Assembly (NCBI RefSeq): GCF_000003815.2 | Contig: NC_049983.1 | Location: 26,161,003 to 26,225,002, forward strand | DNA length: 64,000 nt | Direction: 5' to 3' | Source of the DNA: Branchiostoma floridae | Lineage: Eukaryota; Chordata; Leptocardii; Amphioxiformes; Branchiostomatidae | Shown here: piece by piece, positions 1-64,000 of the stretch | How the letters are laid out: every line of letters starts with the position of its first letter | How positions within the stretch are numbered: the first letter of the stretch is position 1 | Position numbers and translations under genes: made by a program | The notes under the pieces: generated by a model | The model's input: the letters and a program-made list of their open reading frames with translations, nothing else | What the model was told of the DNA's origin: nothing | Database searches by the model: none

Positions 1-379
1 ATATGTCACAGCTGGTACTGCACATAGCAGGATCCACCAGAGTTCCAAAAGTCTCCATCAGTGACAGTGGCATGTGCCTGTACATGTAACATGTAGCCTG
101 TAATATACACTCTTCAGCGAGAAATGTCAATGTAAACTCTTTCTACATCCTGGCTGTTTTGCAAAGGTCACGGATCCATTATATTTTCTACGTGTGCTTT
201 CTGCTTCCTGCACAGCACTCTAGACAAGGTCTGAAAAATAATAGTTGAATTTTTAAAACCTTGCCCATCTAATGCAAAATGAATTCGCATTACCAAAGGC
301 CATTCCTGCCCAGTGTTTTAGAGTGCAAGCTAATTGTTTTTGCTTTGTTTTTATTTGTGCAATATTTCAGTGTTATGCA

Positions 380-480
380 ACAGTCTCATGATTATTGGTT
401 TATTTATTTATTGGATTGGCTGTTCAGCATGCACAGCCAGGGCTGCCCAACTAGCCTGTGGCTACTACAAAGTGCTAGCC
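380..480 (+). repeat. Dispersed SINE-like repeat, copy 1
   Basis: A stretch with a TTTATTTATT run followed by CAGCCAGGGCTGCCCAACTAG and a CTGTGGCTA motif. The same order of motifs recurs at 12128-12210 and 23505-23585. The T-rich leader would be an A-tail on the opposite strand, which fits a short retroposed element, but I cannot name the family. Confidence 0.5.
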
Positions 481-843
481 AAAAGGATGATTCTAAAACT
501 ACTGATAGAGACGAGAACAATGCAAATAGTTTATATGGATAGAATAACAATCAACAAAAGTATTCGAGGTACATCATCTTATTGGGAAGCTTTTTGACAT
601 TTGGCAACATCCCTCACTTACAAATCTATCACAATACACAGCATTATGCTTCCACGAAAGTATGCCTTTTTCTTTTTGCATGATTTTTCATTCATTCACA
701 ATGCACAAATTGTTTTCTTATGGCCACTAAGCTCATGTGTTTAGCCAAGGGTTGAATATAAAGACTTGTAACAAATTTGGATTCAGATGTTTCTTAACAA
801 TTTTCAAGAAGCGTATATTATCTATCCTTGAGGTGTACAATTC

Positions 844-1044
844 TACTGTAAATGCAGAAACTTTCCCGGTGGTTTAATGTTCACGGTTATCGCAGTGGCC
901 GTTTACCGCGAATTTAAAACCAACATTTTTCCAAGGCAGTAAGATACTTCAGTGCATGGCGCTTAAAACTTAAAACCAACGCGAAAGGTCCTTTTTCTGC
1001 CACAGCAAAATTAAATCCCCGCGAACTTGAATGCATTAACAGTA
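844..1044. mobile_element. MITE-like element with terminal inverted repeats
   Basis: The left end reads TACTGTAAATGCA and the right end TGCATTAACAGTA, a 13-bp inverted pair with one mismatch that extends imperfectly to about 30 bp (TTTAAT inside both arms). The 201-bp body contains several 'accgcgaatttaaaaccaac'-like internal subrepeats and no ORF. This is the structure of a non-autonomous DNA transposon; no clear target duplication was seen. Confidence 0.6.
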
Positions 1045-3700
1045 TTTGTTTATGCAAGCCAATCCAAGACTGTCCAGTACAGTTCTATACCTGAAGGGAA
1101 CTCAGACTGTCTAGAGTGCTGTTGCCCAGGTCATGCCGTCAGCATCGTTACCTTTCTTCTCACATCTTCTCTTTCTCTTCTCTTTCACAGCATTCGAACA
1201 TAAACAGACCAGGACAGCTCGGACACCTTGCATGTAGCATGTACAGCTCTTTGGTAGCACGAAACTATATCAGAAAACTAATTATCATTGGTACTCACTC
1301 AAAAGATCAAATCAAATTTGTTTCCAGCACAGGAAAACTGGTCAATTGGTCATTGAATTGTTTCTACAGACTTCATCAAGTCCATGACCTCTACTTTTGA
1401 CATGTGCTCCAATGGGTCTGTGACATATGAGTGGGGTCGAAGGAACCTGGGAGTTTGCAATTTACTGAAAGGAAGATCTGCTAACAAAATGAACTAAATA
1501 TTTTTGAAAACCTACTTGAATGAAGCTTTCAGTATTAATGAATAAAACTGCTGATAGTTGTGGACTGGACAAGTTCAAAAGCCATCAATAAAGATCCAAA
1601 GATTATTTTCAAAATTAAATTTGATTGAAATTTTTTTACGAGGCTGTTTGTGCATTCGACATTGATGGGTTTGTCAGGTGTCCCAGCTGGCCTGAATGAC
1701 CAGTGTAACGTTCCGTCAGTGTAGTGTCTGTGTGTCTGACTGTGTCTCTCCCATCTGCACAAAGCGTGAACCTTGGATTACCCGAGGTACCGGTAGACAT
1801 CCCCATGCTTGGGGCAAGGTAAGACCCGCGACTGCGCCCCCTAGTGGTGTAGTCCTGCATTGCAGAGCTGGAAATAGACTTACACAGAAGACATGTCTTG
1901 GACACAGTGGAAAAAATTTTGACAAATGAATTATGGCCATCATATGGATACTTAGCCATGGATTATTCATGGTTGCCAATATTGTTCTGTTTAGTATAAG
2001 AAGTTTTGAATATTTTTCACAGTTTGTCATTTGTTTTCTTTTTCATTCTGTGAGTTTTGAAGAATCCTTAAAAGATTGAAGCAGAAGAGATCTTATTTTT
2101 TTATTAGGATTCACGTTTGACACACAAGATTTATTAAATCGAAGTTTACTTTTTATTTGTGTCCGCAGCAGAGTTCATTTAAGGTCAGACTTTAAGTTCA
2201 GAATATAATCAAATGTGGTGTACTTTTGAATGATTGATTTCCTTCAGAAAATGGTTTAGAAAGTTTAAAATTTGCTTCAAAATTTGAGAATACCATCCAT
2301 GAAACACTACTTTCAAAATTTGCATGCTAAGGGACTTCACTCTCTGTTGTCATTATCTTTGTCCCAAAAGTTGGAAGTCCCAATAGTCCTTGTTCTTGTT
2401 GAAGACATGGAATTGTGGATGTATTTCCAGCTGTGTAGTTCATGTCCATCCCTCATCGGCTGGCAGCTAACCGTGACACACACAGCTCTCACATGACCAT
2501 GTTTAACACCACCACCTTAAAGTCTGCTCTCACCGATGTAATGTAGGGTCTGTGCATGATATATACTTGTAATGCCTACCCTTTGTCATATACATCGAGA
2601 AGGAATATCTCAACATTTTGTACAAGCTTGTTAGTCAAGCAACACTACTAAAGAGTTGCTATGCCACAATTTTGTACATACGTTTAGATAAATATTGCAA
2701 AGAAGGAATAGGCTATTTGTATGCCTTCCAAAATTGTAACAGATGTACATGTTTGCTACTTGCATCTAGATCTTTGTTTAGGTTAAGATTTATGTACGTA
2801 AAAGAAGGTGTCAAGACAATCCAAAAGTATTTGATAAACATGGACGTATTCTAATAGTTTGATTCAAGTAGGAAAAGTCTTTGGTGCAGAATGATTCGGA
2901 TCCACACTTTGTAACTTTTATGTTATGCTGGTATCCTATGCACAGGCTCTCACATCTAGACCAATTGTGTCTGTCATCCCCATCTGTTCAACATTCAATG
3001 TTGCTGGCTTGAAGTTACACCAAGTCAGACTAGACTATTCAGGGATTAAAGCTTTGTGTTTGCCATTTCACTACATGTTATAAATCACTTAAGCTTGATG
3101 TTTTGATGTGTTAAGATAAAGAATAAGTCTATTTTCAAGTTCTGTTGCATTTGTAAGTTTGGAAGCAATGTTAGGTGGTATGATTATAATTGTCATAAAT
3201 CTTTGATAGCCAGAAATATGAGATCGAGAGGAAATTCGGTGCACTGGTAAATAACACCACAGAATATTATAAAGACTTTAGAGAAATGATTTAAAGCTAT
3301 GAAAGCATTACAGAATGGTACGGCATCAGTAAAGTAGAGGGGAAAGCTTCTAAAACCACCGACATATTTCTTTTGTAAAGAATAGTTTCAACTGCTTGTT
3401 ATGGATAAGTCGCAACTTTGTCTGATGTGGTAAGTAGCAATACAGTGCTGATTGTTTGGTGTTTGTTTATGTTTGGTGTCAGTGGAAAACTGCTATTAAA
3501 AATTATTGTGTTGTATTGCTTTTCTCAATAGGGGAGTACATGTTATTGTAGTCTCTCTATGGGGTTTTCTTCTTTTTAGGTTGTAGGAATGGTGACATAT
3601 TAAGTGGTTTCACGTGAACCCTTGACTTCCAACATCGTAAATCTTAGAAAACTAAAGTCCCTTTCAGCGATGATGCGAGGTTTTTCTGCTCTTGTTGCAG

Positions 3701-6700
3701 TAACGGCTGCGAAACCAGCGAAGACGTTCTGTGGAAACTGGAGGCTCTGCAGAACTTCATAAAGGATCTCCACTGGCCCGAGGAAGAGTTCGGCAACCAC
3801 TTGGAGCAGAGACTGAAGCTGATGGCATGCGATATGATCGAATCGGCCATTCAAAGGTGAGGAACACTGTGTTATAATTGCTTGAAATAGATATACATAG
3901 CAATCGAATGGATAGATAAAATGAAGGAATCAAATGCAATAAGATACGCAACTCAAGAAACTGGTAAACAGACGTTTCAGGTAATATCCACTATCTTTTG
4001 TCAGTGACACCTAGCAAAATCGTTTGATAAGCAGACTTTTGTGTATAAATTATAATGATAATTTACAAAGAAGTATCAAAAAGCATATATTTTGAAGAAA
4101 CAAAAACTTTTCTTGTTAAAGCAGATTTCAGTGTTTTTTGGTGTTTTGTTCTGCAACATATATACAAATTAGTAATAAATGCAAATGATGTTGCTGTTGA
4201 TGTTGTCTGACCCCGTTACCTGTTGACCTTTAACCTTGACGACCTCTGACCCTGTTGATCCCTCCTGCAGGACTCAGAAGTCTTTTGAGAACAGGCTGAA
4301 GCGAGGACGAGACAGCCCAGACTTCAGGATGGCCGTAGAGGCCTGCACCATGATTAACGTAGTGTTCGACGCTAAGAAAAAGGTATTAACATGAAGTTCC
4401 ATTTTTCATCAATATACCAAAATAGAAAATATCTATCAAATAGTTTTCAACTTTTTTTATTGCAACATATAAGTACATAACATGATGGGGACACACTCAA
4501 GCTTGACACGCTTATTTTCATGCCGTCATCAGAAACAAACTGACAGTACAGAAGAACATAATTAAAAACTACAATGTAATACAGACAAGCAAAGCATAAA
4601 ACAAAAGCAATGTTGAGTAACACCACAGTAAGAAATCATAGAATATAAGAAAGTACATTTTCAACTCTTGGAAGAAGATAGTTGAATGTGTTCAAACATA
4701 TTTTAGCATCTTGTAGATAGTTCTGTTGTTTAACCTTTGTTACCTTAATATTTATCTTCATATCAAAGCTACCTTAGCAGGCGCTGACCTCTAGACTTTC
4801 TTCAATACAATAACATTTACTTAACATCGTACAGCAAAGTTGAAATTAATGATAATAGTGAAGAAAACTTATGATTGTCCCAACCTGTTCAGTCCACCCA
4901 GTTGTGCTTCTACAAGAGTCCGGACGGACAGCGGCACAACTACCACACAAAGATCGACGACTTCCTGGAGAAGGTCTACAACGAGATGATTAGCACTCTG
5001 GTGGCAAAGGTGAGCAAAGGAGGGGGTGGGGGTGAATGCATGAATGTATGAATGAATGAATAGATAAAGGAATGGGTGTTTGAATGAATGGATGGGTGGG
5101 TGGGTGAATGGATAAGTGATTGGTCAAATTGAAGAAGGTCTGCAACGAAATGATCAGCACACTGGTGGCAAAGGTGAGGGAGGGAAGGAAGGATTAAGTG
5201 AATAAATAATAAAAAGGTCATTACATATTGCAACAGTGGCAGATCTTAGCCCTTAACAACTTGGTTGTCTTACAAATTCCTACACTTGTTTGCAGTTGCC
5301 GATTACAGATGTTGACTGTGGAAGGAAATTGTTCATTCGTGTGCTTGACTGATGATCTTTCAACTTATGACCTTCACCCTGGCAGATGGTGACAGTGAAG
5401 AAGAGTGTCCTTTGAATCACATACTTGACCTTTGATCTTTACCCCTGTAGATGGTGACAGTGGTGGAGAGTGTCCTAGCCAAACTAGCCAGGTATGACGA
5501 GGGCACGCTCTTCTCATCCTTCATGAATTTCGGAGCCTCACTCCGGCAGAAGGCTCAGAATATCACAGGCAAGGAGGTGAGCAAATTTTGTTTTCAATTT
5601 TTTACAATCATCATATTCGTACAAGAGCCTATTTTTACCATCATTGAAGAAAAGGGCAGCTCGTACATGTAACTATAACAGCATCTCCTCTTTAGTCAGA
5701 AAAAAAGTTAGGCAAAGCACGNNNNNNNNNNNNNNNNNNNNNNNNNNNNNNNNNNNNNNNNNNNNNNNNNNNNNNNNNNNNNNNNNNNNNNNNNNNNNNN
5801 NNNNNNNNNNNNNNNNNNNNNNNNNNNNNNNNNNNNNNNNNNNNNNNNNNNNNNNNNNNNNNNNNNNNNNNNNNNNNNNNNNNNNNNNNNNNNNNNNNNN
5901 NNNNNNNNNNNNNNNNNNNNNNNNNNNNNNNNNNNNNNNNNNNNNNNNNNNNNNNNNNNNNNNNNNNNNNNNNNNNNNNNNNNNNNNNNNNNNNNNNNNN
6001 NNNNNNNNNNNNNNNNNNNNNNNNNNNNNNNNNNNNNNNNNNNNNNNNNNNNNNNNNNNNNNNNNNNNNNNNNNNNNNNNNNNNNNNNNNNNNNNNNNNN
6101 NNNNNNNNNNNNNNNNNNNNNNNNNNNNNNNNNNNNNNNNNNNNNNNNNNNNNNNNNNNNNNNNNNNNNNNNNNNNNNNNNNNNNNNNNNNNNNNNNNNN
6201 NNNNNAGGTTGCGACGAAATTATTAGCAATTGGATCTCCTCTCATTGTGAAGTCCTCAATCAAATGTTTGATTCACTTTGATTAAGACGAAGGTTGCTTT
6301 CTGTCAGGTTATTGGTCCACGTAGATTTGTGGTGTAAGATTCTACTTTTGTGATATCTTTTGTCTTGAAGTAATAATTATGATCCAGCTTGGGGGTTAAA
6401 GAGCATTCATGTACTACTCTGTACTCAGTCTATATTTCTGTGCATTATGCTGCCTTTCTCGACCACATCTTTGCTGTGATGTTGTACCTGTTTCATATGT
6501 TGGAATCTTGTATTGTCCTCCTTGTATGTACGTCATCTTCACTTGTTCCATCTTCAATCATGCCATGCCATCATACAAGGAACCACATTTTGTATCAGCA
6601 CACATGAAGGTTCACGTCTGCATTCCTCTACTAAAGCTTTCAACATTCGTCACTTCGAGGTTGGAAATTTGATAAAATTAACTACCAACAGCAAACAACT

Positions 6701-9047
6701 CTGTTAGCTCATTTGATACAGGTTGATATGTTGGTACCATAAATGAATTTCCAAACTCATGTGACCATGTTTCCTACTCACTCTCTATTAACACTTCTTC
6801 TGTCATGACATGACAACAGGTGTATTTTAAATTCTAAATTGTATGGTGTAATTGAGGCATGTTGTCTAATGGTACTAACTAAATGACACTAACATGTACT
6901 ACTTTTGCACAGTCAGGTTACTAATATTTTCAGGTATGTATTGTTTCCTGGTGTTAAAGCGACACGTTGATACTGGTTCAAATACCTTCTACCTGTGCAT
7001 ACCCTGCTTTGCTAGTTAAATAAGGAAGTATAAAAGTCGCTTTAAGTATTATCGTTCCTTCATTTATTCACTAACTGCCCCCCTCCCCAGACCCCAGGAT
7101 TAGAACTGGCAGACTCCTATATGTACTTTGTGCGCATCAACCAGGATATCCTGAGAGACAAGGTGAACGACGAACTGTGGACGCTCAAAGCTTTTGAGGT
7201 GAGTCCTTTCAAATACTGTCTGTATCTAAACCACATGATTAATCATTGTTGTCAAGACTAGCCTTTTATAAAGTCTTTAGGTGCTTATGACCGATCTTCA
7301 GCATAACACAGCCAGCAACTGCCTAATAATGCATCATAACTGTACATGCGACGTTGCGTTCTCAGTGCTCCTATTTTGGTCGTATGTGGGATTGAAATTG
7401 GGTTTTTGTTTGGTCTTCAAGTAAATAGAGTGTATTTTGATATTCCCAGGAACTCCTAAAACAGGAATAATAATTGCACTGAGTGTTTATATCCTGGTTG
7501 AATAAATAAACGAAAATGAAAGTCGATTGCAAAGCTGTATGACCACATAGGTGAACAGCCATCTCTGATTACCTATAAAGTGTTTTTATCTGTGTCTAAC
7601 ACGATTTGTGGTCCTGTCCTCCAGCAATGGTACGTAGCAGCGATGAACATCATTGCTGATTGGCTGAAGGAGCGACAGGACATCCAGCTGCACATCTATC
7701 AACTCATCACTCTTATGAGGATGTCCAAGGTTGGTTTGATTGTTGGTAGTAGACCCATTCAACTGTATACATTTGTCAACCCCTCACTTCCAAGAGGATG
7801 TACAACATAAATGTCCGTCTGTCTGTTTGAAGAAGACTCTATTCATTATTCAGATGTATCAACTCATCACATTAATGAGGATGTCCAAGGTAGCCTCATG
7901 TCTGTTCGCAGGAGACTCTATATTCATTATGCACATGCATCACTCTTAAACGGACGTCCAAGGTAGCTGTCTATCTGATTGCTATCGGGTGGACTGACGA
8001 CTCTCTTCATCAGAGCCAGAATGCATTGCAATGAGCTTACAGTTGGCAGGAATGACATGCAAGGTTCCATTAATGCAGCCTTCAGCACTCGTGTGATGTT
8101 GATCTGACAGAAATTTCCCTAAGAGCGGCCATAGGTCTGCATTGTTTTGACCCACTCAAAATAGGAAGTACCCATACTCTTTTTGATAAGTGTGTTGCAT
8201 TAGTAAACATGCTTGAGGCGCGATTGTTCTCAAACACGGGGCTTCCTTTCACTGTCCTATTCAAGGGACACCCTCAGTCAGAGCTACATTGTAGGAGCTC
8301 ATTTTTGCAGTACAGTTAGGACATTCGCCAAGTACCCAAGGTTACAAAATCGGAGCATGCCAGTGGTTTTGAAACCTCTTGATTCTTTGCCAAACCCCCT
8401 AACAATTACGTTACAAAACGCCATGTAGAAGAGACTGCATATTCTCACATGCGTCCCACTGATGAGGAAGGCCAAGGTATTTGGACCGTTTTTTTTAATT
8501 TTGTTCGTTTGTTTAGGACAGCAGTTTTAACCACCTATTAACAGACCTTCCGTGTTACACACTAGCTTTTCAAGCTTATGGCAAAATGTAGCAATATTAT
8601 ATTTCCCTAACCCCATGTGTCAAGCTACCAGCGCTTTCCAAGCGTCCCAGCTTTGTACACATGCTACCACAAGCAGTTGGTTCATTGTAAAGCCAGAACT
8701 AATTTCTTGCACCTGAATCTGACTATATTCGAGCCTTTCTTGTCCTCCATTCTGTTTTCTTGTCAATTTTCCTGTTTTCTTGTCAATTTTCCTGTTCAAA
8801 AACTTTATTTTGACTACAGGCAAAAAGTGTTTGTACTTGACGAACTTTTTGGGTCTATTTTCAGAAAATGTTTCGTGACTTCGAGCTGCAGGGAGTCATG
8901 CCGAACACAATCAACTGCGATTCATTCCAAACCGTGAAGAAGCGGCTCCTGATGGAGGAGTCCTTCCACGCCATGTCGGAAAACGCCCACCAACTCAACG
9001 CTGCTGACTCTCTCAGAGAGGACGACACCGATGACGAGGATATGTAA
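3701..9047 (+). CDS. CADPS: CADPS/CAPS calcium-dependent secretion activator, C-terminal exons
   Basis: CAPS proteins prime dense-core vesicles for Ca2+-triggered exocytosis through a MUN domain that contacts SNARE proteins. Seven exons join in frame: 3701-3856, 4271-4382, 4893-5009, 5451-5576, 7091-7198, 7625-7729 and 8865-9047 (stop TAA). All have AG/GT borders. Recognisable CAPS stretches are [20 protein letters not shown] in the first exon, [16 protein letters not shown] in the fourth, VNDELW in the fifth and IQLHIYQL in the sixth. The C-terminus is acidic (EDDTDDEDM), as in vertebrate CAPS. The peptide is continuous across the assembly gap, which falls in the intron between exons four and five. 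Only the last part of the roughly 1300-residue family protein is present (MUN domain end and tail). The 5' exons lie outside the window. It is the only recognised gene on the + strand apart from transposon ORFs. Confidence 0.93.
5035..5110 (+). repeat. Degenerate GAATG / GGGTG simple repeat
   Basis: Imperfect GAATGAATGAAT units pass into GGATGGGTGGGTGGGTGAATGG inside the CADPS intron after the third exon. It lies directly before the duplicated exon fragment at 5135-5173. Confidence 0.7.
5135..5173 (+). pseudogene. In-frame duplicate of the 3' end of a CADPS exon
   Basis: 39 nt encode [13 protein letters not shown], against [13 protein letters not shown] at the end of the true exon (to 5009). 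It is preceded by AG (aattgaag) and followed by GTGAGG, so it is formally a 13-codon micro-exon that keeps the frame. The acceptor lacks a good pyrimidine tract, so splicing is doubtful. Confidence 0.6.
5386..5415 (+). pseudogene. Duplicate of the 5' start of a CADPS exon with early stop
   Basis: The sequence after ccctggcag repeats the beginning of the next exon (ATGGTGACAGTG, compare 5451) but then diverges and ends in TGA at 5413-5415. Its upstream pyrimidine tract is also a copy of the true acceptor region. If spliced in, it would terminate the protein. Confidence 0.55.
5722..6205. other. Assembly gap (484 N)
   Basis: A run of undetermined bases inside a CADPS intron. The encoded peptide is continuous across the flanking exons when compared with the CAPS family, so no conserved exon appears to be lost. 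Confidence 1.
7854..8476 (+). pseudogene. Three decayed copies of a CADPS exon end with donor
   Basis: The end of the exon at 7625-7729 ([12 protein letters not shown] then GT) is copied at 7854-7889 (36 nt, [12 protein letters not shown], preceded by ttattcag and followed by GTAGCC), at about 7935-7962 and at about 8446-8476, each more degenerate and each still ending in CCAAG|GTA. The first copy could be a 12-codon in-frame exon. The others look dead. Flanking 'gactctat...attcattat' words are also repeated, so the duplication was tandem. Confidence 0.6.
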
Positions 9048-10439
9048 GGGCGACTCTCATTGGTTGACGCGGTTACAAGACTCATTGTGATTGGCTGCAG
9101 CAAAGACAAATCACCAATAGCATGACTCAATGTGCTTTTGGATGTATTGACAGGTGTCTAAACAAGAGAGTGGCTCTGATTGGTCTCATACAATGTATGG
9201 TTGAAACAAGGTATCTCATTGGATGCGAGCAGCTCTGAACTAGTTATGGTTGGTTCTCGAGCTTGGCGCGACCAATCAGGGCTCTGCTTGTAACTGGACA
9301 CATTTCCATGTAGTGCATTGTCAAATGTCCGTGTTACAAAAATCGTTGTTGTTGTTACAAAACATACATGTGTCTGTACAAGCTACAAAGCAATCAATTC
9401 TTAATGTAGAGAGACTGTCCTATGCAATGTTATTGTTATAGACTTCTAATGTCCCAAACCGAATTTGTGTAGACGGGCTCTATTTTAGAAATGCCACAAT
9501 GTTTCTTGTTACCCAGAGTTGACGGACCCCAGCACCCCAGACTTACACTTCGGCAAGAATATCACATGCGATAATGTCTGGTTTAAGTACTTAATTTTAC
9601 TGTAGTGTCTTATTATGTTTGATTGTACGAGGGCATTTGTCAACAGAGCTTTTGCCAGATCATTATACTTTCTGATGTATGAAATTTATATATTGTTTTA
9701 CACCAAATCATCCCATACGTTGATGTCCTAACGAGAATGTGCTCTATTTGTCATAGTGTCGTTAGACTGAAAAAAAATCTTGAATGGAATTTATAGTATA
9801 ATGTACAAGAAAAACAAAGTTTGCTGGAGAGAAAACTGGCTAGAGAATGTGAAAAAAACTCCTTTTTCCTAATTAAGCCGAAAAAGTACTTTGAAAGTAT
9901 GTTATCGCAAGTGGAATTTCTTTGCTACTTTTGAGTGTTGGTTTTGAGTGCTGGATATGGCGTGACGCATTTATACATGTACGGAAGGGCTTCAAGGATG
10001 GACTCCACAGGTGTTGAGGTGTCTGCATCACCTTACCTGGCAACGGGTTCACGGAGCAAAGGTTGTAGTTAGTCACATGGGACGGCGCACGGTGTTTGGT
10101 GGACAGAGGGGCTCAGAAAAGTTCCAGTTTCCATTTGGGACCTTGAAATTAGCATCGGCGATAGCGTTTGCATGCCTCATTTATTTTCCAAACAAATCGA
10201 GAGATTACGCATGAAAGCTAGTGAAAATTTGTGCAAAAGCTTCTCAGAAAGAAACGTCGATTTTTAATGTGGGCTACAAAAATGTTTGTTGATTTTTTTC
10301 TCAGAATTTTTTACGATAATCGTTAAATCTTCATGACATGGTACTTATCTTTTAACTATTTCAAAGCAACCTCTGGGTATAACAGATTTTTAAACATTCC
10401 TCCTCCTCATCATCAATTGCAGTTGTAATAACAATAATC
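9048..10439 (+). other. CADPS 3' flank / probable 3' UTR
   Basis: No gene recognised. The first 250 bases after the CADPS stop contain about six ATTGG/CCAAT pentamers in both orientations (for example 9059-9063, and gaccaatcag near 9270), within what looks like a degenerate short repeat. The remainder is AT-rich. No obvious poly(A) site could be assigned with confidence. Confidence 0.4.
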
Positions 10440-10534
10440 TGACGTTTCAGAAGTAGGAAGCGACGTCAGGAGCGATCAAAAGTGGTAAATGATTTTATTC
10501 CCTCCTGACGTCACTTCCGACTTCCGGAACGTCA
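10440..10534. repeat. Hairpin-forming inverted repeat with CRE-like core
   Basis: A 32-nt arm at 10440-10471 pairs with 10503-10534 at 28 of 32 positions, with a 31-nt loop. The right arm includes a perfect TGACGTCA palindrome (10506-10513) and the left arm a one-mismatch version. It could be the remnant of a MITE or a regulatory palindrome. Confidence 0.7.
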
Positions 10535-11064
10535 CCGCAGTGAACCAGTCGTGTGATCAAGATCGGCGAGATCGACTTAAAATTCTTGATGAGTGTTTGC
10601 CTTGTGTTGGAACAAAGCTCAAACTTTTTAAAAATCTCTATTACTTTGCTGGCAAAGTTCTTTCATCTTTTCTTCATTTTAAATGCATTTATATAAAGAT
10701 TTATTGAATTGTGTAAAGAACCCATTTGTTAGAATACCTACTTCTATTCTTTGATTTGATTTAATCTATTCGGCAAAGTGTACCCAATAGATCTTATGAA
10801 CATTTCTTTCTGCATATTATCTACCCACCGTTGACCTGTTTGGAGCTTTTAACAGGGGTTTGAAATATTAATACAGAAATGGTATGTCTCCCAGCTTGGA
10901 CAAAGATTGGAGATGTGTATTTTTAATTCGTTCTTAAAAGCAGCAATTTTGCTACTTTTTTTAAAATTTGCCTCAAGCATGAAAAAACCAGAAGGAAATC
11001 ACTACTTGGCTAATATTGCCGTATTTGGCACGACTCCTTGTATGGATATAGAAAGAACTTCTAG

Positions 11065-11127
11065 AAGTAGGTCAAAGGTTCCTGGAAGTAGGTCAAAGGT
11101 TCCTGGAAGTAGGTCAAAGGTTCCTGG
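11065..11127 (+). repeat. Three perfect 21-bp tandem repeats containing DR1-like motifs
   Basis: The unit AAGTAGGTCAAAGGTTCCTGG is repeated at 11065, 11086 and 11107. Each unit contains AGGTCA-A-AGGTTC, a close match to a nuclear-receptor DR1 element. A 133-codon ORF (10907-11308) reads the repeat as SRSKVPG, but nothing else supports it as a gene. Confidence 0.8.
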
Positions 11128-12127
11128 AAGTTTGTACATGATTTCGATGTCTCTTGTCCAGCATCACGTTGGTTTCCAAATTTTTCATTGCAAAATTATG
11201 GTAAAAGGCGACAAGCTCATTACAAAAGTAGATCTACGTTGTGCGCTGAAAAGACGTGTTTATTTTCAGTATTACCATCCTAAGTCGCTTGTGTACCCGC
11301 ATGGATAAGTTAATATAAGCTAAAGATTAAGATGGTATGAAAGATGTTTGAGAGGTACTGCAAGTAAGAGGAATCGCACTTATTCTGTTCTTGCTGTACA
11401 ATGTATAACAGGTGTTTGTTAATCGGTTTTCTATGATGAAAATATTCGTAATGAGTATGTAATTATTTGAGATCAGCAAATATTTGGATTTTAGAGGAGC
11501 GTGGATGTTTTAGTCATTACTGTCCATTTCAGTTTTTAGCATGGAACAAACCAAAGCTCTAAATGTAACCATAAAGTTGTACAGCAGTATCTTGCGTTAA
11601 TGCTCCTGTAATTAATAAAAAGAGAAATGTTTTAGATACTATAGATTATCCTAGACCTTATACCCTATTCGAGATTGTATGTCATGTAACATTATGTTGA
11701 TAGCCCAATTTTGACTGTCACGATTTTATTTGTAAATAGACTGAAGATATTTGACATCATGTTAAAGTTACGAAAGAGATTTTACTTCAGTCATATAATG
11801 CAGTTATTCTGTATAGTCATAATATATAGAAAAAAGACTGCTTTTAAAAGAATTCCTGCACATTATGTTTGTACAGAATAATGATGGTGCATCTTTAGAT
11901 ATCTCCGGACGAAAGCTGACTTATTTTAGGATGTACAAAATATTAGCCGTAGCCTTTAGAATATAGCAAGTACTGTTCTCTGCTGTGTTATGGTAGGGTT
12001 GTTTAGTGTGAGGATGTATGTCGGCAGGTAAGAAGATGTCTACTTACGGCTAAAACAGTTCAGCAGGCTAGGCCTGTGAAATTGTTTCTTCTTTGTACTT
12101 AAAGCTCAAAGTGTTTCTTGTAAATCT

Positions 12128-12210
12128 TGATTTGATTTCATTTATTCGGCTGTAAAGAGTGAAATACAGCCAGGACTGCCCAACTAGCCGGGGGCTATTA
12201 ATCAGAAGAA
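12128..12210 (+). repeat. Dispersed SINE-like repeat, copy 2
   Basis: TTTGATTTCATTTATTCGGC followed by CAGCCAGGACTGCCCAACTAG and GGGGGCTATTAATC. It lies inside the segmental duplication and matches the copies near 380 and 23505. Confidence 0.55.
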
Positions 12211-12600
12211 GGAAGAGTCATCTACTTCCAACATTTATTTCGGACTAATACCGTCGTCCATCAAAAGTCGTCATTTGTAATTTTGTTTCCAATAGCAAAT
12301 AGTTTGTTTTTTTCATTAAAAGTGGCCCTCATGTGCGCAGCAACATTTGGATTTCTTGGAGATATACCTTTATGTGATTTAAAGAGTTACTCCTCATATG
12401 GATGAACCGTTTATGGTGAACATGTTCCTACTTACTGCCGACACAAACGCCGAACGGAAAATTAACTGGGGACGTCACTTCACCAATGGTGCTAGGGCTG
12501 CAGTAAGTCAGGAGTAGAGGAGAGCATCCGTGTAAAATATGGAAATCCTAAATCAGAATTATAAACATGCCTGATGTAGCTCTTCAGCATTGGTATAGCA

Positions 12601-12837
12601 GGACACAGTGCAAAATTGTTGACGTTGACTCTAACACAAATGTTCTTAAATGTCAGTGTTACAATGACTTTATCTTTGTAAGTATTTCTTTCAGTTTTTC
12701 TTTCTTTAAAAAATACTCCTGTTCTAGCTCTTAGAATAAAAGATCTTGGTAAAGGACACAGTAAGACGATGATTATTGTCTATGGTAGCTCTCTTTTCTT
12801 TGTGTTGGGTAAGACATCGAAACTTTGCACTGTGTCC
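12601..12837. mobile_element. MITE-like element, copy 1
   Basis: It begins GGACACAGTGCAAA and ends TTTGCACTGTGTCC, a perfect 14-bp terminal inverted repeat around a 237-bp body without an ORF. The copy at 24020-24266 has one mismatch in each terminus. A truncated right end recurs at about 38600-38630. Confidence 0.7.
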
Positions 12838-12949
12838 ATTGTACCTATTATTCTACTACACGCGAACCACTCTCATATCTGTAGCGCATCATGTCCACGT
12901 ATTACTGCCCACAGTGTCAACAGGCAGCTGACCTGAGTTATTTTTTCTC

Positions 12950-13050
12950 AGTTGAATGTTGCCGGTGGCCGTTAAAGTAGCTCGGTGTGACCTGAGTTGT
13001 TTTTCTCAGTTGAATGTTGCCGGTGGCCGTTAGAGTAGCTCGATGTGCCC
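12950..13050 (+). repeat. 58-bp minisatellite, two units
   Basis: Two units of the GTTGCCGGTGGCCGTTA...CTCAGTTGAAT repeat that is expanded to about eleven at 38722-39347. Confidence 0.75.
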
Positions 13051-13589
13051 GTGTGTAGCCTCTAGACGTGTCTCCGCTCTCAGCTTTGGTGGTTCATGAA
13101 AAGTGCTGACAATAGACGTCAGCCTGTACATACAGACCTTATGGAGAAGGTGAACACTACTCAATATTTATTGTAGAGATTCCGTTTTTGTATGGCAATC
13201 TTGGTATATCTGTGTCTGTATATGGCTATCGGTGCATTAAAGGTCTGCAACACTTCACGGCTGGTTCTGTTGTCGTCTTCAAGCACATGTAGGAAGGAAC
13301 ATCGAAACGTTTGCTGACTGCCCCGTTGAGACAAGGCTAACTGGTATACTCTGAATACACCAAGAAGATGTTGGGAGGAAATGTGCACTAGGATTTTCTA
13401 TACTCCTTTATTGTCAAAGTATTTTCAAAATCACACGTAACATCAGCAAGGCAATGCTTCTAGGCACACGTTCTGAAACAGCGAAAAACAAATCTAGTCC
13501 AAAATTAAAACCTCAAAGTACCTCACAATTGGTTAATCTGCAATTTCTTATTATTATTTCTGAGCCTTGTCAACGGGGCTCTGGAATCA

Positions 13590-13595
13590 TTTATT
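13590..13595 (-). terminator. Candidate poly(A) signal of NLR1
   Basis: AATAAA on the - strand, about 45 bases beyond the proposed NLR1 stop codon at 13640-13642. Confidence 0.4.
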
Positions 13596-13639
13596 ACATT
13601 TTGAAGCAGTCGGCGACCACGAGGCACGAAACCGTAAAT

Positions 13640-16600
13640 CTACCACGGATTCAAAGTCAAGCAGCTGGCGCTGGTATCCGCTCCTTCAGGAACTCCCCCC
13701 TTGTCATACCTGTAGTTGGAAGATTGAACACTTATGGAGGCAGTCTGAACTCAGGTTCTACAGATAAACTTTCTTCTGGAGAAATAAAGACTCCAACGAG
13801 CACTTTTGATGTTATCTAGTGTAACTAAATACAGAATCATCTTAGTGACGTTTAACTATAATCGTGTGCCTTAATTGGCCAAATATACATGTGTAATAAA
13901 CTTTTTAGATGTGTATATTCTGTGGAAATGCGCATAACTTGATGTGCATGTAGGTAGTCTCCAAGTGTGTTCGTCAATACAAATTACTTGTTACCATCTT
14001 GATTAGTCCCAGAAGAGAGAAAATTTAAACTAGTGAAAGTGAGTAGATATTTCTAATGGTATTACAGGTCACTTACATCAAGATTGGACATGTTTGCAGT
14101 ATGCACCATGTACTTACCATAGCCTGTCCAATGTTGGGTGTTCCTCAGCAGCCTGCACCACAGCCTGGAACCCTGCAGGCTCCATGGAGATGTACCACAG
14201 GTCCAGCCACTCCAGGACAGGGAGCCTGGGCAGAGCCTTGGCCAGAGTCATGGCAGCGGTGTCAGACAGGTGTGTATGTGTGTCAGCCTGAGTCACGTCA
14301 GCTGTGTCAGGAAGATGGGCGGGTGTATCCCAGGAACCAGACATGTCCAGCCTGGTCAGTGCCGGCAGTGCGATGATGAGCTGTGCGACCCTCCCTAGTC
14401 CGGTTCCTGTTACTCCCCGAACTCCCCCTATGTGCAGTTCCTGCAGTGTGTTGTTGGTCAGACTCTTGTCACCAGCTGGATTTTGTTCGATGTCCAATCT
14501 TTTGGGCTGGCAGAGTGTCTCTACCAGTGAGACAATCCCCGAGTCTCCGATTTTATTGAAGCTCACATCCAACACCTGTAGTTGTACCAGGTGAGGCAGA
14601 GCTTGGACCAGGGTTGATATTCCCCTGTCACTAATACCTGTACACCTGAGAAGCAGCACCTTTATGGCTGTGAGTTGTGGGAGGATATCGGCTATGCATT
14701 CCAGCCCAGGGTCACCTATGTTGATGTTCCTACTAATGTCCAGTTTGATCAGTGTGTTTGACCTACACAGCGCAGGGACCAATTTGCGCATGCCTGTGTT
14801 GCTGATGCCGATCCGCTCCAAGACAAACACCTGCATTGCTGTGAAGTTGAGGAGGGCGGCAGAGACAGATTCCATCTCAGTGTCACTGATATCATTCTGA
14901 CTTATATCAAGTTCTGTCAGTTCTTCTAAGTGGCGCATTTTGGGAACTAAGGATTTCATACCAACAGCTGTCATGCACACCAACTTAAGGCGGAGTACAG
15001 TCAGGTGTGGAACACTAGATAGCCCAGACTCTAGGACGTTCATCCCAGCATCGCCAATGTCACGGTTGTTACTCAGATCCAGCTCCTTTAACAGAGGCAT
15101 GTGACCGAACCCTTGCACAAGTACCTGGAGCATTGATGGTGTTAGTCCCGTGTCTGACAGATCTAGCGCCCTCATACCAGGAACATTCATTAGAACTGAA
15201 ACCAGCCTGGTTGTCTGATCAGGTGAGCCAAGATGTGCATTATAACATAGTTTAAGGTCTAACTGCAGGCCAAGAATGGGGGAGGCAAAAAGCTGTTGCA
15301 AGTACTGAAAACCGTCTTCTCCACTGAGACTTAGCATTACATTGTTCTGGAGAAGCGATGACTGAATGTTTTGTAAGTAATACTTCAGAGCAGCATGCTG
15401 TTTCTTGTGCCTTTCGAGGTCCATGGTGATAACTGGCAGGGCTCTGCTAACAGCTTGTAGTACATCCGGCTCTTTGTTTTCGTTTAGAATGTCGAGGCAG
15501 AGCAAAACAAATGTTCTATAATTTTCAGCTGACTTCCTTATAAATGCCTTGACAGGCATGTGAGACTTCTGAAAGTTATATGGTCGTAAACATGAGAACT
15601 CTTTGCTGCTGAGGTTGATCATTTCTGCCATCACAACTTGTGTCGCCCGTGAGTCACAGCCACACGTGAACTGAATCAGATTACTGAGTTTAAGTGCCTT
15701 GTGTATAGAAGTGAGCTGCAGCAATTCACCAATGTCTTCATTCCCCATAGCATGAGCGACATATCGTCCGGCCAGGAAGTCTTGCATTGTCTTATGTGAA
15801 AAGTTAAGCTGCTTCTTTGGATGTACTTTAGAGGCAGACACATCCAAGGTGACCACGCCAAGCCTTAAAAGCAAGTCCCAGTTTATATGTTGCCCTTCTA
15901 ATTGTGTAAGATCAATGAATGTCTTATTCCCCAGCAACGCTTCTAGTGCAAACATACCGAGCTGCAGTAACGTATCATTCACCCCTGTTAGAAGTCTTTC
16001 TGTGAGCATGTCCACTCCTTCCCGCTTACAGTGCTTTTTAACCAAACATTTCAACAGGTTATTGTACAGTCCCGTCATTGTTCCAGTTGACACCAACTCT
16101 TGGTCCTCCTCACACAACACACAAACCAATAGCAGGAAAATCGGGGTTCGGACCAAATCAGTAACAAGTGAGTTTTTGTCAAGAATTGCCTGGAGGCCGT
16201 CTGCTATGTGAGGGTTTCCGATGATGCTAAAATACTGTTGTATATATTTTCTCATGTGTTCAGGGGAGAAGCCTTTGATGTGGACTTGATAGTCTGGCTG
16301 AGTGTACTGCTGCACTCCTGCCGAGGGTCGGGAAGTGATTACAATCATGCTAAATGGGTACAACTTGCCATCCAACAGTTTGGGAATGGCCTGTCCGGGT
16401 GCCCTGGCCTCAGTTCTCAGCTCATCATACCCATCTAGGAGGAAGAGAACACGGGACTGATTTTTCTCAAGGATGGTTTCAATTGACCCCACATCCACAC
16501 CTTTAGTGGTGGGAACACATTGGTCCAACACTATCATCTCTATGGTCTCACCATCTCTCACCTCCCTAAGGTGGATCAAAAGGATGATGTCATGCCGTCT

Positions 16601-18170
16601 GCCCAGCTCAGTTTTCTTTGAAACGGCATCGAGGGCTTCTTTGGACAGAAATGTTGTCTTTCCCCCTCCGGCTTCACCCTCAATCAGAACACATCTTATT
16701 TCTGTAGACTGTGCTGTGATATCTGGGTTGAACAAGTCGTCTAGCGAATTTAACTTTGTTTCTTGTCCTGACAAGAGACCGTCTTCAGACATTTCTAATA
16801 GATTTGCACTTGTTGGTACCAACTCTAACTGCGTGAAGATATCGCTGATGGTAAGTGTGAAGTTGTCATTCCAGATTAGAGGCTTGACGTGAGTCAGCTT
16901 CAACTCATAGTATTTCTTCACAGCTTTCACAACTGGAATAAAAGGGTCACTTTCTGAAGACTATAATGATTATTTCTGAATGTGTATCTTTACCAATTAT
17001 TATTTCATGGTATTGAGTACTTTTGGTGAGCCAATTAGATATGGCGAAGAAATTAATGTAAATGCATGCATGACAAATTTAGTTTTACTTTATATGTGAC
17101 TATAAGAAATAGCGAGACAAGCAAATGATAGGTGCTATATGCACAACGAGATACACCACTAAGTTACAGGAATTGTCAATCGCTCTTACCTGCTATCTCC
17201 TGTTGGCTACTTGAGGCTTGTGATTGTGACTCTGGATAGATAGATAAAAGATCTATTAGTAAAGAAAAGTTTGGAAACCTGTATTGTATTCATCTTTATT
17301 GCATACTTAGAATCAAAGGCTGTAGAGCTCTAGTATCAAGATCTGACTTTGTAGAATACTTCACAGGCATGACGGCCATCTGTCCAAATTCTGATTGAGA
17401 AATATTTCATATCTATTCAGATATCATGTACCTATTTTAATCTACGCTGAGCAATGGAAAGAAAAGGTGTGAAATCAATTTCATCTGATGATAAAGACAA
17501 ATTTGAGCTTGGATTTGCTGTGGAATGGAAGGGAACAAAAATACATACCAGGATATTTGTTCTTTAGACCGTCCACCGTACTCTGTAAGTTTGCCTCAGA
17601 CAGAGCCTCTAGCAGGACCTCTCTAGTGGACTTTTCTCCGTTACATTTGAGCCATTCCTCCAACAGGTCCATACAGCGGGACTTGTCATCTCGGTTTCTA
17701 CCGGCAATGTTGTTGATGTCTGATCGCCGAAAATCAAGATGGAAGGCCAGGTCCTTCCAATCTGAGCTGACATTCTCTTTTATGTAAAAGAAGTATTTAC
17801 GAACACCTGAAAAGTAAAATGAATCTTGTCATTTATCATCTGTAATCGATATGATTTATATCTCTTTCCAACACTGCGCTCTAGATTTCATGTATTTGGC
17901 AATTGTTCCATAATCTACAGTATTTCAGAGTAATGTCAATCTTAAGCCACAATCACAGATCCATTTTTTATTCTGGGCACTTGGGACTATCCGATATCTA
18001 CTGAATAGACTAGCTGTCTGCAGTTATACCTTAGAATTCATTATTTCTGTGGCCATAACTGAAATAATTTGCACAGACAGATAAATGATGCTTCACAACT
18101 AAGTGTACGGCAAGAGTTTAGGCTTGTACATAGCCTTACCTGTCGCAAAGTCATGCCATCCCTCCGCCAT
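13640..18170 (-). CDS. NLR1: Death-NACHT-LRR receptor
   Basis: Predicted cytosolic pattern-recognition or signalling receptor. Five exons join in frame on the - strand: 18140-18170 (ATG, MAEGWHDFAT), 17549-17806 (Death domain, residues 11-96, with DWKDLAFHLDF and DLLEEW), 17190-17231 (Ser/Gln linker), 14118-16932 (NACHT and LRRs) and 13640-13709 (stop TAG), 1071 codons. Walker A is GEAGGGKTT (about residues 196-204), Walker B VLFLLDGYDEL (about 272-282), followed by TSRP and a winged-helix-like HKTMQDFLAGRYVA. About ten 28-residue ribonuclease-inhibitor-type LRRs follow (LDLSNNRDIGDAGM). The long exon ends at a donor (CTATG|GTAAGT); reading on gives a stop just inside the intron, so the tail comes from the last exon, VPEGADTSASCL near its end. 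All 5' introns are phase 1. A non-coding exon 5' at about 18998 is likely (separate entry). Amphioxus NLR expansion is established; the ligand is unknown. Confidence 0.88.
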
Positions 18171-18997
18171 GGAAATTGTACGAGTGACTTTGTAGTCCTT
18201 TGTAGACTTAACACTAATCTGAAATAATGAAATGCCTCGTTAAATTGACGAAATGGTTATTTAATGATTTCTGAGATCATGGTCCAGTGTAGTGTTCCAG
18301 TCGTGTTCTCTGCGTTTTCCTATATTCTGTCACTAATCTGGGATTATCTTTTGCCCTGAGGTGTAAACATACCCAGAACATTTGTCGCTGTCATCGTATT
18401 TACGTGACTTGTAGGATAGCTTTGTGCATGCAAGGAGGTTCAACCTCAAAGCTGGTAAATATTACGTAGTCAAATGTCACAAAACAATGTCGTTCGTCTC
18501 AATTGAGACGTATTGTAACGTGCGGTTTACATAGTTACCCACACCTCGTGTTTACATAGCTAACATTGTGAAGCAAACCTGATAAACGTAACCAAGTCGG
18601 TGCAAACGCACACAATTCGTTAGAAAAACAAATAAACATGTATGACAACAAGCTACGAGAAAGCTGACATGGTCAGCACAAAACTATATAGATGACTGGA
18701 CAGCTGCAGGGAAATGTGTTGAACCTTCAACTACAAGGATCTAAAAAGACGATATGTTGCAAAAAAACATGTCGATTGCATGGGATTATTTCTTTTACTT
18801 ACTCTTCATACTAGCAGTTGTAAAATCCAAAGACACGTATACGGTCCACCCTGAGCATGCGTATAAAGTTAGTAATGGTATCAGTAAAAAAGGTTTTTAA
18901 ACTATCGCTAGTCAACGGGATATTTACAACGGGATGTCGGTCGTCCCACCTGTTTAAATATGTTCCCGTATCGTAGGTTTGTTTCATATAAACTTAC

Positions 18998-19340
18998 CAC
19001 AGGAGACGTTCTTTTCTAAAATCCTATCCTACTTCCGCTTTTCAGCCCAGGTTTCAGCACGCCAATTCTTTCGACTTTAAGGTCAAAACTGACCTTCGTT
19101 ACAAACGATTTCTGGCGGTCAGTTGAATCTTGACAGTTCCTTAGTCCCTGTGGCGGTGTGACTTAGCGATCCGAGCAGATAAAACCCGCTAAACTTGAGA
19201 TTTACAGAGGTTTAGTCCGGCTGCCCCCAGCCACCGCCATGGTGGGAGGGGACTGGAACAGTCCATTCCACTACCAGGGGAGCGTAATCTAACCCCTCAG
19301 GAAACAACCGAAGAACAAAAGAATGACGTCAATGGCGGGT
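18998..19340 (-). promoter_or_regulatory. NLR1 upstream module: non-coding exon and promoter
   Basis: A donor (GTAAGT, 18992-18997 on the - strand) ends a probable 5' UTR exon, which would splice to the acceptor at 18219 just 5' of the NLR1 start exon. Further upstream are the recurring words GATAAAACCCGCTAAACTTG, CCACCGCCATGGTGGGAGGG and TGACGTCA (19324-19331). The same order recurs near 20963, 32584, 36774 and 52610. TGACGTCA is the consensus CREB/ATF site; its use here is inferred. Confidence 0.6.
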
Positions 19341-20940
19341 CGATCGTGTAACCTGCAGGTGTTTATACTCCAAGCAGATGTTGAGAGCTGCCTGGGTGGG
19401 TGGATAAACAATGTATGGCCTGGCGTTTTGTTGGCATAGATTGTTGCTTGGAGGTTAGCTCTTGGTACTTTTATGAATGAATGAATGAAAGACCTTACTT
19501 GTACATTTACGCATTGTCTATCGTATGGCAAAACAAACATATATATCGAACTTTACAGGGCAGTTTTAAGAACTGTGCACGAGTTGAACAAGGTAGACGG
19601 GTGCTGCACTAAGTTAACGTACTTAATATTAACAGACGAACCCTGTTGCAAAATTAACTTCTATGGTTCTGATATGTTACTATTAGGGCTGATAAAAGAG
19701 ATCGGCACTTGGAGGGATTCATGAAACTGATTATGTGACAGGTCATTACTGTTGTATAATGACTGTATAAACGCACTAATAAGTGGTTCTCATGATATGT
19801 GTAACGACGAGTGCATCCTCCGGGTGTTTGGAGCTAAATGTATATGCCAAACGGACAGGGGAAACCGACATGTGAACGATACTAGTTCGCCGTCTCTTTG
19901 TATTAACAATTACAGATATACAACATAAATTCTTGCCATTGAAAAGGAGGAATTGGTTACGGCAAAAACCATGCTTTTGGTAATACTGTCATTCAACTTC
20001 TCCCTTTAACATCTTCGACTTTCTCTAATATTTTACGTACGCTTCACGTTTTCCACTAAAAGAATCAACTACACGCATAATTTGTGCATTGTCTTCTGAC
20101 AATGGTTTATTTTGACTCCTTTGTGATTGACCCTAGAATCAATTACCAACATAGTCAACGCAACCTAAAATATATATCTGCTATCCAGACAACGCGAAGG
20201 TTAAAGCAATTATCTTCTGCGCATGCCCTGTCAAATATGATCCAAGCCCTACTCCTGACCAGGGACATTTTGCCCGTTGCCACGAAAACAAGATTATAGT
20301 CCGTACTTGAGTGACAAGTCTTTGTACCGGCAGTTTACCTTCCCACCCTCCAGGTGTGCAGAGCTAAATTTTTAAAGCAAACAGACTGGGGAAAACCGAC
20401 TGGCGGACGTGACCACTTTTTGCATTGTTCACACCACCCCCATTCCACTATGTCGGCGCTCTCGCTGTGACCAAGCGATTGGAAAGAGCGTTAACGAATT
20501 CCATAGTCAAAAGAAACAAATCTTTTTACCCTTTGGGTGTTTTGTATTAGCAGGCATAGTCTTGTATTTTACATGAGATTCTAATTATCAAGTAAAGGGT
20601 ACAAAATATCCAATTTAGGTCGCAGTTAGGTCGCAGCGCGATCGCCGTGTTCTGGAATGGGGGCCTAATTGTAATAGAATTTATATATCATTTATAGGGG
20701 TAAAACATGCCAGGCAAACAACATGGGGTTCGTAGATAATCTAGAGGGGTTTAAACACCATACTAAAACGGTAAGAAATGATATCTAAAAAAAAAAACAC
20801 GCATATGTAAGTGCTAGAAGTACACGGACACCTGTTACAACTTAAACTCAACGGCACAATTATGTGCTTAGTGTCACGTCAGTTTTGTCCTGATTCTAAC
20901 CCTTGGGTTCTATGCAATAAAATAAGAGTTGTCATGTTGC
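19341..20940. other. Intergenic, two copies of a dispersed repeat
   Basis: No gene recognised. At about 20310-20425 is a unit (AGTCTTTGTACCGGCAGTTT ... GCAAACAGACTGGGG ... GGCGGACGTGACCA) that recurs at 31935-32050 in front of NLR2; a weaker copy is at about 19790-19900. It appears to be upstream flank carried along with the genes. Confidence 0.5.
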
Positions 20941-20962
20941 CAATGTGATTTTGAAGACTTAC

Positions 20963-21300
20963 CTCTAGTGTGGTTTTCTTCTCGTCCGAAGTTCCAGTTC
21001 CGCTTTTTCAGCTTAGGTGTAAGTTGAGAGTCTTGATTTTAAATTGATAAAAAGTTTCAGAAATTGTCAATAAAAACAATTTCCTGTCGGGCCGTTTAAA
21101 CCTTAACAGCTTCCCGGTCCCTGTAGCGGTGTGACGGAGCGATCCGAACAGATAAAACCCGCTAAACTTGCGTTTTACAGAGTTTTAGTCCGGCTGCCCC
21201 CAGCCACCGCCATGGTGGGAGGGGACTGGAACAGTCCAAACCTTTTCCAGGGGATGAATTTATAATTTTTTAAGGCTGAAGTCATCAAATGTGACGTCAA
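20963..21300 (-). promoter_or_regulatory. Orphan copy of the cluster promoter / first exon
   Basis: It has the same elements in the same order as the NLR1 module: donor GTAAGT (20957-20962), the TTCCGCTTTTTCAGC block, GATAAAACCCGCTAAACTTG, the CCACCGCCATGGTGGGAGGG palindrome and TGACGTCA (21292-21299). The distance from donor to TGACGTCA is the same as in NLR1 (about 334 bases). No coding exon of its own lies before NLR1, so it is either an alternative NLR1 first exon or the remnant of a deleted gene. Confidence 0.6.
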
Positions 21301-22870
21301 TGGCGCGACCAATCAGAATGCGCCCCAGATGAACCTTAGACCCTGGGGCTCGGGACATGTAATCTCCAAGCAGACGTGCAGCGTCACCTTACTTTGTATT
21401 TTTTATGTGGCGTTTGGTGCCTAATTCAAGTCGCGCACATTTTTAACGCCTTGCCTCGCCACACAGTGAAAAATACCTACCAGATACACTTGCTAAATTG
21501 CTAAGATGTCTTTGTTTCACGGACAAGCTATTTGACCAGACATGCTATCATAACATCCATCATTCTCATTCTCATTTCTCGCTATAGCATGAAAGAGACG
21601 CGTTCATGTCAAACGATGACCTCTATTCGGTAGGAACTGAATGTATCACGAACCATGTTGGTTAACAACGAAGACATGGTGAAAAACAGCTAGCAACGTT
21701 AACAGGTGACCACACCCATCCAAGGACGCGGGTGAATTTATTTTGCTGAAGCTTAAGTCATTAAATGTGACGTCATTGGGGTATGACCAATCATGGTGTG
21801 GCCTGGATGAACCTTAGACCCAGGAGCTCGGGACATGTAATCTCCAAGCAGATGAGCAGCGTCGCATTACTTTGTTGATTTTATGCGGCGTTAGGTGCAT
21901 TATTCAGGTCGCGCGGTTTTTTAAAACCTGACGCCTCGCCTCACTATGGAAAAGACATACCAGGCACCACAGATACAATTGCAAGCCATGCTAAAAACCA
22001 GCCTTGCTAAAACATAAAGGAGACGTGTTCATCTCAAACAATGACCTCTAGTCGGTTGGAACTGTTTGTATCATGTTGGTTAACCATGGAGACAATGTGA
22101 AAAAAATGGGTCGCAACAGGAGACCACACTCATCCAAGGACACGGGTGAAATCATAACCCTTTTTTGCTGAAGCTTAAGTCAACAAATGTGACGTCGTTG
22201 GGATATGACCAATCATAACACGCCCTGCATGACCATTAGACCCTGGGGCTCGGAACATTCAATCTTCAAGCAGATGTGCAGCGTCAACATGCTTTGTAGA
22301 TTTTATGCGGCGTTAGGTGCATAATTCAGGTCGCGCGTTTTTTTTAACTTGACGCCTCGTCTCACTATGGAAAAGACGTACCAGGCACCACAGATACAAT
22401 TGCAAAATTGCCAAGATGTCTTTATTTCATGGACCGGAAAAAGGACCTATGCTTTAACATGAAAGAAACGTATTCGCTTCAAACAATGACCTTTATTCGG
22501 TTGGAACTGTTAGTATCACGTACCATCTGGGTTAACCATGGACGTATAATGAAAAATGGCTCGAAGCAGGTGACCAAACCCATCCAAGGACACGGGTGAA
22601 TGGCTTTTTGGCTGAAGCTTAAGTCAGCAAATGTGACGTCATTGGAATATAACCAATCATAACACGCCCTGTATGACAATTAGACCCTGGGGCTCGGAAC
22701 ATTCAATCTTCAAGCAGATGTGCAGCGTCAACATTACTTTGTAGGTTTTATGTGGCATTTAGTACGTGATTCAGGTGGTCCACGCCTTGACTCACCATGG
22801 AAAAAAGGATACCAGACGCCAAAGACGAACTTACATAATTGATAAAAACGGCTTTATTTCACGGACCAAC
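21270..22870. repeat. Four tandem ~440-bp repeats with CRE and CCAAT motifs
   Basis: Units begin near 21270, 21744, 22165 and 22610. Each carries AAATGTGACGTC followed about 15 bases later by CCAATCA, then AGACCCTGGGGCTCGG-like, AATCTCCAAGCAGA-like and GTCGCGC-like blocks (the second and the last units vary most). They lie upstream of the orphan promoter and look like an amplified promoter-proximal segment. Confidence 0.8.
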
Positions 22871-22974
22871 CCAGCCATGCGAAGACATATGAAATGTAAG
22901 AAATGATATTTGATAATGTACTAGTATTAATGTACATTCGGTAACCATACATCTACATATCTGGATCCTGTGGT

Positions 22975-24690
22975 CCTGCGCTTGTGATTAATAAGAAGAG
23001 AAATGTTTCAGATACTATAGATTATTCTAGACCTTTTGCCTTCTTCGAGATTGTATGTCATGTAATATTATGTTGATAGCCCAATTTTGACTGTCACGAT
23101 TTGTAAATAGACTGAAGACATTTGTTATCATATGAAAGTTACGAAAGAGATTTTACTTCAGTCATATAATGCAGTTATTCTGTATAGTCATAATATAAAA
23201 AAAAGACTGCTTTTAAAGAATTCCTGCACATTATGTTTGTACAGAATAATGATGGTGCATCTTTAGATATCTCCGGACGAAAGCTGACTTATTTTAGGAT
23301 GTAAAAAATATTAGCCGTAGCCTTTAGAATATAGCAAGTCCTGTTCTCTGCTGTGTTATGGTAGGGTTGTTTAGAGTGAGGATGAATGTCGGCAGGTAGG
23401 AAGATGTCAACTTACGGCTAATACAGTTCAGCCAACTAGGCCGTTGTGAAACTGTTTCTTCTTTGTACTTAAAGCTCAAAGTGTTTCTTGTAAATCTTGA
23501 TTTGATTTGATTTATTCAGCTGTTAAGAGGGAAATACAGCCAGGACTGCCCAACTAGCCGGGGGCTATTAATCAGAAGAAGGAATAGTCACCTACTTCCA
23601 ACATTTATTTCGGACTAATACCGTTGTCCATCAAAGAGCCAGTCGAGATGCAAAATATCCTAATTTCTCATTATCAAAAATAACAAAAGTCGTCATTTGT
23701 AATTTTGTTTCCAATAGCAATAGTTTTTTTTTCATTAAAAGTGGCCCTCATGTGCGCAGCAACATTTGGATTTCTTGGAGATATACCTTTATGTGATTTA
23801 AAGAGTTACTCCTCCTATGGATGAACCGTTTATGGTGAACATGTTCCTACTTACTGCCGACACAAACGCCGAACGGAAAATTAACTGGGGACGTCACATC
23901 ACCAATGGTGCTAGGGCTGCAGTAAGCCAGGAGTAGAGGAGAGCATCCGTGTAAAATATGGAAATCCATAATTAGAATTATTAACATGCCTGTTGTAGCT
24001 CTTCAGTATTGGTATAACAGGACACGGTGCAAAATTGTTGACGTTGACTCTAACACAAGGGTTCTTAAATGTCTGTGTTACAATGACTTCTTTCTGTGAG
24101 CTTTATCTCCTAGGTCCTAAGTATTTCTTTAAGTTTAAAAATACTCCTGTTCTAGCTCTTAGAATAAAAGGTCTTGGTAAAGGACACAGTAAGACAATAA
24201 TTATTGTCTATGGTAGCCCTCTGTTCTTTGTGTTGGGTCAGAGATTGAAAACTTTGCACTGTGTCTGTTGTAGCTTTTAATTTAGCACACGTGAACCACT
24301 CTCATATCTGTACCGCATCATGTCCACGTAATACTGCCCACAGTGTCAACTGGCAGCTGACCTGAGTTGTTTTTCTCAGTTGAATGTTGCCGGTGGCCGT
24401 TAGAGTAGCTCGATGTGACCGTGTGTAGCCTCTAGACATGTCTCCGCTCTCAGCTTTGGTGGTTCATGAAAAGTGCTGACAATAGACGTCAGCCTGTACA
24501 TACAGACCTTATGGAGAAGGTGAACACTACTCGATATTTATTGTAGAGATTCCGTTTTTGTATGGCGATCTTGGTATATCTGTGTCTGTATATGGCTATC
24601 GGTGCATTAAAGGTCTGCAACACTTCACGGCTGCGTCTGGTTGTTGTGATCTTCATGCAGATATCGTGAGGGAAAATCGTGTTCTGAGTG
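22975..24690. repeat. Segmental duplication, copy 2 (3' flank of NLR2)
   Basis: Partner of 11590-13400; collinear with small indels and scattered substitutions. It includes a SINE-like copy (23505-23585), a MITE (24020-24266) and one minisatellite unit (about 24360-24420). This shows that NLR1 and NLR2 arose by tandem duplication including their 3' flank. Confidence 0.85.
24020..24266. mobile_element. MITE-like element, copy 2
   Basis: Ends GGACACGGTGCAAA and TTTGCACTGTGTCT; same body as 12601-12837. It was present before the segmental duplication. Confidence 0.65.
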
Positions 24691-24699
24691 TCGTTTAAC

Positions 24700-25429
24700 A
24701 ACTATACACTCTGAATATAACAAGAACAAACAGCCACTAAATACGTTTGTTAAACTTGATGAAACACATCATCACATGTAGTTCCATTGTAAAAGCTTGT
24801 TCTGAAAAGAACGGTTTCGACGAGACATCAAGGCAAATATGAAAGAAAACACATTTATTTAGACCAGAGCTCTTATCATCATCATCATTATCGGTCCACG
24901 TGCTTACACATGACGGGGTTGTACTGCCCTTTACGGGGTGATATACCCTTTCGCTGGTTGATTACAAGCTCTAGAGCTGTACGAATGATCATAACTGATT
25001 AGGTTCAAGGTTTTCTATTAAACTAACAGCACTTCCAAATTACGATTTTCTTGAACTTACATAATTTTTATTCATCGAATACAGCCATAGTTGTTACATG
25101 TTATTCCAAAGATGTGATTTAAGTCGTTTGAATCATTTATTTGAATTGTCCAAATATGTGTATATCTTATACCTTGTTCGATATGTCTAGTCATCTGATC
25201 TTAATAACGTAAATGTTGATGTATCTAGTCATTCTCAAGCATTCGTGTCTGCTTTCTCGCATACTTTGGTGGCTACATTCTCCATTATCTGTTACATCAA
25301 GGTGTTTTGTCAAGCAACGTTTCGACATTTATAGCACATATAGTACACAGAAGGTTGTCCACATTTCCATTTGAGGGATGATGTGTTTAGTTCTTGAATG
25401 ATCAAAACGCTGATCCATCTGCTCTATGA
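24700..25429. other. Intergenic 3' of NLR2
   Basis: AT-rich; I see no gene, apart from a short CATCATCATCATTA stretch near 24877. The NLR2 transcript probably ends in this stretch. Confidence 0.4.
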
Positions 25430-28400
25430 TCACCAGAATATCAAACAGCTGGCGCTGGTGTCTGCTCCCTCAGGAATTACGTCCTCACTGTACCTGTATA
25501 TGGAAGAGGGAACCTATGTAGAGGAGGTCTAAACTCAGGTCATACAGAAACTCAGACTGTTGGACAGACTGGAAACAATACAAAAACTCCCAGTTTTTTT
25601 ACGTTTGTTTTATGCTGCCATTATACGGATAGAATCTGGCAAAGCAAGCTCAATGTTCTTTAGCCTTTAGCGACCAAATGCCTCGTTACCTTTGCAGCAA
25701 ACCTCCACTCGCATGTGTTTTGTCATGTGGTAATATTTATATAGGTTTTGTTCTTGAGTAGACATGTATGCTCGCCACCAACAGAAAGGAATGAGTTCCA
25801 TCTGGTTTAATCCATTTGAAATGGAACGCATGCCTTCGAAAAATGCCTGACGGAAAATGAATGTATTTTTGGCTAAAATCAGTTTGGGGCCTACATCAAC
25901 ATAAATATTGGGCCTATTTTGTACTCACTTCAGCTCCTCCAGTGTTGGATGTTCCTCAGCAGCCTGCACCACAGCCTGGAACCCTGCAGGCTCCATGGAG
26001 ATGTTCTGCAGGTTCAGCCACTCTAAGGCAGGGAGTCTGGGTAGAGCCTCGGCCAGAGTCATGGCAGCGGTGTCAGGCAGGGGTGTAGGGGGGTCCCAGG
26101 AACCAGACATTTCCAGCCTAGTCAGTGCCGGCAATGCGCTGATGAGCTGTGCGACGTTTCCCCATCCGTCTCCTGTTACTCCGTCATAGTACCCTATGTA
26201 CAGCTCTTCTAGTGTGGTGTTACAATTGCAGAGTGTTTGGACCATTGAGAGGATGTCTGAGTCCCCCATGTTATTGTCCCTTACATCCAACACCTGTAGT
26301 TCCACCAGGTGAGGCAGAGCTCTGACCAGTGCCGATATTACCCTGCCAGTGATACCTGTCCCCCTTATCTTTAACTCTTTCAATGCTGTGAGGTGGGGGA
26401 GGATATCAACCAGGCATTCCAGTCCGAGGTCTCCTATACGCATATTACAACTTATGTCCAGTTTTATCATTCTGGTTAACTGACACAGTGCAGGGACCAG
26501 TTTGCGCATGCCTGTGGCGCTGATACCAGTCCATGCCAGGACCAACACCTGCATGGCTGTAAGAGTATGGAGCGTAGTGGCGAGGTGCTCCAGTCCGTTG
26601 TCACCGATATTATTATGACTTATATCCAGTTCTCTCAGTCCCGCTAGGTGGCGCATATAGGAAGCCAGGGATGACATGCCCACACCCGTCATTCCGACTC
26701 CAAACCCTCCCAGGCGGAGCACAGCCAGGTGAGGTATTCTGGATAGCCCAACCTGTAAGATTTCTATCCCATCGTCACCAAGGTTAGAGTTGGTGGAAAG
26801 ATCCAATTCCTCTAACAGAGACATGTGGCTGAACCCCTGCACAAGCTGCTGAAGAGTCGATAATGTTTGACTTGTGAAACGAAGGCTCAGCGCTCTCAGA
26901 CCAGGAACATTCTTCAAAGCTAAAACCAGCCTGGCTGTCGCCTCGGGAGAGATGAATGATGTAATCCCCACTCTCACTTCCAACCGCGGATCATGCAAGT
27001 AGGATGCAAGACTCTGCTCTAGGCCCTGACGAGCATCGTTGATACCGACAATAAGTATGACTTTATCCTGCGATTCCGATGATAAGATATTTTTCAAATA
27101 ATACATAAGATTATCTAATGGTTTGCTGTGCCTGTTAATGTCTACGAAGATAACTGGTAGAGCTTTGCTGACAGCCAGCAGTACGTCCCGCTCTTTCCTT
27201 TCATCCAAAAGGTCAAGACAGAGGAAAATAAATGCTTCATACGTTTCCTCTGGACTCCTCATACTTTGCTTTACTGGCGTCTTAAACTGACCCGCATGTA
27301 CATGTGGAAACTCCTTGCTTCGGAGATTGCACAGTACATTCAAGACAGCTTGAGCCGCCTGTGTGTCACACCCACACGTGAACCGAAGCAGATTACTGAG
27401 TTGAAGTGCATTGCTTATGGAGGTGAGCTGAAGCACATCTGCAGGGTCTCGGTTTACTAACGCATGCGCGATATATCGTCCGGCCAAGAACTCTTGCATC
27501 GTCTTGTGTGAAAAGTTCAGTTGCTTCCTTGGATGCAGTTTAGAGGCAGAAACCTCCAAGGAGACCACGCCAAGCTTTAACAGTAACTCAGAGTTAACTT
27601 TTTCCCTCTCTACTTGCGTAAGATCTAGTAGGGTCTCATTTCTTCGAAGTGCCTCTAATGCTACCTTACCAAATTGCAGTAAAGTATCGGCCACGTCTGT
27701 AGGCAGCCCGTCTGTTGGCATGTCTACTCCTTCCCGCACACAATACTTTCTAACTAGACATGTCAGCAGGTTCTCGTACAGCCCCGTCATTGTTCCAGTA
27801 GCCACCATATCTCGGTTCTCCTGCCACAGGACACAAACCAAGAACAGGAAGATAGGGGTATGGATCAAATCATTAACAATCCGGCTTTCCCAGCGAGGTA
27901 TGATGAATTCCAAAGGAAGGTGACAATGGGGTGTGATGTCAAAATGCTGCACTAAGAGCTGTTCTCCTCGTTCTGAGTTTTTTTCCGATCTGAAATACTG
28001 CCGGATGTATTCTACCACCTGTGCAACGGAGAAGCCCATGATGTGTGCGCTAGAGTCTGGTCGGATGTACTGCTGCACTCCTGCTGAGGGTCGGGATGTG
28101 ATCACGATTGCGCTGTTGGGGTACAATTTGCCGTCGAGCAGTTTTGGAATGGCTTGCCTGTTTGCCCTGGCCCCGGGTCGTAGCTCATCATACCCGTCGA
28201 GGAGAAAGAGCACACGGGACTCGTTCTTTTGGAGTATTGTTCTAATGGACGTAACATCTATACCTTCGATTGTTTCAGGAACACACTGGTCCCACACCAT
28301 CTCCTCCAAGGTTTCATCCTCCCTGACCTCCCGGAGTCGAATCAACAGGACGATATCGTACAGTCTGCCCAACTCTGTTTTCTTTGAAACGGCATCGATG

Positions 28401-29916
28401 GCTTCTTTGGACAGAAACGTTGTCTTTCCCTTTCCAGCTTCACCCTCAATCAGAATACACCTCGATGCCGTGGACTGTCCTGTGACAGTGTGGTTTAATA
28501 AGTCGTCTAATGAATTGATTTTTGTTTTCTGCACTTGCCAGATGTATCTTCCGGACATTTGTTGTTGTTTGTCTTTTATCGATACTAATTCTAACTGTGT
28601 GAATATGTCACTGAGGGTAAGTTTGAAGTTGTCATTCCAGACTAGAGGTTTGAAGTAAGTCAGCTTCAACTCGTAGTACTTCTTGATAGCCTTTCGGAAC
28701 ACATCTGGGATGACAGGAAACTGTTGTAAGACTGAATTCAATTAAGCAATGAAAATTTAGGTTGATATCGATTTTCTTACAATTTTTTTAAAAGAATCGT
28801 TCCAAATTGGTGTCCATACCAGAGCCGATTATATTTATAAATCACCTATCCCTTTTGTGATGGACAAAACCAACAGAGGCAAACAAAAACTTCAACAAGA
28901 TTACGCCATACGGCACGTATATTTTTTTAAACAAAGAAGAGCAGCAGAATTCCATCATCATCAGTCACTGGGTTCTTCATCTATAGTCTGGAAAGTCCTA
29001 TAGCTGCAATTCAGTCTTTCTTCATCCTTAGAATTCCATACATGTACTTAAGATGCTAGATACTTATTTTGCACATATATTAAAGAAATGACCCTACCTT
29101 CTATGTCCTGTTGGCTACTTGAGGCTTGTGGTGTCGTCATCTCTGAATAGATCGATAATACATGTATTAGTAATAAAACATTTGGAGATTTATTTCCCTT
29201 CTACTATGCTGTACTGGTATTTTTTAGTTGAATGTCTGTCAAGATTGACAGTGTCATAAAGGCATTGACCTTATGGTTTTCGTTACAGTCAGCTTTCATA
29301 TCGGAAAGAAGCATGCACCTTTCAATCAATTATGCTATGTATTTTTTTTCCTGAAACAACATAATAGGTAATAGAACATTGCCTAAAACACGTATAACTT
29401 TTTTTTACTTAGAAAGATTCATCCCATTGTGATTTTTATAGAAAGAAATGTATATACTTAAACATACCAGGATATTTGTTCCTTAGACTGTCCACTGTAC
29501 TTTGTAACTTTGCCTCAGACAGAGCCTCCATCAGGACCTCTATGGTGGCTCTCTCTCCATTCCGCTTGAGCCATTCCTCCAACAGGTCCATACAGCGGGA
29601 CTTGTCATCTCGGTTTCTACTCTCAATGTTGTCAGTGTCTGACCGCCGAAAATCAAGATGGAAGGCCAGGTCCTTCCAATCTGAGCTAACCTCTTCCTTG
29701 ACAAGAAAAAAGGACTTTCGAACACCTACAAAGCAACATAAAATTATTATATCATTAATCTTTTGCCAATGATTCAACGATCTCCAATCGGAAAAAAATA
29801 TTTACTGGTTGAGTACCCCAGATTCCCTCTATTTGATATCTCCGGCCATAATATACAGTACAAGCTAAAGCATGTGCAGCCTTACCTGTAGCACTGTCCT
29901 GCTGTCCCTCAGCCAT
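25430..29916 (-). CDS. NLR2: Death-NACHT-LRR receptor
   Basis: Second full NLR, same design as NLR1. Exons on the - strand: 29886-29916 (ATG, MAEGQQDSAT), 29468-29725 (Death domain, residues 11-96, DWKDLAFHLDF, DLLEEWLKRNG), 29098-29142 (linker with QASSSQQDIE), 25929-28704 (NACHT-LRR) and 25430-25493 (stop TGA); 1057 codons, all in frame. Walker A GEAGKGKTT (residues about 199-207), Walker B VLFLLDGYDEL, TSRP, HKTMQEFLAGRYIA. LRRs follow (LDISHNNIGDNGLEHL). The long exon starts after the acceptor catcccag, so the open frame that continues further 5' is intron. It ends at CTGAA|GTGAGT. The last exon gives VIPEGADTSASCL before the stop. The 5' UTR continues to an acceptor at 29973 and probably to a distal exon at 32584. 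The protein is one Gly-to-Lys different from NLR1 in the P-loop, which makes it closer to the consensus. Confidence 0.88.
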
Positions 29917-30179
29917 TGTGATCACCTAGTCGTGTGAGTTGCTTATATGGTTCTCTCTTAAGATTCCACGTACTGTAAAAAAAACTCAATTTTGAGAAAA
30001 TCTTCTTAGAATGAAAATCATTATCAGCTACGTGATGCTTCAGTGCCCATGTCTAGAGAAAGATTTTCTGCTAACAGAAATCACCAAACAGCTAAGACAG
30101 GCACAATAAGCCCGTCATAGTACATGTTCATGAGGGTCACCATGTTATCGTGTGTCCTTGTTCTCTTCGCCAAGAAGAG

Positions 30180-31400
30180 TATGTTATTGCTGACTTGGGT
30201 CTGTATGTAGATCAACAGCAAATAACTCCAGAAATTGTGGATGGAACTTTGTGATTTTTGGTAGGTGTGTAGCGGTTATCAAAAGGAATCCCAAGTTAGA
30301 AAACGGTTTACCTGGCGTTTTCCTACGGTACCGCAGCAAGCTTGGTATGTTTTTGGGGTTTGTTTTGGGCAGCATAAGTCAAAATGCAGCTGGGCCATTT
30401 TCACGATACTTGGTAGGTGTGTAGCGGTTTTGGAGAGGAAGGTCAAGTGCGAAAATGGTTTACCTAGCTCCTACCTACGGTGCTGTAGCGGGATTTGTAT
30501 GTAAGTGCGTTTGTCTGTATGCAAGATAACTCGAGAACCCTTGAATGGATCCTGATGATATCTAGTAGGTGGGTGGGTGTCAGAAAAACGAAAGGTCAAG
30601 TTCGATAATGGGCCCTCTAGTGGCTGCCTAAGGTACTGCAGCAAAACTTTTAAATCATACACTTCATGTTCTGGACAGGCTGTTTTTTTTTGAGTGGTAG
30701 ATAGCCCTTGGGACATAGAGTAAGTGCTGTGAGTTTGGACCCCCTAGCGGCTTTTGGGAACTGCAGACACCGATTTCCTTTCAAACTTTGGACGAGAATA
30801 ACTCAAGAACGTGTTGACGGATCATCAGGATTTTTGGTATGTAGATAGAATGAGTGATGACTTACACAATGTAATACTTATATGCAAATCAGCAGATAAT
30901 TTGCATAATTGATGAGGAACGTTCATAAATCCATTCCAACAGCATATAACTCAAGAATCTGTGTATGGATTTTCATGATATTTGGCATTTGAGTAGTGTT
31001 TGCAGAAAGGAAGGTTGTGTTCGAAAATAGTTGGCATATCATTTTCCGTTAGGACGGTAGCGGGCCGAGTGTGTGCGTCCGTTTGTTTGTGTAATGCATA
31101 ACTCGAGAAGCCTTGAAAGGATCCTGATGATATTTGGTAGGTGGGTAGGGGTCAGGACAACGAAGGTCGAGTATGGTAGGTGGGTAGGGGTCAGGACAAC
31201 GAAGGTCGAGTATGATAGTGGCCCCCTAGCGGCTTCCTAAGGTACTGCTGCAAAACTTCAATTTTTTACATCTTGTGTTCTGAACATGCTGTGGTCGTGA
31301 TTTTTGAGTGGTAGATAGTCTAAGTGACGACTTACATAATGTAATGCTAATTATTCAAATCAACAGCTAATTTGCATAATTAATGAGGAAAGTACAGAAA
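30180..31400. repeat. Array of degenerate ~140-bp repeats between NLR2 and its distal promoter
   Basis: About six diverged units share ATAACTC(A/G)AGAA, GGAT..TGATGATATTTGGTAG, GGTCAAG/GGTCGAG and CTAAGGTACTGC(A/T)GCAAAACTT. A perfect 39-bp tandem copy is at about 31137-31214. No ORF. It sits in what would be the first intron of NLR2. Confidence 0.7.
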
Positions 31401-31934
31401 TCCACTGAATTCCATGATAGGACTTTCAAACGTGTTTGCATTGTTTTTGGCAGAAAGGTACTTTAGATAATAATCTACATGGAAAGATGCATTTAGTTGT
31501 AATCAGTGGCCAATTAACAGAAACAAACTGTTTTCTATATATATATCTCATTTTGACCTATATCTATAGACACAGCTGTTACACAGATGTTTTGCTGGAG
31601 GAGCTTGTGAGCTGGACGCTGTTGCACTGGGGACAAAACCTCTGGAAGGCATGAAATTCTGATTGACCAGGCATGGTACCAGGTCATCTGTGATCACAGA
31701 CTTGTTTTGGGGAGCATTTCTGGCTTTGTGAGGATCACAGTCCATGCTACTATTTAGTAATACATGAATAAGACCTTAAACTTAAAGTCTTAGATAAAGG
31801 CATGATTATTTGGCGAAGAGATGTGTTTGTCGAACTCTATTTTAATTTACTTTTGAACCGTCAAATTAATCACAAACACAGTACTTCGCTACTTTGTCCA
31901 TCATCATGACAACAAGATAATGATCTGCAGTTAA

Positions 31935-32050
31935 GGGACTTTTGTACCGGCAGTTTACCTCCTCACCCCCAGGTGTGAACAGCTAAATTTATAAAGCAAA
32001 CAGACTGGGAGAAGCCGACTGGCGGACGTGACCAGTTCGCTGTTTCTGCA
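31935..32050. repeat. Dispersed upstream-flank repeat, second copy
   Basis: TTTTGTACCGGCAGTTTACC ... GCAAACAGACTGGGAG ... CTGGCGGACGTGACCAGTTC, matching 20310-20425. Confidence 0.7.
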
Positions 32051-32223
32051 GCCTCGATGACTAATACACGACATGGAATTTAGATACAATCAAACACATT
32101 CAAAGGGAAAAAAACAGAAAATTGTAAAGCAACTTCTTACCGCGCCTATACGTGGTAGATATGACGCTGTTCCTGTACACATTCTATGAACATCGAAATG
32201 TGTTTTCATTCATCTATGCTGAT

Positions 32224-32266
32224 CAGTAGCCGTTAGCACATAATCGTAATGTGTTAACGGTTACTG
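32224..32266. repeat. Short perfect-type hairpin
   Basis: CAGTAGCCGTTAGCACA pairs with TGTGTTAACGGTTACTG (15 of 17) across a 9-base loop. Confidence 0.65.
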
Positions 32267-32583
32267 ATTTGTCTGAATGGATGGAAGAATGTAATCGGTT
32301 TCCACTGTGACAAACTCTACTTTTCTTCCGTGCTAGAGGGGGGTGGTTAACAGGACTAACTTCTCCCCAAACTGTAAATGGTCCTCTCTACCACCCCACA
32401 CCACCTTGTCTACAATGTTGTGCAGTACACATTCCGTGTTGCTATATACAACACGACGCTAACAGTCGTCCGGGCTGACTTTCACTGACTGATTAAACGT
32501 TATATGCAGAATTAGAAATATGATAAAACAGAAATTCCCCTATTGTCAGGGTCGATGCACAAAGGCTCAAAATAGAGACTTAC

Positions 32584-32945
32584 CTCAGCCCACGAGACGG
32601 TTGGGTTTTTCTTGAAACCCGATCCGAGTTCCTCTTTTCAGCCCAGTTTCAGCTCGATAATCTTGTTGTTTTTCTGTCAAGTGTTCCAACAAAATTTTGT
32701 TTGGACCGTTTCCTGCCGGGTCGTTTGAACCTTCACAGCTTCACGGTACCTGTAGTGGTGTTTCGGATTGATCCGAACAGATAAAACCCGCAGAAAACTT
32801 GAGTTTTACAGAGTTTTAGTCCGGCTGCCCCCAGCCACCGCCACGGTGGTAGGGAAGGGGCTGGAACAGTCCATTCCGTTACCAGGGGGAGTGAAACTGA
32901 ACTCAATATCCAAACATCAATGTACAAAGGAGTGACGTCAACGAC
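32584..32945 (-). promoter_or_regulatory. NLR2 distal upstream module
   Basis: Donor GTAAGT on the - strand at 32578-32583, the TCCTCTTTTCAGCCCAG block, GATAAAACCCGCAGAAAACTT, the CCACCGCCACGGTGG block and TGACGTCA (32933-32940). This is the nearest module 5' of NLR2 on its strand; if it serves NLR2 the first intron is about 2.6 kb. Confidence 0.55.
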
Positions 32946-32996
32946 GGGGCGATCGTTTCACCCTCAGCGACTTCAGTTACTTCTAGCAGATTGAGT

Positions 32997-33077
32997 AACA
33001 AAGTTCTTTATTCAAAGCCAAGGAGTAACTTTACAGCCTTTTATGTGACTCCTTGGTTGTGAAGAAAGAACGTTGTT
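32997..33077. repeat. Inverted repeat next to the promoter module, copy 1
   Basis: The arms 32997-33026 and 33048-33077 (AACAAAGTTCTTTATTCAAA against its complement) can form a 30-bp imperfect hairpin. The same hairpin is kept at 53014-53094 beside the NLR3 module. Confidence 0.7.
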
Positions 33078-34170
33078 ATTGTTCATTCACCAAGCTAATG
33101 GACTTATTTACACTTCACAGGTTTTAAAATGGGAGATCGTAACACTAAGGAGGTTTTGTGTCAGCAACTGTGTGTCAGTGAGACATAGACTGCCAATTTT
33201 AGATCGTACCATCTTGTCATCATCTCATCTTAACGTTATCCCTGCGTCTAGCTATTTGACTGTTGAAGCAACGCGAGTTCTGGCAACCAGCTGTCTTGAC
33301 CCTTCTCGGTTTTCTGCTCTCCGTAATGTTTCACATAGTACCATGCCAGGTGTTTGGACTTGTTATCTTCGAGAAAGCAGGGACACCCCCTGACGGAGGT
33401 TTTGAAATTGTCTGAGGGCTGAGTGTTCGCAGCTGTATCTCACGATCAGTTCGGCGGATCATTTTGTACAGTGGCCTCAGTAAGAAATAGGTTCAATGTA
33501 TTCTTTTACACAGACTAGCACATACAGCACATTTTAATTGTCTTTCCATTCACAACCCAGAATACCTTGCAGACCTAGCTGTCCAAGAAAATACAAACGT
33601 GTTAAATAACTGTTGAAAACACCGGTATTGATACAAATTCAAACACAAGATGATGAATGCTGTGGGGGTGTTTTGCTTCTCATGGTTTGATGATGATCCT
33701 CCTCGTTTCATGTGATTCCTTTTTACTGGGCACCTCGTCTAAGTATAGAAAGTAATACCGTTTGGAAGACATACCACATAGACACGTGTAAACTTGCTGA
33801 AAACTGCTTTGATATTTTATGTTTTTCAATGTTAATATAAGGTGACTAAGTGTCAGATGACCTGCCAACCTGTCGCTTATTTCAACATAGGTGTATCAAC
33901 AATCTAACATGTTAGTGCACATTATCTTCTGCATCGTAAGCTTAATACCAGGAAAAGATTTGCAATACCTTTACCTTTGCCAAATATTGTAATATATTGA
34001 CCAGGGGTTTTCCAGTATTCCCTAGCACATGACATGAAAAAAAGCTGTGGCTATAACAGATCATACATGTGAATTCGATGACTTGTTGGCGCAGCTTTTG
34101 TCGGTTTTCTCTTCACCTTCAATACCCGAACCAGCATAAGACAAGTGGGTCACAGAACCCAAGCCTCCAG

Positions 34171-34189
34171 CCCCCCCCCCCCCCCCCCC
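34171..34189 (+). repeat. Poly-C tract
   Basis: 19 consecutive C. A related but shorter tract (10 C) occurs at the same place 3' of DTM-B near 54211, so the run varies between the duplicates. Confidence 0.9.
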
Positions 34190-34239
34190 AACCACTTAGA
34201 TACATGACAGTCATCATCTGCCATATACATTTAAAACAT

Positions 34240-34382
34240 TATGGTATAATAATTTTCCACCATTTTCGAACTCGCCATTGTATAGAGTGATAAGGCAATT
34301 TTATGAAACGTACTAAAATACTTATGATTGTCTATCGCTCGTTCACCCACCCTCATGGCAGCATTTCAAGACCTTTGACCTT
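34240..34382 (-). other. Near-identical block 3' of the DTM genes
   Basis: About 140 bases from GGTATAATAATTTTCCACCA to AAGACCTTTGACC differ from 54280-54422 at only one position that I can see, while flanks on both sides differ much more. It lies just 3' of the DTM stop codons, so it may be a conserved 3' UTR or a gene-conversion tract. Confidence 0.6.
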
Positions 34383-34453
34383 AATAATCTCATGATTCCC
34401 GGTAATGGAGATGCTACATTCCGGCAAGGGTGTGTCGCAGGAAACGGTACATC

Positions 34454-36444
34454 TCATGCACGGTGTGTTGCATTGAAAGAAAAGTTGCAAGAAATAGAAA
34501 TAGCAGTGAAAGAAAAAAAATCACACAGAAAGAAAAGTAGAAGCAAAACAAAATGCGGTTCTCCCGGGCAAAAGAAGAACAGTGAAATCAAAGAACGACG
34601 AAAGAAAAAATTGCACACAGAGAAAAAGAAATGAAATGAAAGGAAAAGTGTCGAGAAAAACGTTGTTATTTTGGGCCACCGTACCCTAGGGGGGTCGGCC
34701 TTGAGTAATGTGCGGTTCTGAGTTGTGTGTGCGCGTGTGCTCCTGGTGGTTGAAGGGGGTGTGGCCTTGTTGTACTGTTGTCGGTGCTGTGGGGTCCCGA
34801 GACGTGAGGGTGTGATAGGGTTTGAGGAGGGTTTGCCTTGAACTGTAAACAGTGATGGTGGGGTGGCCTTTATTGGCTGCATGGGTTTGGTGCCTGGAAA
34901 GAAATAATAGTATCTTTTTATTCACGAGAAAAGAAGTCTTTTATAATTCATTTTATACGCAAATTTACCTAGATTACAAAGATTTATCAATACACTTTGA
35001 TCAATACACTCCTTTTAGCTGTATGGTGTCTTCAATTCTGGTTTGATGGATTATACAAATTCATAATTGATGAGAAGTTTACAAGCTTGTTCCAAGTCTG
35101 TTGCTTATTGCCTACTAAAAGTCAAAGGCTGTAGAGCTCTCATATCACAATCTAAACATTCTCAATGCAAAGGAAATGACTTTACAAAACTTGCCATACT
35201 GGGGGGGGGGCATTTCTTCATATTCTGATAAAGATATACACATGTACCATACTTTTTCAACTCATGGTGATACGTAGCTTTTTGTACTCTAATTGGGGCA
35301 GTGGGGGCACAATGAAGTTTGTTAACGATGTACACAACTATCTTGCTTTGGATTGGTATAAGAACAAACACATACCAGGGCATTTGGCCTTTAAACCGTC
35401 CAAAATTTCTTGTAAAGTTGCCTTGTTCAAAGCCTCCAACAGGGCCTCTTTGGTGGCTCTCTTTCCGTTGCGCTTCAGCCATTCCATTGGGGCCTGTGAT
35501 GTCTTTATATCTGGAGATTTAAGCACATGTATAAGAAATGTCAAGAACGCATTTAATGGTAGCACTGTCTTAAGGTTTAGAATAAGTCCCATAGATGGGA
35601 AATTATACTTTCTCGAAGCTCTTTCTGTCAATTCCCTTCAATAAAGATGACTAATCTTTCAGGTTTATAGAATTTACTATCGCTAAGATAAAAGCATATT
35701 AAGTTCCATCTACATTTGCACAGTAATAATCAGAAAATATGATATGTCATTATGTTTCTTCCTACGATACGGATAACCATTTTGTTTCAGAAATGGTTAG
35801 AGAAGGCAAATTGTATTACCTGGATATTCATTGTTCAAATCATCCACAACACTCTGTAAGTTTGCCTCAGACAGAGCCTCCATCAGAGCCTCTGTGGTTG
35901 CCTCCTTTCCTTTGCGCTTGCGCCATTCCTCCAACAGGTCCATACAGCAGGACTTGTCATCTCGGTTTCTCCCTTCGATGTTGTCAATGTCTGATCCCCG
36001 AAAATCGAGATGGAAGGCCAGGTTCTTCCAATCGGCGCTGACCTCTTCCTTGGTGCGGAAGAAGTACTTATGAACATCTGCAAAACATGACAAACAATCA
36101 AAATATATAGGTTTTGTTGAAGAAATATCATGTGCATCTTAATTGGAATATATAGTACAGGTAATGTATATCTGGGGTTAATTGATTTAGTGCTGTAAAT
36201 GCTCAATATTGGTGCGTTTTTTTTTGGCTTAAAAATATTCAACAAGACTTCGGCGACCTAAGAAGTGTGTGCACCATTCACTATCTTGACAGGGTTTGGA
36301 CAGTTGAAGCATTTTTTTCGGACTAGCAAATCCCTTATTATAAGTATACCCCTTTCCTCAAAGGGATAGGGCTAAGGTGTGCCATAGCATTTTAGTGAAA
36401 TTGACAGTCTTACCTTCAGCTTGACGGCCTTGTCGTTGTCCCAT
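34454..36444 (-). CDS. DTM-A: Death-domain protein with hydrophobic C-terminus
   Basis: A four-exon gene I do not recognise as a named family. Exons on the - strand: 36414-36444 (ATG, MGQRQGRQAE), 35820-36077 (Death domain, residues 11-96, DWKNLAFHLDF, DLLEEWRKRKG), 35376-35510 (45 residues resembling the second half of a Death domain: MEWLKRNGKRATKEALLEAL) and 34454-34893 (stop). It gives 287 residues, in frame, with the three introns in phase 1. The last exon starts with a Pro/Thr/Ser-rich stretch (about residues 142-215), followed by highly hydrophobic, Phe/Leu-rich segments (about 216-275) interrupted by RR and by PGEPH, which could be one or two membrane segments. Part of that hydrophobicity could be an accident of a polypyrimidine-rich sequence. 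It shares its exon design and promoter module with the NLRs. An adaptor or decoy role beside the NLRs is possible but inferred. Confidence 0.62.
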
Positions 36445-36660
36445 TTTGATCGCTCAGCTGTGCGAGAAAGTTTTTCTGGCCTGCACGTAATGTATAAGTT
36501 TATACACTGAAAGAAGAGGAAGCCCCATTACGTTTCAGAAGTTATAAACATAAGGACAGTGTGCTATCATTATAATGGGTCCGAAGATCTAGGATATTTT
36601 TTAATTGAAAGTTCTTATCGTCATAACTAACCTACAGAATGCACTTACGAACATACATTC

Positions 36661-36710
36661 GTACATACATACATACATACATACATACATACATACATAC
36701 ATACATACAA
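36661..36710 (+). repeat. (CATA)n microsatellite
   Basis: About 11 CATA units. Only two to three are present at the matching place (56687-56700) in the duplicated block. Confidence 0.95.
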
Positions 36711-36773
36711 ACATATATGCAGATTAAGAATATTGTCAGGGGCGACCCACAAAGGCTCAATGTAGAGACCTAC

Positions 36774-37035
36774 CTCAGCGCACGAGACGGTTTTTCTGAA
36801 ACCCGATCCTCGTTCCTTTTTCCAGCCTAGTCGTTTCAGTTTCTCGGTCTCCGTGGTGGAGTGAAGGAGCCTTTTGACTAGATAAAACCTGCTAAAGTTG
36901 AGTTTTTATATAGTGTTAGTCCGGTCAACGCCATAGTGGGAGGGAATGGGGATGGAACAGTCCATTCCTTTACCAGGGGGAGTGAAACTGAACTCCATAT
37001 CTAAACATCTCAATACAAAGGACTGGCGTCAATGA
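36774..37035 (-). promoter_or_regulatory. DTM-A upstream module
   Basis: Donor GTAGGT (36768-36773), the ACGAGACGGTTTTTCTGAAA block, GATAAAACCTGCTAAAGTTG, a weakened GCCATAGTGGGAGGG block and a TGGCGTCA in place of TGACGTCA. It is more diverged than the modules of the NLR genes. Confidence 0.5.
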
Positions 37036-38240
37036 CCCGGGCACACCTTGGTGTTTTGACACGGATCGTCGAGTATGTTTCAATTTTCAGGACAGTAACT
37101 TGTGCAGGTATCTGCAAGTCCCTAAGATAGAAGTCCTTATTCTAATGAACTGGGTCCGCGGTGCAAGTGTATCTGTTTGAAATGTCAGGTCCTTGGTTGT
37201 CATGGATCGTTCAGAGGGGCAGCAGCAAACCAGAGTAAAATTGAACTCCTTATCTAAACATCTTAGTACAAAAGAGTGGCGTCATGATCTGTGTTTTGTT
37301 GTCACGGATCGTCGCGTATATTCAGAACGGTAACTTGTACGGGTATTTGCGCCTGTCCCATGGTCCCTAGGATAGAAGTCTTTATTCTAAAAAAACTGCA
37401 GCTGAGCCCACCGCACAAGTGTATCTGTTTTAACGTCTAACAATGCCCACCCTGCACACATGCACAGGCCCCGGGTTGTCATGGATCGTTCAGAGGGGCA
37501 GCAGCAAACCTATTTATGATCTGAATAGATAAATCCACTAACTTCTCAAGGAGTTCTTGAGGTTCAACCCGGCTGCCTCCCAGTCACTTCCATGGTGGGG
37601 GGGAAGAGGGCTTAAACAGTGCATTCTTTTATCATGGGGAGTGAAACTGAACTCCTTATCTAAACATCTTATAATTAGTGCAAAAGAGTGGCGTCAATGA
37701 CCCGGGCACACCTTGGTGTTTTGTTGTCACGGATCGTCGCGTATGTTCAGGACGGTAACTTGTTCGGGTGTCTGCACGTCCGTAAGATAGAAGTCCTTAT
37801 TCTAATAAACTGAGTCCGCGGTACAAGTTTATTTGTTTGAAAATGTCTAACAATGCCTAACCTGCACGCATGCACGGGCCCCGGGTTGTCATAACGTTAG
37901 ATCGTTCTTGAGTGTCAATCCGGCTGCCTGTCAGGTAGGAGGAAAGGGGCTGAAACAACAATTTTCTATACCAGGGGGTAACACCTTATCTAAACATCTT
38001 TGCACTGAAGAGTGACATCAACGACTTAGGCACACCTTGGTGTTTTGTTATCACGGATCGTCGCGTCGCGTTTACATGTACAGGACGGTCACTTGTACAG
38101 GTATTTTGCGCGTGTCCCATGGTCCGTAGGATAGAAGTCTTTATTCTAATGAACCGAGGTACAGGTGTATCTGTTTGAAATACCCAACTTGCACATATGC
38201 ACAGGCCCCGTGTTGCCATGGATCGTTCAGAGGGGCGAGA
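36980..38240. repeat. Four ~270-350-bp tandem repeats upstream of DTM-A
   Basis: Units share TATCTAAACATCTTA, GACCCGGGCACACCTTGGTG, CACGGATCGTCGCGTATG, TAGGATAGAAGTC..TATTCTAA, CCCGGGTTGTCATGGATCG and TTCAGAGGGGC. The 'CGGATCGTCG' words occur near 37063, 37304, 37730 and 38054. The equivalent array beside DTM-B (61300-62165) has about three units. Confidence 0.8.
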
Positions 38241-38721
38241 GGGACCAAATTTAAAGCATGTTGAGCGCAGGAGATACGATAATCCTAGGGGTTCTGGGTG
38301 CATGCCGGGAAAAGTTTAAAATCTTGACACCCCCCTAAAACGATATTTCCTGCATTTTGGGGTGCAATTTTGCTGGAATATTAAGTTTAATAGTATTTTT
38401 ATTTAAAAACAAGGGTTTCGACCCCTACCCCTATGTTCTTATAATGTCTAACGCCGAAGGTTCAAACGTTTGAAAGATCAAACGTTTTAAACATTGTACT
38501 GATCCTGTTCAACCTTTTATTATACGTATAGTATACGTGAACCACTATCCGTACCTATATGATTACCAAGTATAACTGTCCACAGTGTCAAAGGGTAAAA
38601 CATTGAAAACTTTGCACTGTGTCTCTTGTAGCCTTTATCCTAGCTCACGCGAACCACTCTCATATCTGTACCGCATCATGACCACGTATTACTGCCTACA
38701 GTGTCAACAGGCAGCTGACTT

Positions 38722-39347
38722 CAGTTGTATAATTTTGCCGGTGGCCGTTAGAGTAGCTCGGTGTGACCTCAGTTGTTTTCTCAGTTGAATGTTGCCGGTG
38801 GCCGTTAGAGTAGCTCGGTGTGACCTTAGTTGTTTTCTCAGTTGAATGTTGCCGGTGGCCGTTAGAGTAGCTCGGTGTGACCTGAGTTGTTGTTCTCAGT
38901 TGAATGTTGCCGGTGGCCGTTAGAGTAGCTCGGTGTGACCTTAGTTGTTTTCTCAGTTGAATGTTGCCGGTGGCCGTTAGAGTAGCTCGATGTGACCTCA
39001 GTTGTTTTTCTCAGTTGAATGTTGCCGGTGGCCGTTAGAGTAGCTCGGTGTGACCTTAGTTGTTTTCTCAGTTGAATGTTGCCGGTGGCCGTTAGAGTAG
39101 CTCGATGTGACCTCAGTTGTTTTTCTCAGTTGAATGTTGCCGGTGGCCGTTAGAGTAGCTCGCTGTGACCTGAGTTGTTTGTCTCAGTGGAATGTTGCCG
39201 GTGGCCGTTAGAGTAGCTCGGTGTGACCTGAGTTGTTTTTCTCAGTTGAATGTTGCCGGTGGCCGTTAGAGTAGCTCGGTGTGACCTGAGTTGTTTTTCT
39301 CAGTTGAATGTTGCCGGTAGCCGTTAGAGTAGCTCGATGTGACCTAA
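38722..39347 (+). repeat. 58-bp minisatellite, about 11 units
   Basis: Unit: GTTGCCGGTGGCCGTTAGAG-TAGCTCGGTGTGACCTGAG-TTGTTTTTCTCAGTTGAAT. Units differ mainly at GGTGTG/GATGTG and CTGAG/CTCAG/CTTAG. The array is cut by the LINE at 39364; its last unit continues at 45548. Only one or two units exist at the matching sites beside NLR2 and NLR1. Confidence 0.9.
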
Positions 39348-39670
39348 GTTGTTGTTCTTAGTTTTTTTTTTTAATTATTATTTTTTTTATTAAAAACAAC
39401 AACAACAACAACAGTACATTTGTCAACAACTAAGACTAGATTTTGTACAGCCGAGTACCATTGCACATGGAGGGATAACATATACTGGTGTGTCTGGACG
39501 AATTACATGCAGTACATGGGTAGTGGAACAGTTAGAAGAGACAAATACATGTAGTACATCTGGGGAACCTTAAGGAATATGTGCAGTCTGATATTACACT
39601 ATGATCAAAAATGGAGAAGTCTAACAGTAGGTGCAGTTCATGCCAAACTATCAATAGAAAATGTGTACAA

Positions 39671-40936
39671 TCAATCTACATTGGCTGTCAGTCTATCATG
39701 GAATATCCGTTCTTCGAAGTCCTTTTCAAAGACATTAAAGAGGCTAGTAATGCACAGGTGTGGGTCTTTTCTATGCCAGATCCAAGTTTTAAAGATTGTC
39801 CATTTAGCAACAGTAACAGTAAAGGTTCTATTTTTCTGGTTTTTAGCAGTTATTAAATGATCAATTTTTCCAAATAAAATCTCCTGCAAAGTAATTTTTA
39901 TGTTGGGCAAGGGTACAAATGTGTTAACTAATTCCCAGAAATTACACAGTCTTTCACATTTAAAGAACATATGCTCATAATCTTCTATGCTTCCACTGCT
40001 ACATAGTGTACATGTTGCATCATATATGTGTCCCGTTTCATCTTTGATACCCCATTTGTGCAGATTGTGTGCACATGGTAATATTCGGTGTAATAGTTTG
40101 TAGTTTAACTCTGCTAACTTAGTGTCTATACAGGTCTGTGTGCTTAACCATCTCCAGATATTTTCCCAAGCTAGGGTTTCAGTAGGAAATGTGGATTGCC
40201 ATTTTTTACAGCATGTTGGTTCCTTGGCCTGTGCCTGCACTAATGCATTATAAAACAATTTGCAGGTGTTCTTGCTTTTGATTTGTTTTGTTGTTTTACC
40301 ATCAAATATACATGGGGTAAGGGTGTTAAGCTCTAATCTTCGATAAGGAATTGGGCCTCTATGGTTTCTTATTGCATTCTTCCATGTAAGAGGTATAGCT
40401 TGAAACAGAGTTATATATTCAATAATACCATTAGGTCTTGTGTTAAGGTTACGCTGAGGGTAGTGATCTAGAGACATGAACCTGTCTAAGGGGAAAATGT
40501 CTTTTACGAATATTATGTCATTTATTATCCAGGTTGGGAAGAAAATTGTTTTACCTTGTGACCTTATATATTTGTTGCACCATATAGTTTCACCCATTAT
40601 TTCACTTACACTAGAGGGTTTGTTCTTACCTCCTCCACCAGCAGAGTGGAAGGATGATATTACCTGTTTATAAAATGTGGGGAATTTACTCATGTCAGGA
40701 CCATCTTTATCAGAGGTAAAGTTCATATGCAATAGCAAATTGTCTTGACCAAGGGAGTTTATAAATGTTAGCGCAATAACTTTCCATCTTGCGTTGTCAT
40801 TTGTCACTAATCTTGGTATCCAGGATGCAAGTAGGGCTTGTCTTTGGAGATCTAAGTTTGTCAGGCCTAATCCTCCCTGCTCAATAGGTTGGCTAGGAAA
40901 GTAAACATTTCTTTCTTTACAATGTTTATCACCCAA
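39671..40936 (-). pseudogene. LINE ORF2, C-terminal fragment
   Basis: 421 codons in a frame different from the upstream RT. It has YFPSQPIEQGGLGLTNL, typical of the region after the RT in L1/Tx1 proteins, and CTLCSSGSIEDYEHMFFKC, a zinc-knuckle-like motif. The overlap region 40867-40936 reads in two frames, so a frameshift, and perhaps a small deletion, separates it from the RT. Confidence 0.8.
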
Positions 40937-42456
40937 GGTGGGGTAAGAATCATAGACATGTTATAGATTATTTGTGAAAGGGCAAGGGATTTTAAGACAG
41001 TAACTTTTCCATATAGAGTTAGGTTTCTACCTTTCCAGATTTGAAGTGTGGTTTTCAGTCTTTCTATCTTTTTCTCCCAGTTTAGCAGTTCACATTCATC
41101 GTGTAGGGATGAGTTACAGAAGTATATACCTAGGGATTTTATAGGTGTCTTTGGCCAAGATATACCCAAGGGGGTGTCTTGTCTGTCAACATAGGATCCA
41201 ATCCATAAACCTTCACATTTTTTAACATTTAAATTTAGGCTTGAAACACTACAGAAATCTTGAATAAGTTTGAAGGCATTTTCCATTGATGTAAGGTCAG
41301 ATACAAACAAGGTGGTATCATCAGCTACCTGTGAGATTTTAATGTCAACAGTTTCATTAGAATGGGTTTTAACTTTAATTCCTTCCACGTCTTGTGCCTG
41401 TCTGATCTTTACAGCCATAATCTCTACTGTGAGGATGAATAAAAGAGCAGATATGGGACAGCCTTGGCGTATGCCTTTCTTTAAGGGAAAGAAGTCAGAT
41501 AACCATCCTCTATTACTGATGGTGCTACTAATGTCATTATACATGCATTTTATTGCACTGATAAACGAGGGGCCAAAGTTAAATTTTTCTAGAACCTTCC
41601 ACATAAATTTTCTATTCAAAGTGTCAAAAGCTTTAGTAAAATCCAGGAATATTACTGCTCCAGGGATATTTTGGGTTTTAGCATATTCAATAACATCATT
41701 AATCAGTCTTACATTTTGTCCAATGAATCTACCCTTGATATAAGCTGTTTGGTCATTATTAATTAACTTGTGTAAAACTTTCTTAAGTCTGTTGGCAAGA
41801 ACAAAGGCAAATATTTTATATTCAGTGTTGAGAAGGCTAATTGGTCTCCAATTATCTAGGTTGTGGCGTTCATTTTTTGTGTGTATTAACCTTAGCATTG
41901 CACGTCTTTGCAAAACAGACATTTTACCTTCTATCAATGTTTCCTGGATAGAATTATAAACTAGGTCTCCTATATAGGGCCAAAACATCTTAAAAAATTC
42001 TGAGGGAATGCCATTAAGGCCAGGGCTTTTGTTTTCTTTCATAGAGAAAAGGGCATCCTTACATTCATCTTTAGTAATTGGTTTATCTAAGAATTCTCTG
42101 TCAGTTTGGCTCAAGATATTTTCTAGCTGTACACTTTCTAAGTACTGATCTATGTCTATATCACTTATATTGTCTTCCTGGTATAGTTGTTCATAGTATT
42201 CCTTACATTCACTGAGAATATCTGAGTCTCTACTAATCTCTCTCCCATCAATGGATAACAAGTTAATATCCTTGTCACTTCCTCTTTTCTTTTCCAAGTT
42301 TAAGAAGTACTTAGTAGGTTTTTCCCCCTCTTCTCTCCATTTGGCTCTAGCTCTTACATATGCTCCATGTGATTTTTTCATATAAAGGTCTTCTAATCTA
42401 GATTGTGCTTGCTTGTAGCTAAGTTGGCTTGAATGCCTATCTAGAATCATTTCCAT
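40867..42456 (-). pseudogene. LINE ORF2, reverse transcriptase domain
   Basis: RT motifs in order: NKSPGLNGIPSEFFK, NWRPISLLNTEYKIF, IFLDFTKAFDTLNR, GIRQGCPISALLF and VADDTTLF (the catalytic [YF]xDD box, here A-D-D). This arrangement fits the L1/Tx1 group. The 5' side is broken by the nested LINE near 42456. Confidence 0.85.
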
Positions 42457-44805
42457 TGTCTGATACCATCGATCCCTGTCTTTGCTTAGACTCCGTCTGG
42501 GAAAGATGGCTAAATGCAGTCAAAGCAGCTGTGGACAAATTCATACCCAAAAAAGTCATCAAGGACATGACCGCACCACCGTGGATTGATTCGGAAGTAA
42601 GGCATTTGAAAAAATGCAAACGCACTGCCTGGGCTAAAGCCAAACGAACAGACAAACCAAATCACTGGGCCAAGTTCAGACGTCTCCGCAACAAATTGAA
42701 GAAAATGTTAAATGCTAAATATTCAAAGCATTTGATTAATCTGGGAGACATCGTACTGACTAATCCTAAAAGATTTTGGTCCTTCTTCCACTCTAAGACA
42801 AAGTCTAAAAGTCTACCAGACAAAATGAAACTTCAGGATGAGTATGCTGAGACTGCTCAGGAGAAGGCAGAATTGTTCAATAGCTTCTTTTACTCTGTTT
42901 TTAACTGTACCGATGGGGAAACCCCGTTGCCCGACTTGATTGATACTTCTAGTGTGCCAAAAATCTCATCAGTTACATTTTCTGTCAGCACCATTGAAGC
43001 TATTCTCAAAAACCTAGAAGTTACAAAGGCCACAGGGCCGGACGACCTCCCAGCGATGGTATTAAATAAGTGTGCCGCTCAATTAGCACCATCTTTGGAA
43101 AAACTGTTTCAACTATGTGTGAGCAATGCAAAAATTCCGAGTATGTGGAAAAAAGCTAATATTACTCCTGTTTTTAAGAAGGGTGATAAGAGTGCCGTAT
43201 CTAATTACAGACTTGTGTCGTTATTATGTATCACAAGCAAAGTTTTCGAAAGATGTATTTTCAACTCTCTTTATCCATTATTGTCAAACACTCTTTATCC
43301 CCTTCAACATGGTTTCGTCAAGGGTAAATCCACTACCTCCCAACTTTTAGAAGTTTACGAGGAAATAGGTGAAGTACTGGATAAATCTGGGCAAGTTGAC
43401 GTAATATTCTTGGATTTTTGCAAAGCATTTGATAGTGTCTCTCATAAACTCCTTGTACACAAATTGAAATCTTTTGGGTTCTCCGGACAACTACTTGCTT
43501 TATTCAACGATTATCTTTCAGAACGTTTTCAAAGAACTGTCATAGAAGGCGAAATGTCTGATTACTTACCTGTGTTGTCAGGTGTCCCCCAGGGATCCAT
43601 ATTAGGGCCATTCTTGTTTCTATTATTCGTTAATGATTTACCTGACTGTGTTGAATTTGGTAAAATGGCCATGTTTGCAGATGACGCTAAATGTTTTAGA
43701 AGAATTACTTCGATTTTTGATTGTTTTAAATTTCAGTCCGACTTAGATCGTCTTGTGGCCTGGGGGAAAACCTGGGAGATGGCATTTCATCCATCTAAGT
43801 GTTCAGTTGTTAGTATGACACGTAAAACTTCACCTGTAGAATACCCTTATAGCATGTCAGATTCTGTACTCAGTCGACAAGATAGTTATAATGACTTAGG
43901 AGTTCATGTACAACATAACTTATCCTGGAATTCTCATGTACTTAAGAAGATATCAACATGTAACTCAAGACTTGCAATGATCAAGAGATCAGTAGGCTTT
44001 AATGCCCCATTTACTGTTAAACTCAATTTGTATCGATCACTGGTGATACCACATTTAGACTACTGTTCTCAGGTATGGGCACCGCATACAAGATTGTATC
44101 TGCGCAAAGTAGAAGGTGTTCAAAGACGTGCAACCAAGTACATCTGTAATGATTACGAACTTAACTATAATGACAGATTAACCCATACCAACCTTCTACC
44201 ATTGTGTTACAGACGAGAACTTTTTGATATCTTATTTCTTTTCAAATGTTTCCGTAACGTGTACTGTACCAACATTTCTCATGTCCTCAATGTATCCAGA
44301 CCTACTAGATCACTTCGCTCTACAGACCAATTTCAACTTGTACCACGGCCATGTAAAACTGAATCATTCTCATTCTCTTACTGTAGTCGTATTGCCGTCA
44401 TCTGGAACAATTTACCACTAGATATTCACCAACATATGTACTCAAACCTCACTCTACAGTCCGTTAAAAAACTCTTGATTTCATATTATAGATCCCGATT
44501 TAGTGACACATTTACTGTTGATAACTTATGTACTTGGACGACCACTTGCCGTTGCTCATCTTGCATAGTGACATAGCTTAACCGTTTACCCTGTTTTCCT
44601 AATCATTTGACCTTATTACTCTCTCATTTTTTTAATGTATTTCTTTTAGTATTTGATGTCAGACTTGTCTTTCATTTATTGTTTTTATCTCAACTTTGTA
44701 TATTTTCTGGGGGAGTCGGCCTCGTAGAGGAACTAGATTCCTGTTGCCGGCTCCCCTCAGATTGTACGCAATCTGTGAAGTGAAATAAATAAATAAATAA
44801 ATACT
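42456..44805 (+). mobile_element. Nested CR1/Jockey-group LINE, 5'-truncated
   Basis: It is inserted, in the opposite orientation, between the endonuclease and RT of the outer LINE (outer protein breaks after NPTNDHIL and resumes at EMILDRHSS). The 3' end is a hairpin (GGGAGTCGGC with GCCGGCTCCC, about 44712-44757) followed by ATAAATAAATAAATA. The exact 5' boundary is uncertain by a few bases and I could not fix a target duplication. Confidence 0.8.
42462..44576 (+). CDS. Reverse transcriptase of nested LINE (5'-truncated, open frame)
   Basis: About 700 codons without a stop. RT motifs: VTKATGPDDLPAMVLN, ISSKVF-like ITSKVFERC, DVIFLDFCKAFDSVSH, GVPQGSILGPFLFLLFVNDL and MFADDAKCF. Downstream, SLVIPHLDYCSQVWAPH and VQRRATKYI are typical of CR1/Jockey/RTE-X-like elements. 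The endonuclease is absent: the copy starts in the linker before the RT. Because the RT frame is undamaged the insertion is probably young. The leading part of the open frame (from 42429) belongs to the outer LINE and is not native. Confidence 0.8.
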   Translation, partial: DTIDPCLCLDSVWERWLNAVKAAVDKFIPKKVIKDMTAPPWIDSEVRHLKKCKRTAWAKAKRTDKPNHWAKFRRLRNKLKKMLNAKYSKHLINLGDIVLTNPKRFWSFFHSKTKSKSLPDKMKLQDEYAETAQEKAELFNSFFYSVFNCTDGETPLPDLIDTSSVPKISSVTFSVSTIEAILKNLEVTKATGPDDLPAMVLNKCAAQLAPSLEKLFQLCVSNAKIPSMWKKANITPVFKKGDKSAVSNYRLVSLLCITSKVFERCIFNSLYPLLSNTLYPLQHGFVKGKSTTSQLLEVYEEIGEVLDKSGQVDVIFLDFCKAFDSVSHKLLVHKLKSFGFSGQLLALFNDYLSERFQRTVIEGEMSDYLPVLSGVPQGSILGPFLFLLFVNDLPDCVEFGKMAMFADDAKCFRRITSIFDCFKFQSDLDRLVAWGKTWEMAFHPSKCSVVSMTRKTSPVEYPYSMSDSVLSRQDSYNDLGVHVQHNLSWNSHVLKKISTCNSRLAMIKRSVGFNAPFTVKLNLYRSLVIPHLDYCSQVWAPHTRLYLRKVEGVQRRATKYICNDYELNYNDRLTHTNLLPLCYRRELFDILFLFKCFRNVYCTNISHVLNVSRPTRSLRSTDQFQLVPRPCKTESFSFSYCSRIAVIWNNLPLDIHQHMYSNLTLQSVKKLLISYYRSRFSDTFTVDNLCTWTTTCRCSSCIVT

Positions 44806-44819
44806 AGTATATGGTCATT

Positions 44820-45531
44820 AGTGGGATTACTATCTATTTCACTTTGAAGGGAAGACAGTTTTTTCTCTAACCTCTCTATCTGTTCTCTGCTTTCTCTGGC
44901 TTTCTTGGCTCCATATTGTTTTGAAAACTCAGTTACTTTAATCATACATAAATCTAGTTTATCTCTATTTGATGTAGTGGTCTTATTACTCTCTTGTTGA
45001 ATTAAGTTACAGATTTTCTCAAAGTATTCTTTGTCTCTTAATAAATCTACATTTAATTTAAAAGTTCCAGGGCCTCTGGCACAGTTATGGAATTTGAGTT
45101 TTAGAAATATAGCTTGGTGGTCAGTAAGTATTGCAGGTCTTATATCACATTTGCCAATTTTTCCTACAAGGGACTTGTGAATTAGCCAAAAGTCTAGTCT
45201 ACAGGCTACATTTTTTGTAAGATTACGCCAAGTAAACTGTCGGGTGGTGGGGTTAACTAACCTATAGGCATCACATATTTCTAATCTAGAACATAGCTTT
45301 TTCACAACTTTAGCAGACCTTCCTGCAGTATCTAGTCTACCTCCCTTTTTATCAAATTCAGGATTCAATACACAATTTATATCTCCACCACAAATTAGGT
45401 TAGTAGGGTCTAAGCTACTTAACCAATCTGACAGTTTCATAATAAAGGTATTTCTTTCTTTAACTCTATTTGGGGCATAAATGTTAACTAAGCAAAACTC
45501 TGTATCATCAATGGTGCATTTCAGTAGAAGG
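44820..45531 (-). pseudogene. LINE ORF2, endonuclease C-terminal fragment
   Basis: AP-endonuclease motifs NLICGGDINCVL, CRLDFWL and LTDHQAIFLKL are in the expected order on the - strand. The frame continues to 45531, where the element is cut by 5' truncation at the target duplication; it ends at the nested LINE near 44810. Confidence 0.82.
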
Positions 45532-45547
45532 GTTGTTGTTCTTAGTT

Positions 45548-46300
45548 ACCGGTGGCCGTTAGAGTAGCTCGATGTGACCGTGTGTAGCCTCTAGACGTGT
45601 CTTGTAGAGATTCCGTTTTTGTATGGCAATCTTGGTATATCTGTGTCTGTATATGGCTATCGGTGCATTAAAGGTCTGCAAAACTTCACGGATAGGTCTT
45701 GTGTCGTCTCCAAGCAGAGGTTGGGAGGGTAGAATGGTAACGTTTGCTGTTTGCTGACTTTCCCAGCTGACTTTGCTGGATAATAAAGGGCGAACAACTT
45801 ACACTCAAAATAGTTTGAATACAAGAACAGTCTATTTATTATACCTGATGAAATAAGTTCACACCGCTTGTAGAAGACAATAAAAATAACTTAAAACACA
45901 CGCAAGACTTTGTTCCGTGCAAGTATCTTTTTTCCTGGCGTTTCAAACACATTCACAAATTTTGACCAGCTCCGGCTCAGAAGAGCTTAATTAAATGCAC
46001 GTCAATATCTTTCATTAAGTCATTGGCCTATGAACACTGGGCACATTTACCGCAAAAGAGGTAAAATATTGCGATTTTCCTAGTCATCAAATACATCCAG
46101 TTTCCTTACAGTTGTAATTACATAATTAGAATTACGTATCCATGCCCATAAGATTTTTCAAATTAGCTCAGCTATTTGCTTTTGAAAACCAAGTAATGAC
46201 ATTTTAAGCCGTCTTTTGTTCACGCAATACTTCATGGCTGTGTCTGGATGTTTGCATCTCCCAGCAACTGTTATGAGGGAAGATGGTGTCGTTTGTTGAC
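45548..46300. repeat. 3' flank of NLR3, duplicated at 62560-63170
   Basis: Begins with the last unit of the minisatellite, then AGAGATTCCGTTTTTGTATG and CGGTGCATTAAAGGTCTGC as in the NLR1 and NLR2 flanks. From about 45660 it is collinear with 62560 onward (AGCAGAGTTTGGGAAGGTAG-like, GAACAGTCTATTTATTAT). No gene. Confidence 0.75.
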
Positions 46301-46308
46301 TGCTGCTT

Positions 46309-46514
46309 TTAGGCCTACGTCACATTTCCAAAGCGGGGCCCTGCCGGGATGTTTTAAGAAACGAAAAATTAAAATGTATGCATAGAAATATACATAAATC
46401 ATGCTCATGAATCTTATTTTGACATTACGTGTATTTTGATGTATTTTACATCATTTTTTCGCTCCCAAAAGTTGCCCGGCCGGGCCCCGGTTTGGAAATG
46501 TGACCTAGGCCTAA
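46309..46514. mobile_element. MITE-like element with 40-bp inverted ends, copy 1
   Basis: Left end TTAGGCCTACGTCACATTTC and right end GAAATGTGACCTAGGCCTAA; the arms continue to CGGGGCCC..CCGGG on both sides, about 40 bp with few mismatches. A copy is at 63175-63377. Confidence 0.75.
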
Positions 46515-46740
46515 GAGAGGACCAATTGCTACCGAAATTGTTAGGGTAAACAAGACGTCTTTTCTCCTCCCAACGCAAAGAACAAACTTTTTGTGTTTCG
46601 GCTACACAAAAGTGATTAATAGATGTTTTGTAACGTACGTTATTCATAGACAGCGATCATAACACTTGAATATAATGACCAAAAAACGGTCTTTAGTCTG
46701 GGCTGACTCATTCAGTCCTTTCGATCATCGAGTCGCATCT

Positions 46741-49700
46741 TTACCACGATCTCAACTTCAAGCAGCTGGCGCTGGTGTCCGCTCCCTCTGGAACTCTCTT
46801 CTCGCTGAACCTGTAGTTGAAAGAGTAATCATCTATAAATAAAAACAGTCTGATATTCGGTCCTACAGGCACATTATCTACTGGAGAAATTGGAACAAAT
46901 TCGCCACTATTCCAGATGTCCAATGTATTATATGGATGGAACCCCTTTGGCACATCTAATATTCTATAGTTTAACCTTATACCGCATCATCTTCACAGTA
47001 AAATCTTGTCACCTGTCCTTATGAACACAATCTATAGTCTCTGTAACGGTGTCTGGTCTGAAGCTAGCGATGTATACATATCTTAAAAGTAGGCTGTCAT
47101 AATGTCATTATATGTACCGTTCAATACTGTTGTTTGTATGTGGTTTTATCTCTCTGTGAGTAGAATAGACTAGTTTAAGTATGAACGGAGATATCATTTG
47201 ATGGAGGTGTATTTGCGGTAAAATATCAACATTGTGCTCATCATGTACGCACCGAAGTGTCCTCAGTGCTGGGTGTTCCTCAGCAGCCTGCACCACAGCC
47301 TGGAACCCTGCAGGCTCCATGGAGATATGCTGCAGGTCCAGCAGCTCTAGGACAGGGAGTCTGGGTAGAGCCTCGGCCAGAGCCATGGCAGCGGTGTCAG
47401 GCAGGTGTACAGGTGTGCCAGTGTAACCAGACATGTTCAGCTCAGTCAGTGCCGGCAGTGCGCTGATGAGCTGTGCGACCCTCCCCAGTCCGGCTCCTGT
47501 TACTCCTTCATCAAACCCGATGTTTAGCTCCTGTAGTGTGTTGTTACAGTGAGGGGCTGTGGTCAGACTCTTGTCACCAGGTGGGTTTTGCTCCATGTTC
47601 GAGCTGCTGGGCCGGCAGAGTGTTTCCACCAGTGAGACAATCCCTGAGTCCCCTATGTCATTAAAGCTCACATCCAACACCTGTAATTGCACCAGGTGAG
47701 GCAGAGCTTTGATCAGGGATGATATTCCCCTGTCACTGATACCTGTCATTTTGAGGTTCAACACCTTCATTGCTGTAAGGTGAGGGAGGATGTCAACCAG
47801 GCATTTCAGTCCAGGGTCTCCTATATCATGATTCTTACTTATGTCGAGTTTGATCAGTCTGGTTAGCTGACACAGTACAGGGACAAGATTGCGCGTGACT
47901 GTGGCACTGATACCAGTCCCTGCCAGGACCAATACCTGCATAGCTGTGAAGACGGAGAGGACGGCAATAAGAGATTCCAGTCCGGTGTCGCCGATCTTAT
48001 TGCCGCTAATATCCAGTTCTTTCAGTCCCGCCAGGTGGCGCATGTGAGGAGCCATGGATTTCATGCCCACAGCGGTCATGCCTATTCCGGTTCCCCGAAG
48101 ACGGAGAACAGCCAGGCGTGGAACACTGGACAGTCCAGACTGCAGGACTTCTATTCCAGCATCCCCAAGGGAATCGTTGTAACTGAGATCCAGCTCCTCT
48201 AACAGAGGTATGTGACTGAATCCCTGCACAAGTAGTTGGAGTGATGATGGCGTTAGTTCCGTGAGTGACAGATCCAGCGCCCTCATACCAGGGACATTCA
48301 TTAGAACTGAAACCAGCCTGGATACCTGATCAGGTGTGCTAAGTTTTACATTTCCCCTAAGTTCCAGGTCTAGCTGTAGGCCTAGACTGATGGGGGAGGC
48401 TAAAAGCTGTAGCAAGTACTCGTAATCGTCCTTTTTCCTAAGACTTAGTTTTACTTGGAGGTGCGACGACCGGATAGGGATAGCAAAAATTTGCTGTAAG
48501 TACTGCAGACCTTCTTTTGTATAGAGAGTTAGTATTACTTTGTCCTGGAAGTTGGATGACTGGGTAGTTTCCAAAGTTTCCAAGTAACACTTCAGAGCAT
48601 TACGTAGTTTGCTGTGTCTGTGGTAGTCCATGACGATGACTGGCAGGGCTTTACTGACAGCCTGCAGTACATCCGGCTCTTTTCGTTCCTTCAAGATATC
48701 CAGGCAGAGCAAAACAAATTCTTCATAATTGTCAGCTAATTTTTGTGTATCTGACTTAACAGGCATTTGAGACTCGGTCGGTTGTAAATGTGAGAACTCT
48801 TTGCTTCTGAGCTTTCCCAGTTCCTCCATCACTGCTTGTGCTGCCCGTGAGTCACAGCCACACGTGAACTGAAGCAGGTTACTGAGTTCAAGTGCCTTTT
48901 GAACGGAGGTGAGCTGCAACAGTTCAGCAATATCTCCCCTGCTTTGGTTCCCTACAACATGAGCGACATATCGTCCAGCCAGGAACTCTTGCATCGTCTT
49001 GTGGGAAAAGTTCAGCTGCTTCCTAGGGTGCCATTTAGAGGCAGGGACCTCCAAGGCCACCACGCCAAGTTTTACCAGCAGTTCCCAATTGAATGTATCA
49101 CTCTCTGATTGCGCAAGATCAACCAGGGTCTCATTCCTCATCAGCGCCTCTAGCGCTAGCTTGCCAAGCTGCAGTAATGTCTCAGCAACTTCTGAAGGCA
49201 GTCCGTCTGTTGGCATGTCCACGCCTTCCCGCATACAATACTTTCTAACCAGACATGTCAGCAGGTTGTTGTATAGTCCCGTCATTGTTCCCGTAGAGAT
49301 CATCTCTTGGTCTTCCTCCCACAGCACACAAATCAACAGTAGGAAAATTGGAGTATGGACTAAATCAGCAACAATTTGGTTCACCTTCAGAGCTGTTGTA
49401 AGCCTTTCTCCTAGTTCAAGGATTTCTATGGTGCTAAAATACTGCCTCACGTATTTCTCCACATGTATGCGTGAGAAGCCCATGATGCGTACATGACAGT
49501 CCGGCCGGGTGTACTGCTGCACTCCTGCTGAGGGTCGGGAGGTGATCACGATTGTGCTGTAGGGGTACAACTTGCCAGACAGCAGCTCAGGAATGGCCTG
49601 CCCGGCTGCCTTGGCCTCAGGCCGCAGCTCATCATACCCATCGAGGAGGAAGAGCACACAGGACTCATTTCTTTCAAGGATCCCTCCAATTGACTCTATA

Positions 49701-52118
49701 TCAACACCTTTAGTGATGGGAACACACTGGTCGAGCACCATCTCCGCTATTGTCTCCCCCTCTCTTACGTCCCTTAGTCTGATCAACAGGACGAAGTCGT
49801 GCCGTTTGCCCAACACTGTTTTCCTTGAAACGGCATCGATGGCTTCTTTAGATAGAAGCGTCGTCTTCCCCCCTCCGGCTTCGCCCTCGATCAGAATGCA
49901 CCTCGGTGCTGCGGACTGGCCTGTGACATCTGGGTTGTACAACTCGTCTAAAGAATTCAGCGTTGTTCCTTGCCTTGACGAAGGGCGTTCTTCAGGTATT
50001 TTTACTCTTTTTTCTTCCATTGGTGCCAACTCTAACTGGGTGAAGATATCACTGAGAGTGAGCGTGAAGATGTCATTCCAGATTAGTGGCTTGACGTGCG
50101 TCAGCTTCAACTCATAATACTTCTTCACAGCCTTCTGGAACACCTCTGGAATGGACAGAATTTTTGTAAGAATCTCAGATCATTACACATGCCTGAAATG
50201 AAAAGGAATCCTACCACTGGGGCAAAACTGGCACCCATATTACTGAAAACCAAATCATGATAATAACGCCGGTCCATGCTAGTATTTTTAGGACCAAACG
50301 CACTTGATATGCGGGCTAGAAAGGAAACACATCATTCTTTATTTTATCCATAGATCAAACAGCTTAGACCTCCTACCTTGAATTGATGATTCTTCCACTT
50401 CACAATGACCTTTCTTCGTTTCTGCAAAACGGCCTTCGCCCTCCAATTGCCTTTCTAATTGGCTGCTTGGCGGATGTGGTGTTTTCAACTCTAAACGAGA
50501 GGTGAAACAAATGTTATGATAATATTAATTCTATAGCATAAGCTTTAATGTAATAATAATCATTCATCTGAAATAAATGCGACAAAGGGAAGGAAATAAG
50601 AAAGAAACATGACAGTCATAGACTCCGGAGTGTTGATACATGCATTAGATATGACTTCTAACCTTCAACTGACGATTCCTCTTCCTTATAAGGAACTTGT
50701 GTCTGCACTGAAAGCTGGGCCCTGTCGTCCTTAGTTTTTTCTTGTTGGCTTCTGATGGCCTGTGATGTCTCTAAGGCTGGTATTTAAGCATATATGCATC
50801 AGCAATGTCAAAAACACATTTCATGGTGGCACTGTCTTAAGGTTTAGAATAAGTCCCCTAGATGGGTAATTATACTTTCTCAAACCTATTTGTACCATTC
50901 GCATTCCAAACCTCTTTGTATGACTTCCATTTAATAATGCTGACTAATCTTTCGGGTTTATAGAATTTAATTTTGCTAAGATAAAATCATATCAGTTCCA
51001 TCAACATTTACACTCTAATAATCAGTAGATATTATATACCATAATGTTTATTCCTACGTTATGGATAACTTGCTCAGAAAATGAAATACGAAGGCAAATT
51101 ACCTGGATATTCATTGTACAAATCATCCACAACACTCTGTAAGTTTGCCTCAGACAGAGCCTTTATCAGGGCCTCTATGGTCGCCATTCTTCCATTGCGC
51201 TTGCGCCATTCCTCCAACAGGTCCATACAGCCGGATTTGTCATCTCGGTTTCTGCCGGCAATGTTGTTGATGTCTGCTTGCCCAAATCCAAGATGGAAGG
51301 CCAGGTCCTTCCAATCGGAGCTGACATTTTCTTTGATGAAGAAAAAGTACTTACGAATACCTGAAAATTTAAAACAATATGGAATAAAAGTTGCTAATAA
51401 TTAGCTAAATACAAATCAAACCTCATTTACAGTAACGCCAGATCACCTTTATCAGAGGGTAACCTATATCCGTTGTTTATAAGACTGGGCATTAAGGTAC
51501 ATCAATTCCACGGACAATGGCTTCATGCGGCAACATTTTCAATACATTGCATTTTGAAACCACCGTCTGTTACTTTGTTACTCTGATTAGCTTTAAGACC
51601 GTATTTAAACGACGTATATGATTACCTCGCCGATAAAGGTAAACTAGCGTACGATATTAATCTTTCTACTTTGCCAAACCAGCTGCAGAAAGAGAGTGAG
51701 TTACTACGACCAATGTCTTCCTGATTAAAATGGCTGATTTTTGATAGACCATGGCACTTGATATAAGACTGCTACATATATATCGATTGTAACACGATAT
51801 CAAAGACTTGCATTAGCCCTTATTGTTATGTTAATTATGATGTTACGTTTTGTTATATACATCTATTTTGTACTCTCTGTTATACTAGAAGTTGTTAGTA
51901 GTTGTTGCCATACATTATACCATGTACAATTGTCGTGCAATATAGTTCTTCAGCATAAAGTGGACTGGACATAAAAAGTCTTGTAACGTACAAAAAGTCA
52001 ATTGGCCCCGACGGATTTCTTAGGCACTGCCATGTATTGCAAACGAAACCTACACAGCTAACGTGAGCCATAACAATTAAGCCTTACCTGCAGATTTACG
52101 GCTTATCACATTTCCCAT
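46741..52118 (-). CDS. NLR3: Death-NACHT-LRR receptor with extra linker exons
   Basis: Six exons on the - strand: 52088-52118 (ATG, MGNVISRKSA), 51103-51360 (Death domain, residues 11-96, DWKDLAFHLGF, DLLEEWRKRNG), 50663-50770 (Gln/Glu linker, ETSQAIRSQQEKTKDD), 50377-50490 (Glu/Lys linker), 47253-50145 (NACHT-LRR) and 46741-46810 (stop TAA); 1157 codons, all in frame. Walker A GEAGGGKTT (about residues 259-267), VLFLLDGYDEL, TSRP, HKTMQEFLAGRYVA, then a longer pre-LRR part and RI-type LRRs (LDISGNKIGDTGLESL). The long exon ends at CTTCG|GTGCGT; reading on would add about 48 unrelated codons to a stop at 47108. The N-terminus (Gly2, Ser6) fits an N-myristoylation signal, unlike NLR1 and NLR2 (MAEG). 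The Death exon and following intron resemble DTM-A/B more than NLR1/2, so it looks like a recombinant. Confidence 0.88.
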
Positions 52119-52409
52119 TGTGATCGCTGAACTGTGAGAAGTTTTCTCAGCCGTGCATGTACAGTGTGTAGTTACGTGTCCGCCTGAATGGAAACAAAGT
52201 CTTCTAAGGCTAACGGTATGAAGGATATATAGCTAGTGTATGCAATGGTTTATCACTAAAATAGGCACTTTATTTTTCTGATGTTCCGTAATGCAAATAA
52301 ACATATCAATATACCCTAACACAAAGCCACGGGCATACTCTGGTTTTCTTCCGAGCGGACGGGAGAGGGGTCGACAAAACTAATTTTTCCCCAACTGTCC
52401 TCCCTAGCG

Positions 52410-52425
52410 CCCCCCCCCCCCCCCC
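52410..52425 (+). repeat. Poly-C tract
   Basis: 16 consecutive C upstream of the NLR3 coding exons; the matching position near 32390 has no such run. Confidence 0.9.
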
Positions 52426-52609
52426 ACTACTACCGCCATCCTTCCTGTACAGTAAACAATCTGCGTTGGCTATGGACAACACGAAGCCAACAGTGCACAC
52501 CCGGATTGACTTTCCCGGTCATAAATCTATCTAACGTTATATGCAGAGTAATAACGTAGGTTCCCGTACTGTCAGGATCGATCCACAAAGGCTCAATGTA
52601 GATACTTAC

Positions 52610-52960
52610 CTCAGCGCACGGGATGGGGTTTTCCTGAAACCTAATCCGAGTTCCTCTTTCCAGCCCAGGTTTCAGCCCGGTTGTTTTTCTGCACCAATGT
52701 TCCAACAAACGTTCGTTCAAACCGTTTCCCGCCGGGCCGTTTGAATCTTCGCAGTTTCTCGGTCCCTGTGGTGAAGCGACGGAGTGAAGATCCGAGCAGC
52801 TAAAGCCCGCCAAACTTGAGTTTTACAGAGTTTTAGTCCGGCTGCCCCCAGCCATCGCCATGGTGTGAGGGAAGGGGCTGGAACAGTCCATTCCGTTACC
52901 AGGGGGAGTGAAACTGAACTCAATATCCAAACATCAATGTACAAAAGAGTGACGTCAACG
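52610..52960 (-). promoter_or_regulatory. NLR3 upstream module
   Basis: Donor GTAAGT (52604-52609), TCCTCTTTCCAGCCCAGG, the CCATCGCCATGGTG block, GAAACTGAACTCAATATCC and TGACGTCA (52950-52957). It would splice to the acceptor at 52184 in front of the NLR3 start codon. Closest in sequence to the NLR2 module. Confidence 0.6.
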
Positions 52961-53013
52961 ACGGGGCGATCGTTCCACCCTCAGCGACTTAAGTTACTTC
53001 TAGCAGATTGAGT

Positions 53014-53094
53014 AACAAAGTTCTTTATTCAAAGCCAAGGAGTAACTTTACAGCCTTTTATGTGACTCCTTTGTTGTGAATAAAGAACGTTGTT
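53014..53094. repeat. Inverted repeat next to the promoter module, copy 2
   Basis: Arms 53014-53043 and 53065-53094; matches 32997-33077 and pairs slightly better. Confidence 0.7.
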
Positions 53095-54429
53095 ATTGTT
53101 CATTCACCAAGCTCATGGACTTATTTACACTTCACAGGTTTTAGAATGGGAGATCGTTACATGAAGGAGGTTTTGTGTCAGCCGCTGTGTGTCAGTGAGA
53201 GATTGAGAATGCCAATTTTAGATCTCAGCATCTTATTATCGTATCTTAACGTTAACCCTTCGGCTAGCTCTTTGACTGTTAAGGCAACGCGAGACCTCGC
53301 AACCAGTTTTCTCGGCCCTTCTCGGTTTTCTGCTCTTCATAATGTTTCACATAGTACCATGCCATCCAATTGTCTGATATTCCCTGCCTCTTTCTGTTGC
53401 TTTTAGGCTACAAAACACCGACAGCCTGATATGACCTGGACACACTTTGGTGGTTTGTCACGGATCGTTGCAATCAGGACGTTGGCCCTTACAGGTGTTT
53501 GCACTTGTTACCTTCGAGAAAGACGGAGGTTTTGAAATTGTCATGAGGGTTGAGTGTTGGCAGCTGTATCTCACGATCAGTTCGGCGGATCATTATGTAC
53601 AGTGGCATACCACCCTAAGCAAGAAAAAGGTTCAATGTATTATTTTGCACAGACTAGCACATACAGTACATTTTCTTTGTCTCTTCATTCACAACCCATA
53701 CCTGTCCAAGAAAATACAACGTTTTAATTAACTGTTGAAAACACCGGTAATGAAACAAATACAAACACAAGATGATGAATTTGATGATGATCCTCCTCGT
53801 TTCACGTGATTCCTTTTTAATGGGCACCTCGTCTAAGTATAGAAAGTAATCATAACGTTTAGAAGATAGACGCGTGTAAACTTGCTGAAAACTGCTTTGA
53901 TATTTATTTTGTTCAATGTTGATATAAGGTGACTAAGTGTCAGATGACCTGCCAACCTGTCGCTTATTTCAACATAGGTGTATCAACAATTTAACAATTT
54001 TGCAATGCCTTTACCTTTGCCAAGCATTGTTATATATTGACCAGGGGTTTTCCAGTATTCCCCAGCACATGACATAAAAAAAGCTGTGGCTATATATCTT
54101 TACCAGGTCATACATGTGAATTCGATGACTTGTTGGCTTTTGTCGGTTGTTTCTTCACCTACAATACCCGAACCAGCAAGACAACTGGTTCAAAGAACCC
54201 AAGCCTTACGCCCCCCCCCCCAACATACCACACAGTACATAATGTTAACAGTCATCATCTGCCATCTACATTAAAACATTATGGTATAATAATTTTCCAC
54301 CATTTTCGAACTCGCCATTGTATAGAGTGATAAGGCAATTTTATGAAACGTACTAAAATACTTATGATTGTCTATCGCTCGTTCACCCATCCTCATGGCA
54401 GCATTTCAAGACCTTTGACCGGATTAATC

Positions 54430-56478
54430 TCATGCTTCCCAGTAATGGGTGTGGTACATTCCGGCTAGGGTGTGTCGCAGGAAACGGTACATTTCATGCA
54501 CGGTGTGTTGCCTTGAAAGAAAAATTGCAAGAAATAGAAATAGCAGTGAAAGAAAAAAATCACACAGAAAGAAAAGTAGAAGCAAAACTAAATGTGGTTC
54601 TTCTGGGCAAAAAAAGAGCAAGGAAATCAAAGAACGACGAAAGAAAAAATTGCACACAGAGAAAAAGAAATGAAATAAAAAGAAAAGTGACGACAAAAAC
54701 GTTGTTATGTTGGGCCACCGTACCCTAGGGGGGTCGGTCTTGAGTAGTGTGCGGCTCTTAGTTGTGTGTGTGCGTGTGCTCCTGGTGGTTGAAGGGGGTG
54801 TGGCCTTGTTGTACTGTTGTCGGTGCTGTGGGGTCCCGAGACGTGAGGGTGTGATAGGGTTTGAGGAGGGGGGTTTGCCTTGAACAGTACACAGCGATGG
54901 CGGGGTGACCTTCATTGGTTGCATGGGTTTGGTGCCTGAAAAGAAATAATAGCATCTTTTCATTCACGAGAAAATAAGTCTTTTGTAATTCATTCATATT
55001 CTTATACGCAAATTTACCTGTATCTTTAAGCTTTGCAAATTTTTATCAATACACTTCTCAACTCCTTTTGGCTACTTATGAATTATGGAGTCTTCAATTC
55101 TGGATTGATGGAATATACAGAATTATAATTGATAAAAACTTAAGAAGCTTGTTCCATGTCCTTTTTGCCTACTAAAAGTCAAAGGCTGTAGAACTGTCAT
55201 ATCAGAATTTGAAAAAAATTCTTAATAGATAGGAAAGGACTTTACAAAACTATCCAAGCTAGGGGACCATTTCTTCACATTTGGATAAATGAATATACAC
55301 ATACTCAACTCATTATTATATGTAGCTCTTTATACTCTAAATGGGGCAGTGGGGGCACAATAAATTGTTTTCAACGATGTACACATGTACAACTCTCTTG
55401 CTTTGGATTGGTATAAGAACAAATACATACCAGGGCATTTGGCCTTTAAACCGTCCAAAATTTCTTGTAAATTTGCCTTGTCCAAAGCCATCAACAGGGC
55501 CTCTGTGGTGGCTCTCTTTCCGTTACGCTTCAGCCATTCCAATGAGGCATGTGATGTCTTTATGTCTGTGGATTTAAGCATATGCATTAGCAATGTCAAG
55601 AACACATTTCATGGTAGCACTGTCTTAAGGTTTAGAATAAGTCCCATAAATAGGAAATTATACTTTCTCAAAACTCTCTCTATCATTTCCCTTCAATAAT
55701 GCTGACTAATCTTTCATGTTTATAGAACATGTTTCATGTTAATTTACTACTGCTAAGATAAAAGCATATAAGTTCCATCTACATTGACATAGTAATAATC
55801 AGAAAATATGGTATATCATCATGTTTCTTCGATACGGATAACTATATTGTTCAGAAATGGTTAGAGAAGGCAATTAGTATTACCTGGATATTCGTTGTTC
55901 AAATCATCCACAACACTCTGTAAGTTTGCCTCAGACAGAGCCTCCATTAGGGACTCTATAGTTGCCTTCTTTCCTTTGCGCTTGCGCCATTCCTCCAACA
56001 GGTCCATACAGCAAGACTTGTCATCTCGGTTTCTCCCGGCAATGTTATCAATGTCTGACCGCAGAAAATCAAGATGGAAGGCCAGGTTCTTCCAATCAGC
56101 ACTGACTTCTTCCTTGATGCAGTAGAAGTACTGATGAACATCTGCAAAACGCAGTAGTGTTATATATATATAGGCTTTATTGAAGAAATCTTACTTGGAA
56201 TACAGGACAGGCCATGTATATCCGGGGTTTATTAATTTAGTGCTGTAAAAGGTTGATATAGGTGTGTTCTTTCGCTTAAGATATTAAAGAAGACTTTTGG
56301 CGACATATGTACCATTCACTAAACTTGACAGGGTTTGGACAGTTGAAGCATATTTTTCGGACTAGTATACCCCTTAAGTATACCCCTTCCCCAAAAGACA
56401 CAGATCTAAGGTGTGCCATACAATTTTAGTGAAATTGACAGTGTTACCTTCAGCTTGACGGCCTTGTCGCTGCCCCAT
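54430..56478 (-). CDS. DTM-B: Death-domain protein with hydrophobic C-terminus
   Basis: Paralogue of DTM-A. Exons on the - strand: 56448-56478 (ATG, MGQRQGRQAE, identical to DTM-A), 55884-56141 (Death domain, DWKNLAFHLDF, DLLEEWRKRKG), 55431-55565 (partial Death-like, LEWLKRNGKRATTEALLMAL) and 54430-54935 (stop); 309 residues in frame. The last exon repeats the Pro/Thr-rich linker (PSSNPITPSRLGTPQHRQQY) and the hydrophobic segments. It ends differently from DTM-A because an A-run (8 A near 34513, 7 A near 54553) shifts the frame, giving about 22 more residues rich in His/Tyr/Arg. The open frame has survived in both copies through a P/T-rich and a hydrophobic part, which supports coding. However the 5' UTR donor is altered and the promoter is split by a transposon, so expression may be lost. 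Confidence 0.6.
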
Positions 56479-56759
56479 TTTGATCTCTCAGCTGTGTGAG
56501 AGTGTTTTTCTTGCCTGCACGTACTGTATGAAGTAAGGAATGTACACTGAAAGAAAATGAATGCCCATTAAGTTTAAGTTATAAACATAAGGACAGTGTG
56601 CTATCATTAGAATAGGTTCGAAGATCTAGGATATTTTTTAATTGATCGTTATCATCGTCACAACTAACCTACAGAATGCACATACGTACATACATACATG
56701 CAAATTAAGAACAGAAGCTGTCAGGGTCCATCCACAAACTTTAAGGCTTAATGTAGAGA

Positions 56760-56903
56760 CCTCATTCAGCGCACGAGACGGTTTTTCTGAAACCCGATCC
56801 TAGTTCCTTTTTTCAGCCTAGTCGTTTCAGCGTCACAGTTTTTCGGTCCCAATTGTGGAGTGACGGAGCCTTTCGACTAGATAAAACCTGTTAAAGTTGA
56901 GTT
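56760..56903 (-). promoter_or_regulatory. DTM-B upstream module, proximal half (split)
   Basis: ACGAGACGGTTTTTCTGAAA, the CCTTTTTTCAGCCTAG block and GATAAAACCTGTTAAAGTTG match the DTM-A module, but the donor is changed (DTM-A acctacctcag becomes acctcattcag). The distal half (CCACCGCCATGGTGG block) lies at 61262, beyond the inserted transposon. Confidence 0.55.
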
Positions 56904-56907
56904 TTTA

Positions 56908-57379
56908 GGTCAGACATTAAAGTTGCTTGCTTCCATTGAAGCCTAGCATAAGAGACAGTGAAACAAGTCCTTGTAAAAGAACTTACCTTTAGTTCAATCT
57001 TAAAAATTCTTCTCCAGCAGTTAGGCACAAGGGAATACTTGAGAAACATGCAAAGAAAACAGAGGGTTGTTTGGCTCGTTCACCCAGCACAGCTGACCAA
57101 AGAAAACAAACCTCACCTTTGACCCAGTTTCACTCCTGTAGCCATCCGCTGGACCCAACAACTCAGATCTATCACTACGCCATCAAAACTGGTCAACTGA
57201 AGAAATTTTGACCAAAATATGAAAGATAAGACCCTAGTTGTCACTTCTAGCAAAAAAAAACTCAAGATTGGGCAAAAATTTCCAAGGAAAAAGAAGGATT
57301 TTCAAAGGTTTTAAGTAGGGACTATAATCGTCTTCCCATTTTTGGCCCTTTCTGCGCAAGACAACACTGACGTCAGCCC
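56908..57379 (+). repeat. Left terminal direct repeat (472 bp)
   Basis: Same orientation and length as 60776-61247. GGTCAGACATT at the outer edge and GACGTCAGCCC at the inner edge. No differences from the right repeat were noticed, which implies a young insertion or recent homogenisation. Confidence 0.9.
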
Positions 57380-58079
57380 TACTGGGGATGCCAAATAGGC
57401 AGAATTCGTGTTTTCTGCACTTCAAAGTTAAGAGGGAAGAGTTCTAAGACACACAACAAAATATTAAAGCTTTCTGACATTCAATGAGCATATGACAGCA
57501 ATCAATCAAACAGGTGTCTGTAAGAGCCAGGGTGAGCATTGCAAGCTTAGCTGTGAACATAGTGGCTAAGGCAGGGCAGCAGAGTAACAACATTTTTTTG
57601 AGAATTGAGGGCAATATGGTCAAAACTGGGCACAACACAATAAAGGTGAAAGGGTCCAGCTTTCAAAACCACCTTGATGTTAATTTTGAACACCACTTTT
57701 ATGACATTTTGAGGCATTTTAATAAGTTAGTCCCCAGAAGTGGGTCAAGCCAATTCTATACATTTCTCTGCCTTTTCAGTCATCAAAGTTCATTTTATTA
57801 GAAAACTTGAGGTCCACTCATGGCTCTTACATACACCTACACACACCTGAATGACAAAGTTTCCCGGAATGTGCATGGAAAGTTGAAAATGACAACATTT
57901 CCTGGATACTCTTTCTACTTCCTGGGCTTTCCCAGGTCAGTCACTCTCCCAGGGGGCTTGGGGCCATTAATAACAACACCCACTGGCCATGTCAAAACGC
58001 CCTATAAACTTGAGCAGGTTTCTCCAAGAATCTCAGACTTTATCCAGACAGAGAACCGCATTCACCTTACCGAGCTACC
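57380..58079 (+). other. 5' internal region of the 4.3-kb element
   Basis: 700 bases between the left repeat and the transposase start. It contains a small open frame (from 57820) that overlaps the transposase start in another frame. The sequence is pyrimidine-rich near 57950. Probably leader or promoter; nothing else recognised. Confidence 0.4.
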
Positions 58080-60200
58080 ATGCCACAGAAGAAGAAAGTC
58101 AGCGACAAGCGTCACATGTTCAAGATGGGCGACACACCATGGAACAAAGGTGAGAAGGTCCCTCATGCTGAACGGGCAGATCCACCAACCTACCAGAGGC
58201 CGACAGAAGAACAGTACAATCTCATGGTCAACACAGGCAGAGATGGAGAACCAATCCTCGACCTCGCCAGGATAGCTGTGGAGCCAAGCAGGCCTCCACT
58301 TCTACGGCCAAAGAGGGAAGCATGCAGCAAGATTGACAGGATCTTGGGCACACAGGGTGATGAGGGAGATGAGAGTGCTGACCAAGATACAATAGCAGGC
58401 TACAGAATCTGGCTGGCAGAAGCTGCGATCAGGGCGTGTGCCACTTCCCAGAGAGAACATGACACAAGAGTACCTGAACCTGGGAAACCTGTGTGTAAAG
58501 AGCTGGTTCGACTGTCCAGGCAGAGAGAGGTGAAAAGAGGCCTGGTCACATCGGAAGTGTTCGTCTGCACCGCCTGTGAGTACGAATCAGATGAGTACAA
58601 GTTTTATGACGAAATCGAAAGGAGCGGTCCGGGTCAGAAGATAGCTGTACCAAACATGGCACTGCAAATAGCTCTGTTCAACAACCCAATTGGTCCGAAG
58701 AACTTTATGGAAATCGCTGCAGCACTGGACTTACCTGTACCAAGCCTGGGTGGGATGCAGTGGACTGCTAACAAATACACTCAGATTATCATAGACGAAA
58801 ATCGGAGGGACATGAGGAGATGGGGTGACATTGTAAAAGCAGCCAATGCAGCTACCGGGAAAGGGGCACACTGTCCCATAAAAGGAGAAGCTGATGCAAG
58901 GTATCAGAGTCCACTGAATTCTGGGCGAGGACGCAAGCCTGGACAGCCCTCATCCCACAGCTTCGGGACATTTGCTGAAAATGAAACAAACATGAAGAAG
59001 ATCCTTGCAGTGTACCTGAGGAATAAGTTATGCACAACGTGCAACCTTGGAGTAGACAAAGGAGAAGGCCACAAGTGCTCAGCCAACATTGCTAAGCATG
59101 CCGTGATCGGGGATGAGGCAGAACTCGGACGTCAGATAGGGAAGGAACTTTTAAAGAACCATATCATAGTTTCTCACCTTGTCCACGATGGCGACGCACA
59201 TTTGGTAACCGGGATGTCCGAGGTAATGGAGGAACACACAGGCATGCCCACAAAATCCCTTGCAGACACAGTTCACCTGTCCAGAAAGACAGCACAGAAG
59301 GCAACTCAAGGAACCTGGAGTCCCCACATGTGGCCTGGAAAGACCCGGGCCGACAAGAGACGAGTTCAGAACAGGTTTGGGGATGACCTGAAGCAGAGAC
59401 TAGAGGCCGAACACAAGAAAGCTCTCGAGAAATGTGGGAGAAATAAGGACAAGATAGAGGAGATGATGCGGAAGGCATCAGATGCCATTGTCATGTGCTA
59501 CCTGGATGGCGACCACACCCTCTGCAGGAAACATTCACTTGTATGCAGTGGCCAGAGTAAGGTATGGGGCTTCAGTTTCTTTCCTGATGGCACAAAGGAG
59601 AAGCTGTGCCCTGACGAGGAAGACAGAGAGGAGGTGAAGAAGATGATAGAGAAGAGGCTAGGAGAAGAGGCATTATACGCAACAAGGTATGGACTAAACA
59701 CAAACAGGGTGGAGGCAGCAAATCGTCAGTACAGTAAATCAGTGCCAAAGAACCGTACCTTGTCAAGAACTCTGGAAGGTCACTACGCGTCAGCTGTACA
59801 CAGTGCCAACAACGGAACAGCTGCGTCTATCCTCATGAAGCGCAAGGCAGCTGGGATACCCCTGTCCCCAAGGTCACCTGCAGTTGAAGCCCTGAAAGAA
59901 ATGGAGAAAATTGAAGATTACAAGAGAGCCTACCACAAAGAACTTGCAACTAAAAAACGGCGCAAAGCCAAGAGGGTCAAAGAATTCCAAACTTACAATG
60001 AAACCAAGGACATAGGGCACTACAAAAGCAAAGCCGAGGAAGCGGAAGATGTTCCAGCCAAGAGACTGAGAAGGAAAGCAGCGCCGAAACAGCAGAGAGG
60101 TAAATCGGATCACGTGTACAGCAGGGTTAACGGCGAATCACTACCAACATGGTCAAAGAAGAAGAAGCAGAAAAACTGGACCGAGCCCGAGGACAACTGA
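58080..60200 (+). CDS. DDE/Mutator-like transposase
   Basis: 706 residues from an ATG in a fair context (A at -3). The N-terminus is basic (MPQKKKVSDKRHMFKMG). A CTACEYESDEYKFY segment and NPIGPKNFMEIAAALDLPVP resemble the zinc-ribbon and 'G..NF..I' region that precedes the catalytic core in animal Mutator-like transposases. Candidate acidic residues are D in GEADARYQS, DGD in LVHDGDAHLVTG and E in NTNRVEAANRQY. CYLDGDHTLCRKHSLVC could be the Cys/His insertion seen in that group. The last 100 residues are very Lys/Arg-rich, consistent with DNA binding or nuclear import. It is uninterrupted, so possibly active. I place it in the DDE transposases with moderate confidence; Mutator-like is my best guess and KDZ or Kolobok relatives are not excluded. 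Direct terminal repeats are not usual for any of these. Confidence 0.7.
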   Translation: MPQKKKVSDKRHMFKMGDTPWNKGEKVPHAERADPPTYQRPTEEQYNLMVNTGRDGEPILDLARIAVEPSRPPLLRPKREACSKIDRILGTQGDEGDESADQDTIAGYRIWLAEAAIRACATSQREHDTRVPEPGKPVCKELVRLSRQREVKRGLVTSEVFVCTACEYESDEYKFYDEIERSGPGQKIAVPNMALQIALFNNPIGPKNFMEIAAALDLPVPSLGGMQWTANKYTQIIIDENRRDMRRWGDIVKAANAATGKGAHCPIKGEADARYQSPLNSGRGRKPGQPSSHSFGTFAENETNMKKILAVYLRNKLCTTCNLGVDKGEGHKCSANIAKHAVIGDEAELGRQIGKELLKNHIIVSHLVHDGDAHLVTGMSEVMEEHTGMPTKSLADTVHLSRKTAQKATQGTWSPHMWPGKTRADKRRVQNRFGDDLKQRLEAEHKKALEKCGRNKDKIEEMMRKASDAIVMCYLDGDHTLCRKHSLVCSGQSKVWGFSFFPDGTKEKLCPDEEDREEVKKMIEKRLGEEALYATRYGLNTNRVEAANRQYSKSVPKNRTLSRTLEGHYASAVHSANNGTAASILMKRKAAGIPLSPRSPAVEALKEMEKIEDYKRAYHKELATKKRRKAKRVKEFQTYNETKDIGHYKSKAEEAEDVPAKRLRRKAAPKQQRGKSDHVYSRVNGESLPTWSKKKKQKNWTEPEDN

Positions 60201-60219
60201 ATGAACTGAACACCCCACC

Positions 60220-60603
60220 TCAATCCTCAAAGATGCAGTCTGGGTAGCCATCATGTTTGCGGCTGCAGACGCGGTTGAAATGACACCTCTGTCTGGAATT
60301 GTTTACAGAATGCGGCTCTGCTGAAAGATGATCAATGTTCGCGCACAAGGGCGAGTGACAAAGGTGACTGATATCCAGATTCGTGAGATTCAACCTGCCC
60401 GTGACAGCCATGAAATAAACCTTGTGGATCGTCCATTTGCTGGGTTTCGGCATGAGTCTCCCGGGAAACCACGAGACAGAAATCTTACCATAGCCACCGG
60501 AGACATGACCTCGCCATAGCATGCAGGACTTCCTACGATCTGGACACTGACGTAATCTGTGCTCTATCTTAGCCCTGAACTCTCTCTGCCAATGTTCTGC
60601 CAT
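60220..60603 (-). CDS. Zinc-binding His-Me finger (HNH-like) endonuclease
   Basis: 127 residues from MAEHWQREFRAKIEHRLRQ. The start at 60603 was chosen because it has A at -3 and begins the conserved part; the open frame runs on to 60753. CMLWRGHVSGGYGKI, then DISHLCHSPLCANIDHLSAE and NNSRQRCHFNRVC..H..YPDC match the pattern of zinc-binding loops and a His-Me core known from I-PpoI-type nucleases (zf-His_Me_endon family). The catalytic His would be the H of SHLCH, with the downstream Asn of SVNNSRQ as metal ligand. It faces the transposase, stops 20 bases apart, and was likely carried as a second enzyme of the element. Confidence 0.78.
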   Translation of the reverse strand: MAEHWQREFRAKIEHRLRQCPDRRKSCMLWRGHVSGGYGKISVSWFPGRLMPKPSKWTIHKVYFMAVTGRLNLTNLDISHLCHSPLCANIDHLSAEPHSVNNSRQRCHFNRVCSRKHDGYPDCIFED

Positions 60604-60775
60604 ATTGTACGCAAAAAAACGCTCAAAACGTGAAGAAATGTGAGAAATGCTGAATAAAAATCTATAGAGGAATGTCACATGTGTCTGTCTAATCTGTTTG
60701 GGATCAAATATCGGAAGTAATCTGCATAAAAAAGTCGTTAGAAAAGGGAACACTATATGGGGAGGGGGGCGTACA

Positions 60776-61247
60776 GGTCAGACATTAAAGTTGCTTGCTT
60801 CCATTGAAGCCTAGCATAAGAGACAGTGAAACAAGTCCTTGTAAAAGAACTTACCTTTAGTTCAATCTTAAAAATTCTTCTCCAGCAGTTAGGCACAAGG
60901 GAATACTTGAGAAACATGCAAAGAAAACAGAGGGTTGTTTGGCTCGTTCACCCAGCACAGCTGACCAAAGAAAACAAACCTCACCTTTGACCCAGTTTCA
61001 CTCCTGTAGCCATCCGCTGGACCCAACAACTCAGATCTATCACTACGCCATCAAAACTGGTCAACTGAAGAAATTTTGACCAAAATATGAAAGATAAGAC
61101 CCTAGTTGTCACTTCTAGCAAAAAAAAACTCAAGATTGGGCAAAAATTTCCAAGGAAAAAGAAGGATTTTCAAAGGTTTTAAGTAGGGACTATAATCGTC
61201 TTCCCATTTTTGGCCCTTTCTGCGCAAGACAACACTGACGTCAGCCC
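60776..61247 (+). repeat. Right terminal direct repeat (472 bp)
   Basis: Partner of 56908-57379, same orientation. It is preceded by a G-rich stretch (GGGGAGGGGGGCG) that closes the internal region. Confidence 0.9.
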
Positions 61248-61251
61248 TTTA

Positions 61252-62165
61252 CATAGTGGTCACCGCCATGGTGGGAGGGAAGGGGATGGAACAGTCCATT
61301 CCTTTACCAGGGGGAGTGAAACTGATCTCCATATCTAAACATCTTAGTGCAAACGAGTGGGGTCTATGACCCGGGCACACCTTGGCGTTTTGTTGTCACG
61401 GATTGTCGAGTATGTTTCAATTTTCAGGACGGTAACTTGCACAGATATTTGCAAGTCCCTAAGATAGTTCTTATTCTAATGAACCGAGTCCGCGGTACAA
61501 ATGTATCTGTCTGAAATGCCAGGTCCCGGGTTGTCATGGATCGTTCAGAGGGGCGGCAGAAAACCGGGCCGGGGGGAGTGAAACTGAACTCCATATCTAA
61601 ACATTTTAGTACAAAAGAGTGGGGTCAATGACCTTGGACACCTTGGTGTTTTGTTGTCACGGATCGTCGCGTTTGTCCAGGACGGTAACATGCACATGTA
61701 TTTGAACGTCCCTTAGATGGAAGTCCTTATTCTAATGAACTTAGTCCGCGGTACAAGTGTATTTGTTTGAAATGACTAACCTGCACACATGCACGGGCCC
61801 TGGTTTGTCATGGATAGGTCAGGTGGGGGGGGGGGACCTATCTATGATCTGAATAGATGATTCCACTAACTTGTCAAAGGGTTCTCGACTGCCTCCCTGC
61901 CACCTCCATGGTGGGAGTTAAGGGGCTGGAACAATCGTCAGGCGTCAATGACCTGGGCACACCTTGGTGTTTTGTTGTCACGGATCGTCGCGTATGGTCA
62001 GAACGGTAACTTGCACGGGTATTTGCGCCTGTCCATGGTCCCTAGGATAGAAGTCTTTATTCTAATGAACTGAGTCCGCGGCACCGGTGTATCTGTTTAA
62101 CAATGCCTAAACTGCACACATGCACAGACCCTGGGTTGTCATGGATCGTTCAGAGGGGCGGCAGC
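61252..62165. repeat. Distal half of the DTM-B promoter and about three tandem repeats
   Basis: Starts with the CACCGCCATGGTGGGAGGG block separated from its gene by the transposon. It then has ~270-330-bp units with GACCCGGGCACACCTTGG, CACGGATTGTCGAGTATG and CCCGGGTTGTCATGGATCG (near 61397, 61662 and 61980), as at 36980-38240. No gene. Confidence 0.75.
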
Positions 62166-63174
62166 AAACCTTTTTTCATGTAGGGAGAGCGAAGTATTCC
62201 TGACCAAATTTGCAGCATGTTACGCGCAGGAAGTGCGACAATCCTTGGGGGTCTGGGTGCATGCTGCCCCGGATAAAGTTGGGAAAAGTTTGAAATCTTG
62301 CTATTTCCCGCATTTTGAGGGATAAATTCTGCTGGTAGCCTAAGTTCAATGTCATTGTTATCTTAGCAAATCAAGGGTTTTGCCCCAAACATATTCTTAC
62401 AACGTCCAACGCCGAAGGTTCAAACGTTTCAAGGATCAACTTTCATTAGTATTGATCCTGAAGACGGCAACAGCGGTAGTTGAAATTTGATCCGTTTGTA
62501 CTTGTGTTGGAAGAAAGTTTGGCTTTGTACTGTGATAACTAACTACACTAATTACTAACTGCATTAAAGGTCTGCAACTCTTCACGGCTGATTCTGGTGT
62601 CAGTTCCAAGCAGAGTTTGGGAAGGTAGAATAGTAACGTTCTGACTTTCCCGCTAAGGCATAATAAAAGGTTCTACACTCAAAATAATTTTGATATAAGA
62701 ACAGTCTGTTTATTATGCTTGATGAAATATATTTCAAGAGAAATCACTTGAAACATACGATTTTGTTCCTTGCAAGTCTGGTTTATCCAGGCGTTTCAAA
62801 CAAATTTACAACATTTTGACTAGCTCTGAAACTCTTGCTTAAATGCATAATAACCTCGTTAAACCACTTCATTATCGTTAATGAACTTACCAGCAATTAA
62901 AAAGCAGGCACATTTGCTGCTAAAAGAAAAAAAAGTGTTGCGATTCTCCTAGTCACCAAGTACAATCAGGTTTCTTAAAGAAATTCTTCCAGAAATGTAA
63001 TCATTAGTAATTCAGAATTACCTATCCACGCCCAAAAGATTCTTTTGGAAACCACGAACTTGTATTTTAAGCCGTCTTCTGTTGATGCACTACTTCTTGG
63101 CCGTGTCTGGATGTTTGTATCCGATCCAGGCAACTGTTATGAGGGAAGATGGTGTGGTTTGTTGACCGGTGCTA

Positions 63175-63377
63175 TTAGGCCTACGTACATTTCCAAGCGA
63201 GCCCGGCCGGGATGTTTAAGGAACGGAGAAGTTAAATGTATGCATAGGAATATACATAAATCATGCTCATGAATCTTATTTTGACATTTCGTGTATTTTG
63301 ATATATTTTACATCAATTTTTTCGCTCCCAAAAGTTGCCCGGCCGGGCCCCAGTTTGGAAATGTGACCTAGGCCTAA
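63175..63377. mobile_element. MITE-like element with inverted ends, copy 2
   Basis: Ends TTAGGCCTACGTACATTTCC and GGAAATGTGACCTAGGCCTAA-type; the left arm has lost several bases relative to 46309-46514. Confidence 0.7.
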
Positions 63378-63608
63378 GAGAGGACCAATTGCTACCGAAA
63401 TTGTTATAGGGTAAACAAAACGTCTTTTCTCCTCCCAACGCAAAGAACAAATTTTTTTTTGTGTTTCGGCTACACAAAAGTGATTAATAGATGTTTTGTA
63501 ACGTACATTATTCATAGACAGCGATCATAACACTTGAATATAATGACCAAAAAACGGTCTTTAGTCTGAGCTGACTCATTCAGTCCTTTCGATCATCGAG
63601 TCGCATCT

Positions 63609-63678
63609 TTACCACGAACTCAACCTCAAGCAGCTGGCGCTGGTGTCCGCTCCCTCAGGAACTCTCTTCTCGATGAAC
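63609..63678 (-). CDS. NLR4, last exon only (partial gene)
   Basis: 70-bp exon following the acceptor TTTCAACTACAG on the - strand; it encodes FIEKRVPEGADTSASCLRLS, then SW and stop TAA, and matches the NLR3 last exon at most positions. The rest of the gene would begin about 120-150 bases beyond the right end of the window, judging from NLR3. Confidence 0.8.
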
Positions 63679-64000
63679 CTGTAGTTGAAAGAGTAATCAT
63701 CTATATATAAAAACAGTCTGATATTCGGTCCTACATTATCTACTGGAGAAATTGGAACAAATTCGCCTCTATTCCAGATGTCCAATGTATTAAATGGATG
63801 GAACCCCATTGGCACATCTAATATTCTATAGTTTAACCTTATACCGCATCATCTTCACAGTAAAATCTTGTCACCTGTCCTTATGAACACAATCTATAGT
63901 CTCTGTAACGGTGTCTGGCCTGAAGCTAGCGATGTATACATATCTTAAAAGTAGGCTGACATAATGTCATTATATGTACTGTTCAATACTGTTGTTTGTA

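Follow-up and report, generated by a model that had tools for sequence, protein, structure and literature searches.

Which kind of mobile element places LTR-like direct repeats around a DDE-like transposase and a convergent His-Me endonuclease? An element of this layout lies at positions 56908–61247 of the window, the 64,000-nucleotide stretch of Branchiostoma floridae DNA analyzed here. A preliminary description, made from the letters alone, proposed either a composite of two short elements or a new class of transposon in which the nuclease and the transposase cooperate. We assign the element with high confidence to the autonomous KolobokP DNA transposons, in the form LTDR-INT-LTDR (long terminal direct repeats, LTDR, around an internal region, INT). 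Since both reading frames are open and the terminal repeats are identical, the insertion is probably young.

Anatomy of the element

The element spans 4,340 bp and consists of two 472-bp direct repeats around a 3396-bp interior (Table 1). Same-orientation terminal repeats of this length, a TTTA site duplication, the ends GGTCAGAC...GACGTCAGCCC, and two open reading frames of 706 codons (+ strand) and 127 codons (− strand) had all been noted before, and each was recovered at the positions tabulated. The exact match between the repeats is 474 bp long (56907–57380 versus 60775–61248), comprising the 472-bp unit plus one shared base on either side. Each single repeat also has imperfect inverted ends of its own, GGTCAGACATTAAAGTTG versus GGGCTGACGTCAGTGTTG, and its GG...CC termini fit the pattern RR...YY. 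One relative, C2, begins with C and thereby falls outside this rule. The stops of the transposase and nuclease frames are convergent and close, as described, but we count 19 bases between them rather than 20.

Table 1. Features of the element and its flanks, in window coordinates.
Feature	Positions	Strand	Length	Remarks
Left target-site duplication	56904..56907	.	4 bp	TTTA
Left LTDR	56908..57379	+	472 bp	GGTCAGAC...GACGTCAGCCC
INT	57380..60775	+	3396 bp	First letters TACTGGGG, last GTACA
DDE transposase	58080..60200	+	706 aa	PF20700; D272, D370 and E545 invariant in 6/6 aligned relatives
I-PpoI-like His-Me nuclease ORF	60220..60603	-	127 codons	
Right LTDR	60776..61247	+	472 bp	No difference from left LTDR
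Right target-site duplication	61248..61251	.		TTTA

Transposase and nuclease

A profile search and an alignment had been suggested as checks of the DDE-like transposase. The 706-aa protein matched PF20700 (E=1.5e-50), which bears out the assignment, and the alignment located the D-D-E triad listed in Table 1. The protein further contains a C/DxxH motif (DTVH, 396–399), a CHCC finger ahead of the last E (C473, H479, C482, C489), and a CCHC finger downstream of the first D (C318, C321, H331, C333). The triad, the C/DxxH motif, and the CHCC finger are invariant across the six transposase proteins aligned. Compared with the sequences of solved structures, the transposase returned weak WD-40 rows and nothing else.

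The nuclease frame has 127 codons when read from the ATG at 60603, or 177 if an upstream GTG is used. Matches to PF05551 (E=3.8e-10) and phrog_826 (E=2.6e-14) substantiate the proposed His-Me endonuclease; an additional Pfam row, HNH_3 (0.00019), lies below the HNH_3 cut-off. In a phmmer comparison with I-PpoI (E=0.0062), the catalytic residues align: the nuclease has counterparts of S97, H98, H110, E114, and N119 (numbered as in Kojima and Bao 2022, PMC9587614), together with eight Cys/His residues. These eight and the S, H, H, E, and N positions are invariant in 6/6 nuclease proteins. The window nuclease shares the His-Cys-box active site and the zinc ligands of the Physarum homing endonuclease I-PpoI (1evw, 1cz0, 1a73), although I-PpoI belongs to a group I intron and the window nuclease to a transposon. 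Both enzymatic activities are predicted for this element from sequence.

Recurrence and relation to KolobokP

The convergent transposase/nuclease pair occurs at 15 places in the genome, accounting for 16/37 nuclease rows, with gaps of 26–699 bp between the two genes. Direct repeats surround the pair at five of the six transposase loci read, the window locus among them; L033 shows no direct repeat within 5101 bp. L031 has no perfect target-site duplication. A genome search, also suggested earlier, yielded one full copy of the window family among 40 scored matches, and two solo repeats of this family were identified. In a sister family, where scoring covered the best 40 of 530 candidates, perfect 4-bp duplications flank all nine whole elements, and 4-bp duplications flank 14/16 solo repeats in that sample (L062 and L063 being without a perfect one). 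Recurrence of the same arrangement at nine elements, each with a 4-bp duplication, is far beyond chance. Both ends could be located for seven distant inverted-end solos, of which two (L011, L018) have perfect duplications. Of 27 target-site duplications, 22 are of the form TNNA.

Rearranged forms were also found, comprising a dimer (C263) and a multimer (L080) of the sister family, a tandem array (C10), an INT-LTDR form (L079/L065), and interior–interior junctions in the window copy or the sister family. One element has lost its left repeat and retains a small excision footprint; L024 was left out as a case of this kind because its left side consists of N. Solo repeats aside, the multimers and the footprint belong to the sister family and other families rather than to the window family.

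These features correspond to KolobokP, a lineage of the Kolobok superfamily with 228 families in seven animal phyla, Branchiostoma being listed among the hosts (Kojima and Bao 2022, Mobile DNA 13:24, PMC9587614). As published, its repeats measure about 450 or 660 bp, have short inverted ends of their own with RR...YY termini, and are flanked by target-site duplications of 3–5 bp (PMC9587614). A plus-strand DDE transposase, which has a C/DxxH motif, one finger preceding its last E, and a CCHC finger beyond its first D, is followed downstream by an I-PpoI-like nuclease on the minus strand; solos, (LTDR-INT)n-LTDR multimers, INT-INT, and INT-LTDR forms are all reported (PMC9587614). The window repeat, at 472 bp, compares with the published class of about 450 bp, and the 4,340-bp element lies within the range of the oyster families (4,022–4,748 bp). 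The LTDR-INT-LTDR order, the terminal bases, the strands of both genes, and the derived forms likewise agree. Every KolobokP-defining feature that could be tested is present in the window copy or the sister family, and none of those tested separates the window element from the published description. The preference for TNNA here is stronger than published, as no strong target preference was reported for three molluscs (PMC9587614). Ordinary terminal-inverted-repeat Kolobok elements share the C/DxxH motif, 4-bp duplications, and a zinc finger that precedes the last E (PMC9587614). They use a TTAA target and are without long direct repeats, whereas the window element has a looser target and carries a nuclease.

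The element is thus unusual but no new class, since its parts and their order were already published in 2022 as KolobokP (PMC9587614). The preliminary description had named a known family of this architecture as grounds for refutation, and the text of that paper supplies one. Of the two readings first offered, the composite of two short elements comes close to the published account: the 472-bp repeats each bear imperfect inverted ends, and relatives of these repeats occur singly between 4-bp duplications of their own. The combination of nuclease and transposase is real in its architecture, but its novelty falls. Given that KolobokP was already published, the window element by itself adds little. 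With both frames open and the repeats identical, it offers a practical chordate copy in which to study the movement of KolobokP and the role of its homing-type nuclease.

Origin and equality of the paired repeats

The identical direct repeats at the ends, the occurrence of solo repeats, and the shortness of the target duplication would all suit a retroelement with true LTRs that has lost its reverse transcriptase. We reject this origin as having almost no probability. The ends are GG...CC and not TG...CA, a conserved DDE transposase and a nuclease stand in place of retroviral genes, and the PF20700 transposase has been kept together with its repeats across divergent families. Scanned against Pfam, the two large interior ORFs and one small ORF yielded no reverse transcriptase or integrase family. 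For the two proteins, the rows at E<=1 besides PF20700 and PF05551 were Swi5 (0.6, the only other row for the transposase) and HNH_3, so that, in line with the earlier remark, neither enzyme family was reported for them. No more credible is a segmental duplication or assembly artefact that set two copies of a short repeat around unrelated genes. N-runs do lie near some copies in the assembly; however, the arrangement recurs with different flanks and differing duplications in nine sister-family elements as well as in the window, and also in families whose repeats have no overall resemblance to the window's, which excludes chance as well.

The equality of paired repeats allows plain composite transposition to be weighed directly against a mechanism by which the repeats are rebuilt. 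In bacterial composite transposons, other genes lie between two mobile repeats, each bearing inverted ends, and the same layout is seen here. An ordinary transposon of this type, two mobile repeats with a passenger, would move only as a whole, by cut-and-paste, while its repeats drift independently. The inverted ends on each repeat, similar repeats found alone with their own duplications, and the element missing its left repeat favor this explanation, which we nevertheless consider rather unlikely. The window transposase sits between the repeats rather than within them, and paired repeats change together: variants special to one element occur in 5/9 sister-family elements, each time in both repeats, which independent drift does not predict. 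With such variants shared, a pair behaves as one sequence.

As a working model, the transposase would recognize the imperfect inverted ends present on every repeat and could move either the whole element through its outermost ends or a single repeat through its own two, preferring TNNA targets. The I-PpoI-like nuclease may break DNA inside or beside the repeats, and repair of the break against another repeat would give rise to solo repeats, multimers, and equal repeat pairs.

Equal repeats suggest either an intermediate that has one repeat or the conversion of one repeat by the other, a process in which the nuclease may be the driver. We tentatively propose, at somewhat less than an even chance, that LTR-like terminal repeats are regenerated here without reverse transcription, paired repeats always changing together. 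Within KolobokP, each new insertion might be built from one repeat, if an LTDR-INT circle were opened at the two ends of its repeat and the gaps then filled, or the pair might be equalized by repeated nuclease-driven conversion; these routes are possible, if short of probable. Such a circle was also considered in PMC9587614, the main text of which does not treat the equality of repeat pairs. Against the proposal, the C263 dimer carries one one-sided variant, the two repeats are not quite equal in L029 and L031, no circle was seen, and assembly of near-identical repeats may have equalized pairs. In its favor, paired repeats show no differences over 471 bp in nine of nine sister-family elements among the best 40 of 530 candidates, a sample that would miss any pair in which one repeat had diverged strongly. 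From the rate in the 16 solos, about nine one-sided variants would be expected in these nine elements, and none was seen; when repeats were paired at random, not one of 200,000 shuffles produced nine identical pairs.

Identity and anatomy of the element

The element is almost certainly a member of the KolobokP lineage. The preliminary description had raised the possibility of a new class of transposon, which did not hold: KolobokP was published with the same architecture (a long terminal direct repeat, LTDR, on each side of an internal region, INT) and the same proteins, in 228 families whose hosts include Branchiostoma floridae, B. belcheri and B. japonicum (Kojima and Bao 2022, PMC9587614). 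According to the accessible text of that paper, repeat length, duplications, solo repeats, multimers, and INT-INT and INT-LTDR forms are likewise the same as in the B. floridae elements. A search for the name KolobokP in a library of open-licence PMC papers returned no other paper.

Features of the window element and its right flank
Feature	Position	Strand	Remarks
Whole element	56908-61247		repeat-interior-repeat
Left repeat	56908-57379		472 bp; same orientation as right repeat
Right repeat	60776-61247		472 bp; same orientation as left repeat
Transposase ORF	58080-60200	+	706 aa; PF20700 (Mutator-like transposase), E=1.5e-50
Nuclease ORF	ATG 60603, stop 60220	-	127 aa; PF05551, E=3.8e-10; phrog_826 HNH endonuclease, E=2.6e-14
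Array right of element	61261-62170		diverged; units about 260-330 bp (direct-repeat families D2-D5, D7-D9, D12); no report from Tandem Repeats Finder

The direct repeats and TTTA duplication described earlier were confirmed, as both repeats fall within a 474-bp exact match and each is bordered by TTTA on its outer side. The 3396-bp interior runs from TACTGGGG to GTACA. Its convergent reading frames have the lengths first reported (706 and 127 codons), but 19 bases rather than 20 separate their stops. The protein first called DDE-like matched PF20700, with D272, D370 and E545 as its triad. These residues, along with C473, H479, C482 and C489, are unchanged in all six transposases aligned (the window protein and its genomic relatives L029, L030, L031, L033 and L034, with 46, 45, 43, 22 and 23% identity to it, respectively). 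All six also carry the C/DxxH motif, which reads DTVH in the window protein. The window, L029, L030 and L031 proteins have a CCHC finger beyond the first Asp (C318, C321, H331, C333); L033 lacks it, and in L034 it is incomplete. The nuclease keeps S79, H80, H92, E96 and N101 and the ligands C27, C82, C87, C107, C113, H117 and C123 unchanged in 6/6 aligned sequences. The catalytic residues align onto those of I-PpoI (1evw; numbered S97, H98, H110, E114 and N119 in PMC9587614), with a match (E=0.0062) that is weak on its own. A structure model of the nuclease, built from six sequences (mean pLDDT 81.5), adds little.

Copies and relatives in the genome

The genome (513,431,437 bases, 431 contigs) was searched with the 472-bp repeat, and the best 40 of 331 candidates were scored. 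These comprised the window pair, two single copies (98-99% identical; contigs C5 and C12, with duplications TTCA and TACT), and groups of lower identity, 82-89% and 76%. The copy count that the preliminary description had proposed is thus one full copy of the window family, the window's own, and two duplication-flanked single copies among these 40.

The transposase-nuclease pair recurs more widely. Drawing on 41 of 70 transposase match rows and all 37 nuclease rows, we found that 16 of the latter, at 15 or more places, lie 26-699 bp downstream of an opposite-strand transposase match among the matches listed. Direct repeats surround the pair at five of the six transposase loci read: the window, L029 (481-bp match, 99.4%; TTTT duplication), L031 (470 bp, 99.8%; no perfect duplication), a C2 locus (L034 with L052; 483/483 identical, counting in TTAA on both sides; TTAA duplication) and an array on C10 (three repeats, two interiors; 99.6-99.9%). 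The L029, L031 and C2 repeats show no overall similarity to the window repeat, with 18-28-bp stretches or nothing at E<=0.01. At L033 (C11:23375600-23380700), where the distant transposase is accompanied by a convergent nuclease, no direct repeat occurs within the 5101 bp fetched, 100 of them N. A related pair of matches lies at C2:16466138-16472892 with a spacing of 4152 bp, and is perhaps a tandem array.

Solo repeats, multimers and target sites

For the sister family, whose repeats are 76% similar to the window repeat, scoring covered the best 40 of 530 candidates. They resolve into nine two-repeat elements (18 rows), a dimer on C263 (three rows), the repeats at the two ends of a multimer (C197), 16 repeats interpreted as solos and, at C10:6994865, a right repeat together with interior. 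The interior is mostly non-autonomous, at about 0.9 kb. Perfect 4-bp duplications flank all nine two-repeat elements (TTAA, TATA, TCTA, TACA, TATA, TATA, TTGA, AATA, TACA) and 14 of the 16 solos, L026 and L027 among them and L062 and L063 excepted. Of seven distant inverted-end solos with both ends found, two have one (L011, L018) and L014, L015, L017, L019 and L022 do not.

The locus L079/L065 consists of interior and right repeat only. Its left side (TTCACTG/TACTGGG) and right duplication (TGTA) suggest that the left repeat has departed, taking two bases with it. In the multimer L080, interiors abut directly, with about 3-4 bp lost at the joint.

Among 27 duplications, from 10 composites and 17 solos (L009, L010 and L011 included), 22 have the form TNNA, which fits 8.65% of window positions; four extra sites (L018 TCTA, L054 AAAA, L029 TTTT, C2 TTAA) bring the count to 24 of 31. 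By contrast, the accessible text of PMC9587614 gives KolobokP in three molluscs no strong target preference.

The sister-family element L071 (C11:7235236-7237609; TATA duplication) has a 2374-bp interior in which the usual 0.9-kb tips enclose other sequence, with a 126-codon GTG frame in two copies 984 bp apart. At L012:4300-5198 and L013:2185-3084 and 6320-6827, the interior's left end is inverted against the left end of a repeat (..CCCCAGTACA joined to GGTCAGAC); the match is confined to repeat positions 1-415, within a larger duplicated stretch, and the interior is apparently in reverse orientation to the repeats. At L015:2588-6908, two repeats of the inverted-end group, about 4 kb apart, edge an extended array built from short TACCTTGG-type units.

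Equality of paired repeats and a possible mechanism

In all nine two-repeat sister-family elements, left and right repeats are identical over 471 bp. Five of them deviate from the majority, each variant being present in both repeats (positions 356; 351 and 435; 445; and, in two elements, 344). When the 18 repeats were paired at random, none of 200,000 shuffles yielded nine identical pairs. The 16 solos hold eight unique variants, a rate at which about nine one-sided variants would be expected in the paired repeats, where none was observed (P about 1.2e-4). The rate of the interiors would predict about 23 (22 unique variants across eight elements, excluding a scrambled stretch beside the L025 N-run and also C11a, with its longer, different interior). 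L024 and L065, with partner repeats N-hidden or lost, were left out of the pair count. The main text of PMC9587614 apparently does not treat this equality, and gene conversion appears there once, in another connection.

The transposase would act on the repeat ends, judging from its DDE residues together with the inverted ends and the site duplications. Solos with their own duplications and the L079/L065 footprint support movement of the repeat separately from the whole element, as has been argued for clams (PMC9587614). If a composite simply moved by cut-and-paste, equal repeats would not be expected. Their equality fits a rebuilding of the repeats, by a circle with a single repeat that is opened at the two repeat ends and then filled in, or by repeated conversion between an element's two repeats following cuts that the nuclease would make. 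We hold this rebuilding only tentatively, at somewhat below even chances: the C263 dimer carries a one-sided variant (position 297), the paired repeats of L029 and of L031 fall short of complete identity, and assembly may have equalised near-identical repeats. Moreover, with scoring confined to the 40 best candidates of 530, a pair in which one repeat had diverged strongly would escape.

Otherwise unlike repeat families (window, L026, L011, L029, L031, C2, C10) have short motifs in the same place. CATTG lies at about 27-31, and ACTTACC at 74-80 in the window, L011 and L029, as variants in L031 and L026, and at about 100 in C10; the C2 repeat lacks it. Near-diagonal scores for window-L029 and window-C2 were matched by 0 of 200 shuffles, while in 10 of the 15 pairs compared some shuffles matched the score. 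An acceptor-like TTTTTTATGCAG precedes the window nuclease, with a similar acceptor in L030, a doubtful one in L029 and none seen in L031. On the minus strand ACTTACC reads GGTAAGT, a splice-donor consensus, and the right repeat may supply the promoter and first exon of the nuclease gene.
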